Source of the DNA: Piscinibacter sp. | Lineage (GTDB): Bacteria > Pseudomonadota > Gammaproteobacteria > Burkholderiales > Burkholderiaceae_C | Length of the DNA: 64,000 nt | Reading direction: 5' to 3' | Assembly (NCBI GenBank): GCA_019635485.1 | Contig: JAHBZL010000010.1 | Location: forward strand, 1 to 64,000 | Shown: positions 1 to 64,000 of the stretch, piece after piece | Layout: every line of letters starts with the position of its first letter | How positions within the stretch are numbered: position 1 is the stretch's first letter | Program-made: the position numbers and the translations under genes | Notes under the pieces: generated by a model | Seen by the model: only the letters and a program-made list of their open reading frames with translations | What the model was told of the DNA's origin: nothing | Database searches by the model: none

Positions 1-2337
1 GCCGCGCGGCTTGTAGATGCCGCAGCCGATCACCAGGTCCGGCTCCACTGGTTCGATGTAGGAGGTCTTCGGCGCCACCTCGCCGGTGGCGGGGTTGCGG
101 AAGTCGTAGTCGATCCAGCCGCCGCCCAGCGGCGCGACGGTGAAGGCGTCACGCGTGAGCTTGGCGCCGTCGACCCCGGGGATCGTGGTCACCGACACGC
201 CGACCCGCGCCGAATTGCCGGCAAACGCGCGGTAGGTGCCCTGGCGGTCGAGCGCGAACACGTACATGTCGCGGTCGCAGAAGGCCGCCGCTTCCGCCGT
301 GATGCGGTCCAGCGCCGGGCGGCCGGCCTCGCGGTACAGCGCGACCGCCTTGCGCACCAGCGCGAGCGCCTCGTCGGCGCTGCCTTGGCGCAGCCGGAAC
401 GAGCTGACCGCCGCGGCCAGCTGCTCGGCGCGTTCGCCGAGCTGTGTCGACCCGTGCATCGCCTGCTCGACCATCTGGGTGTTCTGCTGCGTCAGCTCGT
501 CGATGTGCGTGACGGCCTGCGAGATCTGCGCCAGGCCGGCACTCTGCTCGGCGGCGCTGGCGGAAATGCGGCCGACGTTGTCGGCCACCTCGCGGATGCC
601 GCTGACGATCTCGCCGAAGGTGCGGCTGGTGTGCTCGATCTGCTGCACGCCGGCCTCGACGTGCCGCACCGACTCGCCGATCAGCGCCTTGATCTCGCGC
701 GCCGAGGCCGAGCTGCGTTGCGCCAGCGTGCGCACCTCGGAGGCGACCACGGCGAAGCCACGTCCCTGCTCGCCGGCGCGCGCCGCCTCGACGGCCGCGT
801 TCAGCGCCAGGATGTTGGTCTGGAACGCGATGCCCTCGATCACGCCGATGATGTCGTGCACGCGGCGCGAGCTGGACTGGATGTCCTGCATCGACGCCAC
901 CGCCGAGCCGACGGCCTCGCTGCCCGACTCGGCCACGCCGCGCACGCGCGCCGCCAGCGCGTCGGCAGCCCGCGCCCCGTCGGCGCTGCGCTGCACGGCG
1001 GCGGTCAGCTCCTGCACGCTGGCGCCGGTCTGTTCCAGGCTGGAGGCCTGGGCCTCGGTGCGCTCGGACAGCGCGCGGCTGTCGCCGGCCAGGCGCAGCC
1101 CGGCCTGCGCGACCATCGTCGAATTGCTGCGGATCTGCGCCACCATCTCGGACAGGCGGTCGGTCATGCCGTCCAGCGTGTTGCCGACGGCCGCCAGCTC
1201 GTCGCGGCCGCTCATCTGGATGCGGGTGGCGAAGTCGCCGCCGGCGAGCTGGTTGACCGCCTTCTGCAGCATGCGCACCGCGTCGAACAGCAGCTTGAAG
1301 AAGACCGCGGCCAGGTAGCCCACGCCGAACACGGCCGCCAGGCCGGCCAGCAGCGCGAGCAGTCCGTGGCGCTGCTGCGTGGCGATGCGTTGCTCGAGCA
1401 GCGCGACCAGCCGCTGCGTCGCCGCCTGGGCCGCCCCGACGGTCTTCTCGATCGCGTGTGTGCCCTCGGCGAAGAACGCGGCCGGGTCGCCGCCGGCCGG
1501 CTGCGCCCCGCCGAACACTTCGTCGACATGGCGCGCGAACGCGCGCGACTGCGCGAGCGCCTCCGCGAAGCCCGCCGGCGCGGTTTCGCCGCTGCGTTCG
1601 AGCGCGCGCAACGTCAGCTCGACATTGGCCGTCTGATGCTCGAGCAGGTGCTGGAAGCCGATCACGCGATCGCGCGCGCCGGTGGCGCCGCCCGGGTTCT
1701 TCAGCAGGCCGGCGCCCAGGCCGCGCATCTGACCCATCGCCTCGGTCCAGGGCAGCACGTGCTCGACCACCATGTGCATCAAGTGGAAGGTCGGTGCCTC
1801 CGGGTCGAGCAGCAGCTGGCTCTCTTCGGCGTGGCGCAGCACCGAGAGGCGCAGCTTCTCGATCAGCTCGGTGTGCAGCGCGAAGCTGCGGCCGGCGTCG
1901 GCGGGGTGCTCGCCGGCCGCCAGGCTGGCCAGCGCACCGCTCAGTTCGCGCCACTCGGGCGCGAGGGGGAAGGTGTCCACGCTGTCGGCCGCACGCTGCG
2001 CAGCCGCCAGCGCTGCCTTCAGTTCGGTACGTGCCTGATCCAGCGGCGTCTGCGCGGCCGCGTCGCCGGCCATCACGCGGTTCAGCAGCCCGCGGTGGTG
2101 CTGCGTGGCGACCGAGAGGTCGATCGTGCGCGCCACCAGCATGGCGCCTTGTGTCTCGGCGCGGGCGATGCGCATGTCGGCCTGCACGGACAGCAGCGAC
2201 TGCACCGTCAGCCAGCCGAGCGGCAGCGTCAGCGCGAGCGCCATCAGCGCGACCTTGGCCGGGAAGCGCAGGCGGCGCATCAGGTGGACACCCGGCGTGA
2301 GCAGCCGGTCCAGGACAGTGGAGAAGAGCGAGGCCAT
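1..2337 (-). CDS. Methyl-accepting chemotaxis protein with C-terminal Cache-like domain (partial, 3' end outside window)
   Basis: Transmembrane chemoreceptor that would signal to CheA/CheW. Reading from the start at 2337 there are 779 codons with no stop before the window edge. In order: a short N-terminus, TM1 (about residues 17-35), a long helical periplasmic region of some 280 residues, TM2 (about 322-345), a HAMP segment, and the signalling hairpin with the tip motif FQTNILALNAAVEAARAG near residue 505. After the signalling domain, from about residue 650, comes a Cache-like domain (YVFALDRQGTY, then YDFRNPATGEV and VIGCGIYK). That places a sensory fold in the cytoplasm, behind the signalling domain. 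The start has an AAGGA site about 7 bases upstream. The ligand cannot be told; the neighbouring nar genes do not prove nitrate sensing. Confidence 0.9.
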   Translation of the reverse strand, partial: MASLFSTVLDRLLTPGVHLMRRLRFPAKVALMALALTLPLGWLTVQSLLSVQADMRIARAETQGAMLVARTIDLSVATQHHRGLLNRVMAGDAAAQTPLDQARTELKAALAAAQRAADSVDTFPLAPEWRELSGALASLAAGEHPADAGRSFALHTELIEKLRLSVLRHAEESQLLLDPEAPTFHLMHMVVEHVLPWTEAMGQMRGLGAGLLKNPGGATGARDRVIGFQHLLEHQTANVELTLRALERSGETAPAGFAEALAQSRAFARHVDEVFGGAQPAGGDPAAFFAEGTHAIEKTVGAAQAATQRLVALLEQRIATQQRHGLLALLAGLAAVFGVGYLAAVFFKLLFDAVRMLQKAVNQLAGGDFATRIQMSGRDELAAVGNTLDGMTDRLSEMVAQIRSNSTMVAQAGLRLAGDSRALSERTEAQASSLEQTGASVQELTAAVQRSADGARAADALAARVRGVAESGSEAVGSAVASMQDIQSSSRRVHDIIGVIEGIAFQTNILALNAAVEAARAGEQGRGFAVVASEVRTLAQRSSASAREIKALIGESVRHVEAGVQQIEHTSRTFGEIVSGIREVADNVGRISASAAEQSAGLAQISQAVTHIDELTQQNTQMVEQAMHGSTQLGERAEQLAAAVSSFRLRQGSADEALALVRKAVALYREAGRPALDRITAEAAAFCDRDMYVFALDRQGTYRAFAGNSARVGVSVTTIPGVDGAKLTRDAFTVAPLGGGWIDYDFRNPATGEVAPKTSYIEPVEPDLVIGCGIYKPRG

Positions 2338-2372
2338 GGGCATTCCTTCGGCGGAGACAGCGCGTTCATCGC

Positions 2373-2400
2373 TTATCGGTTCGCCCAACCGCACACTGAA
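2373..2400 (-). promoter_or_regulatory. Sigma-28 (FliA)-like promoter for the chemoreceptor
   Basis: On the minus strand, ACCGATAA (2380 to 2373) matches 7 of 8 bases of the sigma-28 -10 element GCCGATAA. TTCAGTGT (2400 to 2393) lies 12 bases upstream and matches 5 of 8 bases of the -35 element TAAAGTTT. It sits about 36 bases before the start codon, with the ribosome-binding site between. Chemoreceptor genes are common FliA targets. This is a pattern match only. Confidence 0.5.
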
Positions 2401-2415
2401 GTTCGCGACTGGCGT

Positions 2416-2429
2416 TTGATATGCGTCAG
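2416..2429 (+). promoter_or_regulatory. FNR/Anr-like binding site upstream of narK1
   Basis: TTGATATGCGTCAG fits the FNR/Anr/Dnr consensus TTGAT-N4-ATCAA, with a perfect left half and a 3-of-5 right half (GTCAG). It lies in the divergent gap between the chemoreceptor and narK1, about 155 bases before the narK1 start. Oxygen-responsive control is usual for nar operons. No convincing -10 box was seen at the expected distance, so the transcription start is open. Confidence 0.5.
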
Positions 2430-2584
2430 CCCGTGAATAAATGCGGGTTGGCCTCGTTCTTTCGAACGATGCCGGCCGCGGCCGCGCCTCGTCCTTCTGC
2501 CGCGCGGTGCGCGTTCCACCGGTGGATGCCGCCGCGACCCCTGCCTTCCTACAGTGGTCCCACCTAGAAAGCGAGGGATCTCTC

Positions 2585-3835
2585 ATGAACAAGCAGGGGC
2601 AGGCGCTGTCGGTGCTGATCGTCAGCACGCTGGCGTTCACCGTGTGCTTCATGGTCTGGATGATGTTCGCGGTGATCGGCATCCCGATCCGCAAGACGCT
2701 GGGCCTGAACGCCACCGAGTTCGGACTGCTGACCGCAATGCCGGTGCTCAGCGGCTCGCTGGTGCGCGTACCGCTGGGCATCTGGACCGACAGGTACGGC
2801 GGCCGCATCGTGATGGCCGTGCTGCTGGCTGTCACCGTGCCGGCGATCTGGCTGATGGCCTACGCGACGGAGTACTGGCAGTTCCTGGTGATCGGGCTGG
2901 TGCTGGGGCTGGCCGGGGGGTCGTTCTCGGTCGGCACACCCTACGTGGCGCGCTGGTTCTCGAAGCAGCGCCAGGGCTTCGCGATGGGCGTGTTCGGCGC
3001 CGGCAATTCGGGCGCGGCGGTCAACAAGTTCGTCGCGCCGGCGATCGTCGTCGCGTTCGGCTGGACCATGGTGCCCAAGGTCTATGCCGCGATCATGCTC
3101 GGCACGCTGATCCTGTTCTGGTTCTTCAGCCACAGCGACCCGGCGCACCAGGTCTCGAAGCAGACGAAGTTCGTCGACCAGCTCAAGGCGCTGAAGGACC
3201 CGCGTGTCCTCAAGTACTGCCAGTACTACTCGATCGTGTTCGGCGGCTACGTGGCGCTGTCGCTGTGGATGGTCCAGTACTACGTCGGCGAGTACGGCCT
3301 GGACATCCGCGCCGCGGCGCTGCTGGCGGCCTGCTTCTCGCTGCCGGGCGGCGTGCTGCGCGCGATCGGCGGCTGGCTGTCGGACAAGTACGGCGCGCAC
3401 AGCGTCACCTGGTGGGTGATGTGGGTGAGCTGGATCTGCCTGTTCCTGCTCTCGTACCCGCAGACCGACTTCACGATCCTGACCGCCAACGGCCCGAAGA
3501 CCTTCCACGTCGGCCTGAACGTCTACGCCTTCACCGGCCTGATGTTCCTGCTCGGCATCGCCTGGGCGTTCGGCAAGGCGAGCACCTTCAAGTACATCAG
3601 CGACGACTACCCGCACAACATCGGGACGATCAGCGGCATCGTCGGCCTGGCCGGCGGCCTGGGCGGCTTCGTGCTGCCGATCATGTTCGGCGCGCTGATG
3701 GACCTGACCGGCATCCGTTCCAGCGCCTTCATGCTGATGTACGGCGTGGTCTGGGTCTCGCTGATCTGGATGTACTGGACCGAGGTGCGCCGCACCGAGG
3801 TGATCGGCCCCCGCTCGCAGGCCTTCGCCAGGTGA
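2585..3835 (+). CDS. narK1: Nitrate/nitrite transporter, NarK1 type (MFS)
   Basis: Major facilitator protein of 416 residues with about 12 hydrophobic segments, placed at the head of the nar cluster. The conserved NarK loop and helix appears as GLAGGSFSVGTPYVARWFSK followed by GVFGAGNSGAA. NarK1-type proteins are generally proton-coupled nitrate uptake carriers. The ATG at 2585 (MNKQGQA) was chosen because the first membrane helix follows directly. An in-frame ATG at 2441 would add 48 residues rich in Arg and Ala, unlike the family. The FNR-like site lies upstream, and narK2 follows after a repeat-bearing gap of about 115 bases. Confidence 0.92.
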   Translation: MNKQGQALSVLIVSTLAFTVCFMVWMMFAVIGIPIRKTLGLNATEFGLLTAMPVLSGSLVRVPLGIWTDRYGGRIVMAVLLAVTVPAIWLMAYATEYWQFLVIGLVLGLAGGSFSVGTPYVARWFSKQRQGFAMGVFGAGNSGAAVNKFVAPAIVVAFGWTMVPKVYAAIMLGTLILFWFFSHSDPAHQVSKQTKFVDQLKALKDPRVLKYCQYYSIVFGGYVALSLWMVQYYVGEYGLDIRAAALLAACFSLPGGVLRAIGGWLSDKYGAHSVTWWVMWVSWICLFLLSYPQTDFTILTANGPKTFHVGLNVYAFTGLMFLLGIAWAFGKASTFKYISDDYPHNIGTISGIVGLAGGLGGFVLPIMFGALMDLTGIRSSAFMLMYGVVWVSLIWMYWTEVRRTEVIGPRSQAFAR

Positions 3836-3840
3836 ACAAC

Positions 3841-3909
3841 CCCCCCGTAGCGCCTGCGGCGCTCCCCCCAGGGGGCGCCGCCGACGGACCGGCGGAGCCG
3901 GGTCCGTGG
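3841..3909. repeat. Dispersed GC-rich palindromic repeat, copy A
   Basis: Intergenic element between narK1 and narK2 with several inverted repeats (for example CCCCCC with GGGGGG, and ACGGACCGGCGGAGCCGGGTCCGT). The 17-base core at 3885-3901 recurs exactly, in opposite orientation, at 18934-18950 inside a longer similar element. It lies inside what should be one transcript, so it may fold in the mRNA. Confidence 0.65.
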
Positions 3910-3950
3910 CGACCGCTTGATGGCCGGGCGCTCATTCAAGGAGCTATCGC

Positions 3951-5606
3951 ATGAACACCACCACCACCGCCGCCGGCGCGCCCGCGCGGCCGACGAGCGG
4001 CGCCGACATCGTCGACTGGCGCCCCGAAGACGACGCCTTCTGGGAGTCGACCGGCAAGAAGGTCGCCTACCGCAACCTCTGGATCTCGGTGCCGGCCCTG
4101 CTGTGCGGCTTCGCGGTCTGGGGCATGTGGGGAATCATCACCGTGCAAATGCACAACCTGGGCTTCCCGTTCAGCCAGGCGCAGCTGTTCACGCTGACGG
4201 CGATCGCCGGCCTGGCCGGCGCGACGATGCGCATTCCGGCCTCGTTCCTGATCCGCCTGGCCGGCGGGCGCAACACCATCTTCCTGACCACCGCGATGCT
4301 GCTCGCGCCGGCCATCGGCACCGGCATCGTGCTGCAGCACAAGGACTGGCCGCTGTGGGCCTTCCAGCTGATGGCGCTGTGGTCCGGCGTCGGCGGCGGC
4401 AACTTCGCCTCGTCGATGTCCAACATCAGCACCTTCTTCCCGAAGCGCCTGCAGGGCACGGCGCTCGGGCTGAACGCCGGCCTGGGCAACTTCGGCGTCA
4501 CCACGATGCAGGTGGTGATCCCGCTGGTGATGACGCTGAGCATCTTCGGCGGCCTCGGCGGCGAACCGGCGCTGCTGGTCAAGGACAGCGGCTGGATCTT
4601 CGGCAAGATCGCTGCCGGCACGCCGACCTGGATCCAGAACGCCGGCTTCGCCTGGCTGCTCTCGCTGGTGCCGCTGTCCATCCTGTGCTTCTTCGGGATG
4701 AACAACCTGACGACGGTTTCGCCGGCTATCGGCGGCACGATTCCCGCCTTCCTGAAGATCGTCTGGCTGTACACGCTGTCCTTCGTGCCGGCGGGCATCG
4801 GGCTGTATCTCTACCTGCCCGCGCCGACCGGCCTCGGCCTGCTGAACATGTGGGTGGCGATGCCGCTGATCATCGTCGCCACGCTGTTCACGATGAAGCT
4901 GACGGCCTTCGGCACGATGAAGGACAACATCGCCAGGCAGTTCGCGATCTTCTCGAACAAGCACACCTGGTCGATGACCGTGCTGTACATCGTGACCTTC
5001 GGCTCGTTCATCGGCTTCTCGATGGCGCTGCCGCTGGCGATCACGGTGATCTTCGGCATCAGCCACGTGCCCGATGCGAACGGGGTGATGCAGCACACGC
5101 TGAAGAACCCGAACGCGCCCTCGGCGCTGACCTATGCGTGGATCGGTCCCTTCGTCGGCGCGCTGATCCGCCCGGTCGGCGGCTGGATCTCCGACAAGGT
5201 CGGCGGCTCGATCGTCACGCAGCTGATCTCGGCGGTGATGGTGGTCGCCTCGGCGGCGGTCGGCTACGTGATGCTGCTGGCCTACCAGTCGGCCACGCCG
5301 GAGCAGTACTTCTTCGTCTTCATGGTGCTGTTCGTCGTGCTGTTCGCGGCCAGCGGCATCGGCAACGGCTCGACCTTCCGCACCATCGGCGTGATCTTCG
5401 ACCGCCAGCAGGCCGGCCCGGTGCTCGGCTGGACCTCGGCGGTGGCCGCCTACGGCGCCTTCATCGCGCCGGTGGTGATCGGCGGCCAGGTCAAGGCCGG
5501 CACGCCGCAGTTCGCGATGTACGGCTTCGCCGTGTTCTACGCGCTGTGCCTGGGACTGAACTGGTGGTTCTACCTGCGCCGCAACGCCTACGTGAAGAAC
5601 CCTTGA
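3951..5606 (+). CDS. narK2: Nitrate/nitrite transporter, NarK2 type (MFS)
   Basis: MFS protein of 551 residues. It carries the nitrate signature region GVGGGNFASSMSNISTFFPK and then GTALGLNAGLGNFGV, and a second family motif, IRPVGGWISDKVGG, in the C-terminal half. NarK2-type carriers usually exchange nitrite for nitrate. It is longer than a simple NarK (about 460) because of an enlarged middle region, about residues 205-330, with extra hydrophobic segments. The N-terminal tail (about 45 residues) is hydrophilic with a WRPEDDAFWESTGKK motif. An AAGGAG site precedes the ATG. It forms a pair with narK1 and is followed by the small ORF and narG. Confidence 0.93.
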   Translation: MNTTTTAAGAPARPTSGADIVDWRPEDDAFWESTGKKVAYRNLWISVPALLCGFAVWGMWGIITVQMHNLGFPFSQAQLFTLTAIAGLAGATMRIPASFLIRLAGGRNTIFLTTAMLLAPAIGTGIVLQHKDWPLWAFQLMALWSGVGGGNFASSMSNISTFFPKRLQGTALGLNAGLGNFGVTTMQVVIPLVMTLSIFGGLGGEPALLVKDSGWIFGKIAAGTPTWIQNAGFAWLLSLVPLSILCFFGMNNLTTVSPAIGGTIPAFLKIVWLYTLSFVPAGIGLYLYLPAPTGLGLLNMWVAMPLIIVATLFTMKLTAFGTMKDNIARQFAIFSNKHTWSMTVLYIVTFGSFIGFSMALPLAITVIFGISHVPDANGVMQHTLKNPNAPSALTYAWIGPFVGALIRPVGGWISDKVGGSIVTQLISAVMVVASAAVGYVMLLAYQSATPEQYFFVFMVLFVVLFAASGIGNGSTFRTIGVIFDRQQAGPVLGWTSAVAAYGAFIAPVVIGGQVKAGTPQFAMYGFAVFYALCLGLNWWFYLRRNAYVKNP

Positions 5607-5617
5607 GGACACGAGTC

Positions 5618-5761
5618 ATGAAACCACGCCAGTCATTCTTCGAGCGGGCCGCGCGCCGGGCCGCTCCCAAGCCGGCCCGCATCCCCGTGGGCCACGAAGT
5701 GGGCCACCGCGTGGCCCATGGGGATCGGACGACGTACTCGTCGGACGAGGGGTTGTCATGA
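5618..5761 (+). CDS. Small ORF (47 aa) translationally coupled to narG
   Basis: Open frame starting MKPRQSFFERAARR and ending in TTYSSDEGLS. A GAGGAC ribosome-binding site lies 7 bases upstream of the ATG, 12 bases after the narK2 stop. Its TGA overlaps the narG ATG (ATGA), the same coupling seen at narG-narH and narJ-narI. Nearly all third codon positions are G or C, as in neighbouring genes. The product would be very basic (many Arg/His) with no membrane segment. I recognise no family. It may be a real small protein or a leader peptide that delivers ribosomes to narG; the gap has room for little else. Confidence 0.45.
   Translation: MKPRQSFFERAARRAAPKPARIPVGHEVGHRVAHGDRTTYSSDEGLS
5700..5718 (+). 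other. Short hairpin before narG, inside the small ORF
   Basis: TGGGCCAC and GTGGCCCA form an 8-base stem around a CGC loop, 39 bases upstream of the narG start. A nearby copy of GTGGGCCAC at 5688-5696 could pair instead, so two alternative structures are possible. There is no T-tract, so it is not a terminator. It could affect translation of narG together with the small ORF. Confidence 0.4.
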
Positions 5762-8700
5762 GTCACTTTCTCGATCGTCTGACGTACTTCTCGCAGCCAC
5801 GGGAGACGTTCTCCGACGGCCACGGTGTGGCCACCGGCGAGGACCGCACCTGGGAGGACGCCTACCGCGACCGTTGGGCGCACGACAAGGTGGTGCGCTC
5901 GACGCACGGCGTGAACTGCACCGGCTCGTGCTCGTGGAAGATCCACGTCAAGGGCGGCATCGTGACCTGGGAGACGCAGCAGACCGACTACCCGCGCACG
6001 CGCTGGGACATGCCCAACCACGAGCCGCGCGGCTGCGCGCGCGGCGCGAGCTACAGCTGGTACCTGTACAGCGCGAACCGCGTCAAGTACCCGATGGTGC
6101 GCGGCCGGCTGCTGAAGGCCTGGCGCGAGGCGCGCCTGCAGCACGACCCGGTGGACGCCTGGACACGCATCGTCGAGGACGACGCGAAGCGGCGCGACTA
6201 CCAGAGCGTGCGCGGCCTGGGCGGCTTCGTGCGCTCGAGCTGGGACGAGGTCAACGAGATCGTCGCCGCCGCCAACGTCTACACGATCCGCAAGTACGGC
6301 CCGGACCGCGTGATCGGCTTCTCGCCGATCCCGGCGATGTCGATGGTCAGCTACGCCGCGGGCTCGCGCTACCTGTCGCTGATCGGCGGCGTGTGCATGA
6401 GCTTCTACGACTGGTACTGCGACCTGCCGCCGGCCAGCCCGCAGATCTGGGGCGAGCAGACCGACGTACCCGAATCGGCCGACTGGTACAACTCGACCTA
6501 CCTGATCGCCTGGGGCAGCAACGTGCCGCAGACGCGCACGCCCGATGCGCACTTCTTCACCGAGGTGCGCTACAAGGGCGCGAAGACGGTCGCGGTCACG
6601 CCCGACTACGCCGAGATCAGCAAGCTCTGCGACCTCTGGATGCACCCGAAGCAGGGCACCGACGCCGCGCTCGCGATGGCGATGGGCCACGTGATCCTGA
6701 AGGAGTTCTACTTCGACCGGCGCAGCGCCTACTTCGACGACTACGCGCGCCGCTACACCGATCTGCCGATGCTGGTGCTGCTGAAGGAGCAGCAGCTTCC
6801 CGACGGCCGCACGGCGCTGGTGCCCGACCGCTACGTGCGCGCGGGCGACTTCAACGGCAAGCTCGGCCAGGCCAACAACGCCGACTGGAAGACGGTGGCC
6901 TTCGACGAGGTCGGCAAGGTCGTGCTGCCGAACGGCTCGATCGGCTTCCGCTGGGGCCCGGAGGGTCGCGCCGACGCCGGCCGCTGGAACCTCGAGGCGC
7001 GCGAGGCGCGCCACGGCCACGACGTGAAGCTGCGCCTGTCGGTGCTCGAAGGCGAGTACCCGGGCCGCGAGACCGCGCAGGTCGCGTTCCCCTACTTTGC
7101 CGGCAGCGCCACCGAACACTTCACCGCCAGCCCGCAGCAGGGCGGTGACGTGCTGCTGCGCACGGTGCCCGTGCAGCGCATCGCGCTCGGCAAGGAAGGC
7201 GAGAAGCGCGAGGCGATCGTCGCGACGGTGTTCGACCTGCAGGTCGCGAACTACGGCATCGGCCGCGGCCTGCCCGGCGACGAAGCGCCACGCGGCTACG
7301 ACGACGACCAGCCGTACACGCCGGCCTGGCAGGAGCGCATCACCGGCGTGCCGCGCGCCCAGGTCATCACCGTGGCGCGCGAGTTCGCCGCCAACGCCGA
7401 GAAGACGCAGGGCAAGTCGATGGTGATCATCGGCGCGGCGATGAACCACTGGTACCACAGCGACATGAACTACCGCGGCATCATCAACATGCTGATGATG
7501 TGCGGCTGCATCGGCCAGAGCGGCGGCGGCTGGGCGCACTACGTGGGCCAGGAAAAGCTGCGCCCGCAGACCGGCTGGCTGCCGCTGGCGTTCGCGCTGG
7601 ACTGGATCCGCCCGCCGCGGCAACAGAACAGCACCAGCTTCTTCTACGCGCACACCGACCAGTGGCGCTACGAGAAGCTCGGCGTCGAGGAGGTGCTTTC
7701 GCCGCTGGCCGACAAGGCCGCGTTCGGCGGCAGCATGATCGACTACAACGTGCGCGCCGAGCGCATGGGCTGGCTGCCCTCCGCGCCGCAGCTGCAGACC
7801 AACCCGATCCAGGTGGTCAAGGACGCCGCGGCCGCTGGCCAGGATGCCAAGGCCTACGCGGTCGCGGCGCTGAAGAGCGGGAAGCTCCGCATGAGCTGCG
7901 AGGATCCGGACGACCCGCACAACTGGCCGCGCAACCTGTTCGTGTGGCGCTCCAACCTGCTCGGCTCGTCGGGCAAGGGCCACGAGTATTTCCTCAAGCA
8001 CCTGCTCGGCACCACCCACGGCGTGCAGGGCAAGGACCTGGGGCCGGACGAAGCCAAGCCCACCGAGGTGGCCTGGCACGACAAGGCACCCGAGGGCAAG
8101 CTCGACCTGCTGGTGACGCTCGACTTCCGCATGAGCACCACCTGCCTGTACTCGGACATCGTGCTGCCCACCGCGACCTGGTACGAGAAGAACGACCTCA
8201 ACACCAGCGACATGCATCCGTTCATCCACCCGCTGTCGACGGCGGTGGATCCGGCCTGGCAATCGCGCTCGGACTGGGAGATCTACAAGGGCTTCGCGAA
8301 GAAGTTCAGCGAGGTCTGCGTCGGCCACCTCGGCGTCGAGAAGGAACTGGTGCTGACGCCGCTGATGCACGACAGCCCGGGCGAGCTGGCCCAGCCGCTG
8401 GACGTGAAGGAGTGGAAGAAGGGCGAGTGCGACCTGATCCCCGGCGTCACCGCGCCGCAGATGGCGGTGGTCGAGCGCGACTACCCGAACGTCTACAAGC
8501 GCTTCACCGCGCTCGGCCCGTTGATGGGCAAGGTCGGCAACGGCGGCAAGGGCATCGCCTGGAACACGCAGGACGAGGTGCGCCAGCTCGCCGAGCTGAA
8601 CGGCGTGGTCACCGAGGAGGGCGCGACCAAGGGCATGCCGAGGATCGACAGCGACATCGACGCCTGCGAGGTGGTGCTGCAGCTCGCGCCGGAGACCAAC

Positions 8701-9528
8701 GGCCATGTCGCGGTCAAGGCCTGGGGCGCGCTGTCCAAGGCCACCGGACGTGACCACGTGCACCTCGCGCTGCACCGCGAGGACGAGAAGATCCGCTTCC
8801 GCGACATCCAGGCGCAGCCGCGCAAGATCATCAGCTCGCCGACCTGGAGCGGCCTGGAGAGCGAGAAGGTCTCGTACAACGCCGGCTACACCAACGTGCA
8901 CGAGCTGATCCCCTGGCGCACGCTGACCGGGCGGCAGCAGTTCTACCAGGACCACCCCTGGATGCGTGCCTTCGGCGAGGGCTTCGTCAGCTACCGGCCG
9001 CCGGTGGACCTGAAGACCACCGCGGAGATCCAGGGCGCGAAGGGCAACGGCAACCCCGAGATCCTGCTGAATTTCATCACGCCGCACCAGAAGTGGGGCA
9101 TCCACAGCACCTACAGCGACAACCTGCTGATGCTGACGCTGAACCGCGGCGGCCCGGTGATCTGGCTGTCGGAGGATGACGCGAAGCGCGCCGGCATCGT
9201 CGACAACGACTGGGTCGAGCTCTTCAACGTGAACGGCGCGATCGCGGCGCGCGCGGTGGTCAGCCAGCGCGTCAACCCGGGCATGGTGCTCATGTACCAC
9301 GCGCAGGAGAAGATCGTGAACACGCCCGGTTCGGAGATCACCGGCACGCGCGGCGGCATCCACAACTCGGTGACGCGCATCGTGCTCAAGCCGACGCACA
9401 TGATCGGCGGCTACGCGCAGCTCGCCTACGGCTTCAACTACTACGGGACCATCGGCACCAACCGCGACGAGTTCGTCGTCGTGCGCAAGATGAAGCGGGT
9501 CGACTGGTTGGATGGAGAAGGCGCATGA
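5758..9528 (+). CDS. narG: Respiratory nitrate reductase alpha subunit
   Basis: Catalytic Mo-bisMGD subunit that reduces nitrate to nitrite on the cytoplasmic face of the membrane. The 1256-residue length is typical. FS0 cluster ligands are visible as His50, Cys54, Cys58 and Cys93 (STHGVNCTGSCSWK and EPRGCARGAS), and the molybdenum ligand as Asp222 (YDWYCDLPPASPQ). These numbers agree with E. coli NarG. There is no twin-arginine export signal, as expected for a NarG facing the cytoplasm. The gene overlaps the preceding small ORF and the following narH by four bases each (ATGA). Confidence 0.98.
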   Translation: MSHFLDRLTYFSQPRETFSDGHGVATGEDRTWEDAYRDRWAHDKVVRSTHGVNCTGSCSWKIHVKGGIVTWETQQTDYPRTRWDMPNHEPRGCARGASYSWYLYSANRVKYPMVRGRLLKAWREARLQHDPVDAWTRIVEDDAKRRDYQSVRGLGGFVRSSWDEVNEIVAAANVYTIRKYGPDRVIGFSPIPAMSMVSYAAGSRYLSLIGGVCMSFYDWYCDLPPASPQIWGEQTDVPESADWYNSTYLIAWGSNVPQTRTPDAHFFTEVRYKGAKTVAVTPDYAEISKLCDLWMHPKQGTDAALAMAMGHVILKEFYFDRRSAYFDDYARRYTDLPMLVLLKEQQLPDGRTALVPDRYVRAGDFNGKLGQANNADWKTVAFDEVGKVVLPNGSIGFRWGPEGRADAGRWNLEAREARHGHDVKLRLSVLEGEYPGRETAQVAFPYFAGSATEHFTASPQQGGDVLLRTVPVQRIALGKEGEKREAIVATVFDLQVANYGIGRGLPGDEAPRGYDDDQPYTPAWQERITGVPRAQVITVAREFAANAEKTQGKSMVIIGAAMNHWYHSDMNYRGIINMLMMCGCIGQSGGGWAHYVGQEKLRPQTGWLPLAFALDWIRPPRQQNSTSFFYAHTDQWRYEKLGVEEVLSPLADKAAFGGSMIDYNVRAERMGWLPSAPQLQTNPIQVVKDAAAAGQDAKAYAVAALKSGKLRMSCEDPDDPHNWPRNLFVWRSNLLGSSGKGHEYFLKHLLGTTHGVQGKDLGPDEAKPTEVAWHDKAPEGKLDLLVTLDFRMSTTCLYSDIVLPTATWYEKNDLNTSDMHPFIHPLSTAVDPAWQSRSDWEIYKGFAKKFSEVCVGHLGVEKELVLTPLMHDSPGELAQPLDVKEWKKGECDLIPGVTAPQMAVVERDYPNVYKRFTALGPLMGKVGNGGKGIAWNTQDEVRQLAELNGVVTEEGATKGMPRIDSDIDACEVVLQLAPETNGHVAVKAWGALSKATGRDHVHLALHREDEKIRFRDIQAQPRKIISSPTWSGLESEKVSYNAGYTNVHELIPWRTLTGRQQFYQDHPWMRAFGEGFVSYRPPVDLKTTAEIQGAKGNGNPEILLNFITPHQKWGIHSTYSDNLLMLTLNRGGPVIWLSEDDAKRAGIVDNDWVELFNVNGAIAARAVVSQRVNPGMVLMYHAQEKIVNTPGSEITGTRGGIHNSVTRIVLKPTHMIGGYAQLAYGFNYYGTIGTNRDEFVVVRKMKRVDWLDGEGA

Positions 9529-11048
9529 AAGTCAGAGCACAGATCGGCATGGTGCTGAACCTGGACAAGTGCATCGGCTGCCACACCTGTTCGGTCACCT
9601 GCAAGAACGTCTGGACCAGCCGCAAGGGCATGGAATACGCCTGGTTCAACAACGTCGAGACCAAGCCCGGCATCGGCTACCCGAAGGAGTGGGAGAACCA
9701 GGACAAGTGGAACGGCGGCTGGGTGCGCAACGCGGACGGTTCGATCCAGCCGCGCCAGGGCGCGAAGTGGAAGCTGCTGATGCGCATCTTCGCGAACCCG
9801 AACCTGCCGCAAATCGACGACTACTACGAGCCCTTCACCTTCGACTACGAGCACCTGCAGTCGGCGCCGGAATCCAAGGCCGCGCCGACCGCTCGCCCGC
9901 GTTCGCTCATCACCGGGCAGCGCATGGAGAAGATCGAGTGGGGCCCGAACTGGGAGGAGATCCTCGGCGGCGAATTCTCCAAGCGCTCGAAGGACAGGAA
10001 CTTCGACGAGATCCAGAAGGACATCTACGGGCAGTTCGAGAACACCTTCATGATGTACCTGCCGCGGCTGTGCGAGCACTGCCTGAACCCGGCGTGCGTC
10101 GCGAGCTGCCCCTCGGGCTCGATTTACAAGCGCGAGGAAGACGGCATCGTCCTGATCGACCAGGACAAGTGCCGCGGCTGGCGCATGTGCGTCTCGGGCT
10201 GCCCGTACAAGAAGATCTACTACAACTGGAACACCGGCAAGGCCGAGAAGTGCATCTTCTGCTACCCGCGCATCGAGGCGGGCCAGCCGACGGTGTGCTC
10301 GGAGACCTGCGTCGGCCGCATCCGCTACCTCGGGGTGCTTCTGTACGACGCCGACCGCATCGAGCAGGCGGCCAGCGTCGAGCAGGACCGGGATCTCTAC
10401 CAGGCGCAGCTCGACGTCTTCCTCGACCCGCACGACCCGGCGGTGATCGAGCAGGCGCGTGCCGACGGCATCCCCGACGCGTGGCTGGAGGCGGCACGCC
10501 GCAGCCCGGTCTACAAGATGGCGGTCGACTGGAAGGTCGCGCTGCCGCTGCACCCGGAGTACCGCACGCTGCCGATGGTCTGGTACGTGCCGCCGCTGTC
10601 GCCGATCACCGCCGCGGCGAACGCGGGCCAGGTCGGTGTCAACGGCCAGCTGCCCGACGTGCAGCAGCTGCGCATCCCGGTCAAGTACCTGGCCAACCTG
10701 CTGACCGCGGGCGACACCGTGCCGGTGGTGCGCGCGCTCGAACGCATGCTCGCGATGCGCGCCTACCAGCGCGGCAAGCATGTCGACGGTGCGCCCGACA
10801 CCGCGGCGCTGCAGCAGGTCGGCCTCAGCGAGGCGACGGTCGAGGACATGTACCGGACCATGGCGATCGCCAACTACGAGGATCGTTTCGTGATCCCGAG
10901 CACGCACCGCGAGTACGCCGAGAACGCGTTCGACGTGCGCGGTGGTTGCGGCTTCTCGTTCGGCAACGGCTGCTCGGAGGGATCGAGCGATGCGAGCCTG
11001 TTCGGCGGCGGCAAGCGCCGCACGATCCCCATCAAGGCGGAGGCGTGA
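9525..11048 (+). CDS. narH: Respiratory nitrate reductase beta subunit
   Basis: Iron-sulfur subunit of 507 residues that carries electrons from NarI haem to NarG. Four cysteine groups are visible: CIGCHTCSVTC at residues 16-26, CEHCLNPACVASCP, CRGWRMCVSGCP and CIFCYPRIEAGQ with CSETC. In the third group Trp replaces the second Cys, the hallmark of the [3Fe-4S] cluster, leaving three [4Fe-4S] centres. The start overlaps the narG stop (ATGA), so expression is coupled. The C-terminal CGFSFGNGCSEG stretch is usual for the family. Confidence 0.98.
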   Translation: MKVRAQIGMVLNLDKCIGCHTCSVTCKNVWTSRKGMEYAWFNNVETKPGIGYPKEWENQDKWNGGWVRNADGSIQPRQGAKWKLLMRIFANPNLPQIDDYYEPFTFDYEHLQSAPESKAAPTARPRSLITGQRMEKIEWGPNWEEILGGEFSKRSKDRNFDEIQKDIYGQFENTFMMYLPRLCEHCLNPACVASCPSGSIYKREEDGIVLIDQDKCRGWRMCVSGCPYKKIYYNWNTGKAEKCIFCYPRIEAGQPTVCSETCVGRIRYLGVLLYDADRIEQAASVEQDRDLYQAQLDVFLDPHDPAVIEQARADGIPDAWLEAARRSPVYKMAVDWKVALPLHPEYRTLPMVWYVPPLSPITAAANAGQVGVNGQLPDVQQLRIPVKYLANLLTAGDTVPVVRALERMLAMRAYQRGKHVDGAPDTAALQQVGLSEATVEDMYRTMAIANYEDRFVIPSTHREYAENAFDVRGGCGFSFGNGCSEGSSDASLFGGGKRRTIPIKAEA

Positions 11049-11050
11049 CG

Positions 11051-11743
11051 ATGGACCTCTTCGCACCCCCCGAGGCACGCCTCACGCTGCGCGTGCTCGC
11101 CAAGCTGCTCGGCTACCCAGGCCCCGAACTGCACGCGCACCTCCCCGAACTGCGCGAGGCGCTGCAGGTCGAACGAGCCTTGAGCGCCGCCCGACGGGAT
11201 GAGCTCGAAGCGCTGATCGACGGCCTGGCACGGGCCGACGCGATCGAGGCCGAGGCGGCTTACGTCGAGCTGTTCGACCGCGGCCGGGCCACCTCGCTGC
11301 ACCTGTTCGAGCATGTGCACGGCGACTCGCGCGAGCGCGGGCCGGCGATGATCGACCTGATCCGGACCTACGAGGCGGCGGGCCTGCGCTTCGGTCCGAA
11401 CGAGCTGCCCGACCACCTGTGTGTGCTGCTCGAGTTCGCCTCGACGCTGGCGCCGCGCGCCGCGCGCGAGTTCCTGGCCGAGACCGCGCACCTGCTGAAC
11501 GCGGTCTTCAGCGCGCTGCTGCAGCGTGGCAGCCCGTACGCCAGCGCGCTCGGCGCGGTGATCGAGCTGGCCGGCGAGAAGGCCCAGGCGGTGCGCATCG
11601 CGCCCGACGAACCGATCGACGAGAGCTGGGCCGAGCCGGCCGCCTTCGACGGCTGCTCGGTGAAGGGCCAGTCCCGCCCCGGCGCGCCGCAGCCGGTGCA
11701 GATCGTCCGCAAGAACCCCGTTTCGCAAGGAGTCCATGCATGA
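11051..11743 (+). CDS. narJ: Nitrate reductase assembly chaperone
   Basis: TorD/DmsD-family chaperone of 230 residues that holds NarGH in the cytoplasm until the Mo cofactor and clusters are in place. Family features include the N-terminal LRVLAKLLGYPGPEL and the central YVELFDRGRATSLHLFEHVH with HGDSRERGPAM. It starts two bases after the narH stop and overlaps the narI ATG by four bases, so it is translated as part of narGHJI. The C-terminal 30 residues (QSRPGAPQPVQIVRK) look unstructured. Confidence 0.96.
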   Translation: MDLFAPPEARLTLRVLAKLLGYPGPELHAHLPELREALQVERALSAARRDELEALIDGLARADAIEAEAAYVELFDRGRATSLHLFEHVHGDSRERGPAMIDLIRTYEAAGLRFGPNELPDHLCVLLEFASTLAPRAAREFLAETAHLLNAVFSALLQRGSPYASALGAVIELAGEKAQAVRIAPDEPIDESWAEPAAFDGCSVKGQSRPGAPQPVQIVRKNPVSQGVHA

Positions 11744-12447
11744 ACGCCTGGATGGATACGCTGCTGTTCGGCGTCTACCCGTATATCTGCCTGGTGGTGT
11801 TCCTGCTCGGCAGCCTGATCCGCTTCGACCGCGACCAGTACACGTGGAAGAGCGACTCGTCGCAGCTGCTGCGCGCCGGCCAGCTGAAGTGGGGCAGCAA
11901 CCTGTTCCACGCCGGCATCCTGTTCCTGCTGTTCGGGCACGGCTTCGGCATGCTGACGCCGCACTTCGTCTACGAGCCCTTCCTCGCCGCCGGTTCGAAG
12001 CAGCTGCTGGCGATGGTCTCGGGTGGTGCCTTCGGCCTGCTCGGCATCGTCGGCCTGACGCTGCTGCTGCACCGGCGCCTGGCCGATGCCCGCATCCGCG
12101 CCACCAGCAAGACCAGCGACATCGTGCTGCTGGTCCTGCTGTGGCTGCAGTTCGCGCTCGGGCTGGCGACGGTGCCGCTGTCGGCCCAGCACCTGGACGG
12201 CAGCATGATGCTGGTACTGGCCGAGTGGGCGCAGCGCATCGCCACCTTCCGCGGCGGCGCGGCCGAGCTGATGGCACCGGTGGGCGCGGTGTTCCGACTC
12301 CACATGGTGCTCGGGATGACGATCTTCCTGGTGTTCCCGTTCACGCGGCTGGTGCACGTGTGGAGCGGCTTCGGCACGCTGGCCTACGTGTTCCGGCCTT
12401 ACCAGGTGGTGCGCTCGCGGCGCCTGAACCTGCCCTCGGAGCGCTGA
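11740..12447 (+). CDS. narI: Respiratory nitrate reductase gamma subunit (cytochrome b)
   Basis: Membrane subunit of 235 residues with five hydrophobic helices. It oxidises quinol at the periplasmic side and passes electrons through two b haems to NarH. The haem-ligand histidines are His57 (NLFHAG), His67 (FGHGFG), His188 (FRLHMVLG) and His206 (RLVHVWSG), each one residue later than in E. coli NarI. The start overlaps the narJ stop (ATGA). This is the last gene of the nar transcript before a 660-base gene-free stretch. Confidence 0.97.
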   Translation: MNAWMDTLLFGVYPYICLVVFLLGSLIRFDRDQYTWKSDSSQLLRAGQLKWGSNLFHAGILFLLFGHGFGMLTPHFVYEPFLAAGSKQLLAMVSGGAFGLLGIVGLTLLLHRRLADARIRATSKTSDIVLLVLLWLQFALGLATVPLSAQHLDGSMMLVLAEWAQRIATFRGGAAELMAPVGAVFRLHMVLGMTIFLVFPFTRLVHVWSGFGTLAYVFRPYQVVRSRRLNLPSER

Positions 12448-12563
12448 AGTGAAGCCAGTCGACTTGCGCACGAGCGGCGAAAGGCTGGCTGCTTGCGGTC
12501 TGTTGCGGCCATTGGCCGCGATGATGGTCCCAGTGAGAGCCCGCCGGTCGCGCCCGGCCGGCG

Positions 12564-12597
12564 GTCACTTTCCTCTGCTGGCCCAGAAGAAAGTAAC
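12564..12597. repeat. Imperfect hairpin of the ACTTTC/GAAAGT type
   Basis: GTCACTTTCCTCTG and CAGAAGAAAGTAAC pair in 12 of 14 positions around a 6-base loop. The sequence continues AACCAAAGAAGAGGGC, a conserved-looking tail. Likely the recognisable end of the repeat element filling this gap. Confidence 0.6.
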
Positions 12598-12755
12598 CAA
12601 AGAAGAGGGCCTGAATGCGATTTGGCTCGCTGACGTGGCAGCAGACCAGAGGCGGTCGCCCTCCCGTGTCGGAAGCAGGCCCATCGGTGCGTCCGACGAG
12701 ATCCTTTCCGAGGACGGCGCGGTAGTTCCGTGTGGGTCAAGCCCGGTGGTTCCTG

Positions 12756-12994
12756 CCAGGCCGTGCCCGGGCGGGTGGCGGCGCGCGTGGAGGGCGCCGA
12801 GGAGCACAGGACGCGCGGCCCGCGCGCGCAGCGCGCTTCGTGCTCTAACTGGTCGCCGTCTGTCTGAGCGCAGCGAACGCAGTGAGCGCAGCGAGTTTGG
12901 CGACCGGGCCGCGTGGCCGAGCACCACAGGGGAGCCGGCGCGCAGCGCCGGCCGCCCGGGTCCGCGCGCCGCCACCCGCCCGGGCACGGCCTGG
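12756..12994. repeat. Large inverted repeat with 32-base perfect arms
   Basis: The 32 bases at 12756-12787 (beginning CCAGGCCGTGCCCGG) are the exact reverse complement of 12963-12994. The roughly 175 bases between them contain further nested pairs, such as GGTCGCC with GGCGACC and GCGGCCCG with CGGGCCGC. Transcribed, this would fold into a long branched stem. Confidence 0.75.
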
Positions 12995-13111
12995 CTCGCT
13001 CCGTCCCGCCCAGGAAGCAGTCGGCGAAGGGCAGCAACGGGCCGCAACCTGCCGGCCGCCCCCCGCGTCTCATGCGTCGCGGGTCATGCGAAGTGCTGAG
13101 GAGCAACTGAG

Positions 13112-13789
13112 ATGAGCACCCTGTCCACCATCGATTCGCAGACCGAACTGCTGCGCCAGGCCGCGATCCGCGCCGGGCTGCTGGATGCCGGCGATCCGCC
13201 CTCGCTCGACGGCGTGATCAGCGCGGAAGCCACGCAGGCGATCGAGGCGCTGCTCGACCGCGAGGTGCAGGTCCCCGAGCCAACCGAGGAGGCCTGCCGC
13301 CGCCACCACGCGGCGCATGCCGCGCGCTTCGTGCGCGGCGAGCGCGTGCAGGTGCGTCACGTGCTGTTCGCGGTGACCCCCGGCGTGGACGTGGCCGCGC
13401 TGCGGCGCCGCGCCGAGGCCTGCCTGCTGGATTTGCGCTGCCACGACGGCACGTCGGGTGCGGCCTTCGCCGCCGCGGCGCGCGAGCTGTCCAACTGCCC
13501 GAGCGGTGCGCAGGGCGGTGAGCTCGGCTGGCTCGAGGCGGGCGACTGCGCGCCCGAGTTCGCGCGCGAGCTGTTTGGCCACGTCGAGGTCGGCGTGCTG
13601 CCGCGCCTGGTGCACAGCCGCTTCGGCCTGCATGTCGTCGAGGTGCTGGCGCGCGATCCGGGCGAAGCGCTGCCGTTCGACGCGGTGCGCGGCGCCGTCG
13701 CCGCGACGCTGCGGCAGCAGGCCTATGCCACCGCGCTGCGCCAGTTCCTGCAGCAGCTTGCCGGCGCCGAGAGCCCGCTGGTGCAGTGA
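13112..13789 (+). CDS. Parvulin-type peptidyl-prolyl isomerase (PpiC/NifM-like)
   Basis: Protein of 225 residues with an N-terminal helical region and a rotamase domain from about residue 85. The domain shows VRHVLFAV, then AAARELSNCPSGAQGGELGW and the closing FGLHVVEVL. No signal peptide is seen, so it should act in the cytoplasm. Isomerases of this type often follow narI in Burkholderiales and are thought to help fold or assemble nitrate reductase; that role is inference from context. A GAGGAGCAACTGAG stretch precedes the ATG. The carbonic anhydrase gene begins 10 bases after the stop. Confidence 0.88.
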   Translation: MSTLSTIDSQTELLRQAAIRAGLLDAGDPPSLDGVISAEATQAIEALLDREVQVPEPTEEACRRHHAAHAARFVRGERVQVRHVLFAVTPGVDVAALRRRAEACLLDLRCHDGTSGAAFAAAARELSNCPSGAQGGELGWLEAGDCAPEFARELFGHVEVGVLPRLVHSRFGLHVVEVLARDPGEALPFDAVRGAVAATLRQQAYATALRQFLQQLAGAESPLVQ

Positions 13790-13799
13790 CACGCGGTCC

Positions 13800-14540
13800 A
13801 TGCCCGACGAACTGCTGCAGCGGCTGCGCCGCTTCACCGACCAGACCTTTCCGGGCGCGCGCCAGCAGTTCGAGACGCTGGTGCGCGACGGCCAGCACCC
13901 GACCACCCTGTTCATCGGCTGCAGCGATTCGCGGCTCGTGCCCTACCTGCTGACCGGCACCGGGCCGGGCGAGCTGTTCATCGTGCGCAACGTCGGCGCG
14001 TTCGTGCCGCCGCACGACGGCGGACACGACGGTCGGGGTCAGCCCGGCGACCGCGTGCTGGCGGGCTACCACGGCACCGCCGCGGCGATCGAGTTCGCGG
14101 TGCTGAACCTGAACGTCGCACACATCGTCGTCTGCGGGCACAGCCACTGCGGCGGCATCCGCGCGCTGTACGAGGGCGTGTCGCCGCAGGCCACGAACCT
14201 CGCCGCCTGGCTGGAGCTGGGCCGCGAGGCGGTGCTGCCGGTGCAGGTGACCCCCGAGGCCCTGCGCCGCACCGAGCAGCGCGCCGTCGTGCTGCAGCTC
14301 GAACGCCTGATGGACTACCCGATGGTGCGCGCGCAGGTCGAGGCCGGGCGCCTCGCGCTGCACGGTTGGCACTACGTGATCGAGGACGGCGAGGTGCACG
14401 TGTTCGACGTGCGGCAGGGCGGCTTCGTGCCGGCCTCGCGCGCCGACCACAGCGGCACCGGGCCGTTCGCGCCGGTCGAGCCGGACGCGCTCTTCAACGA
14501 GATCGACGACCGCTTCGCGCCGGGCGCTCAGGGCGGCTGA
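13800..14540 (+). CDS. Beta-class carbonic anhydrase
   Basis: Zinc enzyme of 246 residues that interconverts CO2 and bicarbonate. Zinc ligands are seen as Cys41 (with the Asp43-Arg45 dyad in CSDSR), His114 and Cys117 (CGHSHCGG). Length and the C-terminal DVRQGGFVPA stretch fit the beta class. The ATG at 13800 lies 10 bases after the isomerase stop, so the two are probably co-transcribed. The last 13 bases overlap the convergent Lrp-type gene. Confidence 0.94.
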   Translation: MPDELLQRLRRFTDQTFPGARQQFETLVRDGQHPTTLFIGCSDSRLVPYLLTGTGPGELFIVRNVGAFVPPHDGGHDGRGQPGDRVLAGYHGTAAAIEFAVLNLNVAHIVVCGHSHCGGIRALYEGVSPQATNLAAWLELGREAVLPVQVTPEALRRTEQRAVVLQLERLMDYPMVRAQVEAGRLALHGWHYVIEDGEVHVFDVRQGGFVPASRADHSGTGPFAPVEPDALFNEIDDRFAPGAQGG

Positions 14541-14968
14541 AGCCCGCGGCGCGGAATCGGCGTCGACATCACGATCGCGGTGCGGGTCTCGCCCCAGCGG
14601 TTGATGTCGCCGAGGAAGGCCTCGAGCGCGCCCATGTCGGGCACGGCGACCGTCATCACGTAGGAATCGGCGCCGGTGACGTGGTGGCATTCCAGCACCT
14701 CGGGCCGCGCCCTCAGCGCCCTCAGCAGCGACTGCTTGTGCGGCTGCGCGGTCGTGATGCCGACGATCGCGCGCACCGGGCGGCCGGCACGTGCCGGGTC
14801 GATGTCCGCATGCACGCCGCGCACCACGCCCGCCTCCTGCAGGCGGCGCAGCCGCTCGGCGGTCGCGGCGATCGACAGGTCCGCGGCGGCAGCCAGTGTC
14901 TTCAGCGGCGCGCGGCCGTCGGCCTGCAGCGCGGCGAGCAGTTTCCAGGCCTTGGGATCGAGGTGCAT
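14528..14968 (-). CDS. Lrp/AsnC-family transcriptional regulator
   Basis: Regulator of 146 residues: an N-terminal winged helix-turn-helix (LKTLAAAADLSIAATAERLR, about residues 22-41), then a RAM/AsnC ligand-binding domain (ECHHVTGADSYVMTVAVPD). Members usually bind amino acids and control transport or metabolism genes. It is divergent from the LysE-type exporter with a 104-base gap, an arrangement like LysG-LysE or Lrp-controlled exporters, so it likely regulates that neighbour. Its 3' end overlaps the carbonic anhydrase gene tail to tail. Confidence 0.93.
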   Translation of the reverse strand: MHLDPKAWKLLAALQADGRAPLKTLAAAADLSIAATAERLRRLQEAGVVRGVHADIDPARAGRPVRAIVGITTAQPHKQSLLRALRARPEVLECHHVTGADSYVMTVAVPDMGALEAFLGDINRWGETRTAIVMSTPIPRRGLQPP

Positions 14969-15072
14969 CTTCCGGTTCCGGTGCGGATCGGCCGGAAAGA
15001 TCGCCGGCCGCCGGCCATCTTCGCCGAAAGAACCGGCTTCGGTGCGCCGAACCGCTCGCCTACAGTGACGCC

Positions 15073-15684
15073 ATGGACCTGCTCGCCGTGTTCGCCTCCT
15101 CGCTGCTGATCGGGCTGTCGATCGCCGCGCCCGTCGGGCCGATCGGGCTGCTGACGATCCAGCGCAGCCTGGAGCACGGGCCGCGCGCCGGGCTCGCGAC
15201 CGGCCTCGGCGCCGCGGCGGCCGATGCCGCCTACGGGGCCGTGGGCGCGTACGGCGTCAGCTGGCTGATCGGCGCGCTGGTCGCCGCGCGCCTGCCGCTG
15301 GCGCTGTTCGGTGGCGGCTTCCTGCTCTGGATGGCCTGGGGCCTGTGGCGCGCGCCCGTGGCCGAGCGCGCGGCCGCGGCGGCGCCGGCGCGCAACGGCT
15401 GGCAGTACTTCGCGACCACCTTCGTGCTGACGCTGTCGAACCCGGCGACGATCTTCTCCTTCATCGCCGTGTTCGGCGCGCTGGCCGGGCGCAGCGCGGT
15501 GAGTGCGCCGGGCACCATGGTGCTGGGGGTGCTGATCGGCTCGGCGCTGTGGTGGCTGTTCCTGTCCAGCGCGGTGGGCCGCCTGCGCGAGCGCTTCGAC
15601 GCGCGCTGGCGGCGCCGCGTCAACCTCGCGAGTGCCGCGATCCTCGCCGGCTTCGCGCTCTGGCAACTGCTGGGCCTGCTCTGA
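15073..15684 (+). CDS. LysE/RhtB-family amino acid exporter
   Basis: Inner-membrane protein of 203 residues with about six helices. It starts SSLLIGLSIAAPVGPIGLL, the conserved N-terminal family motif, and keeps the FVLTLSNPATIFSF motif in the middle. It should export an amino acid or derivative by proton exchange; the substrate is not deducible. The start gives the family length. The divergent Lrp-type gene is its likely regulator. The stop abuts the convergent membrane-protein gene. Confidence 0.92.
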   Translation: MDLLAVFASSLLIGLSIAAPVGPIGLLTIQRSLEHGPRAGLATGLGAAAADAAYGAVGAYGVSWLIGALVAARLPLALFGGGFLLWMAWGLWRAPVAERAAAAAPARNGWQYFATTFVLTLSNPATIFSFIAVFGALAGRSAVSAPGTMVLGVLIGSALWWLFLSSAVGRLRERFDARWRRRVNLASAAILAGFALWQLLGLL

Positions 15685-16380
15685 TCAGCCGGGCGGCTCG
15701 CTACCGAGGCGCGCCACGTAACCGGTGCGTCGCCAGGCCCAGGCCAGCGCCAGGAAGAAGGTGGTGAAGAGCGCGCCGCCCCACCATTCGGTGACGTTCT
15801 CCAGCGCGTCGCGCGCCGCCGGTTCGGGCAGCAGCAGCGCGCCGGCCACGTGCACCAGGCCCAGCAGCGGCAAGGCGGCGCACAGGGCGAGCAGTGCGCG
15901 GCCGACGCTCCGGGGGGCCGCGGCGGGCCGGCGCGCCATCTCGCCGCCGACCACCAGCATGCCGATGCAGGTGAGGCCGAAGTACAGCGCCGTGCCGTAG
16001 CGGCGCAGGAAGCGGTAGCCCTCGCCGTCGCTGCCGAGGAAGCTGCCGTACAGCACCAGGCAGGTCCCGGCGCCCAGGCCGAGCAGCGGCAGCGCACGCT
16101 GCCAGCGGTCCGGCGGCGCGCCGAGCTGGCGCAGCCAGCCCGGGCAGAGCAGCCAGCAGATCGCCTGCAGCACCGCGGCCGGCAGCAGCAGCGCGCGGAA
16201 CAGCAGGTTCGGCAGGCCGTGCCGGCCGGCCCGGCTGATCGAGACGCAGCCGTCGAGGAAGGGGTTGCACTCCGGGATCAGCCCGAGCCGCACCGACAGC
16301 GTGAAGGCCAGCGCCGTGCCGGCCAGCGGCAGCAACGCCGCCAGCAAGGCGAGCGGCCACAGGCGAAGGGCAGGGTTCAC
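15685..16380 (-). CDS. Uncharacterised multi-pass membrane protein
   Basis: About 231 residues with six predicted hydrophobic helices from a GTG start at 16380 (VNPALRLWPLALLAALLP). After the first helix comes a conserved-looking extracytoplasmic loop, LIPECNPFLDGCVSISRAGR, with two Cys residues. The arrangement resembles Frag1/DRAM/Sfk1-type or DUF998-like membrane proteins, but the family is not certain. Longer upstream frames lack a sensible start. The gene is divergent from the nitronate monooxygenase-like gene and convergent with the exporter. Function unknown. Confidence 0.75.
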   Translation of the reverse strand: MNPALRLWPLALLAALLPLAGTALAFTLSVRLGLIPECNPFLDGCVSISRAGRHGLPNLLFRALLLPAAVLQAICWLLCPGWLRQLGAPPDRWQRALPLLGLGAGTCLVLYGSFLGSDGEGYRFLRRYGTALYFGLTCIGMLVVGGEMARRPAAAPRSVGRALLALCAALPLLGLVHVAGALLLPEPAARDALENVTEWWGGALFTTFFLALAWAWRRTGYVARLGSEPPG

Positions 16381-16505
16381 GGCGGTTCCGGAGCAGGCGC
16401 GTGCATTCTGAACGGCCGTCGCGTCGCGGCGATCCGCCGCAGGTTGCGCGAGGTCAAGGGCCGCCACGGGCGGCTCGCCGACAGTCGCCGGCTGGAGGAT
16501 TGTCC

Positions 16506-17762
16506 ATGCCGCCCCTGCTGCCCGGCTCCGTTGCCGACCCGACCGCTGCCGCCATCGACCCCGATCTGGACGCGCTGCTCGCGCACAGCGGCCTTGCGCC
16601 GCTGACGCTGGGCGGCCGGCGCCTGCTGCCGATCGTGCAGGGCGGGATGGGCGTCGGCGTGTCTGCGCACCGGCTTGCCGGCAGCGTCGCGGCGCTCGGC
16701 GGGGTCGGCACGATCTCGTCCGTCGACCTGCGGCGCCACCATCCGGATCTGATGGCGCGCACGCAGGGCCTGGCCGCCCAGGCCGGCGGCGAGGCGAAGG
16801 CCAAGGCCGCGATCGACGCCGCCAACCTGGAGGCCATCGGCCGCGAGATCGCGCAAGCACGCACGCGTGCGCAGGGCCGCGGGCTGCTGGCGATCAACGT
16901 GATGCGGGCGGTGGCGCAGTACGCCGATTCGGTCCGGAAGGCGCTCGAGTGCGGCATCGACGCCGTCGTCGTCGGCGCCGGCCTGCCGCTGGACCTGCCG
17001 GACCTGGCCGCGGACCATCCGCAGGCGGCGCTGGTGCCGATCCTGTCGGACGCGCGCGGCGTGCAGCTGATCGTGCGCAAGTGGGAGCGCAAGAAGCGCC
17101 TGCCGGACGCCATCGTCATCGAGCACCCGCGGCTGGCGGGAGGCCACCTCGGCGCGGCGAAGATCGAGGACCTGAACGACCCGCGCTTCGACTTCGAGAA
17201 CGTGATCCCGGCGGCGCGCGAGTTCCTGAAGGGCGCCGGCATCGAGCGCGAGATCCCGCTGATCGCCGCCGGCGGCATTCGCACGCGCGAGGACATCGCG
17301 CGGCTGCAGGGGCTCGGCGCGGCGGCGGTGCAGCTCGGCACGCCGTTCGCCGTGACCACCGAAGGCGACGCGAGCGACGCCTTCAAGCAGGTGCTGGCCG
17401 GCGCGCGCGACGAGGAGATGGTCGAGTTCACGAGCGTCGCCGGGCTGCCGGCGCGGGCCGTCGCGACGCCCTGGCTGCGCGCCTACCTGAAGATCGAGGA
17501 CAAGCTGCAGGCCGTCGCGCACGCGAAGTCACGCTGCACCAAGGCGTTCGACTGCCTCGCGCAATGCGGCCTGCGCGACGGCCTGAAGGGCTGGGGCCAG
17601 TTCTGCATCGACCACCAGCTCGCCGCAGCGCTGCGCGGCGACGTCAAGAAGGGCCTGTTCTTCCGCGGCGCCGGCGCGCTGCCGTTCGGCGACCAGATCC
17701 GCAGTGTGCGCGAGCTGATGGAGCGGCTGCTGACGCGCGCGCCGGCGCTGCAGCCGGCCTGA
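16506..17762 (+). CDS. Nitronate monooxygenase / 2-nitropropane dioxygenase-like FMN enzyme
   Basis: TIM-barrel flavoprotein of 418 residues. The N-terminal FMN-binding strand is PIVQGGMGVGVSAHRLAG; the phosphate-binding C-terminal motifs are PLIAAGGIRTREDIARLQ and GAAAVQLGTPFAVT. The Cys-containing C-terminal segment CTKAFDCLAQCGLRDG marks the longer bacterial subgroup of roughly 420 residues. Members oxidise nitronates or act as flavin reductases; the true substrate is open. The ATG at 16506 (MPPLLPG) was chosen; an upstream in-frame ATG at 16401 would add a low-complexity Arg-rich tail. Confidence 0.88.
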   Translation: MPPLLPGSVADPTAAAIDPDLDALLAHSGLAPLTLGGRRLLPIVQGGMGVGVSAHRLAGSVAALGGVGTISSVDLRRHHPDLMARTQGLAAQAGGEAKAKAAIDAANLEAIGREIAQARTRAQGRGLLAINVMRAVAQYADSVRKALECGIDAVVVGAGLPLDLPDLAADHPQAALVPILSDARGVQLIVRKWERKKRLPDAIVIEHPRLAGGHLGAAKIEDLNDPRFDFENVIPAAREFLKGAGIEREIPLIAAGGIRTREDIARLQGLGAAAVQLGTPFAVTTEGDASDAFKQVLAGARDEEMVEFTSVAGLPARAVATPWLRAYLKIEDKLQAVAHAKSRCTKAFDCLAQCGLRDGLKGWGQFCIDHQLAAALRGDVKKGLFFRGAGALPFGDQIRSVRELMERLLTRAPALQPA

Positions 17763-17845
17763 CCGACCCAGGTTCCTCCAGGCGCCGCGGCCCGCGCCTG
17801 ACGCGACGCAATCGCGCCCGCGCCCTTGCGGCCTAAGCTGCACCG

Positions 17846-18883
17846 GTGAATGCGCCCGCCAACCCGGCTTCGTCCTGGCTCGCGCTGCAGCTCGAGGGGG
17901 CCGGCCATCCGCTGCAGCAGGTCTGGCGCGAGCGGCTGCCGCGGCCTGCGCCCGGCCAGCTGCGCATCGCCGTGGCGGCCTGCGGCGTGTGCCGTACCGA
18001 TCTGCACATCGTCGACGGCGAACTGGCGTTTCCCGGCCACCCGGTGGTGCCCGGGCACGAGATCGTCGGGCATGTCGTCGAGCTGGGCGAGGGCGTCGGG
18101 GGCTTCGCCCTCGGCGAGCGGGTCGGCGTGCCCTGGCTGGGCTGGACCTGCGGCACCTGCGAGCACTGCCGCGCCGGCCGCGAGAACCTGTGCGAGAACG
18201 CCCGCTTCACCGGCTGGCAGATCGCCGGCGGCTACGCGCAGCAGGCGGTCGCCGATGCGCGCTACGTGTTCCGCCTGCCCGAGGGTTATGCGGACGCCGA
18301 GGCCGCGCCGCTGCTGTGCGCCGGGCTGATCGGCTGGCGCGCCTACCGGATGGCGGGCGCGGCGCCGCGCCTGGGCCTGTACGGCTTCGGCGCGGCGGCG
18401 CACCTGATCGCGCAGGTCGCCGTGGAGCAAGGGCGCGAGGTGTTCGCGTTCACCCGGCCCGGCGACCACGCGGCGCAGCGGCTCGCACGCGAGCTGGGCG
18501 CCGCCTGGGCCGGCGGCTCGGACGAGCCGGCCCCGCAGCCGCTGGACGCCGCGCTGCTGTTCGCACCGGTGGGCGCGCTGGTGCCGCTCGCGCTGCGCGC
18601 CGTGCGGCCGGGCGGCACGGTGGTCTGCGCCGGCATCCACATGAGCGACATCCCGTCGTTCCCCTACGCGCTGCTGTGGGGCGAGCGGCGCGTGGTCTCG
18701 GTGGCGAACCTGACCCGTGCGGACGGCGAGGACTTCCTGCGCGTGGCCGGCGAGATCCCCCTGCGCGTGCATGCGCAGCCGTACGCGCTCGACGACGCGA
18801 ACCGGGCGCTGGACGACCTGCGCGCCGGCCGCCTCACCGGCGCGGCGGTGCTGATGACCGGCGGGCCCACCGAACCGGGCTGA
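17846..18883 (+). CDS. Zinc-dependent alcohol dehydrogenase family protein
   Basis: Medium-chain dehydrogenase of 345 residues. Catalytic zinc ligands appear in ACGVCRTDLH and GHEIVGHV; the structural zinc site is CGTCEHCRAGRENLC. The nucleotide-binding region reads GLYGFGAAAHLIAQVA, with Phe-Gly-Ala replacing the more usual Gly pattern. It should oxidise an alcohol or reduce an aldehyde with NAD(P)(H). The start is a GTG (VNAPANPASS) with a weak ribosome-binding site; no better ATG is near. It is followed by repeat copy B and a convergent chemoreceptor gene. Confidence 0.9.
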   Translation: MNAPANPASSWLALQLEGAGHPLQQVWRERLPRPAPGQLRIAVAACGVCRTDLHIVDGELAFPGHPVVPGHEIVGHVVELGEGVGGFALGERVGVPWLGWTCGTCEHCRAGRENLCENARFTGWQIAGGYAQQAVADARYVFRLPEGYADAEAAPLLCAGLIGWRAYRMAGAAPRLGLYGFGAAAHLIAQVAVEQGREVFAFTRPGDHAAQRLARELGAAWAGGSDEPAPQPLDAALLFAPVGALVPLALRAVRPGGTVVCAGIHMSDIPSFPYALLWGERRVVSVANLTRADGEDFLRVAGEIPLRVHAQPYALDDANRALDDLRAGRLTGAAVLMTGGPTEPG

Positions 18884-18916
18884 GCGATTCCGGCGCCGCG
18901 TCCAGCGGCCGCCGCC

Positions 18917-18999
18917 CAGCGGACACCGCGGATCCGGCTCCGCCGGTCCGCTGGTGTCGCCCCCTCGAGGGGGCGCGCGCAGCGCGTACGGGGGTGGTC
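18917..18999. repeat. Dispersed GC-rich palindromic repeat, copy B
   Basis: Lies between the convergent alcohol dehydrogenase and chemoreceptor genes. Its 17-base core (18934-18950, CCGGCTCCGCCGGTCCG) matches copy A at 3885-3901 in inverted orientation. Both copies then show a C-run/G-run palindrome (CCCCCTCGAGGGGG here) and a GCGC-rich stretch ending ACGGGGG. Between two gene ends it could act as a bidirectional transcription barrier. Confidence 0.65.
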
Positions 19000-19002
19000 C
19001 CG

Positions 19003-20592
19003 TCAGCCCGCCGCGAGCCGGAACGCCGACACGGCCTGCGCCAGCCGCTGCGCCTGGCCCTTCAGGCTGTCCGCGGCCGCCGCGGACTGCTCGACCAGCG
19101 CCGCGTTCTGCTGCGTCATGCGGTCCAGCTCGCCGACCGCCTGGTCGACCGCGCCGACCTCGCCGCTCTGCGTGCGCGACGTCGCCGAGATCTCGCCGAC
19201 GATGCCGCTGACCTGCTGCACCGACGTGACGATCTCGTCCATCGTGCGCCCGGCATCGCCCACCAGGCGGGCGCCGGCCTCGGCGCGTTCCAGCGAGCTG
19301 CCCACCAGCGCCTTGATCTCGCGCGCCGCCTCGGCCGAGCGCTGCGCCAGGTTGCGCACCTCGCCGGCCACGACCGCGAAGCCCTTGCCCTGCTCGCCGG
19401 CGCGCGCCGCCTCGACGGCCGCGTTCAACGCCAGGATGTTGGTCTGGAACGCGATGCCGTCGATCACCGCGTTGATGTCGGCGATGCGGCGCGCCGACTC
19501 GTGGATCTCGTCCATCGTCGCGACGACGCGTGACACCACCTCGCCGCCGCGCCCGGCGACCGAGGCCGCCGCGCTGGCCAGGTCGGCCGCCTGGCCGGCG
19601 GCACTGGCGCTCTGCCGCACGGTGCCGGCGAGCTGGGCCATCGCGCCGGCGGTGCGTGCCAGGTTGGCCGCGGCCTGCTCGGTGCGGGTGCTCAGGTCCA
19701 GGTTGCCGGCGGCGATCTCCGCGCTCGCCGTGTCGATGCCGGCCGTGCCGGCATGCACCTCGCCGACCAGTCGGCGCAGCGAGTCCTGCATCGCCTGCAG
19801 CGCGGTGAGCACGCGCGCGGTCTCGTCCCGCCCGTCGACCTGCAGCGTGCCGCTCAGGTCGCCGGCCGCGATGCGGTCGGCCACCGCCACCGCCTGCTGC
19901 AGCGGCAGGCAGATCGAGCGGATCGTCAGCGCCATGAACGGCAGCAGCACCAGCAGCGCGGCGCCGGCCACCGCCAGGCGCAGCAGCGACAGCCGCTCGG
20001 CGCTGCGTACCTGCTCGGCCTGGCTGGCGGCCAGGCGCTCCTGCTGCGCGCTGCGCAGCCGGTCGACGCCGTCGTGCAGCGCCTTCAGCGTGTCGCCCGC
20101 CTTGCCGGCGAACGCGAGCGCGACGGCCGCGTCCATCGTCGCCCCTTGCAGTTGCTCGGCCACCGGCGCGATGACCGCCGCGTAGTCCTGCACCTGCGTG
20201 CCCATCGCCTGCAGCAGCTGCTGCTCGGCGGGATCGTCCGGCCGCTGCCCGGCCAACGCGGCGAGCGCGGCCTTCAGGCGCTTGACCTCGGCCTTCCACA
20301 GCCCGTGCAGGCGCTCGGTCTCGACGCTGTTGGACGTGCCCAGCGCGATCATCTGCGCCTCGGCCAGGCGCATCGCGGCGACTGCCTCGCGCACGCCGTC
20401 GACGGCCGTCTGCTCGGCCTGCGCGTCGGCCAGCGAGCGCGCCTGGCGCTGCTGTTCGATGCGCTGCGCCAGCGCGCTGCCGCCGGCCACCAGCAGCAGG
20501 GACAGCGTGGCCACGGCCAGGCACAGCAGCAGGCGGGTACGGATGCTCAGGCCGCGCATGTGGCGGCCGAAGGACAAGAACCAGGTCGACAC
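19003..20592 (-). CDS. Methyl-accepting chemotaxis protein
   Basis: Chemoreceptor of about 529 residues. TM1 is LLLCLAVATLSLLLVAGGSA, followed by a four-helix-like periplasmic domain, TM2 (LLRLAVAGAALLVLLPFMAL, about residue 200), HAMP, and a signalling domain with DGIAFQTNILALNAAVEAAR and QQNAALVEQSAAAA. It ends soon after the signalling domain, with no CheR-binding pentapeptide. A GTG at 20592 was preferred because GGAGGA ends 6 bases upstream; a TTG at 20598 lies too close to that site. A sigma-28-like promoter precedes it. The ligand is unknown. Confidence 0.93.
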   Translation of the reverse strand: MSTWFLSFGRHMRGLSIRTRLLLCLAVATLSLLLVAGGSALAQRIEQQRQARSLADAQAEQTAVDGVREAVAAMRLAEAQMIALGTSNSVETERLHGLWKAEVKRLKAALAALAGQRPDDPAEQQLLQAMGTQVQDYAAVIAPVAEQLQGATMDAAVALAFAGKAGDTLKALHDGVDRLRSAQQERLAASQAEQVRSAERLSLLRLAVAGAALLVLLPFMALTIRSICLPLQQAVAVADRIAAGDLSGTLQVDGRDETARVLTALQAMQDSLRRLVGEVHAGTAGIDTASAEIAAGNLDLSTRTEQAAANLARTAGAMAQLAGTVRQSASAAGQAADLASAAASVAGRGGEVVSRVVATMDEIHESARRIADINAVIDGIAFQTNILALNAAVEAARAGEQGKGFAVVAGEVRNLAQRSAEAAREIKALVGSSLERAEAGARLVGDAGRTMDEIVTSVQQVSGIVGEISATSRTQSGEVGAVDQAVGELDRMTQQNAALVEQSAAAADSLKGQAQRLAQAVSAFRLAAG

Positions 20593-20623
20593 CGGCAATC
20601 CTCCGAATTAGGAATGAGAACCG

Positions 20624-20650
20624 ATATCGGCCGCGCCGGCCGGCAGTTGA
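20624..20650 (-). promoter_or_regulatory. Sigma-28 (FliA)-like promoter for the second chemoreceptor
   Basis: Minus-strand GCCGATAT (20631 to 20624) matches 7 of 8 bases of the sigma-28 -10 element. TCAACTGC (20650 to 20643) lies exactly 11 bases upstream in the -35 position, with a weaker match. The GGAGGA ribosome-binding site follows about 20 bases downstream. Spacing and position make this the better of the two FliA-like promoters in the window. Confidence 0.6.
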
Positions 20651-20653
20651 GGC

Positions 20654-22504
20654 TCAGGAGTTGGTGTTCGCCCCTAGCGGGCAGGTGCCGCCACCGATGC
20701 GGCGCAGGCGCGGCCCGTCGCCGCCGGCCGCACGCGGATCGAAGGGCGCCTGGGGCGCCTGGAAGCGCGCCAGGTGGGCGACCAGCGCGTCGATGTCCTG
20801 CGCGCCGCCGAGCGGGTCGCGCCCCTGGGTCAGCACCGTGAAGCCGTCGCCGCCGCCGGCCATGAAACTGTTCACGGTGACGCGCCACGCGCGCTGCGGG
20901 TCGACGACGCGCCCGTCCGCGACGATCGCCTCGCGCACGCCGCCGCGGGTCAGCGTGGCTTCGCGGATGCGCGCGCCGCAGGCCCGTGCGCCGTCCCAGG
21001 TGTAGCTGAAGCCGGCCGACGGGATCGTCAGCCGGGTGGCCGTCGGCGACTGGCCGAGGCAGCCGGCGAACTGCTGCTCGAGCAGGTCGCGCAGCTGCGC
21101 GCCGGTCAGCGTCTGCGTCACCAGGCTGTTGCCGAACGGCTGCACCGTGAACGCCTCGCCGTAGGTGACGCGGCCGTCGCCCTCGCCCGCGGGGCTCGAG
21201 GCGAAGGTGAAGCCCGGCGCCCGCACGCCGCCGCGGTTCATCAGCGCGATCTGCGCGCCGCCCAAGTCCGCCGGCGCGGTGGCAGCCAGCTGCGCGTCGG
21301 CGATCAGTTCGCCGGCCGGCACGTTGCACGCGGCATCCACCGCCTGGGCCGGCAGATCCACCGCGATGCGCCCGACCACCTGCTGCGCCAGCGGGGCGGC
21401 CAGCGCCGCGTACGCCTCGACCAGCGCGCGCACCGGAGCAGCGGCCAGGGGCGGCGCCGCGGCATCGCGCTCGACGAGCTGGTTCTCCGCCTGCACGTCG
21501 ACCACGTCGCGCGTGCGCGGGTCCAGACGCAGGTCGATGCGCGTCAGCACGCGTCCGAAGGCGCTCGCGCTGGTGACGGGGACCGCACGGCCGGCGGCGT
21601 TCGGCAGCCGGCAGTTGTAGGCCGCGTGGGTGTGGCCGCTGATCACCAGGTCGACGGCGTCGTCCAGCTGCGCGACGATCCGGGCCAGCGGCGACCCGGC
21701 GAGCGCGCCCTCGCAGGCGTTCAGCGCGGCCCGGCCGCCGCTCTGCGCGCCGCCCTCGTGCAGCAGCACGACGATCGCCTCGATGCCGCGGGCGCGCAGT
21801 TGCGGCACCAGCGCGGCGACGGTCTGCGCCTCGTCGCGGAACTCGAGGCCGGCGACGCCGCGCGGCGTGACGATCGTCGGCGTGGCCTGCAGCGTCATGC
21901 CGATGAAGGCCACCGGCACGCCGTCGAAGGTCTTCACGCCCCAGGCGGGCAGCAGCGGGGCGCCGCTGGCGCGCTCCACGACGTTGGCGGCGAGCCACTG
22001 GAAACGCGCGCCTTCGAACGGCACCGGCGTGCCGGTGCTCGCGCCGCGGCAGCTGTTCGCATCGGCGGCGTCGCCGACGCGCTTGCAGCCGCCGCGCTGC
22101 AGGCGCAGCAGTTCGGCCGCGCCGCGGTCGAACTCGTGGTTGCCGACGGCGCTGAACTCCAGGCCGATGCGGTTCAGCGCCTCGACTGCCGGTTCGTCGT
22201 GGAACAGCGAGGAGACCAGCGGGCTCGCGCCCACCAGGTCGCCGGCCGCGACCACCGCGCTGTGGCGCTGGCCGTCCTTCAGCCGGGCGACCTGGGCGGC
22301 GAGCGCGTCGGCGCCGCCGACCACCGGTCGCTGCGGGGCCGGCACGCTGTTGTCGACGCCGAAGCGGCCCGGCGACTGCAGGTGGCCGTGGAAGTCGTTC
22401 AGCGCAATCAGGCGCACCGGCACCGGCCCGGTCGGCGCGGCGAGGTGGCTGCAGCCGGCGAGCAGCGCGGCGGCCGAAAGCAGCGGCAGCAGGAGTTGTT
22501 TCAT
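20654..22504 (-). CDS. 5'-nucleotidase / 2',3'-cyclic phosphodiesterase family lipoprotein (UshA-like)
   Basis: Periplasmic nucleotide-hydrolysing enzyme of 616 residues. The N-terminal signal ends in a lipobox (LLSAAALLAGC), so it is probably membrane-anchored. The metallophosphatase domain shows LIALNDFHGHL, AAGDLVGASP, AVGNHEFDRG and ISGHTHAAYNC (metal-binding Asp/His/Asn). The C-terminal 5'-nucleotidase domain follows from about residue 370, with GELIADAQ, ALMNRGGVR and the closing VNSFMAGGGDGFTVL. Its start overlaps the stop of the upstream hydrolase gene by four bases. Confidence 0.92.
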   Translation of the reverse strand: MKQLLLPLLSAAALLAGCSHLAAPTGPVPVRLIALNDFHGHLQSPGRFGVDNSVPAPQRPVVGGADALAAQVARLKDGQRHSAVVAAGDLVGASPLVSSLFHDEPAVEALNRIGLEFSAVGNHEFDRGAAELLRLQRGGCKRVGDAADANSCRGASTGTPVPFEGARFQWLAANVVERASGAPLLPAWGVKTFDGVPVAFIGMTLQATPTIVTPRGVAGLEFRDEAQTVAALVPQLRARGIEAIVVLLHEGGAQSGGRAALNACEGALAGSPLARIVAQLDDAVDLVISGHTHAAYNCRLPNAAGRAVPVTSASAFGRVLTRIDLRLDPRTRDVVDVQAENQLVERDAAAPPLAAAPVRALVEAYAALAAPLAQQVVGRIAVDLPAQAVDAACNVPAGELIADAQLAATAPADLGGAQIALMNRGGVRAPGFTFASSPAGEGDGRVTYGEAFTVQPFGNSLVTQTLTGAQLRDLLEQQFAGCLGQSPTATRLTIPSAGFSYTWDGARACGARIREATLTRGGVREAIVADGRVVDPQRAWRVTVNSFMAGGGDGFTVLTQGRDPLGGAQDIDALVAHLARFQAPQAPFDPRAAGGDGPRLRRIGGGTCPLGANTNS

Positions 22505-23253
22505 GGCGCCGAGTGTACGGAGCGCAGCCGGGCGATGACCCAGTCCGGGTCGTCCAGCGGCAGGTCGTGCCCGGCGTGCGGGTGCACTTGCAGAGCGGCG
22601 TTCCAACGTGCCGCCAAGGCGCGCGAGCAGCGCACGTCGACCAGCCGGTCGGCCGCGCTGCACAGCACCAGGCGGCGCGGGCCGTCCGGGGGCGGTGGCA
22701 GGGCGAAGCGGGCCGCGGCCAGCAGCTGGCGCCAAGCGGTGCCACGGCTCACCGGCCGTGCTTCGCGCAGGGCCACCCAGGCCGACACGAGGCCCTGCTC
22801 CCGCCCCGGGTCGGGCGCGGCGTTGCTGGTCAGCGCCAGGATGCCGGCCTCGACGGCGCGCGGGTCGCGCGCACAGGCGATGCGCAGCAGCGCCGGCCAC
22901 GCCGAGGGACGCAGCCGGGCCGCCGGCGCGCCGCGCATGCTGGTGTTGACCAGCACGCAGGCGGCCACCTCGTCCGGGTGCGACGCGGCCCATTGCGCGG
23001 CGACCATGCCGCCCAGCGAGAGGCCGACCAGGTGCAGCGGCGGCGCCGCGCCGAGGCGGGCCCGGCAGGCGGCGACGATCGCGTCGACCCGGGACGGCGA
23101 GTGTTCGTCGCGGCGTAGCCCGCAGCCAGGCAGATCCGGCGTCAGCACCTGCACGTTCGGCAGGGCCGCGCGCAGCCGCTCGGGAAAGTCGCCCCAGTGC
23201 CCGGCCTCGCGTGTCCAGCCGCGCAGCAGCACCCAGGTCGGCGCGGGTGTCAT
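22501..23253 (-). CDS. Alpha/beta-fold hydrolase
   Basis: Hydrolase of 250 residues. The nucleophile elbow is GLSLGGM (Ser near residue 75), preceded by the oxyanion region WVLLRGWTREAGHW; a late Asp (SAADRLVD) and His (HAGHDLPL) complete the triad. It resembles BioH/pimeloyl-ester esterase in length and spacing, but no other biotin gene is near. The substrate is unknown. It is the middle gene of a three-gene set, with ATGA overlaps at both ends. Confidence 0.85.
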   Translation of the reverse strand: MTPAPTWVLLRGWTREAGHWGDFPERLRAALPNVQVLTPDLPGCGLRRDEHSPSRVDAIVAACRARLGAAPPLHLVGLSLGGMVAAQWAASHPDEVAACVLVNTSMRGAPAARLRPSAWPALLRIACARDPRAVEAGILALTSNAAPDPGREQGLVSAWVALREARPVSRGTAWRQLLAAARFALPPPPDGPRRLVLCSAADRLVDVRCSRALAARWNAALQVHPHAGHDLPLDDPDWVIARLRSVHSAP

Positions 23254-24284
23254 CGCAGGCCCTCGTACCAGCGCTGCAGCGCGCGCGTGCGCCAGGCGTC
23301 GCGCTGGGCGGCGGGCAGCGCCCAGCGCCGCTGGCTGAAGGCGGCGCGCATCATGAAGTCGAGCAGCGACAGGTGGCGGCGCAGCACACGTTGCTGCCGG
23401 TGTTCGATCAGCGGGTTGAAGATGCCGTGGCGCGAGAACGCCTGGCGCGGATTCTTCTTCACCCACAGCCAGGAGCCCATCTCGAGCGTCAGCGGCAGCA
23501 AGGTGCCGTCGGCGCGAGCCGCGGCGCGCAGGTACAGGTGGTCCCAGAGGTCGCCGTGCGCGAGGTACTGGCGGCTCTGCGGCTCGAACAGGTACGGGTG
23601 GTGCGGCAGCGCCTCGTCGAGCAGCGTGCCCAGGCGCTCCAGCTCGGGCAGGTGCTCGATCGGCTGCGGCGTGTGCGCATGCGGGAACCAGAGCCTGTCG
23701 CGCACGCCGAAGCCGGAGTGGCAGTCCAGCGCGATCGCCAGCGGCCGGCCGAGCAGCTCGCGTTCGACGGCGTCGCACAGCGCCAGTGCCTCCGGCTCCA
23801 TCGGCGCGCCGGCAGCGCCGCGGTACCACGGCAGGGCCGCGCTGAGGCGCTGGCCGCCGAGCAGCGGCGGCGCGCCGGCCGGGCAATCGACCGGCGCGTT
23901 GCGCATCAGGTCGACACCGGCCGGGTTGGCGCGCGTGCCGCGCCACAGCCCGCCGGGGTTCACGAGCGGCATCACCAGCAGCCGCGTGCCGTCCAGCAGG
24001 CGCTGCAGGCTTTCGTCCCAGGGCAGCCGGGCGACCAGGTTGCGCAGCCAGGCGATGGCGACCTCGGCGCCGATGCGCTCCAGCCCGTGCACGCCGCCGA
24101 ACACCCCGAAGGCCGGGCAGCGCGGGTCGGCGTTGCCCAGCGTGAACACATGCACCGGCAAGGCCTGGCCGTCGACCTCGACGCGGCAGGCGACCCGCGC
24201 CTGCACGCCCTCGAGGCCGGCCTCGGCCAGCGCTTCGAGGTGGGCCATCTCCACGGGAAGGCTGGGCTGGGCGGGGCGGGCCAT
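23250..24284 (-). CDS. M14-family zinc carboxypeptidase
   Basis: Metallopeptidase of 344 residues. Zinc ligands are His and Glu of GGVHGLERIGAE and the His of ALDCHSGFG; the catalytic Glu is in LTLEMGSW. No signal peptide is seen, so it probably acts in the cytoplasm. Bacterial M14 enzymes of this size trim cell-wall peptides or deacylate small substrates; which one applies here is not visible. It leads an operon with the hydrolase and nucleotidase, with ATGA overlaps. Confidence 0.88.
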   Translation of the reverse strand: MARPAQPSLPVEMAHLEALAEAGLEGVQARVACRVEVDGQALPVHVFTLGNADPRCPAFGVFGGVHGLERIGAEVAIAWLRNLVARLPWDESLQRLLDGTRLLVMPLVNPGGLWRGTRANPAGVDLMRNAPVDCPAGAPPLLGGQRLSAALPWYRGAAGAPMEPEALALCDAVERELLGRPLAIALDCHSGFGVRDRLWFPHAHTPQPIEHLPELERLGTLLDEALPHHPYLFEPQSRQYLAHGDLWDHLYLRAAARADGTLLPLTLEMGSWLWVKKNPRQAFSRHGIFNPLIEHRQQRVLRRHLSLLDFMMRAAFSQRRWALPAAQRDAWRTRALQRWYEGLR

Positions 24285-24328
24285 CGCGCTGTCACACCCC
24301 TGTCGCGCACCGGCGCGATGCTGTGCGG

Positions 24329-24469
24329 ATGAACCCGACCCCGCGCAGCTTCGGCAAGGACTGGCCCGCCTTCGGCGCGGCCTGGGCGATCGGCCTGTGG
24401 GAATGCGCGGCGCTGCTGCGCTCGCGGCTGCGCGCCGCGTGGCGCGGCCCGCGGCTCACGCGCCGATGA
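24329..24469 (+). CDS. Possible small ORF (46 aa)
   Basis: Frame beginning MNPTPRSFGKDWPAFG, with a short hydrophobic patch (AAWAIGLWECAALL) and an Arg-rich end. It fills the gap between the divergent carboxypeptidase and the convergent acyltransferase, overlapping the latter's 3' end by 14 bases. GC at third positions is high throughout. No clear ribosome-binding site was seen, so it is only a candidate; I recognise no family. Confidence 0.3.
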   Translation: MNPTPRSFGKDWPAFGAAWAIGLWECAALLRSRLRAAWRGPRLTRR

Positions 24470-25259
24470 AACGGCGCCGGTAGGCCGGCGGCAGGTCCGC
24501 CAGGTCGAGCATCATCGGCAGGTCGGCGGTGCCGAAGTCGGGGTCCCAGGCCGGCGCGCCCAGCACCTTGGCGCCGCACTTCAGGTAGCCCTTGATCAGC
24601 GGCGGCGCCTCGACTTCCAGGTCGCCGCGCAGTTCGTCCACCGGCAGCGCGAGGCGCGGCCGCACCTGGCGTTCGATCGGCGCGAGGTGGGTGCGGCGCA
24701 GCAGCTGCCACAGGCTGGCCGCCGTGTGGCCGCCGTCGCGCATCGGCACGCTGGCGCAGCCGATCATCAGGCGCAGGCCGTTGCGATGCATGAACTCGGC
24801 CAGGCTCGCCCACAGCAGCAGGATGACCGCGCCGGAGCGCCATTGCGGGTCGACGCAGGAGCGGCCCAGTTCGGCCATGCTGCCGCGCAGCGGGCGCAGG
24901 CGCGTCAGGTCGAACTCCGTCTCGCTGTACAGGCCGCCGACCAGCCGCGCGGCGGCCGGCGTCAGCACCCGGTAGGTGCCGACCACCTGCGCCGGCTGCC
25001 GGTCGGTCGCGACCGTGCGCACCAGCAGGTGCTCGCAGAAGGGGTCGAACATGTCGGCATCCAGCCCCGGCAGCGTGCCGGCCGGCGGGCTCAGCCGGGC
25101 GCCCATCTCGTCGGCGAACACGCGCCAGCGCAGCCGCTGGGCGGAACGCACATCGTCGGCGTGGCGCGCCCAGAGGGCTTCCAGCCGCGGGGCTTCGTTC
25201 GCGGCCGCGCCGCGGTCGAGGCGCGGCGCGCGTTCGCGCAGGAGTTCGAGCGTCTGCAT
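24456..25259 (-). CDS. GNAT N-acyltransferase, ornithine lipid OlsB-like / hemolysin-like
   Basis: Protein of 267 residues from the OlsB/autoinducer-synthase-like part of the GNAT superfamily. Motifs include QRLRWRVFADEMGARLS near residue 45, QVVGTYRVL, and ELGRSCVDPQWRSGAVILLL. OlsB moves a 3-hydroxyacyl group from ACP to ornithine to make lyso-ornithine lipid. No OlsA-type second acyltransferase is next to it here, so the lipid role is inferred from family only. A small convergent ORF overlaps its end. Confidence 0.82.
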   Translation of the reverse strand: MQTLELLRERAPRLDRGAAANEAPRLEALWARHADDVRSAQRLRWRVFADEMGARLSPPAGTLPGLDADMFDPFCEHLLVRTVATDRQPAQVVGTYRVLTPAAARLVGGLYSETEFDLTRLRPLRGSMAELGRSCVDPQWRSGAVILLLWASLAEFMHRNGLRLMIGCASVPMRDGGHTAASLWQLLRRTHLAPIERQVRPRLALPVDELRGDLEVEAPPLIKGYLKCGAKVLGAPAWDPDFGTADLPMMLDLADLPPAYRRRFIGA

Positions 25260-25328
25260 GACGGCATGCTGACGGCCGGCGATGTCGCCGGCGTGAAGCC
25301 GGCATGACGTTTCGGTGTCAGCCCCGCC

Positions 25329-25652
25329 TTACCAGGCGGTCTGGCAGGCCGTCACGCGATCCCGCTGCGGCAGCGAGAGCAGCCGATTGACCTCGGCGTT
25401 GTAGGCGGTGCGGTACAAGGCACTGGTGCGGATCTTGGTCAGGTCCAGATGGTGCTGCTCGACCGCACGCTGCAGGATCTCCTGCCCGGGCTTGACGCTC
25501 TTCGGGTCGAGCGGCGTACAGACGAAGACCATGCCGTCGATCGCGCCCACGATCTGTTCGGCCGGCGCGGCCCGCGCGCCGACGGCCCAGGCTGCCAGGC
25601 AGGCGGCGAGCAGGGCGGCGCGAGGCCGGGTGGCAGGGCATCGGAACAACAT
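25329..25652 (-). CDS. Small exported protein of unknown function
   Basis: 107 residues with a cleavable signal peptide (ALLAACLAAWAVGARAAPA). The mature part is about 80 residues with two Cys residues (VFVCTPLD and VTACQTAW), perhaps a disulfide in the periplasm. No family recognised. It stands between the acyltransferase and the ArsR-type regulator, on the same strand as both, 50 bases after the regulator's end. Confidence 0.65.
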   Translation of the reverse strand: MLFRCPATRPRAALLAACLAAWAVGARAAPAEQIVGAIDGMVFVCTPLDPKSVKPGQEILQRAVEQHHLDLTKIRTSALYRTAYNAEVNRLLSLPQRDRVTACQTAW

Positions 25653-25700
25653 GGCAAGGCGCCATTTTGCCCGCCGCGGCCGCCGGGGCCGACCCCGGGG

Positions 25701-26066
25701 TCAGGCGCTGGCGGGGCGCCGCCGGCCGGGCAGCAGGCGCTCGTCGTCAGGGACCTCGGCCGCGCCGTCCATCTCGAGCGCCATCTGGGTGCACACGGCG
25801 CGGCACAACGTCACCGCCTTCTGGTTGGCGATGCGGTAGTAGATCTGCGTGCCGTCGCGCCGGCGCGCCAGGATCTGCGCCCGGTACAGCGTGCCCAGGT
25901 GCTGCGACAGGTTCGGCTGCGTCGTCTCGATCTGCGCCAGCAGCTCGGACACGTTGCGCTCGCCGTTGCACAGCGCGGACAGCAGCTTGAGCCGGATCGG
26001 CGTGGCCAGCAGGCCGAACAGTTCGGCTGCCGACTCGAAGACCTCGTCGGCCTCGGTATCGCTCAT
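25701..26066 (-). CDS. soxR: ArsR-family regulator, SoxR type
   Basis: Winged-helix repressor of 121 residues: LLATPIRLKLLSALCNGERN, then the recognition region ETTQPNLSQHLGTLYRAQIL and the wing RRRDGTQIYYRI. ArsR-type SoxR proteins repress sox operons and respond through cysteines; two candidate regions here are LCNGE and CRAVCTQM. It is the last gene of a four-gene set with ATGA overlaps throughout, next to fccAB and the sox genes. The symbol rests on context plus family. Candidate operators are the AT-rich patches upstream of the sox units. Confidence 0.82.
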   Translation of the reverse strand: MSDTEADEVFESAAELFGLLATPIRLKLLSALCNGERNVSELLAQIETTQPNLSQHLGTLYRAQILARRRDGTQIYYRIANQKAVTLCRAVCTQMALEMDGAAEVPDDERLLPGRRRPASA

Positions 26067-26419
26067 CGCGCGCCTCCCGGACGCTTGCGCTCGAAGTGAT
26101 AGTGGTCCCGGTCCAGCACCGCGGCGACGGCGTTGACGTCCTCCGGGAACATGCCCAGGTTCAGCTCGGTGTTGCAGTACTCGACCATGCCGCGCAGCCG
26201 CCCGGCGCTGTTGATGCGCCCGGCCGGCCGGTAGATCGCCGCGCCGTCGCCGCCGACCTTGCGCGCGTGGCACTCGGCGCAGCGGTGCTCCTTCAGCAGC
26301 TGCTCGCCGAGCGCCAGGTCGGCATCCGTGAACAGCGGCGCCTGCGCGCGCGCCGGCCCGGCGCCGAGCAGGACGGCCAGCCCCGCGGCGGCCAGACCCA
26401 CGCACAGCCGCCCCGTCAT
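26063..26419 (-). CDS. Periplasmic monohaem c-type cytochrome
   Basis: 118 residues with a Sec signal (LAAAGLAVLLGAGPARA) and one haem site, CAECH, about residue 48. A Met that could be the sixth ligand is in LNLGMFPEDV. The C-terminus (DRDHYHFERKRPGG) is polar. It lies between the thioredoxin and regulator genes, overlapping both by four bases, so it probably takes part in electron transfer around sulfur oxidation. It is not one of the named Sox cytochromes. Confidence 0.8.
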   Translation of the reverse strand: MTGRLCVGLAAAGLAVLLGAGPARAQAPLFTDADLALGEQLLKEHRCAECHARKVGGDGAAIYRPAGRINSAGRLRGMVEYCNTELNLGMFPEDVNAVAAVLDRDHYHFERKRPGGAR

Positions 26420-26913
26420 GCGGCACGCTCCAGCAGTTCCATCACGTCTTCCTCGAACATCTCGCCCGGGATCGCCTGCTTCAGCCGGCCGCGGGCGTCG
26501 ACCACGACCGTCAGCGGCACCACCCGGCGCCCGGTGAGGGCCGCCGCGAGTGCGGGGCTGTCGAGCGACACCGGGAAGTGCCAGCCCCGCGCGGCCATGT
26601 GCCGGCGCACGGCCTCCGGCTCGCGCTCGCGCACGACGCCCAGAACGGCCGGTCCGCGCCCGCCGCGGGCGGCCTGGTACAGCTTTTCCACGTGCACATT
26701 GTGGCGCTGGCAGAACGGGCAGGTCAGCGACCAGAACACGACGACCTGCGGGCGCCCGGCCTCGGGCGCCCACGGCGAGCCGTCGAGCAGCGTGACGGCC
26801 GGCCACTGCACGGCCTCGCCCGGTGCCGCAGGGGCGGCAAACGAGGCCGGCGCGCCGAGGGCGAGCGTGCCGGCGGCGCTGCCCAGCAGCAGGTGGCGGC
26901 GCGTCAGCATCAT
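26416..26913 (-). CDS. Periplasmic thioredoxin-fold protein (TlpA/SoxW-like)
   Basis: 165 residues. A twin-arginine-like signal (MMLTRRHLLLGSAAGTLALG) suggests export. The redox motif is CPFC in VVFWSLTCPFCQRHNVHVEK, with the cis-Pro region VVPLTVVVDARG. SoxW-type thioredoxins keep the SoxYZ carrier cysteine reduced with help from the membrane protein SoxV; no soxV was found in this window. The start (ATGATG) overlaps the upstream gene's stop. Confidence 0.85.
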   Translation of the reverse strand: MMLTRRHLLLGSAAGTLALGAPASFAAPAAPGEAVQWPAVTLLDGSPWAPEAGRPQVVVFWSLTCPFCQRHNVHVEKLYQAARGGRGPAVLGVVREREPEAVRRHMAARGWHFPVSLDSPALAAALTGRRVVPLTVVVDARGRLKQAIPGEMFEEDVMELLERAA

Positions 26914-27872
26914 CGGCCTTGTTGCTCCATCAGCAGGTAGGTGTTGTACGCGTTGATGCGGTTGGCCGCGCGGAACAGCGGCAGCCGCTCGAAGCGCGAC
27001 CAATCGGTGTGCGCGTACGCGTCCTCGAAGGGCTCCATGTTACGCGCGGCCTCGCCCATCGTGCGGCGCAGGTAGTCGAGGTAGTCGCGCGTCAGTTCGA
27101 GGTCGGCGCGCGCGCTGGTGGACAGCGGGCCATGGCCGGGCACGATCACGTCGACCGGGAAGCCGAGCAGCGTGTCCAGCGAGGCGATCCACTGCCGGCT
27201 GTCCGCGAGGCCCACGTAGGGCACGCGCCCGCGGAACACCAGGTCACCGGCGAACAGCAGCCGCTTGGACGGCACGTGCACGACCAGGTCCTCGGGCGTG
27301 TGCGCGGGACCGACCGGCTGCAGCACGAACTCCACGCCGCCGATGCGCAGCCTGGTCGGGCCGTCGATCCAGCGGTCGGCCTCGACCAGGCGGGTGTTCT
27401 CGTCGACCCACGGGAACAGCTCCTCGCGGCTGGCGGCCAGCCGCCGCGCCGCCGTGTCGGAGTGCAGGTACTCGAGCGCGGCACGGTGCGCGATCACCTG
27501 CGCGCCGGCCGCCTTGAACGCCTGCAGCCCGTAGATGTGGTCGGCGTGGTAGTGCGTGACGATCACGTGCGTGACCGGCAGCGGCGTCAGCGTGCGGATC
27601 TGCGCGAGCAGTTCCTGCGCCAGCGTCGGCGAACCGAGCGCGTCGATCACGACGACGCCCTCGGCAGTGACCACGATGCCGGCGTTGGAGATGAAGTTGC
27701 GGTTGGCCGCCGATCCCAGCGCCGACACGCCCTGCACCATCCAGGCCCCGGGGGCCACCGGAATCGGGATCGGTTGGTCCGGGGCGGCGCCGGCCGGCAG
27801 GGCCGGAAACACGAGCACCGCCATGATCCAGCGCAAGAGCGCCACCAGGGTCCTACCGCGCGAGCCAGCCAT
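26910..27872 (-). CDS. Metallo-beta-lactamase-fold hydrolase, SoxH-like
   Basis: 320 residues with a signal sequence (MAVLVFPALPAGAAPD after an Arg-rich start). The dinuclear metal site is THYHADHIYG; further ligands are the His in GPAHTPEDLV, the Asp in LFAGDLVF and the His in VPGHGPLS. Homologues are SoxH of Paracoccus-type sox clusters and the 'quinoprotein relay' hydrolases; the substrate is not established. It heads the operon that ends with soxR and is divergent from fccA. A longer frame upstream lacks a signal peptide at its start, so 27872 was chosen. Confidence 0.82.
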   Translation of the reverse strand: MAGSRGRTLVALLRWIMAVLVFPALPAGAAPDQPIPIPVAPGAWMVQGVSALGSAANRNFISNAGIVVTAEGVVVIDALGSPTLAQELLAQIRTLTPLPVTHVIVTHYHADHIYGLQAFKAAGAQVIAHRAALEYLHSDTAARRLAASREELFPWVDENTRLVEADRWIDGPTRLRIGGVEFVLQPVGPAHTPEDLVVHVPSKRLLFAGDLVFRGRVPYVGLADSRQWIASLDTLLGFPVDVIVPGHGPLSTSARADLELTRDYLDYLRRTMGEAARNMEPFEDAYAHTDWSRFERLPLFRAANRINAYNTYLLMEQQGR

Positions 27873-28006
27873 CCTGCACCCAATACATTCGTATGGACTG
27901 ATATTTGAACGCCGACCATCGATGGAATGCAAGCGCATGAACCCGCAGGCGCAGCGGACGATGGCCTTGCACCACAATCGCCCGACACCCGACCGGAGAC
28001 AAGACC
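27873..28006. promoter_or_regulatory. Divergent promoter region between soxH-like gene and fccA
   Basis: AT-rich stretch in GC-rich surroundings. It holds the short palindrome ATAC-ATTC-GTAT (27883-27894) and the octamer GACTGATA (27896-27903), which recurs upstream of soxY on the other strand (36336 to 36329). A reasonable place for the SoxR repressor to control both directions. No consensus -35/-10 pair is clear. Confidence 0.45.
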
Positions 28007-28315
28007 ATGCCCATCCGCCCTCTGGCCGCGGCAGCGCTGTGGCTGGCCGCCCCCTGGTGCCTCGCGCAGGACCAGCACGTGGCGCGCAACCTCGCCGCGA
28101 CCTGCGCCAACTGCCATGGCACCAATGGCCATGCGCGCGGCAAGGACGTCAAGCCGCTGGCCGGCGTGCCGGCCGAGAAGATCCTGGCCCATCTGGCCGA
28201 TTTCCGGAGCGGCGCGCAGCCCGCGACGGTCATGCACCAGATCAGCAGGGGCTACACCGACGCGCAGCTGAAGCTGATCGCCGACTACTTCGCGGCCCAG
28301 AAGCCCGCCCCCTGA
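28007..28315 (+). CDS. fccA: Flavocytochrome c cytochrome subunit (FccA/SoxE-like), monohaem
   Basis: 102 residues with a Sec signal (PLAAAALWLAAPWCLAQ) and a single haem motif CANCH. It directly precedes fccB with a 17-base gap. In sulfide:cytochrome c oxidoreductase this subunit takes electrons from the flavoprotein and passes them to soluble cytochromes. It matches the short monohaem form (Chlorobium type) rather than the 21-kDa dihaem form of Allochromatium. Confidence 0.88.
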   Translation: MPIRPLAAAALWLAAPWCLAQDQHVARNLAATCANCHGTNGHARGKDVKPLAGVPAEKILAHLADFRSGAQPATVMHQISRGYTDAQLKLIADYFAAQKPAP

Positions 28316-28332
28316 CGCGCCGGAGGACCCCC

Positions 28333-29616
28333 ATGACGCACCCCGCACCGTTGTCCCGCCGTCGCGTGCTCGGCGCCGGCGCTTCGCTGGCCGCGCTGTC
28401 GCTGGCCGGCTGCGCGACCCCCTCGTCCGGCCCGTCGATCGGCCGCGTCGTCGTGATCGGCGGCGGCTACGGCGGCAGCACCGCGGCGCGCTACCTGCGC
28501 CTGTGGGGCGGCAACGTCGACGTCACGCTGGTCGAGCGCGACCGCAGCTTCGTCTCCTGCCCGCTGAGCAACCTCGTGATCGGCGGCTACAAGCAGATCG
28601 GCGAGATCACGCGCGGCTACGACGGCCTGAAGGCGGCCGGCGTGAAGGTCGTGCAGGGCGAGGTCAGCGCGATCGACGCGGCCGGCAGGACGGTGCGGCT
28701 CGCCGACGGCACGTCGCTGCCCTACGACCGGCTGGTCGTCTCGCCGGGCATCGACTTCGTGCCGGACGCGGTGGGCGGGCTGGCCGCGCCGGCGGCCCGG
28801 TCGAAGATCCTGCACAGCTGGAAGGCCGGGCCGCAGACCGTGGCGCTGCGCCAGCAGCTCGAGGCGATGCCCGACGGCGGCCTGTTCCTGCTGAGCATCC
28901 CGAAGTCGCCGTACCGCTGCCCGCCGGGGCCCTACGAGCGAGCCTGCATGGTGGCCTCGTACCTGAAGCAGGTCAAGCCGAGATCCAAGCTGCTGGTGAT
29001 GGACGCCAACCCGGAGATCCAGTCGAAGAAGGCGCTGTTCGAGAAGGCCTTCAGGGACCGCTACGCTGGCACGCTGGAGTACCGGACGAATGCCGAACTG
29101 AAGGAGGTCGATGCGGCGTCCAACCTGGCGAAGTTCGAGTTCGAGGACGTCAAGGCGGACGTGCTGAACGTGATCCCGCCGCAGCGCGCGGCGGACATCG
29201 CGGTGAAGAGCGGGCTGGTGAACGTGAACAACCGCTGGGTCGGCGTGCAGTGGCTGACGATGGAGTCGGCTGCCGTGCCCGGCGTGCACGTGCTGGGCGA
29301 CTCGGTGTTCCCGGCACCGACGATGCCGAAGTCCGGCCACATGGCGAACCAGCAGGCCAAGGTCGCCGCGGCAGCGATCATCCAGCTGCTCAAGGGCGAG
29401 GCGGTCAACCCGACGCCGGTCGTGATGAACACCTGCTACAGCTTCGTCTCCGCGCTCGAGGCGGTGCACGTGGCCTCGGTGCACCAGTACCACCCCGACC
29501 AGAAGACCTTCCTGCCCGTGCCGGCCGCCGCCGGCGTGTCGGGCGCGGCGAGCCAGGTCGAGGGCCGCTACGCGCTGTCCTGGGCCGACAACATCTGGGC
29601 CGACATGCTGGGCTGA
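28333..29616 (+). CDS. fccB: Flavocytochrome c / sulfide dehydrogenase flavoprotein subunit (SoxF-like)
   Basis: 427 residues. The twin-arginine signal is LSRRRVLGAGASLAALSLAG. The FAD-binding fold starts VVVIGGGYGGSTAARYLR. The Cys of FVSCPLSNLVIGG is at the site where FccB binds FAD covalently, and the redox disulfide pair would be the Cys residues of SPYRCPPGPYERA and MNTCYSFV. It oxidises sulfide in the periplasm. An AGGA site precedes the ATG. It ends 6 bases before the convergent ppk2. Confidence 0.93.
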   Translation: MTHPAPLSRRRVLGAGASLAALSLAGCATPSSGPSIGRVVVIGGGYGGSTAARYLRLWGGNVDVTLVERDRSFVSCPLSNLVIGGYKQIGEITRGYDGLKAAGVKVVQGEVSAIDAAGRTVRLADGTSLPYDRLVVSPGIDFVPDAVGGLAAPAARSKILHSWKAGPQTVALRQQLEAMPDGGLFLLSIPKSPYRCPPGPYERACMVASYLKQVKPRSKLLVMDANPEIQSKKALFEKAFRDRYAGTLEYRTNAELKEVDAASNLAKFEFEDVKADVLNVIPPQRAADIAVKSGLVNVNNRWVGVQWLTMESAAVPGVHVLGDSVFPAPTMPKSGHMANQQAKVAAAAIIQLLKGEAVNPTPVVMNTCYSFVSALEAVHVASVHQYHPDQKTFLPVPAAAGVSGAASQVEGRYALSWADNIWADMLG

Positions 29617-29622
29617 GCGCGC

Positions 29623-30558
29623 TCAGTACAGCTCGGGCACGAACATCTCCGCCGGCACCGGCCGGCGGATGTAGTCCGGGTGGCGCACGCGCGGCGGCAG
29701 CTCGACGGGCGGCTTGACGACCTCCTCGTAGGGCAGCAGCGACAGCAGGTGGTGGATGCAGTTCAGGCGTGCCTTCTTCTTGTCCACCGCCTGCACCACC
29801 CACCACGGCGCCTCGGCGATGTGGGTGCGCTCGAGCATCGCCTCCTTGGCCTTGGTGTAGGCCTCCCAGCGCACGCGGCTCTGCAGGTCCATCGGGCTGA
29901 GCTTCCATTGCTTCAGCGGGTCGTGGATGCGCCCGAGGAAACGCAGGTGCTGCTCCTCGTCGGTGATCGAGAACCAGTACTTGACCAGGCGGATGCCGGA
30001 GCGCACCAGCATGCGCTCGAACTCGGGCACGGCGCGGAAGAACTCCTCGACCTCGTCCTCACTGCAGAAGCCCATCACGCGCTCGACGCCGGCGCGGTTG
30101 TACCAGCTGCGGTCGAACAGCACGATCTCGCCGCCCGCCGGCAGGTGCGGCACGTAGCGCTGGAAGTACCACTGCGTGCGTTCGCGGTCGTTCGGCGCCG
30201 GCAGCGCGACGACCCGGCACACGCGCGGGTTCAGCCGCTGCGTGATGCGCTTGATCGCGCCGCCCTTGCCGGCCGAGTCGCGGCCTTCGAAGAGCACGAC
30301 GACCTTCTGCCCGGTCGAGGCCACCCAGTCCTGCAGCTTGACCAGTTCGCCCTGCAGGCGGAACAGCTCCTGGAAGTAGCGCCGGCGCTGCAGGCGATGT
30401 TCGTCGCCGTCCAGCGCCAAGTCCTCCGGCGGCTGGCCGAGGCGGTCCTCGAGTTCGAGCTCGAATTCCTCGTCGTAGCCGTCCAGCAGGTCTTCCTCGA
30501 TGCGCCGGGCGAGGGTGTCGGGGTCGGTGGGCGGCAGGGCGGGTCGGTCCATGGGCAT
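29623..30558 (-). CDS. ppk2: Polyphosphate kinase 2 (PPK2)
   Basis: About 311 residues. The P-loop is LFEGRDSAGKGGAIKRI and the lid/Walker B region is ALPAPNDRERTQWYFQRY and LFDRSWYNRAGVERVMG. Single-domain PPK2 enzymes use polyphosphate to phosphorylate nucleoside diphosphates or monophosphates. An acidic N-terminal segment (DLLDGYDEEFELELED) is typical of the class I type. Several ATGs compete for the start (30582, 30558, 30552) and none has a clear ribosome-binding site. Not a sulfur gene by function, though placed between fccB and the transporter. Confidence 0.9.
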   Translation of the reverse strand: MPMDRPALPPTDPDTLARRIEEDLLDGYDEEFELELEDRLGQPPEDLALDGDEHRLQRRRYFQELFRLQGELVKLQDWVASTGQKVVVLFEGRDSAGKGGAIKRITQRLNPRVCRVVALPAPNDRERTQWYFQRYVPHLPAGGEIVLFDRSWYNRAGVERVMGFCSEDEVEEFFRAVPEFERMLVRSGIRLVKYWFSITDEEQHLRFLGRIHDPLKQWKLSPMDLQSRVRWEAYTKAKEAMLERTHIAEAPWWVVQAVDKKKARLNCIHHLLSLLPYEEVVKPPVELPPRVRHPDYIRRPVPAEMFVPELY

Positions 30559-30628
30559 CGGCAGGCGCGGCGAAACCCGCATCCTCGCGGGCCGTCCATG
30601 ACGGCTTGATGACGCCGCGGATCCCGGT

Positions 30629-31741
30629 TCAGGAAAAGGCGCGGCTGGCCGGCACGGGCTGGTCACCCAGGTGCGGCAGGCCGTGCTCGTGGTCGCGCTG
30701 GTCGACGAGGCGGTCGGTGAGCGCGGCGGCCGCCCACATCGCGCTCAAAGTGATCCACGAGGTGACCGTGAACACCGAGGCCCCGGACAGCCCGGCGCCG
30801 ACCGCGCAGCCGCCGGCGGTCATGCCGCCGAAGCCCATCAGCACCGCGCCGATCAGGTAGCGGCGCATGCTGGCGCCGCCGCTGAAGCCTTCCAGCTTCA
30901 GCTCGCGGAACAGCGCCGCGGCGAGGAACGAGCCGAGGAAGACGCCGGGCACGAGGCCGAAGTCGAAGGTCGGCGGCCGCTGCGGCGTGAACAGCACCCG
31001 TGCCAGCACCTCGGCCGACGGGCCGGTGAAGCTCAGCGCCTGGATCGGGGCAACGCCGGCCTCGAGCGACGTCGCCGCGATCGTTGCCGTGAACCACCAG
31101 GCCGCACTGATCGACAGGCCGACCAGGATCGCTCCGGCCCAGCCCCAGGGCGCGACCTTCTGCCGGCGTGCCCAGACCACGGCCGCGACCAGCCAGACGG
31201 CGCCGAACAGCAGGGCACCGGTGCGCCCGAGGCCGGTGATCAGCGTCAGGTCGCGGGACGGGCCGCCTTCGACCGTCCACCAAGCGCTGATGCGCTCGCG
31301 CCACGGCGCCAGCGCCCCCTGCCACGCCGCCTGGGCGGTGACCGCGAAGACCAGCCCGGACAACACCGAGCGCAGGTTGCCCTGGGCGGCCAGCACCAGC
31401 AGCCGGCTCGAGCAGCCGCGTGCCAGGATCATGCCGATGCCGAACAGCGCACCGCCGATCGCTGCCCCCGAGAGGCTGCCGCGGGCCGCCAGCTGGCGCG
31501 CGCTGCTCACGTCCATCGCGCCGAGCGCGACCAGCGCCTGGGTCGCGAGGACCGCGGTGGCGAAGGCGAACAGCCACACGGTCAGCTTGCCGCCGGGCAT
31601 GCCGCGCGCGAACTCGATCACCGCGGAGCGCAGGCAGAAGCGCGAGCGCTGCGCGAAGAAGCCGAACAGCATGCCGATCAGCAGGCCGCCGGCGGCGAGC
31701 AGCGGGGCCTGGCCGAAGCGATCGAGCAGTGCGTCGAACAC
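30629..31741 (-). CDS. YeeE/YedE-family sulfur compound transporter (SoxT/TsuA-like)
   Basis: 370-residue membrane protein with about 10 hydrophobic segments and an internal repeat. Conserved cysteines lie in AQRSRFCLRSAV, LARGCSSRLLVL and TAGGCAVGAGLSG, matching those on which thiosulfate transport depends in TsuA (YeeE). It likely imports thiosulfate or another sulfur species, or acts as the SoxT component near SoxB. The DsrE-like gene lies just upstream on the same strand. Confidence 0.87.
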   Translation of the reverse strand: MFDALLDRFGQAPLLAAGGLLIGMLFGFFAQRSRFCLRSAVIEFARGMPGGKLTVWLFAFATAVLATQALVALGAMDVSSARQLAARGSLSGAAIGGALFGIGMILARGCSSRLLVLAAQGNLRSVLSGLVFAVTAQAAWQGALAPWRERISAWWTVEGGPSRDLTLITGLGRTGALLFGAVWLVAAVVWARRQKVAPWGWAGAILVGLSISAAWWFTATIAATSLEAGVAPIQALSFTGPSAEVLARVLFTPQRPPTFDFGLVPGVFLGSFLAAALFRELKLEGFSGGASMRRYLIGAVLMGFGGMTAGGCAVGAGLSGASVFTVTSWITLSAMWAAAALTDRLVDQRDHEHGLPHLGDQPVPASRAFS

Positions 31742-31760
31742 CCGGCCTCCCGCATGCGAT

Positions 31761-32174
31761 TCAGGGCTTGATGTAGGCGAAGCCCTGGTGCTGCAGCTTC
31801 GCCAGCCGGACCACGCCCGAGGGCGTGAACTCCGCCTCCTGGATGAACTGCTCCTTCTTCAGGCTGCGGTTCTTCAGCGTGATCTCGCAGACCTCGAACT
31901 TGACGCCGCGGTTGACCAGGGCGGCCACGGTCGTCGCGTACGGGTTGTCGTTGCGGTCCTTGGCGCCTTCCATCAGGAAGTCGACGCCGTTGGCATGCGC
32001 CACCACGGTGATCTTCGCCGCCGGATCGGTGTCCAGGTGGTTGCGGATGTTGCGCAGCCCCTTGAGCGCCTGGGCCGCGGCATCGTCGATGTGGTAGACG
32101 ACGTTGTCCTGGGCCCAGGCCGCCGCGCCGGCCAGCGCGAGGGTGAGGGCGATGAACAGTCGGCGGATGATCAT
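31761..32174 (-). CDS. Exported DsrE/DsrF-like protein
   Basis: 137 residues with a signal peptide (LFIALTLALAGAAAWAQ). The mature domain fits the DsrE/F-like fold: NVVYHIDDAAAQALKGLRNI, KITVVAHANGVDFLM, and a single Cys in KFEVCEITLKNR at the position used by sulfur-carrying members. DsrE-like proteins relay sulfane sulfur; this one would act in the periplasm next to SoxB. It lies 24 bases after soxB and 19 before the transporter gene, so the three probably form one transcript. Confidence 0.83.
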   Translation of the reverse strand: MIIRRLFIALTLALAGAAAWAQDNVVYHIDDAAAQALKGLRNIRNHLDTDPAAKITVVAHANGVDFLMEGAKDRNDNPYATTVAALVNRGVKFEVCEITLKNRSLKKEQFIQEAEFTPSGVVRLAKLQHQGFAYIKP

Positions 32175-32198
32175 GCTTGTCTCCTGGGCGAATGATGG

Positions 32199-33926
32199 TC
32201 AGGCCAGGCCGGCGTTGCCCTTGACGCCGATCAGCCGGGGCGTATTGACGCGGCGCGGGGTGACCCGGCCCTTGGCCTTGAGCCAGGGCTCGACGACCTC
32301 CCAGACCGGCTTGTTGCCGGCATTCTTCGCCTCTTCGGCCACCGGCGCCCAGCCGGCGACCTTGTAGGTCTTGCCCGCTTCGATCGGCTGGCCGCCCAGC
32401 CGCATGTCCTGGATGCGCGAGCCCATCTTCGCCGCCGGCTCGATCGCGTAGGTCAGTCCGCCGACCCGCACCATGTCGCCGCCCTGCTGGTAGTACGGGT
32501 CGGGGTTGAACAGATTGTCCGCCACGTCCTCGAGCACCGTCTTCAGGGTCTCGCCGGTCATCGGCGTGACCGTCGCGTACGAGTAGGTCGTCGCGACCTG
32601 ATCCATCAGCAGCTCGCGCGTGATCGTGTCGCCCGGCAGCAGCGAGGTGCCCCAGCGGAAGCCGGGCGAGAACGCGATCTGCGCCTCCTGGGCCTCCAGC
32701 AGCGCGTCGCAGACCAGCTGGTCCCAGCTGCCGTTGAAGTTGCCGCGCCGGTACAGCGTGCCGTCGGTCACCGCCAGCTTCTCGGCCAGCTTGGCCTCGA
32801 ACGGCGCCCGCACGCGCTGGATCAGCGCCGCCATCTCGGGGTCGGGCCGGAGCTGGTTCGCGAACACCGGCAGCAGCTTGTAGCGGAAGTCCGCCACCTT
32901 GCCGTCCTTGACCTCGAAGTCCAGCACACCGAGGAACTTTCCGTTGCTGCCGGCATTGGTCACCAGCGTCGTGCCGCCGGCGTTCCTGACCGCCACCGGC
33001 ACCGGCATGCCGTCGTGCGTGTGGCCGCCGAGGATCGCGTCGACGCCGCGCACGCGCGAGGCCATCTTCAGGTCCACGTCCATGCCGTTGTGCGACAGCA
33101 CGACCACCACCTGCGCGCCCTTGGCGCGCGCCTCGTCGACGGCCTTCTGCAGGTTGTCGTCCTGGATGCCGAAGCTCCAGTCGGCCACCATGTACCGCGG
33201 GTTGGCGATCGGCGTGTAGGGGAAGGCCTGGCCGACGATCGCGCAGGGCACGCCGTTGATCGTGCGCATCGTGTAGGGCGCGAACACCGGATCGCCGAAG
33301 TCGGTGGTCTTGACGTTCTGGGCGACGAAGTCGATGCGGCCCTTGAACTCCTTCTCGACGATCTCCTTCACCCGCTCCATGCCGTAGGTGAATTCCCAGT
33401 GGCCGGTCATCACGTCGACGCCCAGCAGCTTGCAGGCCTCGACCATGTCCTGCGCGTTCGTCCACAACGAGGTGGCCGAGCCCTGCCAGGTGTCGCCGCC
33501 GTCCAGCAGCAGCGCGCCGGGGCGGCTCGCCTTCATGCGCTTGACCAGCGTCGCGAGCTCGGCGAAGCCGCCGACCTTGCCGTAGCGCCGTGCGGCGGTC
33601 TCGAAGTCGATGTACGTGTAGGCGTGCGACAGCGCCGTGCCCGGCCGCACGCCGATCTTCTTCAGCAGCGCCTCGCCGACCAGGTGCGGCAACTCGCCGG
33701 CCATCGTGCCGACGCCGAGGTTGACGCTCGGCTCGCGGAAGTGGATCGGCAGCAGCTGCGCGTGGCAGTCGGTCATGTGCAGGAACGACACGCTGCCGAA
33801 GCGCGGCAGGTCGTACAGCGCGGACTCGGCCGCGGCGGCGTCGGCCTCGGCATGGCGCGCCAGCCCCAGGCCGGCCACCGACGCGGCGCCGAGCACCTGC
33901 AGGAACTCGCGTTTGCTCAGGCTCAT
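32199..33926 (-). CDS. soxB: Sulfate thiol esterase SoxB
   Basis: 575-residue manganese enzyme that cuts sulfate from the cysteine S-thiosulfonate on SoxYZ. The twin-arginine-like signal is KREFLQVLGAASVAGLG (Lys-Arg in place of Arg-Arg). Metal-binding motifs: HMTDCHAQ, LLDGGDTWQGS, VMTGHWEFTYG, VLSHNGMDVD and LGGHTHDG. GHWEFTYG replaces the GNHE of ordinary 5'-nucleotidases and marks SoxB. There is no ribosome-binding site before the ATG; an AT-rich palindrome ends two bases upstream. A terminator separates it from soxX. Confidence 0.96.
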   Translation of the reverse strand: MSLSKREFLQVLGAASVAGLGLARHAEADAAAAESALYDLPRFGSVSFLHMTDCHAQLLPIHFREPSVNLGVGTMAGELPHLVGEALLKKIGVRPGTALSHAYTYIDFETAARRYGKVGGFAELATLVKRMKASRPGALLLDGGDTWQGSATSLWTNAQDMVEACKLLGVDVMTGHWEFTYGMERVKEIVEKEFKGRIDFVAQNVKTTDFGDPVFAPYTMRTINGVPCAIVGQAFPYTPIANPRYMVADWSFGIQDDNLQKAVDEARAKGAQVVVVLSHNGMDVDLKMASRVRGVDAILGGHTHDGMPVPVAVRNAGGTTLVTNAGSNGKFLGVLDFEVKDGKVADFRYKLLPVFANQLRPDPEMAALIQRVRAPFEAKLAEKLAVTDGTLYRRGNFNGSWDQLVCDALLEAQEAQIAFSPGFRWGTSLLPGDTITRELLMDQVATTYSYATVTPMTGETLKTVLEDVADNLFNPDPYYQQGGDMVRVGGLTYAIEPAAKMGSRIQDMRLGGQPIEAGKTYKVAGWAPVAEEAKNAGNKPVWEVVEPWLKAKGRVTPRRVNTPRLIGVKGNAGLA

Positions 33927-33927
33927 G

Positions 33928-33943
33928 ATAAGCGTTGACTTAT
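33928..33943. promoter_or_regulatory. AT-rich palindrome next to the soxB start
   Basis: ATAAG-CGTTGA-CTTAT, with perfect 5-base arms, begins two bases before the soxB ATG. It is a candidate operator for SoxR or part of the soxB promoter. TTGACG on the minus strand further upstream (near 33956) could be a -35 element, but the spacing to a -10 box is not good. Confidence 0.45.
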
Positions 33944-33956
33944 GTTTTGGATCGTC

Positions 33957-33977
33957 AAAAGCCCGCCGAAGCGGGCT
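33957..33977 (-). terminator. Intrinsic terminator after soxX
   Basis: On the minus strand AGCCCGC-TTCG-GCGGGCT forms a 7-base stem with a very stable TTCG loop, followed by TTTTG. It lies between the soxX stop and the soxB start, so it should end the soxCDYZAX transcript and leave soxB under its own promoter. Confidence 0.8.
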
Positions 33978-33986
33978 GACGGGGCG

Positions 33987-34637
33987 TCACTCGTTGACCG
34001 GCGAGCGCGGGTCGAGCAGCAGCGCCATCACATCACGCAGCTGGTCCTCGTTGAGGAGGTGCGCATGGCCGAAGCGCGGCATGTTCGAGCAGGCCGCATA
34101 GGCCTTGCTGTTCCACAGCTTGCCCCAGGTGTACTGCACGATCGGGGCGGCGGCCGGGTCGGCGACGTTCTTCACGCCGCGCAGCTTGCCGTAGTTGTAG
34201 AGGCTCGGTCCGATCGTGCCGTAGGAGATCTCCTTCTTGTCGATCTGGTGGCAGTTGTAGCAATTGGCGCCGTTCGCGCTGGGATCGGCGGACTTGTCGG
34301 TCCACGTCATGCCGCGGCCGCTCTGCGCCAGCTTCTCGCCCACGCGCCAGTCGCCGATGTAGCGCCCGCCCTCGGGCCACTTGATCGAGGCCAGCGCCTC
34401 GGCTTCGATCTGCTTGGCCACCGCGTCCGGCGGCGCCTGGTCGGACGAGCAGGCCTTCTGCCCCAGGTCCTGCTCGAGGCGCGACACCTTGGCGATGCCC
34501 TGGTCGCGGAAGGAGCGCTTCATCGCGGCCTGGGTCAGCTGGTCGAGTTCCTGCGGCGAGGGCATGGTCGCGCATCCGGCGACGAGGCCGGCGGCGGCGA
34601 GCACGGCCGCGGCCGCGATGATCAGGGTCTTCTTCAT
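33987..34637 (-). CDS. soxX: Sulfur oxidation c-type cytochrome SoxX
   Basis: 216 residues. The signal ends at a possible lipobox (AAAGLVAGC). The single haem site is CYNCH (GANCYNCHQID) and the Met ligand is in CSNMPRFGHAHLL. SoxX pairs with SoxA to load thiosulfate onto SoxY. It belongs to the longer SoxX form, with an extra N-terminal helical domain of about 80 residues. It lies 20 bases after soxA. Confidence 0.93.
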   Translation of the reverse strand: MKKTLIIAAAAVLAAAGLVAGCATMPSPQELDQLTQAAMKRSFRDQGIAKVSRLEQDLGQKACSSDQAPPDAVAKQIEAEALASIKWPEGGRYIGDWRVGEKLAQSGRGMTWTDKSADPSANGANCYNCHQIDKKEISYGTIGPSLYNYGKLRGVKNVADPAAAPIVQYTWGKLWNSKAYAACSNMPRFGHAHLLNEDQLRDVMALLLDPRSPVNE

Positions 34638-34657
34638 CGGTGGATTGCCTTCCTCGT

Positions 34658-35464
34658 TCAGCGCTTGATGGCCGGCGCGATCGACTCGGCGCCCTTGGCG
34701 TTCACGCCCATGTACACGCCCAGCGCGACGGTCGGCTCGCTGCCGAAGCCCGGGTACGGGAAGCGCTGCTGGCGATAGCAGTCGTTCAGGCGCAGCTGCA
34801 TGCTCCACATCTGGCCGTTGCTGACGCGGTAGGCCGGCCAGGCCGCGAAGCCGATGCCGTCACCCGGGTTCTTGGTCAGGTTGGGCAGATCCTGCAGGCG
34901 GATGCGCTTGCCGTCGTCGCCGTGGCACGAGGCACAGGAGAAGTCGTAGGGGCCGGCGCGGTAGTAGAAGACGCGCTTGCCGATCTGGTACATCTTGCGC
35001 TCTTCGCCATGCCCCTGCGGCAGGTTGAAGCGCATGCCGCGCGACTCGGCGGCGATCCACGTGGCCAGCGCGGTCAGGTTGGCCTGCTCGCCCTTGCCGA
35101 ACGGCGTCTTGGCGATCTCGGCCCCGTCCAGGCCCTGCAGCGTCTCCATGCAGGTGACGAGCCGGGTCTCCAGGTCCTGCACGCGCTGCGTGTCGGCGAA
35201 GTAGCGCGGCAGCTCGACGAACACGCCCTTCACCACGCCCGAACCCTTGCCCAGGTCGCAGCGCTCGAGCGACGCGTTCTTCGGACCGCGCTTCTGTTTC
35301 CACAGGTCCTCGCCCTTGGCCTCGAAGAGCTCGGCCGGGTTGCCGTCGGCCAGCATCGCGCGGTATTCGGCGATGCCGTCGGCGGCGGACTTGGTCTGGG
35401 CGAAGGCGCCCGCGCACAGGAGCGCGAGCGGCGCGAGCAGGCAGGGGGCGAGGCGCTTGTTCAT
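34658..35464 (-). CDS. soxA: Sulfur oxidation c-type cytochrome SoxA
   Basis: 268 residues with a Sec signal (LAPLALLCAGAFAQ). The C-terminal haem is CASCH (YDFSCASCHGDDG). The haem-ligand cysteine, which carries the persulfide, is in LNDCYRQQRFPYPG. The N-terminal domain has two cysteines (LERCDLGKG and LVTCMETL) but no CxxCH, so it is the monohaem type. With SoxX it links thiosulfate oxidatively to SoxY. It follows soxZ after 3 bases. Confidence 0.95.
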   Translation of the reverse strand: MNKRLAPCLLAPLALLCAGAFAQTKSAADGIAEYRAMLADGNPAELFEAKGEDLWKQKRGPKNASLERCDLGKGSGVVKGVFVELPRYFADTQRVQDLETRLVTCMETLQGLDGAEIAKTPFGKGEQANLTALATWIAAESRGMRFNLPQGHGEERKMYQIGKRVFYYRAGPYDFSCASCHGDDGKRIRLQDLPNLTKNPGDGIGFAAWPAYRVSNGQMWSMQLRLNDCYRQQRFPYPGFGSEPTVALGVYMGVNAKGAESIAPAIKR

Positions 35465-35467
35465 CGT

Positions 35468-35779
35468 TCAGCTCACCGTCGCTTCGTCGGTGCGCGAGTC
35501 ACCCTTGTTGTCCTTCCAGGTGATCGCGATCTTGTCGCCGGCCTTGGCGCCCTTGACCGTGAACTGCAGGAACGGGTTCTTCGCGACGGACGGGCCCCAC
35601 TGGGCGGTCATCACCGGGTTGCCGTTGTGGCTCGCGGTGACTTCCTGGATGAACCAGGCGGGAATCGTCTTGCCGGCCGAATCCTTGCGCTGGCCGGTTT
35701 CCATCTCGTGGCTCATCAGCACGCGCACGGTGGTCTTGTCACCGGCGGCCTGGGCGCGAATGCGCATCGGGTCTGCCAT
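35468..35779 (-). CDS. soxZ: Thiosulfate oxidation carrier complex protein SoxZ
   Basis: 103 residues, no signal peptide, Ig-like beta fold. Conserved segments are VRVLMSHEMETGQRKDSAGK and FLQFTVKGAKAGDKI. It binds SoxY and is exported with it by the Tat route that SoxY's signal provides. It lies between soxY (78-base gap) and soxA (3-base gap). Confidence 0.95.
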   Translation of the reverse strand: MADPMRIRAQAAGDKTTVRVLMSHEMETGQRKDSAGKTIPAWFIQEVTASHNGNPVMTAQWGPSVAKNPFLQFTVKGAKAGDKIAITWKDNKGDSRTDEATVS

Positions 35780-35857
35780 GTCTGTTCTCCTGTGAATGTG
35801 TCGGCGGGAAGCGGTTGCTCGGGTCGGGCTGCGAGCCGGGCTCGCAGGCGCCTGGAC

Positions 35858-36316
35858 TCACCCGCCGCAGCCGCCCAGCGTGACCTTGATTTCCTTCTGC
35901 GCGAAGAAGACCTTGTTGTCGGCCGTGATGGCCACCGCCATCACGTTGGACGACTGGCCCATCTTCACGCGCGTCGAGATCGACGGGTCGACCGCGTCGC
36001 TGAGTTCGAAGATCGCGGCCAGCATGGCCGGGTTCTTCTCGACCAGCAGCAGCAGGCGCTTGGCGCCCGGCAGCGTGGTCGACGCGCCGACCGGCACGAC
36101 CGCGCCGTTCTCGGCAATGTCGGGGCCGGTGATCGTCACGTCCTTGCTCTCGGCCGGGGCCGCGGTCCCGAGCGCCTTCATCAGGTCGGCCATGTTCTTC
36201 GCATCGAAGGCGGCCTGCGACCAGGCGGCCTGCGCCGTCGCCGGCAGCAGCCCCAGGCCGGCCAGCGCGGCGGCGACGGACGCGCTGCGCGCCAGCATTT
36301 CACGACGGGTCGGCAT
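35858..36316 (-). CDS. soxY: Thiosulfate oxidation carrier protein SoxY
   Basis: 152 residues. Twin-arginine signal PTRREMLARSASVAAALAG. The C-terminus is the sulfur-carrying GGCGG arm with the active Cys150, on which all Sox intermediates ride. The ATG at 36316 is preceded by AAGGAG at a 5-base spacing, which decides against a GTG at 36322. An AT-rich region upstream suggests a promoter inside the cluster. Confidence 0.96.
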   Translation of the reverse strand: MPTRREMLARSASVAAALAGLGLLPATAQAAWSQAAFDAKNMADLMKALGTAAPAESKDVTITGPDIAENGAVVPVGASTTLPGAKRLLLLVEKNPAMLAAIFELSDAVDPSISTRVKMGQSSNVMAVAITADNKVFFAQKEIKVTLGGCGG

Positions 36317-36425
36317 ATCCACTCCTTGTATCAGTCAATCGTAATCAAGTTATCCAGCACATCGCACAGTGCGTACCCTGAGCCCGGGACGGCGGTGTAG
36401 CACAACTCGGCCGGGCCTGCGGCCT
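36317..36425 (-). promoter_or_regulatory. Upstream region of soxYZAX with AT-rich patch
   Basis: The gap between soxD and soxY is long for this cluster, and its soxY-proximal half is AT-rich. It contains CTTG ... CAAG arms and the octamer GACTGATA (36336 to 36329), shared with the soxH/fccA divergent region. It could hold an internal promoter and operator. Not proven by any perfect consensus. Confidence 0.4.
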
Positions 36426-37499
36426 TCATTTCTTCGCTCCGGTCGCCAGCCACTGCGCGATCGCGCGCGCATCGGACTCGGGCAGCGTCTGCGGCGGCAT
36501 CGGGATCTCGCCCCACACGCCGGAGCCGCCGCTGCGGATCTTGCCGGCCAGGTAGGTCACCGCATCGTCGCGCGTGCCGTGCTTGCGCGCGATGTCGCGC
36601 AGCGCCGGCCCGACCAGCTTGCTGTCTGAAGCATGGCAGGCGCTGCAGCCGTGTTTGCCCAGCAGCGCCAGCGCCGGGGAAGGGGCCGCGGGCGCCGCTG
36701 CCGGTGCCGGCGCGGCGGGCGCGGCGCCGGGCGGGCGCGTCGTGTCGGCACCGTGCTGCGCGCCGATCAGCCGGTTCTGTTCGGCCAGGTTGCCGTGGGC
36801 GTTGCGGGCATGGTCGGGCAGGATCGAGGCCAGGTGCGGTTCCGCCTCGCACTGGTTCATGCAGGCGCTGCCTTGCACGTCGGGCTTGCCCGCCTTCGCG
36901 CCGGGCCACAGCGCATGCGCGGTGGTGGTGCCGTTGCGGTTGGGCAGCCGGGCCTGCGCCTCGGCCATCGTCTTGTCGCTGAGCACGAAGTTGTCGGGCA
37001 GCACGCCGCCGAGGTTGAGCAGGAAGGCCGTCACCGCGTAGACCTCGTCGGCACTGAGCGACTTCGGCGCGTTCCACGGCATCGCGCGGTGGATGTAGTC
37101 CCACAGCGTGGAGATCGTCGAGACCTTCATCAGCGTCGTGCGGCCCGGGAAGCCCGGGTCGTTCAGGCGCGCGACGCGGCCGGTCTTCACGTCCTCCGCG
37201 GTGGTGCCGCCGACCAGCGGCGAGAACACCGAGTTGGACTCGCCGAACACGCCGTGGCAGCTGGCGCACTTGGCTTCCCACACGTCCTGGCCTTGCGCGA
37301 CGCTGCCCGAGCCGGGCGGCAGGCCCTTGAAGTCCGGGCGCACGTCGATGTCCCAGGCCGCGACCTCCTTCGGGGTCGCCGCACGGCCGATGCCGGGGAA
37401 GGCGGGCTCGGCCGCCGCCAGCGTGGCCGAACCGAGCAGCGCGCCGGCGAACAGCCCGGCGCGCAGCGCGCGCAGGCCGCGCTCAGGAGAGCTGGACAT
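36426..37499 (-). CDS. soxD: SoxD, dihaem cytochrome subunit of sulfane dehydrogenase
   Basis: 357 residues with a signal peptide (LFAGALLGSATLAAA). Two haem sites: CASCH (KCASCHGVFGES) and CSACH (HGCSACHASDSK), joined by an Ala/Pro-rich linker (GAAPAAPAPAAAPAAP). A Cys pair in SACMNQC lies between them. With SoxC it oxidises the sulfane sulfur on SoxY and passes six electrons to cytochrome c. Its start overlaps the soxC stop by 17 bases. Confidence 0.94.
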   Translation of the reverse strand: MSSSPERGLRALRAGLFAGALLGSATLAAAEPAFPGIGRAATPKEVAAWDIDVRPDFKGLPPGSGSVAQGQDVWEAKCASCHGVFGESNSVFSPLVGGTTAEDVKTGRVARLNDPGFPGRTTLMKVSTISTLWDYIHRAMPWNAPKSLSADEVYAVTAFLLNLGGVLPDNFVLSDKTMAEAQARLPNRNGTTTAHALWPGAKAGKPDVQGSACMNQCEAEPHLASILPDHARNAHGNLAEQNRLIGAQHGADTTRPPGAAPAAPAPAAAPAAPSPALALLGKHGCSACHASDSKLVGPALRDIARKHGTRDDAVTYLAGKIRSGGSGVWGEIPMPPQTLPESDARAIAQWLATGAKK

Positions 37500-38859
37500 T
37501 CTTGACCTCCCCGCTCTCCTGCACCAGCCAGGACTGGATCGCGTTGTTGTGATAGATCGAGCGCGTGCCGCGCACCGCGCGCAGCTGCCGGTAGTTCGGC
37601 TGCACATGCCCGGTCTCGTCGGTCGCGCGGCTCTGCACGATCGCCGGCTTGCCGTCCCAGACCCAGTCGATGTTGAAGCGCGTCAGGCACTTGGCCATCA
37701 CCGGGCCCTCGAGGCGCGCCTGGCGCCAGTTGCGCCCACCGTCGACGGACACGTCGACCCGCTTGATCCGGCCGCGCCCCGACCACGCGAGGCCCGAGAC
37801 GTTGTAGAAGCCGCGGTCCAGCAGGACCTGGCCGCCGGAGGGCGTCGTGACGACACTCTTCACCTCCTGCGTGCTGCTGTACTGGCGGTGCAGGCCGCCG
37901 GGCATCAGGTCGACGTAGTGGATCACCTCGTCCTTGGTCCCGTAGGGCTTGTCGCCGACCTCGATGCGACGCAGGTACTTGACCCAGCTCACGCCCTGCA
38001 CGCCGGGCACGACCAGGCGCAGCGGGTAGCCGTTCTCGGGGCGCAGCATCTCGCCGTTCTGCCCGTAGGCCACCAGCACCTCGCCGGATTCGACCAGTTC
38101 CATCGGGACCGTGCGGGTCATCGACGAGCCGTCCGCGCCCTCGGCCAGCACGTAGCGGGCGCGCTTGAAGTCGACCCCGGCCAGCTCCAGCAGCACGCGC
38201 AGCGGCACGCCGGTGAACTCGCTGCACGACAGCATGCCGTGCGTGTACTGCACCGTCGGCACCGCGACGTTGCCCCACTCCATGCCGGTGTTCGCGCCGC
38301 ACTCGATGAAGTGGAAGCGCGACACGGACGGCAGCCGCATGATCTCGTCCATCACGAAGACCATCGGCTTCTTCAGCAGCGACGGGTCGGAGCCGTTGAC
38401 CATCAGCCGGTGCTTGGACGGGTCGATGTCCCACCAGCCCTGGTGGTGGCGCTCGAAGTGCAGCCCGGCAGGTGTCACGATGCCGAACAGCGACTGCAGC
38501 GGCGCGAAGGACACCGAGGCCTGCGCGGTCTGCGTCAGCCCGGGGCTCGGGCGCCGCTGGACGTTGGCCTCGTACTTCGACGGCTTGCCGTAGCCGTCGG
38601 TCGCAACCGGCAGGCCGAGGCCCTTGCTGTGCTCGGGCAGCTCGAGGATGTTCGGGTCGCCGCCGCCGGCCGGCAGCGGGTTGACCTGGCCGAGTGCGGC
38701 CGGCGCGGCGGCGCCCACGGCCGCCGCGGCGAAGGCGTTGCGGATGAAGTCGCGCCGGCCGGCGCGGGCCTCGGTGAACACGGCGCGCACGCCGGCCTTG
38801 TCGATGAATCCTTCCGGCGCGCGCTGCAGCCGGCCGGGCGGGTTGGCGTTCTGATCCAC
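37483..38859 (-). CDS. soxC: SoxC, molybdenum subunit of sulfane dehydrogenase
   Basis: About 458 residues of the sulfite oxidase family. The molybdenum-binding Cys is in FHFIECGANTG. Other family stretches are YTHGMLSCSEFTGVPL and YPLRLVVPGVQGVSWVKYLR. A twin-arginine motif (GRRDFIRNAFAAAAVG) sits about 35 residues in, behind a long leader. The start is a GTG at 38859 with only a weak AGG upstream; the exact start is uncertain. SoxCD makes thiosulfate oxidation complete, so sulfur globules are not expected. Confidence 0.93.
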   Translation of the reverse strand: MDQNANPPGRLQRAPEGFIDKAGVRAVFTEARAGRRDFIRNAFAAAAVGAAAPAALGQVNPLPAGGGDPNILELPEHSKGLGLPVATDGYGKPSKYEANVQRRPSPGLTQTAQASVSFAPLQSLFGIVTPAGLHFERHHQGWWDIDPSKHRLMVNGSDPSLLKKPMVFVMDEIMRLPSVSRFHFIECGANTGMEWGNVAVPTVQYTHGMLSCSEFTGVPLRVLLELAGVDFKRARYVLAEGADGSSMTRTVPMELVESGEVLVAYGQNGEMLRPENGYPLRLVVPGVQGVSWVKYLRRIEVGDKPYGTKDEVIHYVDLMPGGLHRQYSSTQEVKSVVTTPSGGQVLLDRGFYNVSGLAWSGRGRIKRVDVSVDGGRNWRQARLEGPVMAKCLTRFNIDWVWDGKPAIVQSRATDETGHVQPNYRQLRAVRGTRSIYHNNAIQSWLVQESGEVKNVQLS

Positions 38860-39063
38860 GGGGTGTGTGCCTGTCGGAGGACTAGAATCTGTATATAAGC
38901 AAGTATGAATATAAAGCTTGCACGGCGCTTTCGACTCAGGGGAAACGATAGGACCGCTGCAATGGCCCGTGCACTGTCGCGCGGGTGACAGCGCAATTCC
39001 CGATGGCGCCCGGCGCGCCGGCGCCGCGATCATGCGCTCCCGATTCCGCTGCCGGAGCTGCCC
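38860..39063. promoter_or_regulatory. Divergent region soxC / tctC with AT-rich patch
   Basis: A 204-base gap. The soxC-proximal part (38883-38921) is among the most AT-rich stretches of the window. It contains GCAAG-N13-CTTGC inverted arms (38899-38903 and 38917-38921) around TATGAATATAAAG. This is the best candidate for the main sox promoter and a SoxR operator. The rest is ordinary GC-rich sequence leading to the tctC start. Confidence 0.45.
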
Positions 39064-40074
39064 ATGGTCACGTCCGCCACGACCGCCAAGCCCGCCCCGT
39101 CCTCGCCGTCGCGCCGCCGGCTGCTGCAGGCCTCGCTGGCCGGCATGGCGGCCAGCGCCCTGCCGCTGACCGGCCGGGCGGAGACCTACCCGGCGCGGCC
39201 GGTCACGCTGATCGTGCCCTGGCCGGCAGGCGGTTCGACCGACCGCCACCTGCGCGCGCTCTCCGAGATCGCGAGCCGCCACCTCGGTCAGACCATCGTC
39301 GTGGCCAACCAGCCGGGCGCCGGCGGCACGCTCGGCCCCGGCACGATGGCGCTGAACGCGAAGCCCGACGGCTACACGATCGCCCAGTTTCCGATGGGCA
39401 TGCTGCGCATTCCGCACATGCAGAAGCAGGTCTGGCACCCGCTGAACGATTTCACCTTCATCCTCGGCGTCTCCGGCTACACCTTCGGCTTCGTCGTGAA
39501 GGCCGATTCGACGCACGCCAGTTTCACGGACTACATCGAGGCGGCCCGCAAGACGCCGGGCGGCGTCAACTACGGCTCCACCGGCAACGGCACCTCGCCG
39601 CACCTGCTGATGGAGGAGGTCGCCGCGGCGGCCAAGGTGCAGCTCAACCACGTGCCCTACAAGGGCAATGCCGACCTGATGCAGGCGCTGCTCGGCGGCC
39701 ACGTGATGGCCGCCAGCGACGCCACCGGCTGGGACAAGTTCGTCGACGCAGGTCAGATGCGCCTGCTGGTCACCTTCGGCGAGAACCGCACGCGGCGCTG
39801 GCCGAACGTGCCGACGGCCAAAGACCTGGGCTACGGCGTGGTCTCCAGCTCGCCCTATGGCCTCGTCGGCCCCAAGGGCATGGACCCGGCGGTCGTGCGC
39901 GCGCTGCACGACGCGTTCCGCAAGGCGATGGACGACCCGAAGCACGTCGAGCTGCTGGGGCAGCTGAACCAGGACGCCTGGTACCGCAGCGGCGAGGAGT
40001 ACGCCCGCTGGGCAAGCGACACCTTCGCGAAGGACAAGGCCCTGATCGAACGCCTCGGCCTGGCCGCCAAGTAG
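39064..40074 (+). CDS. Tripartite tricarboxylate transporter substrate-binding protein (Bug/TctC family)
   Basis: 336 residues. The twin-arginine-like signal is SRRRLLQASLAGMAAS. The Bug fold starts YPARPVTLIVPWPAGGSTDR and contains VVANQPGAGGTLGPG and VPYKGNADLMQALLGG. It binds a carboxylate or related small molecule in the periplasm. No TctA/TctB membrane genes are next to it, which is common for the many orphan Bug proteins of Burkholderiales. The ligand is unknown. Confidence 0.9.
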   Translation: MVTSATTAKPAPSSPSRRRLLQASLAGMAASALPLTGRAETYPARPVTLIVPWPAGGSTDRHLRALSEIASRHLGQTIVVANQPGAGGTLGPGTMALNAKPDGYTIAQFPMGMLRIPHMQKQVWHPLNDFTFILGVSGYTFGFVVKADSTHASFTDYIEAARKTPGGVNYGSTGNGTSPHLLMEEVAAAAKVQLNHVPYKGNADLMQALLGGHVMAASDATGWDKFVDAGQMRLLVTFGENRTRRWPNVPTAKDLGYGVVSSSPYGLVGPKGMDPAVVRALHDAFRKAMDDPKHVELLGQLNQDAWYRSGEEYARWASDTFAKDKALIERLGLAAK

Positions 40075-40159
40075 CCGGCCCGGACCGGCAAACACCGGCC
40101 CTTACAATCCCCGGGTTGTGCCGGCGGCACGTCGCCGCCCTTTCTCGAGGACTTTGCCC

Positions 40160-40495
40160 GTGTTCATTTCCCAAGCCTTCGCGCAGGCCGCACCCGCTCC
40201 GGCCGCGGCGCCCGAATCCTTCATGGGCAGCCTGGGCAGCATGCTGCCGCTGCTGCTCATGTTCGTGGTGCTTTACTTCGTGATGATCCGCCCCCAGATG
40301 AAGCGGCAGAAGGAGCACAAGGCGATGATCGAGGCGCTCGCGAAGGGCGACGAGGTCGTGACCGGCGGCGGCATGCTCGGCAAGGTGTCCAAGCTCGGCG
40401 AGAGCTACCTGCACGTCGAGGTCGCCAACGGCGTCGAGATCCAGGTGCAGCGCAGCGCGATCGTGCAGGTGCTGCCGAAGGGCACGTTCAAGTAA
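40160..40495 (+). CDS. yajC: Sec translocon accessory subunit YajC
   Basis: 111 residues with one transmembrane helix (LPLLLMFVVLYFVMIRP) followed by KRQKEHKAMIEALAKGDEVV and GGGMLGKV, the family core. It associates with SecDF at the inner membrane. The GTG at 40160 (VFISQAFAQ) was chosen, with GAGG 9 bases upstream; the longer frame from 40118 has no ribosome-binding site. It lies upstream of secD as in most proteobacteria. Confidence 0.94.
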   Translation: MFISQAFAQAAPAPAAAPESFMGSLGSMLPLLLMFVVLYFVMIRPQMKRQKEHKAMIEALAKGDEVVTGGGMLGKVSKLGESYLHVEVANGVEIQVQRSAIVQVLPKGTFK

Positions 40496-40582
40496 GTCCG
40501 CCGGCGTGCAGTCCCCCGCGCGGTCCGCCCCCGGCGGGCCGCTTGTCTTTCGGCAGCCGGCGCGGCCGGCAAGGAAGTCCCG

Positions 40583-42460
40583 ATGAACCGCTACCCGCTG
40601 TGGAAGTACGCGATGCTGCTGGTCGCGCTGCTGATCGGCCTGGTCTACACGCTGCCGAACTTCTTCGGCGAGGCGCCGGCGGTGCAGGTCAGTGCCGGCA
40701 AGGCGACCGTGAAGGTCGATGCCGCGCTGGTGCCGCGGATCGAGCAGGCGCTGTCCGGCGCCGGCGTGCAGGCCGACTTCGTTCAGTTCGACGGCAACTC
40801 GGTCAAGGCGCGCTTCCGCGACACCGACACGCAGCTCAAGGCCAAGGACGCGATCAGCAAGTCGCTCATCCCGGACCCGTCGGACCCGAGCTACATCGTT
40901 GCGCTGAACCTGCTGTCGCGCTCGCCGCAATGGCTGACCGCGCTGCACGCGCTGCCGATGTACCTGGGCCTGGACCTGCGCGGCGGCGTGCACTTCCTGA
41001 TGCAGGTGGACATGAAGGCGGCGCTGACCAAGAAGGCCGAGGCGCTGACGGGCGACATCCGCACGCTGCTGCGCGACAAGAACCTGCGCCATGCCGGCAT
41101 CACGCGCGACGGCAACGCGATCGACGTGCGCTTCCGCGACCGTGACACGCTGACGGCCGCGCGCAACCTGCTGGCCGACTCGCTGCCCGACCTGGTGTGG
41201 ACCGACGCGCCCGACGGCAGCGACTTCCGGCTCACCGGCCGCCTCAAGCCGGAGGCCGCGCGGGCGGTGCAGGAGACGGCGGTCAAGCAGAACATCACGA
41301 CGCTGCACAACCGCGTCAACGAACTCGGCGTTGCCGAGCCGGTGATCCAGCAGCAGGGGCTGGACCGCGTCGTCGTGCAGCTGCCGGGTGTACAGGACAC
41401 CGCGAAGGCCAAGGACATCATCGGCCGCACCGCGACGCTGGAGGTGCGCCTGGTCGACGACAGCACCGAGGCACAGGCCGCCGCGGCCGGAAGCGGGCCG
41501 GTGCCGTTCGGCGCAGAGCGCTACGTCGAGCGCGGCGGCGCGCCGCTGATCCTGAAGCGCCAGGTGATCCTGACCGGCGAGAACCTGACCGACGCGCAGG
41601 CCGGCTTCGACAGCCAGACGCAGGAGCCCGCCGTGCACCTGACGCTGGACGCGAAGGGCGCGCGCATCTTCCGCGACGTCACGCGCGACAACGTCGGCAA
41701 GCGCATGGCGATCCTGCTGTTCGAGAAGGGCAAGGGCGAGGTGGTGACCGCGCCGGTGATCCGCAGCGAGATCGGCGGCGGCCGCGTGCAGATCTCCGGC
41801 CGGATGACGACCGTCGAGGCCAACGACACCGCGCTGCTGCTGCGCTCGGGTTCGCTGGCCGCGCCGATGGAGATCATCGAGGAGCGCACGATCGGTCCGA
41901 GCCTGGGCGCCGAGAACATCGCCAAGGGCTTCAACAGCGTGGTCTTCGGCTTTGCCGCGATCGCGCTGTTCATGTGCGCCTACTACCTGCTGTTCGGCGT
42001 GTTCTCGACGCTCGCGCTGGCCTTCAACCTGCTGCTGCTGGTGGCGGTGCTGTCGATGCTGCAGGCCACGCTGACACTGCCGGGCATCGCCGCCATCGCG
42101 CTGGCGCTGGGCATGGCGATCGACGCCAACGTGCTGATCAACGAGCGCGTGCGCGAGGAGCTGCGCGGCGGCGCGGCGCCGCAGATGGCGATCAACGCCG
42201 GCTACGAGCGGGCCTGGGCCACCATCCTGGACTCGAACGTCACGACGCTGATCGCCGGCGTCGCGCTGCTGGCGTTCGGCTCCGGGCCGGTGCGCGGCTT
42301 CGCGATCGTGCACTGCCTGGGCATCCTGACCTCGATGTTCTCGGCCGTGGTGTTCTCGCGCGGCCTGGTCAACCTCTGGTACGGCCGGCAGAAGAAACTC
42401 AAGAGCGTGTCGATCGGGCAGGTCTGGCGGCCCGACGCCGGCGGCGCGGTGAAGGCCTGA
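40583..42460 (+). CDS. secD: Protein translocase subunit SecD
   Basis: 625-residue membrane protein with six helices and a large periplasmic domain between the first and second. Family motifs are GLDLRGGVHFLMQVD, NRVNELGVAEPVIQQQG and, in the C-terminal half, GMAIDANVLINERVREEL. SecDF uses the proton gradient to pull proteins out of the SecYEG channel. An AAGGAA site precedes the ATG. secF follows after 10 bases. Confidence 0.97.
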   Translation: MNRYPLWKYAMLLVALLIGLVYTLPNFFGEAPAVQVSAGKATVKVDAALVPRIEQALSGAGVQADFVQFDGNSVKARFRDTDTQLKAKDAISKSLIPDPSDPSYIVALNLLSRSPQWLTALHALPMYLGLDLRGGVHFLMQVDMKAALTKKAEALTGDIRTLLRDKNLRHAGITRDGNAIDVRFRDRDTLTAARNLLADSLPDLVWTDAPDGSDFRLTGRLKPEAARAVQETAVKQNITTLHNRVNELGVAEPVIQQQGLDRVVVQLPGVQDTAKAKDIIGRTATLEVRLVDDSTEAQAAAAGSGPVPFGAERYVERGGAPLILKRQVILTGENLTDAQAGFDSQTQEPAVHLTLDAKGARIFRDVTRDNVGKRMAILLFEKGKGEVVTAPVIRSEIGGGRVQISGRMTTVEANDTALLLRSGSLAAPMEIIEERTIGPSLGAENIAKGFNSVVFGFAAIALFMCAYYLLFGVFSTLALAFNLLLLVAVLSMLQATLTLPGIAAIALALGMAIDANVLINERVREELRGGAAPQMAINAGYERAWATILDSNVTTLIAGVALLAFGSGPVRGFAIVHCLGILTSMFSAVVFSRGLVNLWYGRQKKLKSVSIGQVWRPDAGGAVKA

Positions 42461-42470
42461 GGAGCGCGCG

Positions 42471-43502
42471 ATGGAATTCTTCCGCATCCGACGCGACATC
42501 CCGTTCATGCGCCATGCGCTGGTGCTGAACGTCATCTCGGCCGTGACCTTCCTCGCGGCGGTGTTCTTCATCGCCACGCGCGGACTGCACCTGTCGATCG
42601 AGTTCACCGGCGGCACCGTCATCGAGGTCGCCTATCCGAAGGCCGCCGAACTCGAGAAGGTGCGCAAAACCATCGAGGTGATGAACTTCGGCGAGGTGCA
42701 GGTGCAGAACTTCGGCACCTCGCGCGACGTGCTGATCCGTCTGCCGGTGCGCGGCGACGTGAAGCAGAGCGAGGTCGTCGGTCGTGTGTTCGAGGCGCTG
42801 TGCAAGGCCGAGGGCGCGACCGCCGCCTCGAAGCAGGTGACCACCGAGAAGGGCGAATCGGTCAGCAAGGTGGTGTGCGGCGACGACGGTGCCGAGCCCG
42901 TGCGGCTGCAGCGCAGCGAGTTCGTCGGGCCGTCGGTCGGCTCGGAGCTGGCGCGCGACGGCGCCTACGCGCTGCTGGCCACGGTGGCCGGCATCATGCT
43001 CTACCTCGCCTTCCGCTTCGAGTGGAAGTTCTCGGTGGCCGGCATCGTCGCGAACCTGCACGACGTGGTGATCATCGTCGGCTTCTTCGCCTTCTTCCAG
43101 TGGGAGTTCTCGCTCGCGGTGCTGGCCGCGGTGCTGGCGGTGCTGGGCTACTCGGTCAACGAATCGGTCGTCATCTTCGACCGGGTGCGCGAGGCGTTCC
43201 GCAAGTTCCGCAAGCTGTCCCCCCGCGAGGTGATCGACCACGCCATCACCAGCACGATCAGCCGAACGATCATCACGCACGGCAGCACGCTGATGATGGT
43301 GCTGTCGATGTACCTGTTCGGTGGTGCCACGCTGCACTACTTCGCGCTGGCGCTGATGATCGGCATCGTGTTCGGCATCTACTCCTCGGTGTTCGTGGCC
43401 GCGGCGATCGCGATGTGGCTGGGCGTCAAGCGTGAGGACTTGGTGCGACAGGGCCCGGAGAAGACCGACCCGGACGATCCGAACGCCGGGGCCGTGGTGT
43501 AG
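42471..43502 (+). CDS. secF: Protein translocase subunit SecF
   Basis: 343 residues, six helices. LSIEFTGGTVIEV is the conserved first periplasmic motif, followed by VGSELARDGAYALLAT and GYSVNESVVIFDRVREAFRK. It works with SecD as one complex. The C-terminal tail is charged (REDLVRQGPEKTDPDDP) and cytoplasmic. A GAGGAG site overlaps the end of secD, so the genes form one operon with yajC. Confidence 0.97.
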   Translation: MEFFRIRRDIPFMRHALVLNVISAVTFLAAVFFIATRGLHLSIEFTGGTVIEVAYPKAAELEKVRKTIEVMNFGEVQVQNFGTSRDVLIRLPVRGDVKQSEVVGRVFEALCKAEGATAASKQVTTEKGESVSKVVCGDDGAEPVRLQRSEFVGPSVGSELARDGAYALLATVAGIMLYLAFRFEWKFSVAGIVANLHDVVIIVGFFAFFQWEFSLAVLAAVLAVLGYSVNESVVIFDRVREAFRKFRKLSPREVIDHAITSTISRTIITHGSTLMMVLSMYLFGGATLHYFALALMIGIVFGIYSSVFVAAAIAMWLGVKREDLVRQGPEKTDPDDPNAGAVV

Positions 43503-43546
43503 AGTCAGCGGCACCCACCGTCAGGACGCCAGCCACCGACATCCCC

Positions 43547-45847
43547 ATGGCGACGACGCCCGCGAACCAGACCGCGCTGGCCCAGCAGGCCCGCCGCGCC
43601 TATGTCGAGGGCGTTCTGCGCGGGCTGCCGGGCGTGGTGCAAGCGGTCGAGCGTGGCGCCCGGCTGCTGGCCACCCAGGTCGCCGAGCCGCCGGTGGCGG
43701 TGAAGCGGCGCGACGTGGCGACCGATTTCGCCAAGGCGGCGCCCTTCTGGCAGCAGGGCATGACGACGATGATGCGCGGCGCGCTCGGCGGCGGCATGGT
43801 GTCGGCGTCGTTCCCCGGCGACCTGCCGCAGCCGTCCACCCGCGACAAGAATCTCAGCCTGGTCGACGACGACACGATCGAGACCGAGATCGTCAGCTCC
43901 CGCCTCGCGCTGGCGATGATGGACCGCGCCTCCTGGGAGTTCACCGACCTGCGCTCGCGCATCAACCTGCTCGAGAAGCGCGAGGAGCTCGACGGCAACG
44001 ACGCCTTCCGCCCGCACGTGCTGGCGCGGGTGGCGACCGCCTCGTGGCGCTCGGCCGGGCTCGACATGGAGGCCTGGCGCGTGCTGCAGACGGTGCTGCA
44101 CGAGGAGTTTGCCCAGTTCGTCGAAGAGGGTTACCACGAGATCAACCGGTGGCTGGTGCAGCGCCGCGTGTTGCCCGAGGTCGACCTGCGGCCCTACATC
44201 CGGCGCGCGGCGAACTCCGCCTGGGCCGGCCCGGTCAGCGGAGGCGGCGGGGGTGGCGGCAGCAGTTTCGCGGCGTCGCAGACGTCCTCCGGCCATGGCC
44301 GCGGCGGCGTCGGCGAGGAGACGCGCATGATGACGCGCGCCAGCCCGCTGGCCCGCGGCATCGACCACGCCGAGGCGGTGCTGGGCCGCCTGAACAAGCT
44401 GATCGGCCGGCAGCTGCCGGAGTTCGTCGCGACGCGCCAGACCGCCGCCCCGGCCTCGCCGGCGCTGCGCACGGCGATCGCCGACGCGCAGCAGGGCATC
44501 GCCCGGCGCCTGTCGCCGGGCGGGGCGGTGCAGACGGCGGCCGGCGCCGTCAGCACGCCGGCCATGCTGGAGGAACTGCACCAGCGCAAGCAGGCGCTGA
44601 AGCAGGCCGCGACGACGCCGGTCGAGCGGGCGACGATCGAGATCGTCGCGCTGCTGTTCCAGAGCATCCTGACCGAGGAGCGCATTCCGGCGACGGTGCG
44701 GGTGTGGTTCGCGCGGCTGCAGATGCCGGTGCTGCGCGTGGCCGTCAGTGAGCCCGACTTCTTCGCCACCGTCGACCATCCGGCACGCAAGCTGATCGAT
44801 CGCATGGGCGCCTGCGTGATGGGCTTCGATGCCACCGGCCGCGCGGTCGCCGACCTGCTCGAGAAGGAGATCAAGCGCGTCGTGCAGGTCGTCGAGGCCT
44901 ACCCGGACACCGGCCGGCGGGTCTTCCAGACGGTGCTGACCGAGTTCGAGAAGTTCCTCGAGCACTACTTCAAGAACGCCAACGAGGCCACGCGCAAGGG
45001 GGTGTCGCTGGCGCAGCAGGTCGAGCAGCGCGAGACGCTGGCGATCCAGTACACGATCGAGCTGCGCAAGATGCTCAACGAGGTGCCGGTGCAGGAGGGC
45101 GTGCGCGAGTTCCTGTTCCAGGTCTGGGCCGACGTGCTGGCCATGACGGCCGTCAAGGCCGGCGTGCAGAGCGATCAGACCAAGGCGATGAAGCGCGCGG
45201 CCGCCGACCTGATCTGGTCGGCCTCGGCGAAGGTCTCGCGCGAGGAACGCGCCGAGGTGATCCGGCGCCTGCCGCCGCTGCTGAAGACGCTGCGCGACGG
45301 CATGGAGCACGCCGGCCTGCCGCCGGCCAAGCAGGACGAGCACATCCAGCGTCTGAACAACTCGCTGGCCGCCGCCTTCACGGCCAAGGCCGCGGTGATC
45401 CCGCACGAGCGGCTGGAAGAACTGATGGGCCGCCTCGAGACGCTCGAGGAGCTGCTGCCGGACGCCGCCGACGTGGAGATCGACGAGTCCATGGTGCTCG
45501 ACCTGTCGGGCCACGAGAGTTCCGAGCTCGAGGTGGTCGGCGAAGGCGGATCGATGCCGACGCCGGCCATGATCGCCTGGGCGGCCGAACTGCAGGTCGG
45601 CAGCTGGTACATGCTCGACTACCGCGGCCGCAACGAGCAGGTGCAGCTCGCCTGGCAGGGCCTGCGCAAGCAGCTGGCGCTGTTCGTGTCGCCGCAGGGC
45701 CGCGGCATCCTGTTCCAGAAGCATCGCCTCGCGGCCTTCCTGCAGGCCGGCCTGCTGGTGCCCGCGCAGGACGAGTCGCTCACGGTGCGCGCCACGCGCA
45801 GCGCGCTGGCGAAGCTGGACGGCGATCCGAGCCGCCTGCTGAACTGA
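43547..45847 (+). CDS. DUF1631 domain protein
   Basis: 766-residue, mostly helical, cytoplasmic protein matching the DUF1631 family in length and in stretches such as LSLVDDDTIETEIVSSRLA and LLFQSILTEERIPATVRVWF. A Gly/Ser-rich linker (GGGGGGGSSF) near residue 230 separates an N-terminal region from the main domain. The C-terminal part (LQVGSWYMLDYRGRNEQVQL) recalls a PilZ-like segment found in such proteins, which hints at cyclic-di-GMP-linked regulation. No experimental role is known to me. It ends tail to tail with smg. Confidence 0.85.
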   Translation: MATTPANQTALAQQARRAYVEGVLRGLPGVVQAVERGARLLATQVAEPPVAVKRRDVATDFAKAAPFWQQGMTTMMRGALGGGMVSASFPGDLPQPSTRDKNLSLVDDDTIETEIVSSRLALAMMDRASWEFTDLRSRINLLEKREELDGNDAFRPHVLARVATASWRSAGLDMEAWRVLQTVLHEEFAQFVEEGYHEINRWLVQRRVLPEVDLRPYIRRAANSAWAGPVSGGGGGGGSSFAASQTSSGHGRGGVGEETRMMTRASPLARGIDHAEAVLGRLNKLIGRQLPEFVATRQTAAPASPALRTAIADAQQGIARRLSPGGAVQTAAGAVSTPAMLEELHQRKQALKQAATTPVERATIEIVALLFQSILTEERIPATVRVWFARLQMPVLRVAVSEPDFFATVDHPARKLIDRMGACVMGFDATGRAVADLLEKEIKRVVQVVEAYPDTGRRVFQTVLTEFEKFLEHYFKNANEATRKGVSLAQQVEQRETLAIQYTIELRKMLNEVPVQEGVREFLFQVWADVLAMTAVKAGVQSDQTKAMKRAAADLIWSASAKVSREERAEVIRRLPPLLKTLRDGMEHAGLPPAKQDEHIQRLNNSLAAAFTAKAAVIPHERLEELMGRLETLEELLPDAADVEIDESMVLDLSGHESSELEVVGEGGSMPTPAMIAWAAELQVGSWYMLDYRGRNEQVQLAWQGLRKQLALFVSPQGRGILFQKHRLAAFLQAGLLVPAQDESLTVRATRSALAKLDGDPSRLLN

Positions 45848-45874
45848 CGCGCCGCGCGCTCCGGCGCAGCCGGG

Positions 45875-46327
45875 CTAGTGGATCAGCCGGTCTTCAGGCG
45901 CGACGAACAGTTCGTCGAGGATCAGCGCGTCGGGTTCCTCGCCGAGGCTCCAGAAGACCATCAGCACGATGATCTTGAGGTCTTCCAGGTCGATCGGGCC
46001 GCCGTTGATCGCGCTGGCGCGGTCGATCACCATCTCGCGCATCGGCGGCGGCAGCACGCCGGCCGACTCGAGGAAGCTGATGAAGGCGATCGAGTCCTCG
46101 CCGAGATGTTCCTGCTCCTGCGGCGAGTAGACGCGCAGGCTGCCGGTCGCTTGCGCGCCGACGTAGGACTCGGACGCCGTCGCCAGCCCGTCCAGCCAGT
46201 TCAGCGCTTCCTGGATCTCGTCCGACTCGAATCCGACCGAGGACAGCTTGCGGGTCAGCTGGTCATGGTCGGGGCAGGCATCGGGCCGCCAGTAGTTTTC
46301 GTACAGGTAGACCAGAACCTCGAACAT
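45875..46327 (-). CDS. smg: Smg family protein
   Basis: 150 residues beginning MFEVLVYLYENYW, the family signature, then LSSVGFESDEIQEALNWLDG. Smg proteins are small acidic proteins found beside dprA, def and fmt in many proteobacteria; their function is not established. The ATG has no ribosome-binding site, and a TATAGT box lies only 6 bases upstream, so the mRNA may be leaderless. It lies downstream of dprA on the same strand. Confidence 0.93.
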   Translation of the reverse strand: MFEVLVYLYENYWRPDACPDHDQLTRKLSSVGFESDEIQEALNWLDGLATASESYVGAQATGSLRVYSPQEQEHLGEDSIAFISFLESAGVLPPPMREMVIDRASAINGGPIDLEDLKIIVLMVFWSLGEEPDALILDELFVAPEDRLIH

Positions 46328-46333
46328 GAACCC

Positions 46334-46339
46334 ACTATA
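46334..46339 (-). promoter_or_regulatory. -10-like box directly before smg
   Basis: Minus-strand TATAGT is followed by GGGTTC and then the smg ATG. A transcript starting 7 bases after the box would begin at the A of the ATG. The -35 region is weak: the nearest candidate, GTCACA, lies 23 bases upstream. Confidence 0.4.
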
Positions 46340-46381
46340 CCCCAGGGTGGTCGCCCCCGGGGTGTGACGGAGTACGGCCCT

Positions 46382-47506
46382 TCAGGCCTGCCCGACGCGC
46401 TGGAACAACTGCCCGGGCAAACGCACGATGTGGCCCTCCAGCTCGAGTTCGAGCAGCCGGGCGTTCAGGTCGGCGGGCGCGCGGCCGGTGCGATTGACCA
46501 GTTCATCCAGCCCCACCGGGTCGTAGCCCAGCGCCTCCAGCAGCGGGTCGGTGCGGCCCGTCGCGGCGGTGGGGGCCGGAGACTGTGCCACGGCGATGGA
46601 CGTTCCCGGGGACAGTTCGTCGAAGATGTCCTGGACCGTCTCGACCAGCTTCGCCCCCTGCTTGATCAGCGCATGGCAGCCACGCACCTGCGGCGAATTC
46701 ACCGAGCCGGGCATCGCGAAGACCTCCCGCCCGGCTTCGGCGGCGAGCCGGGCCGTGATCAGCGAACCGGACTGCAGGGCCGCCTCGACCACCAGCGTGC
46801 CGCGGCTCAAACCGGCGATCAATCGGTTGCGGGCCGGGAAGTTGGCCGCCAGCGGTGGCATGCCAAGTGAGTATTCGCTGACGATCAATCCCTCTCGTGC
46901 GATGCGGTCGGCCAGTTCGGTGTGCTGACGAGGGTAGGTGGAGTCCAGCCCGGTGCCGACCACGGCGATGGTGCTGCCCGGGCCGTCCAGCGCGCCGGCG
47001 TGCGCCGCGCCGTCGATACCCAGCGCCAGGCCGGACACGACACACCAGCCAGCCTCGCTCAGCGCGCGCCCGAAGGCGGTCGCCTGCGTGCGGCCGTGCG
47101 GCGTCGGGTTGCGGCTGCCGACGATCGCCAGCGCGGGCGCCGACAGGAGTTCCCGCCGCCCGGCCACGTGCAGCAGCAGTGGCGGATCGGCGGTCTGCAG
47201 CAAGGCGCCGGGGTAGGCGGGATCGTCCAGCGCGACGATCGCGCGCGATGCCTGACGGTGCAGCCAGGACCAGGTGCGTTCGAGCAGGGCATCGAAGCCC
47301 TCCGGCGCGGTGGCCAGCGCCTTGGCCGGACCGGCCGCCATCACCACGTCGCGGCGTGCCGCGGAGGAGGCGCGCAGCACCGCCTCGGGGGCGCCGAAGG
47401 CCGCGAGCAGACGGCGCGCCGATTCGCGGCCGACGCCGGGAGTGCAGGCCAGCCGCAGCCAGGCCGCGAGTTCGTCGCGGTCCCAGGCGCGCGCCGGGCC
47501 GGTCAT
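46382..47506 (-). CDS. dprA: DNA-processing protein DprA
   Basis: 374 residues. An N-terminal SAM-like region (TPGVGRESARRLLAAF) is followed by the Rossmann-fold core: LAIVGSRNPTPHGRTQATAF, VVSGLALGIDGAAHAGAL, and FPARNRLIAGLSRGTLVVEA. The C-terminal winged helix (DELVNRTGRAPADLNARLLE) is present. DprA loads RecA on incoming single strands during natural transformation. It lies 16 bases downstream of the LysM gene and 54 bases upstream of smg. Confidence 0.95.
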   Translation of the reverse strand: MTGPARAWDRDELAAWLRLACTPGVGRESARRLLAAFGAPEAVLRASSAARRDVVMAAGPAKALATAPEGFDALLERTWSWLHRQASRAIVALDDPAYPGALLQTADPPLLLHVAGRRELLSAPALAIVGSRNPTPHGRTQATAFGRALSEAGWCVVSGLALGIDGAAHAGALDGPGSTIAVVGTGLDSTYPRQHTELADRIAREGLIVSEYSLGMPPLAANFPARNRLIAGLSRGTLVVEAALQSGSLITARLAAEAGREVFAMPGSVNSPQVRGCHALIKQGAKLVETVQDIFDELSPGTSIAVAQSPAPTAATGRTDPLLEALGYDPVGLDELVNRTGRAPADLNARLLELELEGHIVRLPGQLFQRVGQA

Positions 47507-47522
47507 GGCGGCCCGGGCGGGA

Positions 47523-48680
47523 TCAGGGCTGCGAGAAGCGGTCGCCGGCCTGGACCGGTTCCTTGACCGAGAGGATCAGCGCGTAAGACATGCGGTCGAA
47601 CACGCGGAACACGAACAGCAGACCATGCCGCTCGTCGGGCAGCTTGATGGTCGGGCGCGACGGGTCGGTCTTGTCCAGCACCTTCGCACCGGTGCGCCAC
47701 AACGCCAGCACGTGGCCGCGCTCCATGCCGTCGTTGCTGCCCTTGTTCAGCGACACGATCTGGTTCTGGCCCGCGGTGAGCGCGTCACCGTAGATCGACA
47801 CGATGTAGCCGTCCATCGCGCCCTGCGGCGCGTGCGGTGCGTAGTTCGTGTACTCGCGCGCGGGCGCCGGGGCCAGGCGGTCGCCCACGTTGGCTTCCTG
47901 CTTCACGCCGGTGACGGAGAAGGTGGCCGGAATGATCTCCGGCTTGCCGTCCGCGCCGGTGCGCGTCTCGCCCTGGCGCGCGTACTCGGCGGCGCCGACA
48001 TAGGTGGCCTCGTAGCCGAGCACCTCCTTGGTGATCGGGTCACGCAGCGGCTTGGGCTCGCGGAAGATGCGGAAGTCCTTCTGCAGCGGGATGTCGCCTC
48101 GCACGTACGCGTTGTCGCCCTTGCCGAGCAGCACGCGGCCCTCCGGGGTGGCAACGATCCGCGGGGCCGTCGCCAGTTCGTTGCCCTGGAAGATCACGGC
48201 CTCGTTCAGGAATGGCTCGATCAGGTGGAACGGGATCGACGGGATCGAGCCGTCGTCCAGCGACGTCGCCCGCACACGCGGCGACAGCTTCACCGTGCCG
48301 TCGGCGAGCTGCTGGCCGACGCGCAGGCGCGCGCGACCGCCGGACTTGTCGAGGTAGAGGATCTGGCCCGGGAAGATCAGGTGCGGGTTGCGGATCTGGT
48401 CGAGGTTCATGCCCCACAGCTCCGGCCAGCGCCACGGGCTCGTCAGGTACAGCTTGGAGATGTCCCACAGCGTGTCGCCGCGCTTGACGGTGTAGGTGTC
48501 CGGCGCGTTGGGCGCCAGCTCCGACAGCGGGACGCCGGCCTGCGCCACCTGCTGGGCGGTGCCGCGCTGCTGCGGCGTCACCGGGTAATTGACGGCGGCC
48601 GCCGGCACGCTGAACGCCGCCGCGACCAGCGCGACAGCACCCGCGAGGGCAGGGAAGGGCAGGGGCTGGCGACGCTTCAT
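47523..48680 (-). CDS. LysM domain-containing exported protein
   Basis: 385 residues with a signal peptide (LAGAVALVAAAFSVPAAA). One LysM domain (YTVKRGDTLWDISKLYL, then NPHLIFPGQILYL) near residue 65 binds peptidoglycan. The remaining 280 residues are a conserved but unnamed beta-rich region. Proteins of this kind lie upstream of dprA in Burkholderiales. The ATG at 48680 begins a normal signal; a longer frame upstream has none. It is divergent from def across a 238-base gap. Confidence 0.9.
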   Translation of the reverse strand: MKRRQPLPFPALAGAVALVAAAFSVPAAAVNYPVTPQQRGTAQQVAQAGVPLSELAPNAPDTYTVKRGDTLWDISKLYLTSPWRWPELWGMNLDQIRNPHLIFPGQILYLDKSGGRARLRVGQQLADGTVKLSPRVRATSLDDGSIPSIPFHLIEPFLNEAVIFQGNELATAPRIVATPEGRVLLGKGDNAYVRGDIPLQKDFRIFREPKPLRDPITKEVLGYEATYVGAAEYARQGETRTGADGKPEIIPATFSVTGVKQEANVGDRLAPAPAREYTNYAPHAPQGAMDGYIVSIYGDALTAGQNQIVSLNKGSNDGMERGHVLALWRTGAKVLDKTDPSRPTIKLPDERHGLLFVFRVFDRMSYALILSVKEPVQAGDRFSQP

Positions 48681-48845
48681 GGGGTCGGGTCTCCGGGGCG
48701 CTTCGAGCGGGCGGTCGCGCGGTGGGGTTACTGAGCCGAAGCGCTCCGGGGTCCGGCACGGTTCGGCGAAAATCCTCATACAGTTTCGTAGATTCTGCCG
48801 GTAAACCATTGATATCGCAACGAAACTGGCTCCGCTTGCGCCGGG

Positions 48846-48863
48846 GTGTGAGGCCTGTCACAC
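48846..48863. promoter_or_regulatory. CRP-type palindrome GTGTGA-N6-TCACAC
   Basis: Perfect 6-base arms around GGCCTG; the core TGTGA-N6-TCACA is the exact consensus half-site arrangement of CRP/Vfr-type regulators. It lies 55 bases before the def start and 165 bases before the LysM gene start. A pattern match only. Confidence 0.5.
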
Positions 48864-48872
48864 ACTCGTTCG

Positions 48873-48889
48873 TTGTGAACGTTCCACAA
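48873..48889. promoter_or_regulatory. Inverted repeat TTGTG-N7-CACAA
   Basis: Perfect 5-base arms around AACGTTC, 29 bases before the def start. It is separate from the CRP-type site 9 bases upstream. Could be a second operator or part of the def promoter. Confidence 0.35.
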
Positions 48890-48918
48890 GCGGTTCGGGC
48901 AGAATCGAATGGATACAT

Positions 48919-49431
48919 ATGGCCCGCCTGAACATCCTCCGCTATCCCGATCCGCGCCTGCACACCGTCGCCCAGCCGGTGCTGCAGGTCGACGATCGCA
49001 TCCGCACCCTCGTCGACGACATGCTCGAGACGATGTACGCCGCCGATGGCGTCGGGCTGGCCGCGACGCAGGTCGACGTGCACGAGCGCGTGATCGTCAT
49101 CGACACCTCGGAAGAGCGCGACGAGCCGCGCGTGCTGATCAACCCGGAACTGGTCGCGCGCAGCGAGGAGATGACCTTCGCCGACGAGGGATGCCTGTCG
49201 GTGCCGCAGATCTACGACAAGGTGCAGCGCCATGCCCGAGTGACCGTCCGGGCGCTGAACCGCGCCGGCGAGACCTGGCAGTTCGACGCCGAGGGCCTGC
49301 TGGCGATCTGCGTGCAACACGAGATGGATCACCTGCTGGGCAAGGTGTTCGTCGAATACCTGAGCCCCCTCAAGCGCGACCGCATCAAGACCAAGATGCT
49401 GAAGAAATCGCGCGACGAAGCTCGCGCGTAG
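48919..49431 (+). CDS. def: Peptide deformylase
   Basis: 170-residue metal enzyme that removes the formyl group from new proteins. The three family motifs are present: [15 protein letters not shown] (metal-binding Cys) and HEMDHLLG (two metal-binding His and the catalytic Glu). The basic C-terminal tail ([19 protein letters not shown]) is usual. fmt starts 6 bases after the stop, the classic def-fmt pair. Confidence 0.97.
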
Positions 49432-49437
49432 CCCGCG

Positions 49438-50397
49438 ATGCGTGTCGCCTTCGCGGGCACGCCCGAGTTCGCGCGGGTCGCGCTAGAACGGCTGCACGCA
49501 GCGGGCTTCACGATCCCGCTCGTGCTGACGCAGCCTGACCGCCCCGCGGGCCGCGGCATGAAGCTCCAGGCTTCGGCGGTGAAGCAGTTCGCGCAGGCCC
49601 ATGGCCTGCCGCTTTCCCAGCCGCGCAGCCTGCGGCTGGACGGGCGTTTCGCCGAAGATGCCGCCGCGGCGCGGCAGGCGCTGCTCGACGCTCGACCCGA
49701 CGTGCTGGTGGTCGCGGCCTACGGGCTGATCCTGCCGGCGTGGGTGCTGGACCTGCCGCCGCGCGGCGGGCTGAACATCCATGCGTCGCTGCTGCCGCGC
49801 TGGCGCGGCGCGGCACCGATCCAGCGCGCCATCGAGGCGGGCGACGCAAGCACCGGCATCACCATCATGCAGATGGATGTCGGCCTCGACACCGGCGACA
49901 TGCTGCTCGTGGAGTCACTGACGATCGGCGCCGAGGACACCAGCGCCTCGTTGCACGACCGGCTCGCACTGCTCGGCGGCCGGCTGATCGTCGAGGCGCT
50001 CGAACTGGCCGCCTGCGGAGGGCTGCCGCGCACGCCGCAGCCGGCCGAAGGCGTGACCTACGCGCACAAGATCGAGAAGGCCGAGGCGCCGATCGACTGG
50101 CGGCGGCCGGCCGCCGAGATCGAGCGGCGACTGCGCGCCTTCGACCCGTTCCCGGGCGCCACCACCAACCTCGCGGGCGAGCCGATCAAGTGCTGGCGCG
50201 CCACCCTCGGCACCGGTTCCGGGGAGCCCGGGGAGATCCTGGCGGTCGGCCCGGCGGGCATCGAGGTGGCCTGCGGTGGGGGCTCGCTCCGGCTGACCGA
50301 ACTGCAGCGCGCCGGCGGCAAGCGCCAGCCGGCGGCCGTGTTTCTGCAAGGCAAAGCGCCCCTTCCCGGCATGCACCTGGAATCCGCGCCGGATTGA
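49438..50397 (+). CDS. fmt: Methionyl-tRNA formyltransferase
   Basis: 319 residues. It formylates initiator Met-tRNA using 10-formyl-tetrahydrofolate. The N-terminal catalytic domain shows [34 protein letters not shown] (catalytic His and the SLLPRWRG loop) and [11 protein letters not shown] (catalytic Asp). The C-terminal OB-fold domain follows from about residue 205. Short spacing to def implies one transcript. Confidence 0.97.
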
Positions 50398-50460
50398 ACT
50401 CCGCCGGGCGGGCCGCATCTACGGCAGGTCCTCATCGGAGTCGTCGGAGAACCACGCCAA

Positions 50461-51303
50461 ATGTTCAACCTGCTGAAGACCGCCGTGCTGATGGCGGCCA
50501 TCACCGCCCTGTTCATGGCCATCGGCGCGCTGATCGGCGGGCGCGCGGGAATGATGGTGGCGCTCGTCATCGCGCTGGGCATGAACTTCTTCAGCTACTG
50601 GTTCTCGGACAAGCTGGTGCTGCGCATGTACAACGCGCGCGAAGTCGATGCGAGTTCGGCGCCGCAGTTCTACGCGATGGTGCAGGAGCTGGCGCAGAAG
50701 GCCGGCCTGCCGATGCCGCGTGTCTACATCATCGACGAGCAGGCGCCGAACGCCTTCGCGACCGGGCGCAACCCGCAGCATGCGGCCGTCGCCGCCACGA
50801 CCGGCATCATGCGCGTGCTGAGTGCGCGCGAGCTGCGAGGCGTGATGGCGCACGAGCTGGCGCACGTCAAGCACCGCGACATCCTGATCAGCACCGTCAG
50901 CGCGACGATGGCCGGGGCGATCTCGATGCTGGCCAATTCCGCGATGTTCTTCGGCGGCCGCGACAGCGAAGGCCGCACAACCAACCCGATCGTCGGCCTG
51001 CTGGTGATGCTGCTCGCCCCGCTGGCGGCCAGCCTGATCCAGATGGCGATCAGCCGCGCGCGCGAGTTCGAGGCCGATCGCGGCGGGGCCGAGATCTCCG
51101 GCGACCCGCGTGCGTTGGCCTCTGCGCTCGAGAAGATCCACGCCTATGCCCGCGGCATTCCGCTGGCGGCGGCCGAGCGTCATCCGGAGACGGCGCAGAT
51201 GATGATCATGAACCCGCTGCGCGGCGGCGGGCTGCGCGGTCTGTTCTCGACCCACCCGGCCACCGAGGAGCGGGTCGAGCGCCTGCTGGCGATGGCGCAG
51301 TGA
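50461..51303 (+). CDS. htpX: Zinc metalloprotease HtpX
   Basis: 280-residue M48-family membrane protease that degrades misfolded membrane proteins. Two N-terminal helices ([20 protein letters not shown] and [19 protein letters not shown]) are followed by the active site [10 protein letters not shown] and the third zinc ligand, the Glu in [12 protein letters not shown]. Two further helices lie between these motifs. It follows fmt after 63 bases and ends with DprA-cluster order typical of Burkholderiales. Confidence 0.96.
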
Positions 51304-51374
51304 GGCAGGGCGGGGGCGTCGGCCCCCGTCGCCGGCCTCAAGTCCTTGCCCCGGCCGCCGATATGCCGGGAACC

Positions 51375-51752
51375 ATGCGCTCTGCCCTGCTCGCCACCCT
51401 GCTGCTCGCCACACTGGCCGGCTGCGACATGCTGGGCATCGACTCGCCCGAGAAGATCGCCGCCGCGCGTGATGCGGATGGCCGCGCGATCGGCGGCGCC
51501 TGCCGGCACGCCGGACGGGCGATCGAGGACTGCTACGCGCTGAACAAGAAGGCCGACCGGGCCGCGGTGTTCGCCGGCTGGCGCGACATGAACGACTACA
51601 TGCGCGAGAACAAGATCGACGAGGTGCGCCCGCAGATCGCCGGCGCCGCCGCGACCCCGGCGAAGGCCGCCGACGACGAGGAACCGGCGCCGGAGAAGGC
51701 CAAGCCCAAGGGCGAAGCGGGCAAGCACAAGGTCAAGCCGCGGGACGCCTGA
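51375..51752 (+). CDS. Small putative lipoprotein
   Basis: About 125 residues. A lipoprotein signal (MRSALLATLLLATLAGC) leads to a mature helical region with two Cys residues (GGACRHAGRAIEDCYALNKK) and a Pro/Lys/Glu-rich tail. The pattern of a Cys pair spaced by nine residues in a short helix suggests a disulfide hairpin. No named family. An ATG at 51363 is an alternative start. It stands between htpX and azlC; a GGGGGC/GCCCCC hairpin without a T-tract lies upstream at 51312-51327. Confidence 0.75.
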   Translation: MRSALLATLLLATLAGCDMLGIDSPEKIAAARDADGRAIGGACRHAGRAIEDCYALNKKADRAAVFAGWRDMNDYMRENKIDEVRPQIAGAAATPAKAADDEEPAPEKAKPKGEAGKHKVKPRDA

Positions 51753-51774
51753 GCCCAGCCCGCACAATGCGCGC

Positions 51775-52503
51775 ATGCCCTCGCTGCGCGCCCTGCTGAA
51801 CGACCCCCACTTCCGTCGCGGCAGCCGCGACATCCTCGAGTTCGCCCCCGGCATCGCCGCCTGGGGTCTCGTGACGGGCGTCGCGATGGCCAAGAGCGGC
51901 CTGTCCCTGCCGCTGGCGATCCTGATGTCGCTGACCGTCTACGCGGGCAGCGCGCAGCTGGCCTCGCTCCCGCTGCTGGCCGCCGGCGCGCCGATGGGGG
52001 TGATCTGGGGCGCCGCCTTCTGCGTGAACCTGCGCTTCGTGATCTTCAGCGCCCAGTGGCGCACGCACCTCGGCCACCTGCCGCGCGGGCGCCGCATGGC
52101 GCTGGCCTACCTGCTGGCCGACCTGAACCTGATCGCGTTCCAGCGCGCCTGGCCCGGTGCCCGCTACGAGCCGGGGCAGGTGCGCTACATCGTCGGAGGC
52201 GTCGCGACGGTCTGGTGGGTCTGGCAGCTGCCCTCGCTGATCGGCATCCTGCTGTCGGAGGCCATCCCGACCGCGTGGGGGCTGGGCTTCGCCGGCACCC
52301 TGGCGATGCTGGGTCTGACCTACGGCCTGCTGAAGGACCGCACCACCTGGACGGCCGCGCTGGTGGCTGCCGCCGCCGCCGTGGCGGCGTACGCGCTGCC
52401 GCTCAAGCTGAACATCGTGGTCGCGATCGCCGCTGCCGTGGCGGCCGGCCTGCTGATGGAGCAGGCCGAACGCGCGCGCCGGCAGCTCGCGGGGGACGCA
52501 TGA
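51775..52503 (+). CDS. azlC: AzlC-family branched-chain amino acid exporter, large subunit
   Basis: 242 residues, about seven helices. The family pattern is seen in FAPGIAAWGLVTGVAMAKSG and LSLTVYAGSAQLASLPLLAA, followed by GAAFCVNLRFVIFSA. With AzlD it exports branched-chain amino acids or similar compounds. Its end overlaps the azlD start by four bases (ATGA). Confidence 0.92.
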   Translation: MPSLRALLNDPHFRRGSRDILEFAPGIAAWGLVTGVAMAKSGLSLPLAILMSLTVYAGSAQLASLPLLAAGAPMGVIWGAAFCVNLRFVIFSAQWRTHLGHLPRGRRMALAYLLADLNLIAFQRAWPGARYEPGQVRYIVGGVATVWWVWQLPSLIGILLSEAIPTAWGLGFAGTLAMLGLTYGLLKDRTTWTAALVAAAAAVAAYALPLKLNIVVAIAAAVAAGLLMEQAERARRQLAGDA

Positions 52504-52832
52504 GCGACTTCCTGCAGGGGGCATTGACCATCCTCGGCCTCGCGCTGGTGACCGTGGTCACCCGCAGCTTCTTTCTTTTTCCCGAGCGCGAGGTCAAGAT
52601 CCCGCTCTGGCTCCAGCGAGGCCTCAAGGTGGCGCCACTGGCGGCATTGGCCGCCGTGGTGGCGCCCGAGATCGTGCTGACCCAAGGTCGGCTGATCGAC
52701 ACCTGGCAGGACGCGCGGCTGCCCGCCGTGGTTGCGGCCACGCTCTGGTACGCCTGGAAGCCGGGCGTGCTGGGCCCGCTGCTCGCCGGGCTGGCCGTGT
52801 TCCTGCCCCTGCGCCTGCTGCTCGGCTGGTAG
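52500..52832 (+). CDS. azlD: AzlD-family small subunit
   Basis: 110 residues with four helices and the family signature LVTVVTRSFFLFPEREVKIP (normally a TYLTRxxPF-like motif) plus LKVAPLAALAAVVAPEIVL. Required partner of AzlC. Coupled to azlC through an ATGA overlap. Confidence 0.92.
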   Translation: MSDFLQGALTILGLALVTVVTRSFFLFPEREVKIPLWLQRGLKVAPLAALAAVVAPEIVLTQGRLIDTWQDARLPAVVAATLWYAWKPGVLGPLLAGLAVFLPLRLLLGW

Positions 52833-52897
52833 CCCGCGCGGCCGGATGATGCCGGCCTGTAACCAGGTTTCACTATCATCAACATCCAAGTTTCAGC

Positions 52898-54091
52898 ATG
52901 AACGTCCTTCGATTCACCGATCTGATCGCGGCCGGCAAGGTCGCCGGCCAGCGGGTCTTCATCCGCGCCGACCTCAACGTGCCGCAGGATGACGCCGGCC
53001 GCATCACCGAGGACACGCGCATCCGTGCCTCCGCGCCCTGCGTCGAGATGGCGCTGAAGGCCGGCGCGGCCGTGATGGTCACCTCCCACCTCGGCCGCCC
53101 GACCGAGGGCGAGTTCAAGCCCGAGGATTCGCTCGCGCCGGTCGCGGCGCGCCTGGGGGAGCTGCTCGGCCGCCCGGTCCGGCTGGTCGCCGACTGGGTC
53201 GATGGCGTCCAGGTGGCGCCCGGCGAGGTGGTGATGCTCGAGAACTGCCGCCTCAACAAGGGCGAGAAGAAGAACAACGAGGCTCTGGCGAAGAAGATGG
53301 CCGCGCTGTGCGACATCTTCGTGCACGACGCCTTCGGCACCGCGCACCGCGCCGAGGCCTCCACCTACGGCATCGCGCAGTTCGCCAAGGTCGCCTGCGC
53401 CGGCCCGCTGCTGGCCGCCGAGATCGATGCCATCTCCAAGGCGCTGGCCAACCCGAAGCGCCCGCTGGTGGCGATCGTGGCCGGCTCCAAGGTCTCGACC
53501 AAGCTGACCATCCTGCAGAGCCTGGCCCGCAACGTCGACCAGCTGATCGTCGGCGGCGGCATCGCCAACACCTTCATGCTCGCCAGCGGGCTGCCGATCG
53601 GCAACAGCCTGGCCGAGAAGGACCTGGTCGGCGACGCCCGGGCGGTGATCGAGGCGATGAAGGCACGCGGCGCCGCGGTGCCGATCCCGGTCGACGTGGT
53701 GGTGGCCAAGGCCTTCAAGGCCGACGCGACGCCGACCGTCAAGGCCGCGGCCGACGTGGCCGCCGACGACCTGATCCTCGACATCGGCCCGCAGACCGCG
53801 GCGCAGCTCGCCACGATGCTGAAGTCGGCCGGCACGATCGTCTGGAACGGCCCGGTCGGCGTGTTCGAATTCGATGCCTTCGCCAAGGGCACGGAGACGA
53901 TCGCGCGCGCCATCGCGGACAGCAGCGCGTTCAGCATCGCCGGCGGCGGCGACACGCTGGCGGCGATCGCCAAGTACGGCATCGAGAAGCAGGTCGGCTA
54001 CATCTCGACCGGCGGCGGCGCCTTCCTCGAAGTGCTGGAGGGCAAGACGCTGCCGGCCTTCGAGATCCTGACGCGGCGCGCGCAGGCATAA
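52898..54091 (+). CDS. pgk: Phosphoglycerate kinase
   Basis: 397 residues. Transfers phosphate between 1,3-bisphosphoglycerate and ADP. Substrate-binding motifs are [10 protein letters not shown] and [12 protein letters not shown]; nucleotide-binding motifs are [13 protein letters not shown] and [13 protein letters not shown], with the closing [12 protein letters not shown]. It begins the glycolytic group; pyk follows after 68 bases on the same strand. Confidence 0.97.
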
Positions 54092-54159
54092 CTGTCATGC
54101 CGGTGGCGCGGGCGGCCCGGCCCCGGGCGCTTCGATAATCCAAGACGCAAGGAGACTCC

Positions 54160-55590
54160 ATGACCCGCGCCACCAAGATCGTCGCGACCCTCGGACCGGC
54201 CTCGAGCGCGCCCGACGTGCTCGAACGCATGATGCGCGCCGGCGTCGACGTCGTGCGGCTGAACTTCTCGCACGGCAAGGCGCAGGACCACATCGACCGC
54301 GCCACCCTCGTGCGCGAGGTGGCGGCGCGCGCCGGCAAGGAGGTCGCGATCATGGCCGACCTGCAGGGGCCGAAGATCCGCGTCGGCAAATTCGAGGGCG
54401 GATCGACGATGCTCGAGGTCGGCCAGCACTTCGTGCTGGACGCCGCCTGCACCGAGCTCGGCAACAACGAGCGGGTCGGGCTGGACTACAAGGACCTGCC
54501 GCGCGACGTGAAGCCGGGCGACACGCTGCTGCTCAACGACGGCCTGCTGAAGCTGACGGTGGAGGCGGTGCGCGGCGAGCAGGTGCACACCACGGTGGCG
54601 CTGGGCGGCGAACTGTCCAACAACAAAGGCATCAACAAGGCCGGCGGCGGGCTGACGGCGCCGGCGCTGACCGCCAAGGACATGGAGGACATCCGCACCG
54701 CGATGAGCTTCCAGTGCGAGTACCTGGCGGTCAGCTTCCCGAAGAACGCCACCGACATGGAGATGGCGCGCCAGCTCGCGAACGTCGCCGGCGAGCCGTG
54801 GCGGCACAAGCCGGCGATGATCGCCAAGATCGAGCGCAGCGAGGCCGTGCCGGTGCTGGATCAGATCCTGAAGGCGAGCGACGGCATCATGGTCGCGCGC
54901 GGCGACCTGGCGGTCGAGGTCGGCAATGCCGCCGTGCCGGCGCTGCAGAAGAAGATGATCCGCCTCGCGCGCGAGATGGACAAGGTCGTCATCACGGCGA
55001 CGCAGATGATGGAGTCGATGATCGTCAACCCGGTGCCGACGCGCGCCGAGGTCAGCGACGTCGCCAATGCCGTGCTGGACGGCACCGATGCGGTGATGCT
55101 CAGCGCCGAGACGGCCGCCGGCAAGTACCCGGTCGAGACGATCACTCAGATGGCGGCGATCGCGCTCGAGGCCGAAGCGGCCGAAGATGTGTCGCTGGAG
55201 ACCGACTTCACGAACAAGAAGTTCGGCCGCATCGACCAGTCGATCGCGATGGGCGCGCTGTTCACGGCCCACCACCTCGGCTGCAAGGCGATCGTCGCGC
55301 TGACCGAATCGGGCTCGACGGCGCTGTGGATGAGCCGGCACAACATCAAGGTGCCGATCTATGCGCTGACCACCCAGCAGGTGTCGCAGCGCAAGATGAC
55401 GCTGTACCGCAACGTGCGCCCGCTGCTGATGCCCAGCCACACCGACCGCGATGCGGCGCTGGCGGCGGCCGAGAAGCTGCTCGTCGACCGCGGCGTGCTG
55501 CGCCCGGGCGACACCTACGCGATCACCTGCGGCGAGCCGATGGGCTACCCCGGCGGCACCAACATGCTCAAGGTGTGCCGCGTGGCGTGA
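54160..55590 (+). CDS. pyk: Pyruvate kinase
   Basis: 476 residues. Conserved stretches are TKIVATLGPASS, VRLNFSHGKAQDH, ADLQGPKIRVGKF, the active-site lysine region AMIAKIERSEAV, and GIMVARGDLAVEVG with TATQMMESM. The C-terminal regulatory domain is complete. An AAGGAG site precedes the ATG. Its TGA shares an A with the ATG of the threonine dehydratase gene (TGATG), so the two are translationally coupled. Confidence 0.97.
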   Translation: MTRATKIVATLGPASSAPDVLERMMRAGVDVVRLNFSHGKAQDHIDRATLVREVAARAGKEVAIMADLQGPKIRVGKFEGGSTMLEVGQHFVLDAACTELGNNERVGLDYKDLPRDVKPGDTLLLNDGLLKLTVEAVRGEQVHTTVALGGELSNNKGINKAGGGLTAPALTAKDMEDIRTAMSFQCEYLAVSFPKNATDMEMARQLANVAGEPWRHKPAMIAKIERSEAVPVLDQILKASDGIMVARGDLAVEVGNAAVPALQKKMIRLAREMDKVVITATQMMESMIVNPVPTRAEVSDVANAVLDGTDAVMLSAETAAGKYPVETITQMAAIALEAEAAEDVSLETDFTNKKFGRIDQSIAMGALFTAHHLGCKAIVALTESGSTALWMSRHNIKVPIYALTTQQVSQRKMTLYRNVRPLLMPSHTDRDAALAAAEKLLVDRGVLRPGDTYAITCGEPMGYPGGTNMLKVCRVA

Positions 55591-56801
55591 TGGCGGCCGG
55601 GCTGACGATCGAGGACATCCGCGCCGCCGAGGGGCGGCTGCGCGGCGAGGTGGTCGAGACCCCCTGCCTGCACTCGCGCACGCTGTCGGCGCTGGCCGGC
55701 TGCGAGGTCTTCCTGAAGTTCGAGAACCACCAGTTCACGGCCTCGTTCAAGGAACGCGGGGCGCTGAACAAGATGGCCCAGCTCAGCGCCGCCGAGCGGG
55801 CCGCGGGCGTGCTGGCGGTTTCGGCCGGCAACCACGCGCAGGGCGTGGCGTACCACGCGCAGCGCATGGGCATTCCGGCGACGATCGTGATGCCGCGCTT
55901 CGCCCCGGCGGTGAAGGTCGAGAACACCCGGCGCTTCGGCGCCGAGGTGGTGCTGGAGGGTGACACCTTCGACGACGCGCGCACCTTCGGCCTGGCCCTG
56001 GCGCGCGAGCGCGGCTTCACCGTCGTGCATCCGTACGACGACCTGGCCGTCGCGGCCGGGCAGGGCACCATCGCGCTGGAGATGCTGGCCCAGCAGGGCT
56101 CGATCGACACGCTGGTGGTGGCTGTCGGCGGCGGCGGGCTGATCTCGGGCATCGCCACCGCCGCGCGCGCGCTGCGGCCGGAGATCCAGGTCTACGGCGT
56201 GCAGACGGAGCGCTTTCCGGCCGCCTGGGCCGCTGTGCATGGCGAGTCGCGCGAGAGCGGGCAGGCGACCATCGCTGATGGCATCGCCGTGCGCTCCCCC
56301 GGCGCGCTGACGCTGCCGCTGATCCGCGAGCGGGTCGACGACCTGCTGCTGGTCGGCGAAGGCGACATCGAACAGGCCATCCTGATGTTGCTGGAGATCG
56401 AGAAGACGGTGGTCGAAGGCGCCGGCGCCGTCGGGCTGGCTGCGCTGACCCGGCACCGCGAGCGCTTTGCCGGGCGCCGTGTCGGGCTGGTGCTCTCCGG
56501 CGGCAACATCGAGCCGCTGGTGCTGGCGGAGATCATCGAGCGCGGCATGGTGCGCTCCGGCCGGCTCGCCCGGCTGCGCCTGGACGTGCGCGACGTACCG
56601 GGCGCGCTGGCCGACGTGGCGACCATGCTCGGCCGCCTCGGCGCCAACATCGACGAGGTGCAGCACCAGCGAGCGTTCACCTCCCTGTCGGTCGAGCGCG
56701 CCCAGATCGAGGTGGTGGTGCAGACACGCGGCGTCGCGCACATCGAGCAGATCCTCGTGGCGCTGCGTGAGCAGGGCTACCGCGCCGAGCGCATCGGTTG
56801 A
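55590..56801 (+). CDS. Threonine ammonia-lyase with ACT domain
   Basis: 403 residues, PLP-dependent. The PLP lysine is in TASFKERGALNK, the phosphate loop is VVAVGGGGLISG, and SAGNHAQGVAYHA is the substrate-binding motif. The C-terminal 80 residues form one ACT domain (LRLDVRDVPGALADVATMLG), unlike the two in biosynthetic IlvA, so this is the shorter TdcB/IlvA2 type. It deaminates threonine to 2-oxobutyrate. It is coupled to pyk by a TGATG overlap. Confidence 0.93.
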   Translation: MAAGLTIEDIRAAEGRLRGEVVETPCLHSRTLSALAGCEVFLKFENHQFTASFKERGALNKMAQLSAAERAAGVLAVSAGNHAQGVAYHAQRMGIPATIVMPRFAPAVKVENTRRFGAEVVLEGDTFDDARTFGLALARERGFTVVHPYDDLAVAAGQGTIALEMLAQQGSIDTLVVAVGGGGLISGIATAARALRPEIQVYGVQTERFPAAWAAVHGESRESGQATIADGIAVRSPGALTLPLIRERVDDLLLVGEGDIEQAILMLLEIEKTVVEGAGAVGLAALTRHRERFAGRRVGLVLSGGNIEPLVLAEIIERGMVRSGRLARLRLDVRDVPGALADVATMLGRLGANIDEVQHQRAFTSLSVERAQIEVVVQTRGVAHIEQILVALREQGYRAERIG

Positions 56802-56864
56802 CCCCGCTCAAGCCCGGCCGGCGGGCCGCGCCGGACCATGGCGCTTCCGATTCAGGAGGCCGCC

Positions 56865-59267
<2,403 letters not shown>

Positions 59268-59280
59268 CGCGCCGGGCCGA

Positions 59281-60306
59281 TCAGGCTTCGCCGCGGCGCA
59301 CGCTGTCGACCAGCCGGCTGACCGACGGGGCCATGTTCAGCGGAACGAGTTCGATGCCGGGGTGGGTGGCGGCGAAGACCCGGAACAGCTCGTCGGCGAA
59401 GGCGTGCCCCACCGAGGCGATGCCGCCGAAATCGATCTCGGCACGCCGGAACTGCGGCAGCCGCGCCGCCGCACGCTTGGCCTGGGCCCGCGACTCCAGG
59501 CCGAGCTGGGCATCGCTGAGCAGGTGCAGCGGCACGACGGTGCGCTCGAACGCGTAGGCCTGGCCGTCCAGGCTGTGGCTGCGCAGGACGGTGTCGATGC
59601 AGCGCGTGGAGTCCAGCGCGATGCCGACGAACACGGAGGTGCCGTGGTCGGCCACGGCACGGCGCGGATGCCAGCGCGCGCCGTCCCAGGCGCGGCACTG
59701 GAAGGCATGGCGGTTCGCGTGCACGTCCAGCACGTCCGCCAGCTGGGCGGTGAAGTACAGGCCGCGCCCGCGGTGCCGCTCGGGCTGGCTGGTCAGCTTG
59801 CCCTTGCTGAGCTCGAGCGTCGCGAGCGACGGGTCGTCGATGCCGAAGGCCGCCTCGATGCGCTCGAACAGGCCGCAGCCGTCGTCGGAGATCAGCAGCT
59901 GGAGGTGGCTCGCGGTCTGGCGCATCGACACCGTCACCTGGGTGCCGCCGCTGTGGTCGATCGCGTTGTTGATCAGCTCGGTGAAGGCATGCTGGGCCAG
60001 GCGCGCCACCGGCGTGGACAGCGTGAAGCGCGGCGCAAAATCGCGGACCCAGGGCTGGTGTTCGTCGAGCCCTTCGAGCGGGTAGCGGCGCACCACCTGG
60101 CGCAGCAGGCCCGGCGCATGGCGGGGCCGGCGTGCGCTGCCCTGGTTCACGAGCCACTGGGCCTCGACGAGCTGGCGCAGCGCGCGATTGGCGCTGCGCC
60201 GGCTGACCTCGAGCCGGGCCGCCACGTGCTCGGCCAGCGTCGCCGGGTGCGACAGCGCCGCTTCGGTGATCCAGGGGGTGACGGCGTTCAGCGCGGTGCG
60301 GGGCAT
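59281..60306 (-). CDS. HTH - GHKL ATPase - STAS-like (DUF4325) regulator
   Basis: 341 residues in three parts. Residues about 15-60 look like a winged helix ([20 protein letters not shown]). The middle is a histidine-kinase-type ATPase: N-box [13 protein letters not shown]1 [13 protein letters not shown]2 [12 protein letters not shown]. The last 80 residues ([20 protein letters not shown]) match the STAS-like DUF4325 fold. No receiver or phosphorylated His is evident. It joins parts used separately in anti-sigma/anti-anti-sigma switches. It is on the opposite strand to ppsA and fba; the target is unknown. Confidence 0.82.
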
Positions 60307-60507
60307 GTGAGAGTCCGGTGGCAGGCACCCCGGGCCAGGGTCCCATGGGCATCCAGTGTCGACGTGCCGCCTGCGCGCAACCACGCGAACAGCACCGGTT
60401 TCAGGGCCCAGTTCCGGGGTGGGCCGTCGCTAGAATCGGTTGAACGGTCGGAGTTACGAACCGGTTACGCCCGGCCTGCGCGACACCTCTTTCATCCGGA
60501 GACCACC

Positions 60508-61572
60508 ATGCCCCTCGTCTCGATGCGCCAGCTGCTGGACCACGCCGCCGAAAACGGCTATGGCATCCCGGCCTTCAACGTCAACAACCTGGAGCAGGTG
60601 CAGGCGGTGATGACCGCCGCCGCCGAGGTCGGCGCGCCGGTGATCCTGCAGGCCAGCGCCGGCGCCCGCAAGTACGCCGGCGAGCCCTTCGTCAAGCACC
60701 TGATCCAGGCCGCGCTCGAGCAGTGGCCGAACATCCCGCTCGTGATGCACCAGGATCACGGACAGAGCCCGGACGTCTGCAAGGGCGCGATCAACCTCGG
60801 CTTCAGCTCCGTGATGATGGACGGCTCGCTGCAGGCCGACGGCAAGACGATCGCCAGCTACGACTACAACGTCGACGTGACGAAGAAGGTCGTCGACATG
60901 GCGCACGCGCTGGGCGTGACGGTCGAAGGCGAACTGGGCTGCCTCGGCTCGCTGGAAACCATGCGTGGCGACAAGGAGGACGGTCACGGCACCGAGGCGA
61001 CGATGACGATGGACCAGCTGCTGACCGATCCGGAGCAGGCGGCCGACTTCGTCAAGCGCACGCAGCTCGATGCGCTGGCCATTGCGATCGGCACCAGCCA
61101 CGGCGCCTACAAGTTCACCCGCAAGCCCACCGGCGACATCCTGGCCATCGGCCGCATCAAGGAGATCCACCGGCGCATCCCGAACACGCACCTCGTCATG
61201 CACGGCAGCTCCAGCGTGCCGCAGGATCTGCTGGCGCAGATCCGCCAGTACGGCGGCAACATGAAGGAGACCTACGGTGTGCCGGTCGAGGAGATCCAGG
61301 AAGCGATCAAGCATGGCGTGCGCAAGATCAATATCGACACGGACATCCGGCTCGCGATGACCGGAGCGATCCGCAAGTACTTCGTCGAGAACCCCGAGAA
61401 GTTCGACCCGCGCGACTACCTGAAGCCGGCCCGCGAGGCGGCCCGGCAGATCTGCCGCCAGCGCTACGAGCAGTTCGGCTGCGCGGGGCAGGCCGCGAAG
61501 ATCAAGGCGCTGCCGCTCGGCGACGTGGCGAAGCGCTACGCGAGCGGCGAGCTGGCGCAAACGGTGGTCTGA
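60508..61572 (+). CDS. fba: Class II fructose-1,6-bisphosphate aldolase
   Basis: 354 residues of the zinc-dependent type. Metal-binding and active-site stretches are [39 protein letters not shown] and [14 protein letters not shown]. It is the Calvin-cycle/glycolysis CbbA-like form usual in Burkholderiales. A CCGGAGA site precedes the ATG. A strong terminator follows, so it is transcribed apart from purC. Confidence 0.97.
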
Positions 61573-61595
61573 CCCCGGCATCGAGTTCGTCGAAC

Positions 61596-61617
61596 ACCCG
61601 GCCTCGGCCGGGTTTTT
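61596..61617 (+). terminator. Intrinsic terminator after fba
   Basis: ACCCGGCC and GGCCGGGT form an 8-base stem around TC (in practice a CTCG loop), followed by TTTT. It lies 24 bases after the fba stop, before purC. Confidence 0.85.
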
Positions 61618-61683
61618 CATGCCCGGCACCTAGAATATCGGGCCCACCTTGCTGCGTCCCCCGGGCGCCGCCCGAGGCCGACC

Positions 61684-62580
61684 ATGACCGACGACGCCCT
61701 GTACGACATCCAGATCTCCTCGCTGCCGCTGCTGTCCAAGGGCAAGGTGCGCCACAACTATGCGGTCGGCGAGGACCGCATCCTGATGGTCGCCAGCGAC
61801 CGCATCAGCGCGTTCGACGTCATCATGAACGAGCCGATCCCGGGCAAGGGCCGCCTGCTGACGGAGATGGCGCTGTTCTGGTTCGACAAGCTCAAGCACG
61901 TCGTGCCGAACCACCTGACCGGCGAGGACCCGGAGAGCGTGGTGACGCCCGAGGAGCGTGCGCAGGTGCGTGGCCGCTCGATGCTGGTCAAGCGCCTGAA
62001 GCCTCTGCCGATCGAGGCGGTCGTGCGTGGCTACCTGGCCGGCAGCGGCTGGAAGGAGTACCAGCAGACCCAATCGGTGTGCGGCGTCGCACTGCCGCCA
62101 GGCTTGAAGAACGCCAGCAAGCTGCCCACGCCGATCTTCACGCCGGCGACCAAGGCCGAAGCCGGCGAGCACGACGAGAACATCGACTTCGAGCGGACCA
62201 GCCAGATCATCGGCCGAGACCTGGCCGAGCGCGTGCGCGATATTTCGATCCGCCTGTACGAGGAGGCCGCAGCCTTCGCCCTGACCAAGGGAATCATCAT
62301 CGCCGACACGAAGTTCGAGTTCGGGCTGGACAAGGACGGCACGCTGACCCTGATGGACGAAGTGCTGACGCCGGACTCTTCGCGCTTCTGGCGTGTCGAG
62401 GGGTATCAGGAAGGTGTCGCTCCCGTAGGCTTGGACAAGCAGGTGCTGCGGGATTGGCTGGAGCAGGCGGTGGTGGATGGGAAGAGGTGGGATAAGAGGG
62501 GGAAGGCGCCAAGCCTGCCCCCGGGGATCTTGGAACGAACGCGAGAGTCTTACGAGGCGATTCGCCATTTGACGAGGTAG
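61684..62580 (+). CDS. purC: Phosphoribosylaminoimidazole-succinocarboxamide synthase
   Basis: 298 residues. Ligates aspartate to CAIR in purine synthesis. The N-terminal ATP-binding motif is [14 protein letters not shown], followed by [15 protein letters not shown] and [14 protein letters not shown]; the metal/ATP site is [20 protein letters not shown]. From about 62395 the codon use changes: AGG arginine codons, GAT, GGG and CGA appear often, whereas the first 240 codons are GC-ending. The protein still looks intact. The change suggests recombination reaching into the gene. Confidence 0.96.
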
Positions 62581-62583
62581 CGT

Positions 62584-63708
62584 ATGGAGGGGCGCTATCT
62601 CAGTCGGATTGACGCGACAATTGCTGCGGCGTCGTCAAACGTTGAAAGACTTCAACTAATCGCGAGAAAGGCGAGCTATCTCGCGAGGATTGGCAAGTTC
62701 TCGGAGGCTTGGAAACTGGCCGAGAACCTGAGGAATAGCAAGGAGCGATACGCCTTCCCAGAGATATCTGTGAGCCTTGCGATACTGGATGGAGTCTCCG
62801 CCGTCTACCAAGACCATGCGGAAGAGGCACGCGATCGACTTGCGCGCGCGAGTGTGCTTGCTAAGGCACTCGGGCTATCAGATTTGTTGGCACTGTCGAG
62901 CGTTTGGCTCGCGCACCTTGCGTTTGGGCGCCTTGATGTTGGGTGCATGGGAACGGAACTGAAATCGGCGTTGCTGCATGCGGGCCAGGATGATCACGAT
63001 TGCTTGACTCGAGCAAGCCTGGTTGTGGCGGTGGCGGTTCATCTCGCGGGAGATACTTCGGGCGCGGCAAAATGGTATGAGCGTGCTAGGAGCCACGCGC
63101 TATCGATTGGCGATGAGGCTACTATCAGTTCGCTCATGTACAACCGAACTGCAATGCAGATCGCCAACTTCCGTCAACAAGCGCTCCAGAATGGTGTCCC
63201 GTCGGGCGATGCTAGAGTGGTCGTGTCGGCCGCTGAGTCTACTGAAAGTTTTGATAGCCTAGTTGGGGTAGTTAGTCTCGGAGAATTCACGCCCTTACTG
63301 AAGGCGCAGACCTATTCTCTCGCTGGTCGATTCTCAGACGCAGATGACATTTACGACTACGCGCTCGGAGCCTCGCTAAGCAATGCTCAGGAAAGAAGTA
63401 GATGTTGGCTGCTTGCGGACTGGGCTTCGTGTCAGGTTCATATTGGAAGAAGGGATCTTGCCGCGGCCACTGCAATGGAAGCGATGAAGTACCTTTCCCC
63501 TTCGGTGCAGCCCGATGACCTAGCCGCCGCTCATGGTCGGCTGGCACAGGTCTTCGAATTGCTTGGCGATGGATTATCCGCCAGAGTGCAGGTTGAGCAG
63601 TCAGTGGATAAGTGGCGCGAGTTCTCCGTGATTCAACGCGCAATATTGGAGCAAGGAGTTGAGGTTGAAGGCGTATACCTTGAGTGCGTGGGTCGAAACT
63701 CCGAATGA
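62584..63708 (+). CDS. Low-GC TPR-like protein of unknown function, inserted between purC and purE
   Basis: 374 residues, no signal peptide or membrane helix. Helical pairs with TPR-like spacing and small residues recur through the protein, for example ASYLARIGKFSEAWKLAENL, VVAVAVHLAGDTSGAAKWYE, TYSLAGRFSDADDIYDYALG and AHGRLAQVFELLGDGLSARV. This suggests a scaffold that binds another protein. I know no named family. Base composition is very unlike the surroundings: 27 G/C in the 60 bases at 63241-63300 against 42 of 60 at 61021-61080. It starts 3 bases after purC. Signs of transfer are strong; the function is not deducible. Confidence 0.85.
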   Translation: MEGRYLSRIDATIAAASSNVERLQLIARKASYLARIGKFSEAWKLAENLRNSKERYAFPEISVSLAILDGVSAVYQDHAEEARDRLARASVLAKALGLSDLLALSSVWLAHLAFGRLDVGCMGTELKSALLHAGQDDHDCLTRASLVVAVAVHLAGDTSGAAKWYERARSHALSIGDEATISSLMYNRTAMQIANFRQQALQNGVPSGDARVVVSAAESTESFDSLVGVVSLGEFTPLLKAQTYSLAGRFSDADDIYDYALGASLSNAQERSRCWLLADWASCQVHIGRRDLAAATAMEAMKYLSPSVQPDDLAAAHGRLAQVFELLGDGLSARVQVEQSVDKWREFSVIQRAILEQGVEVEGVYLECVGRNSE

Positions 63709-63748
63709 TTCATAACGATCGCTGAACTTGCGGAACGAGCAGGACTTT

Positions 63749-64000
63749 ATGCAGGTGGTTGCAACAGTAGTAATGGGCTCTCGCAGCGACTGGGACACCA
63801 TGCGCGCCGCCCGTGACGTCCTCGTTGAATTCGGCATTCCCCACGATTGCCAGGTCGTGTCCGCCCACCGCATGCCCGACGAGATGTTCGCCTTTGCGGA
63901 AGCGGCGGCGGGCCGAGGACTGAAGGCCATCATCGCGGGCGCAGGCGGAGCCGCGCACCTGCCGGGCATGCTCGCAGCGAAGACGACCGTTCCGGTGCTC
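63749..64000 (+). CDS. purE: N5-carboxyaminoimidazole ribonucleotide mutase (partial, 3' end outside window)
   Basis: First 84 codons of PurE, which converts N5-CAIR to CAIR just before the PurC step. Family motifs: VVMGSRSDWDTM, the catalytic His in VVSAHRMPDEMF, and IIAGAGGAAHLPGMLA. The ATG at 63749 follows a GCAGGAC site. The first ten codons and the leader are AT-rich, like the preceding gene, while the rest is GC-rich, marking the right edge of the foreign segment near 63780. Confidence 0.95.
   Translation, partial: MQVVATVVMGSRSDWDTMRAARDVLVEFGIPHDCQVVSAHRMPDEMFAFAEAAAGRGLKAIIAGAGGAAHLPGMLAAKTTVPVL

Follow-up and report, generated by a model that had tools for sequence, protein, structure and literature searches.

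A lineage-restricted TPR-superhelix gene as a long-resident neighbour of purC in Piscinibacter, and the apparent blockwise replacement of its alleles in relatives

The analyzed stretch of DNA (the window) comprises the first 64,000 nucleotides of contig JAHBZL010000010.1 from Piscinibacter sp. (GCA_019635485.1). At its 3′ end, three genes lie collinearly on the + strand. The first is purC, which encodes SAICAR synthetase (61684..62580; Pfam SAICAR_synt, 5.5e-75) and ends with a TAG stop codon at 62578-62580. After a gap of 3 nt it is followed by an ORF of 374 codons (62584..63708), whose product was assigned by the ORF, family searches and a structure model as a 374-aa TPR-superhelix protein and a member of a purC-linked family. 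A further 40 nt downstream begins purE (AIR carboxylase; Pfam AIRC, 6.5e-32), of which the first part, from the ATG at 63749 to position 64000, lies in the window. From reading the sequence, the GAGG at the end of purC (62574..62577, + strand), 6 bases 5′ of the ATG of the TPR gene, is a possible ribosome-binding site. In the fetched locus L025, which extends beyond the window, purE is followed by purK and a tsaC/Sua5-like ORF, as named by ORF reading. A promoter scan of positions 500-4600 of L025 found none, and a terminator scan of the same region gave one terminator-like site (597-614), upstream of purC, with shuffled sequences giving as many.

The first-pass annotation had described a low-GC segment carrying the 374-residue gene between intact purC and purE genes. 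The segment is real. In 200-base windows, the GC content was 0.52-0.61 over the TPR ORF against 0.62-0.77 across 59000-62599. A two-break likelihood model of third codon positions gave a GC3 of 0.561 inside a tract at 62533..63779 (without strand) and 0.893 outside it, and the log-likelihood was -556.3 with the two breaks against -639.4 without a break. The 2-log-unit intervals of the start and the end were 62509-62536 and 63767-63851, respectively. Thus, the drop begins no more than 15 codons before the end of purC. This start lies about 140 bases 3′ of the 62395 that had been proposed, whereas the proposed end, about 10 codons into purE, was confirmed. Both pur proteins match their Pfam families, purE being cut by the window end. 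Atypical composition is a criterion for genomic islands, and the TPR gene shows it (GC3 0.56 against 0.89).

The TPR-like character ascribed to the protein was also borne out. Its Pfam match to TPR_MalT was weak (E 0.0011, below the cut-off). The AlphaFold model, however, was of high confidence (pLDDT 92.4, pTM 0.90) and contains 18 helices, which pair in antiparallel fashion into a superhelix as in TPR proteins; by our reading of the helices there are eight TPR-like repeats. The structural matches were mostly TPR proteins, and TPR_12 was found at E<=0.01 in 15 of 20 family members. No NCBIfam model was matched by the window protein at E<=0.01, and no catalytic or DNA-binding domain was recognized in it. 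MalT carries ATPase and DNA-binding domains. The window protein resembles MalT domain III, the MalT-like TPR region (PF17874, PDB 1hz4), with a score below the Pfam cut-off (18.8 against 45 bits), and, unlike MalT, neither an ATPase nor a DNA-binding domain was found in it. The best solved-structure profile match was the LGN/Pins scaffold (5a7d; E 4.3e-07, profile positions 74-182), and LGN chains also top the Foldseek list for the model, the VIA-align comparison covering the entries of Foldseek's own list only. LGN/Pins is an animal cell-polarity adaptor that has only the repeat type in common with the window protein. The NsdA family of TPR-like regulators (NF053720) gave a weak match in 6 of 20 family members (best E 4.6e-06).

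Rap/RRNPP receptors (PDB 8rsv, 4i9c, 4gpk) were also among the compared structures, at 8-12% identity to the window protein, and a receptor of this kind would bind a small peptide signal. However, scores close to theirs were obtained for APPBP2 (21.5), MalT domain III (20.4) and an APC/C subunit (20.3). Thus, the match reflects the TPR superhelix in general. RRNPP systems have an adjacent propeptide gene, and the 3 nt before and 40 nt after the ORF leave no room for one. RRNPP systems are reported from Firmicutes and their elements (PMC10075063). We therefore regard a peptide-signal receptor as extremely improbable.

In a protein search, the TPR family was present in 20 of 100 genomes, the window's own genome counted and all seven other genus members of the set included. 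In the stretches fetched around purC, the gene was directly 3′ of purC on the same strand in all 20 carriers. A profile search found it in all eight genomes of the genus that were compared, each time directly behind purC. Among 399 genomes drawn from the bacterial family, 111 carried the TPR family (profile search, E<=1e-60), and purC was directly upstream in 90 of the 94 further loci that this search supplied. Overall, 110 of 113 carrier genomes have purC directly before the TPR gene, with both genes on one strand. In two of the three exceptions, G434 and G438, the locus is cut by a contig edge. Measured between the purC stop and either the first start codon or the beginning of the family match, the spacing had a median of 2 nt and was <=100 nt in 105 of 110 genomes; the values of G189 (1139) and G251 (532) are artefacts of the copy or piece that was keyed. 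The gene was present at 2 of 80 named purC loci, those of Piscinibacter defluvii (L138) and of a Burkholderiaceae MAG (L159).

The remaining exception, G140 (L314 1-2924), is an uncut carrier without purC upstream. There, a ribonucleotide-reductase-like gene and a lysine-rich ORF (named by ORF reading) precede the TPR gene, and purE lies downstream.

Outside the bacterial family, the TPR family was found in the same order in none of 40 genomes (protein search), and a draw of 369 genomes from the class gave no match at E<=1e-25 except the window's own genome. On a purC tree of 59 genomes (of 61 with a fetched purC region, those whose purC hit was at least 700 nt long), the presence of the TPR gene needs three changes, against a mean of 16.8 when shuffled. 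These changes could be one gain and two losses. In the literature searched, nothing was found on a purC-linked TPR gene, nor on Piscinibacter together with purC.

These results bear on the origin of the segment, which the first-pass annotation had taken for foreign, strain-specific cargo newly spliced into the operon. A recently acquired single-gene island, new in an operon that lacked it, agrees with the low GC3 over the TPR gene and both borders, and in named loci of Burkholderia, Cupriavidus and Polynucleobacter purE follows about 70-230 nt after purC. However, the gene occupies the same position in all eight genus members compared and in nearly all carriers, and its low GC is common to all eight genus members. 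Furthermore, tblastn searches against 72,556 plasmid records and 50,697 phage records gave no match. The IMG/VR search found no close relative with a single-protein query, which reaches close relatives only; a first single-protein scan of the genome contigs likewise found none. No viral structure matched the TPR model at E<=0.001. Among 20 family members, weak PHROG matches were seen to phrog_5208 in three (best E 0.00016) and to phrog_5823 in one. A phage or plasmid origin was thus rejected for want of evidence. Since the gene is at the same place in all eight members, a recent insertion was rejected as well; the island explanation is refuted for the genus and very improbable overall. We conclude that the TPR gene is a long-resident neighbour of purC, the position of which is inherited.

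In four of four relatives tested, a thioredoxin-plus-TPR gene, which we take to be CnoX/YbbN-like, separates purE from the TPR gene or from purC (L072 2092-3111, L073 2052-3056, L069 2282-3310, and L077 1055-2065). In G000, G003 and G005, only 23-60 nt separate the TPR gene from purE.

The first-pass annotation had also considered that relatives might carry the gene at the same place with normal composition. The place is indeed the same, but within the genus the composition is not normal: the GC3 of the TPR gene is 0.24 to 0.35 below that of purC in all eight members. In the wider family, the mean difference between the two genes is <0.10 in 31 of 39 carrier genera, and mean deficits of >=0.17 outside the window's genus were seen in g173, g44, g138, g147 and g12. 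The end of purC shares the drop. In the eight genus members, the last 16 purC codons have a GC3 of 0.38-0.62 against 0.77-0.91 in the body of the gene, and the mean dip at the purC end was 0.19 in 20 carriers and 0.07 in 41 non-carriers (SD 0.15 each). The GC3 break inside purC is at codon 284 in the window and at codons 228-229 in G003 and G005, in both of which the order is purC-TPR-purE and the tract ends 24-29 codons into the purE match. Thus, low GC is a property of the purC-linked TPR gene within the window's genus. Across 27 genera, no correlation was seen between the GC3 deficit and the divergence ratio (rho -0.13, p 0.50); for the deficit and mean protein identity, rho was 0.38 (p 0.052). 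The deficit was therefore rejected as a marker of exchange, and the low GC may have a cause other than that of the allele exchange.

We compared the divergence of the TPR gene with that of its flanks. In the pair G001/G002, PurC is 95% identical and the TPR protein 28%; in G006/G007, the values are 89% and 27%. Between G001 and G002, the DNA identity is 93% up to the first 18 nt of the TPR ORF, and a gene-sized unalignable block follows. Similarity resumes past the stop codon, at about 33 nt in G001 and about 138 nt in G002, and the flanks are 93% identical on both sides. In the PurC tree, G001 groups with G002 (support 100/100) and G006 with G007 (95/79). In contrast, the TPR gene tree, built from the eight genus members, 24 of 105 other carriers hand-picked for spread and three tandem copies, places G002 with G006, and G001 in a group with G004 and G007. 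When the PurC pairings were imposed on the gene tree, they were rejected by AU tests (G001+G002, p 0.00017; G006+G007, p 0.00026).

Upstream of purC in G006, a repeated sequence at about 10-373 of L018 matched the same region of G007 many times over, in overlapping stretches.

A similar tract was seen outside the genus: in G359/G416, the TPR-gene tract is 78-85% identical and the DNA just outside is 97-100% identical. Eleven pairs, nine suspects and two controls, were hand-picked for plotting. The borders were sharp in two of the nine suspects (G001/G002 and G359/G416), whereas the other seven were graded or dropped outside the gene as well; the controls, G387/G257 and G124/G228, had no divergent tract. 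In the wider family, the gene mostly tracks PurC, and at PurC identities of >95% the median identity of the TPR protein is 90% (22 pairs). The dS ratio of the TPR gene to purC was >2 in 9 of 24 non-overlapping pairs and saturated in one more (median 1.70), as compared with 1 of 15 pairs for purE to purC (median 1.13). The pair tables omit extra tandem copies and pieces of broken ORFs (G150_2, G251_2, G189_2, G272_2, and G272_3). In a nearest-neighbour test, 42 of 110 genomes showed a disagreement of >5 points between the TPR protein and PurC, but for purE, too, 39 of 70 showed one of >1 point. Since purE shows much discordance too, the test is non-discriminating and was rejected as evidence.

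Fast divergence in place under weak constraint, with no exchange, would agree with the faster divergence of the TPR protein than of PurC in 26 of the 27 genera with pairs, and may apply to slowly diverging genera. However, the purC dS of 0.25 in G001/G002 is out of line with the neighbouring TPR gene, whose dN is 0.87 and whose dS is saturated, and the gene and PurC trees cross each other. Divergence in place is thus rejected for the two genus pairs and is an improbable explanation in general. In relatives, the TPR coding sequence seems to have been exchanged now and then in one block the size of the gene. The recombination through the pur flanks that the first-pass annotation proposed is therefore supported in kind by relatives (G001/G002 and G359/G416). 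For the window's own allele, an AU test did not reject descent with the two nearest species (G000+G003+G005, p 0.33), and its replacement by recombination is conjectural.

Unlike alleles between similar flanks could also arise by loss, if old tandem duplicates behind purC had been lost differently in each species, with no recombination. Tandem TPR copies directly behind purC do exist in genus g12, three in G272 (L246 5404-8746) and two in G189 (L247 2223-4457). For this reason, old duplication with differing loss stays a serious rival. However, these copies cluster by genome in the gene tree and thus look recent, all eight members of the window's genus have a single linked copy, and the 78-85% identity of the G359/G416 tract is not that of unrelated copies. 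Although serious, this explanation seems to us rather unlikely, and blockwise replacement is preferred.

The purC-linked copy of G251 (L242) contains one TAG, which could be a sequencing error or decay.

An unlinked paralog was found in seven of the eight genus members (G000:C35:43428-44483, in L131 at 5369-6520, and L132-L137). A profile match (E 8e-32 in the window's own genome) places it in the TPR family together with the window protein, and it retains R35, R143, D177, R197 and C283 in 7/7 and D279 in 6/7. Unlike the window protein, it is not behind purC and is without N187, R319, W164 and G37 in 7/7. Its identity is 97% in G001/G002 and 79% in G006/G007, following the species, and its GC3 is normal (0.85-0.93). 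Thus, it is the copy linked to purC that behaves oddly. Upstream of the paralog, G001 has a PAS/histidine-kinase hybrid; downstream of it, the window's own genome has a protein-kinase-domain gene. The paralog of G004 (L137 5468-6673) has an apparent frame break, which could be a sequencing error or decay.

The TPR gene is under purifying selection: the median dN/dS was 0.18, and 0.10 for purC, in 41 overlapping pairs with PurC identity of >=92% and TPR-protein identity of >60%. In the predicted superhelix, the putative inner groove holds nearly fixed polar residues (R35, R143, D177, N187, D279, and R319), D177 being present in 114 of 114 alignment rows. Groove positions, set by canonical TPR numbering rather than by coordinates and with the fifth repeat left out, scored 1.80 bits, whereas outer positions scored 2.69 (p 1.7e-7), the groove being the conserved side. 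The conservation and paralog-residue counts exclude the broken or partial sequences G150, G150_2, G251, G251_2 and G254. A conserved groove with a variable outside is usual among TPR proteins.

A gene for recognition or defence, meeting phage or competitor proteins under diversifying selection, was also considered. Such a role is possible: the genus has old allele classes that are not confined to single species, as a balanced polymorphism predicts, and repeated block replacement points the same way. However, the window protein matched no family of PADLOC-DB 2.0.0, so the defensive role suggested by the first-pass annotation was not supported; among 20 family members, RTasTM (E 0.0015) and JetB (E 0.0077) gave one weak match each. 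No second co-varying gene was seen in G001/G002, since both flanks are alike. The conserved groove, the low dN/dS and the lack of a co-varying neighbour there argue against a simple arms race, and we consider diversifying selection on such a gene doubtful. Equally doubtful is the form in which a fixed chromosomal recognition locus, a single gene behind purC, would keep deeply divergent alleles across species of the genus by balancing selection and move them blockwise by homologous recombination in the core flanks. If true, it would be a bacterial counterpart of trans-species polymorphism without a mobile element.

Based on these results, we favour, with a probability of about 0.6, a long-resident, lineage-restricted TPR family whose position is inherited, whose allele is at times swapped, and whose protein is a putative cytosolic adaptor. 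The gene is kept directly behind purC and is probably translated from the same message. Its coding sequence would diverge fast and at times be replaced as a gene-sized block via recombination in the conserved flanks, and in the window's genus the alleles would represent old classes of low GC that cut across species. The inner groove may hold a conserved protein or peptide partner, leaving the outer face free to vary. The protein is most likely an adaptor of this kind, co-expressed with PurC; this co-expression, a location in the cytosol, the binding of a partner and any influence on purine synthesis are putative.

A low-GC stretch flanked by core genes is commonly taken as evidence of recent transfer. 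At the purC-linked TPR locus, the position is an old, shared one, and it is the allele that moves. The locus is thus a caution for the finding of genomic islands. It also presents an uncharacterized, purC-tied gene that was found in 111 of 399 genomes drawn from one bacterial family, and because the unlinked paralog behaves normally, the unusual evolution of the linked copy can be tested directly.
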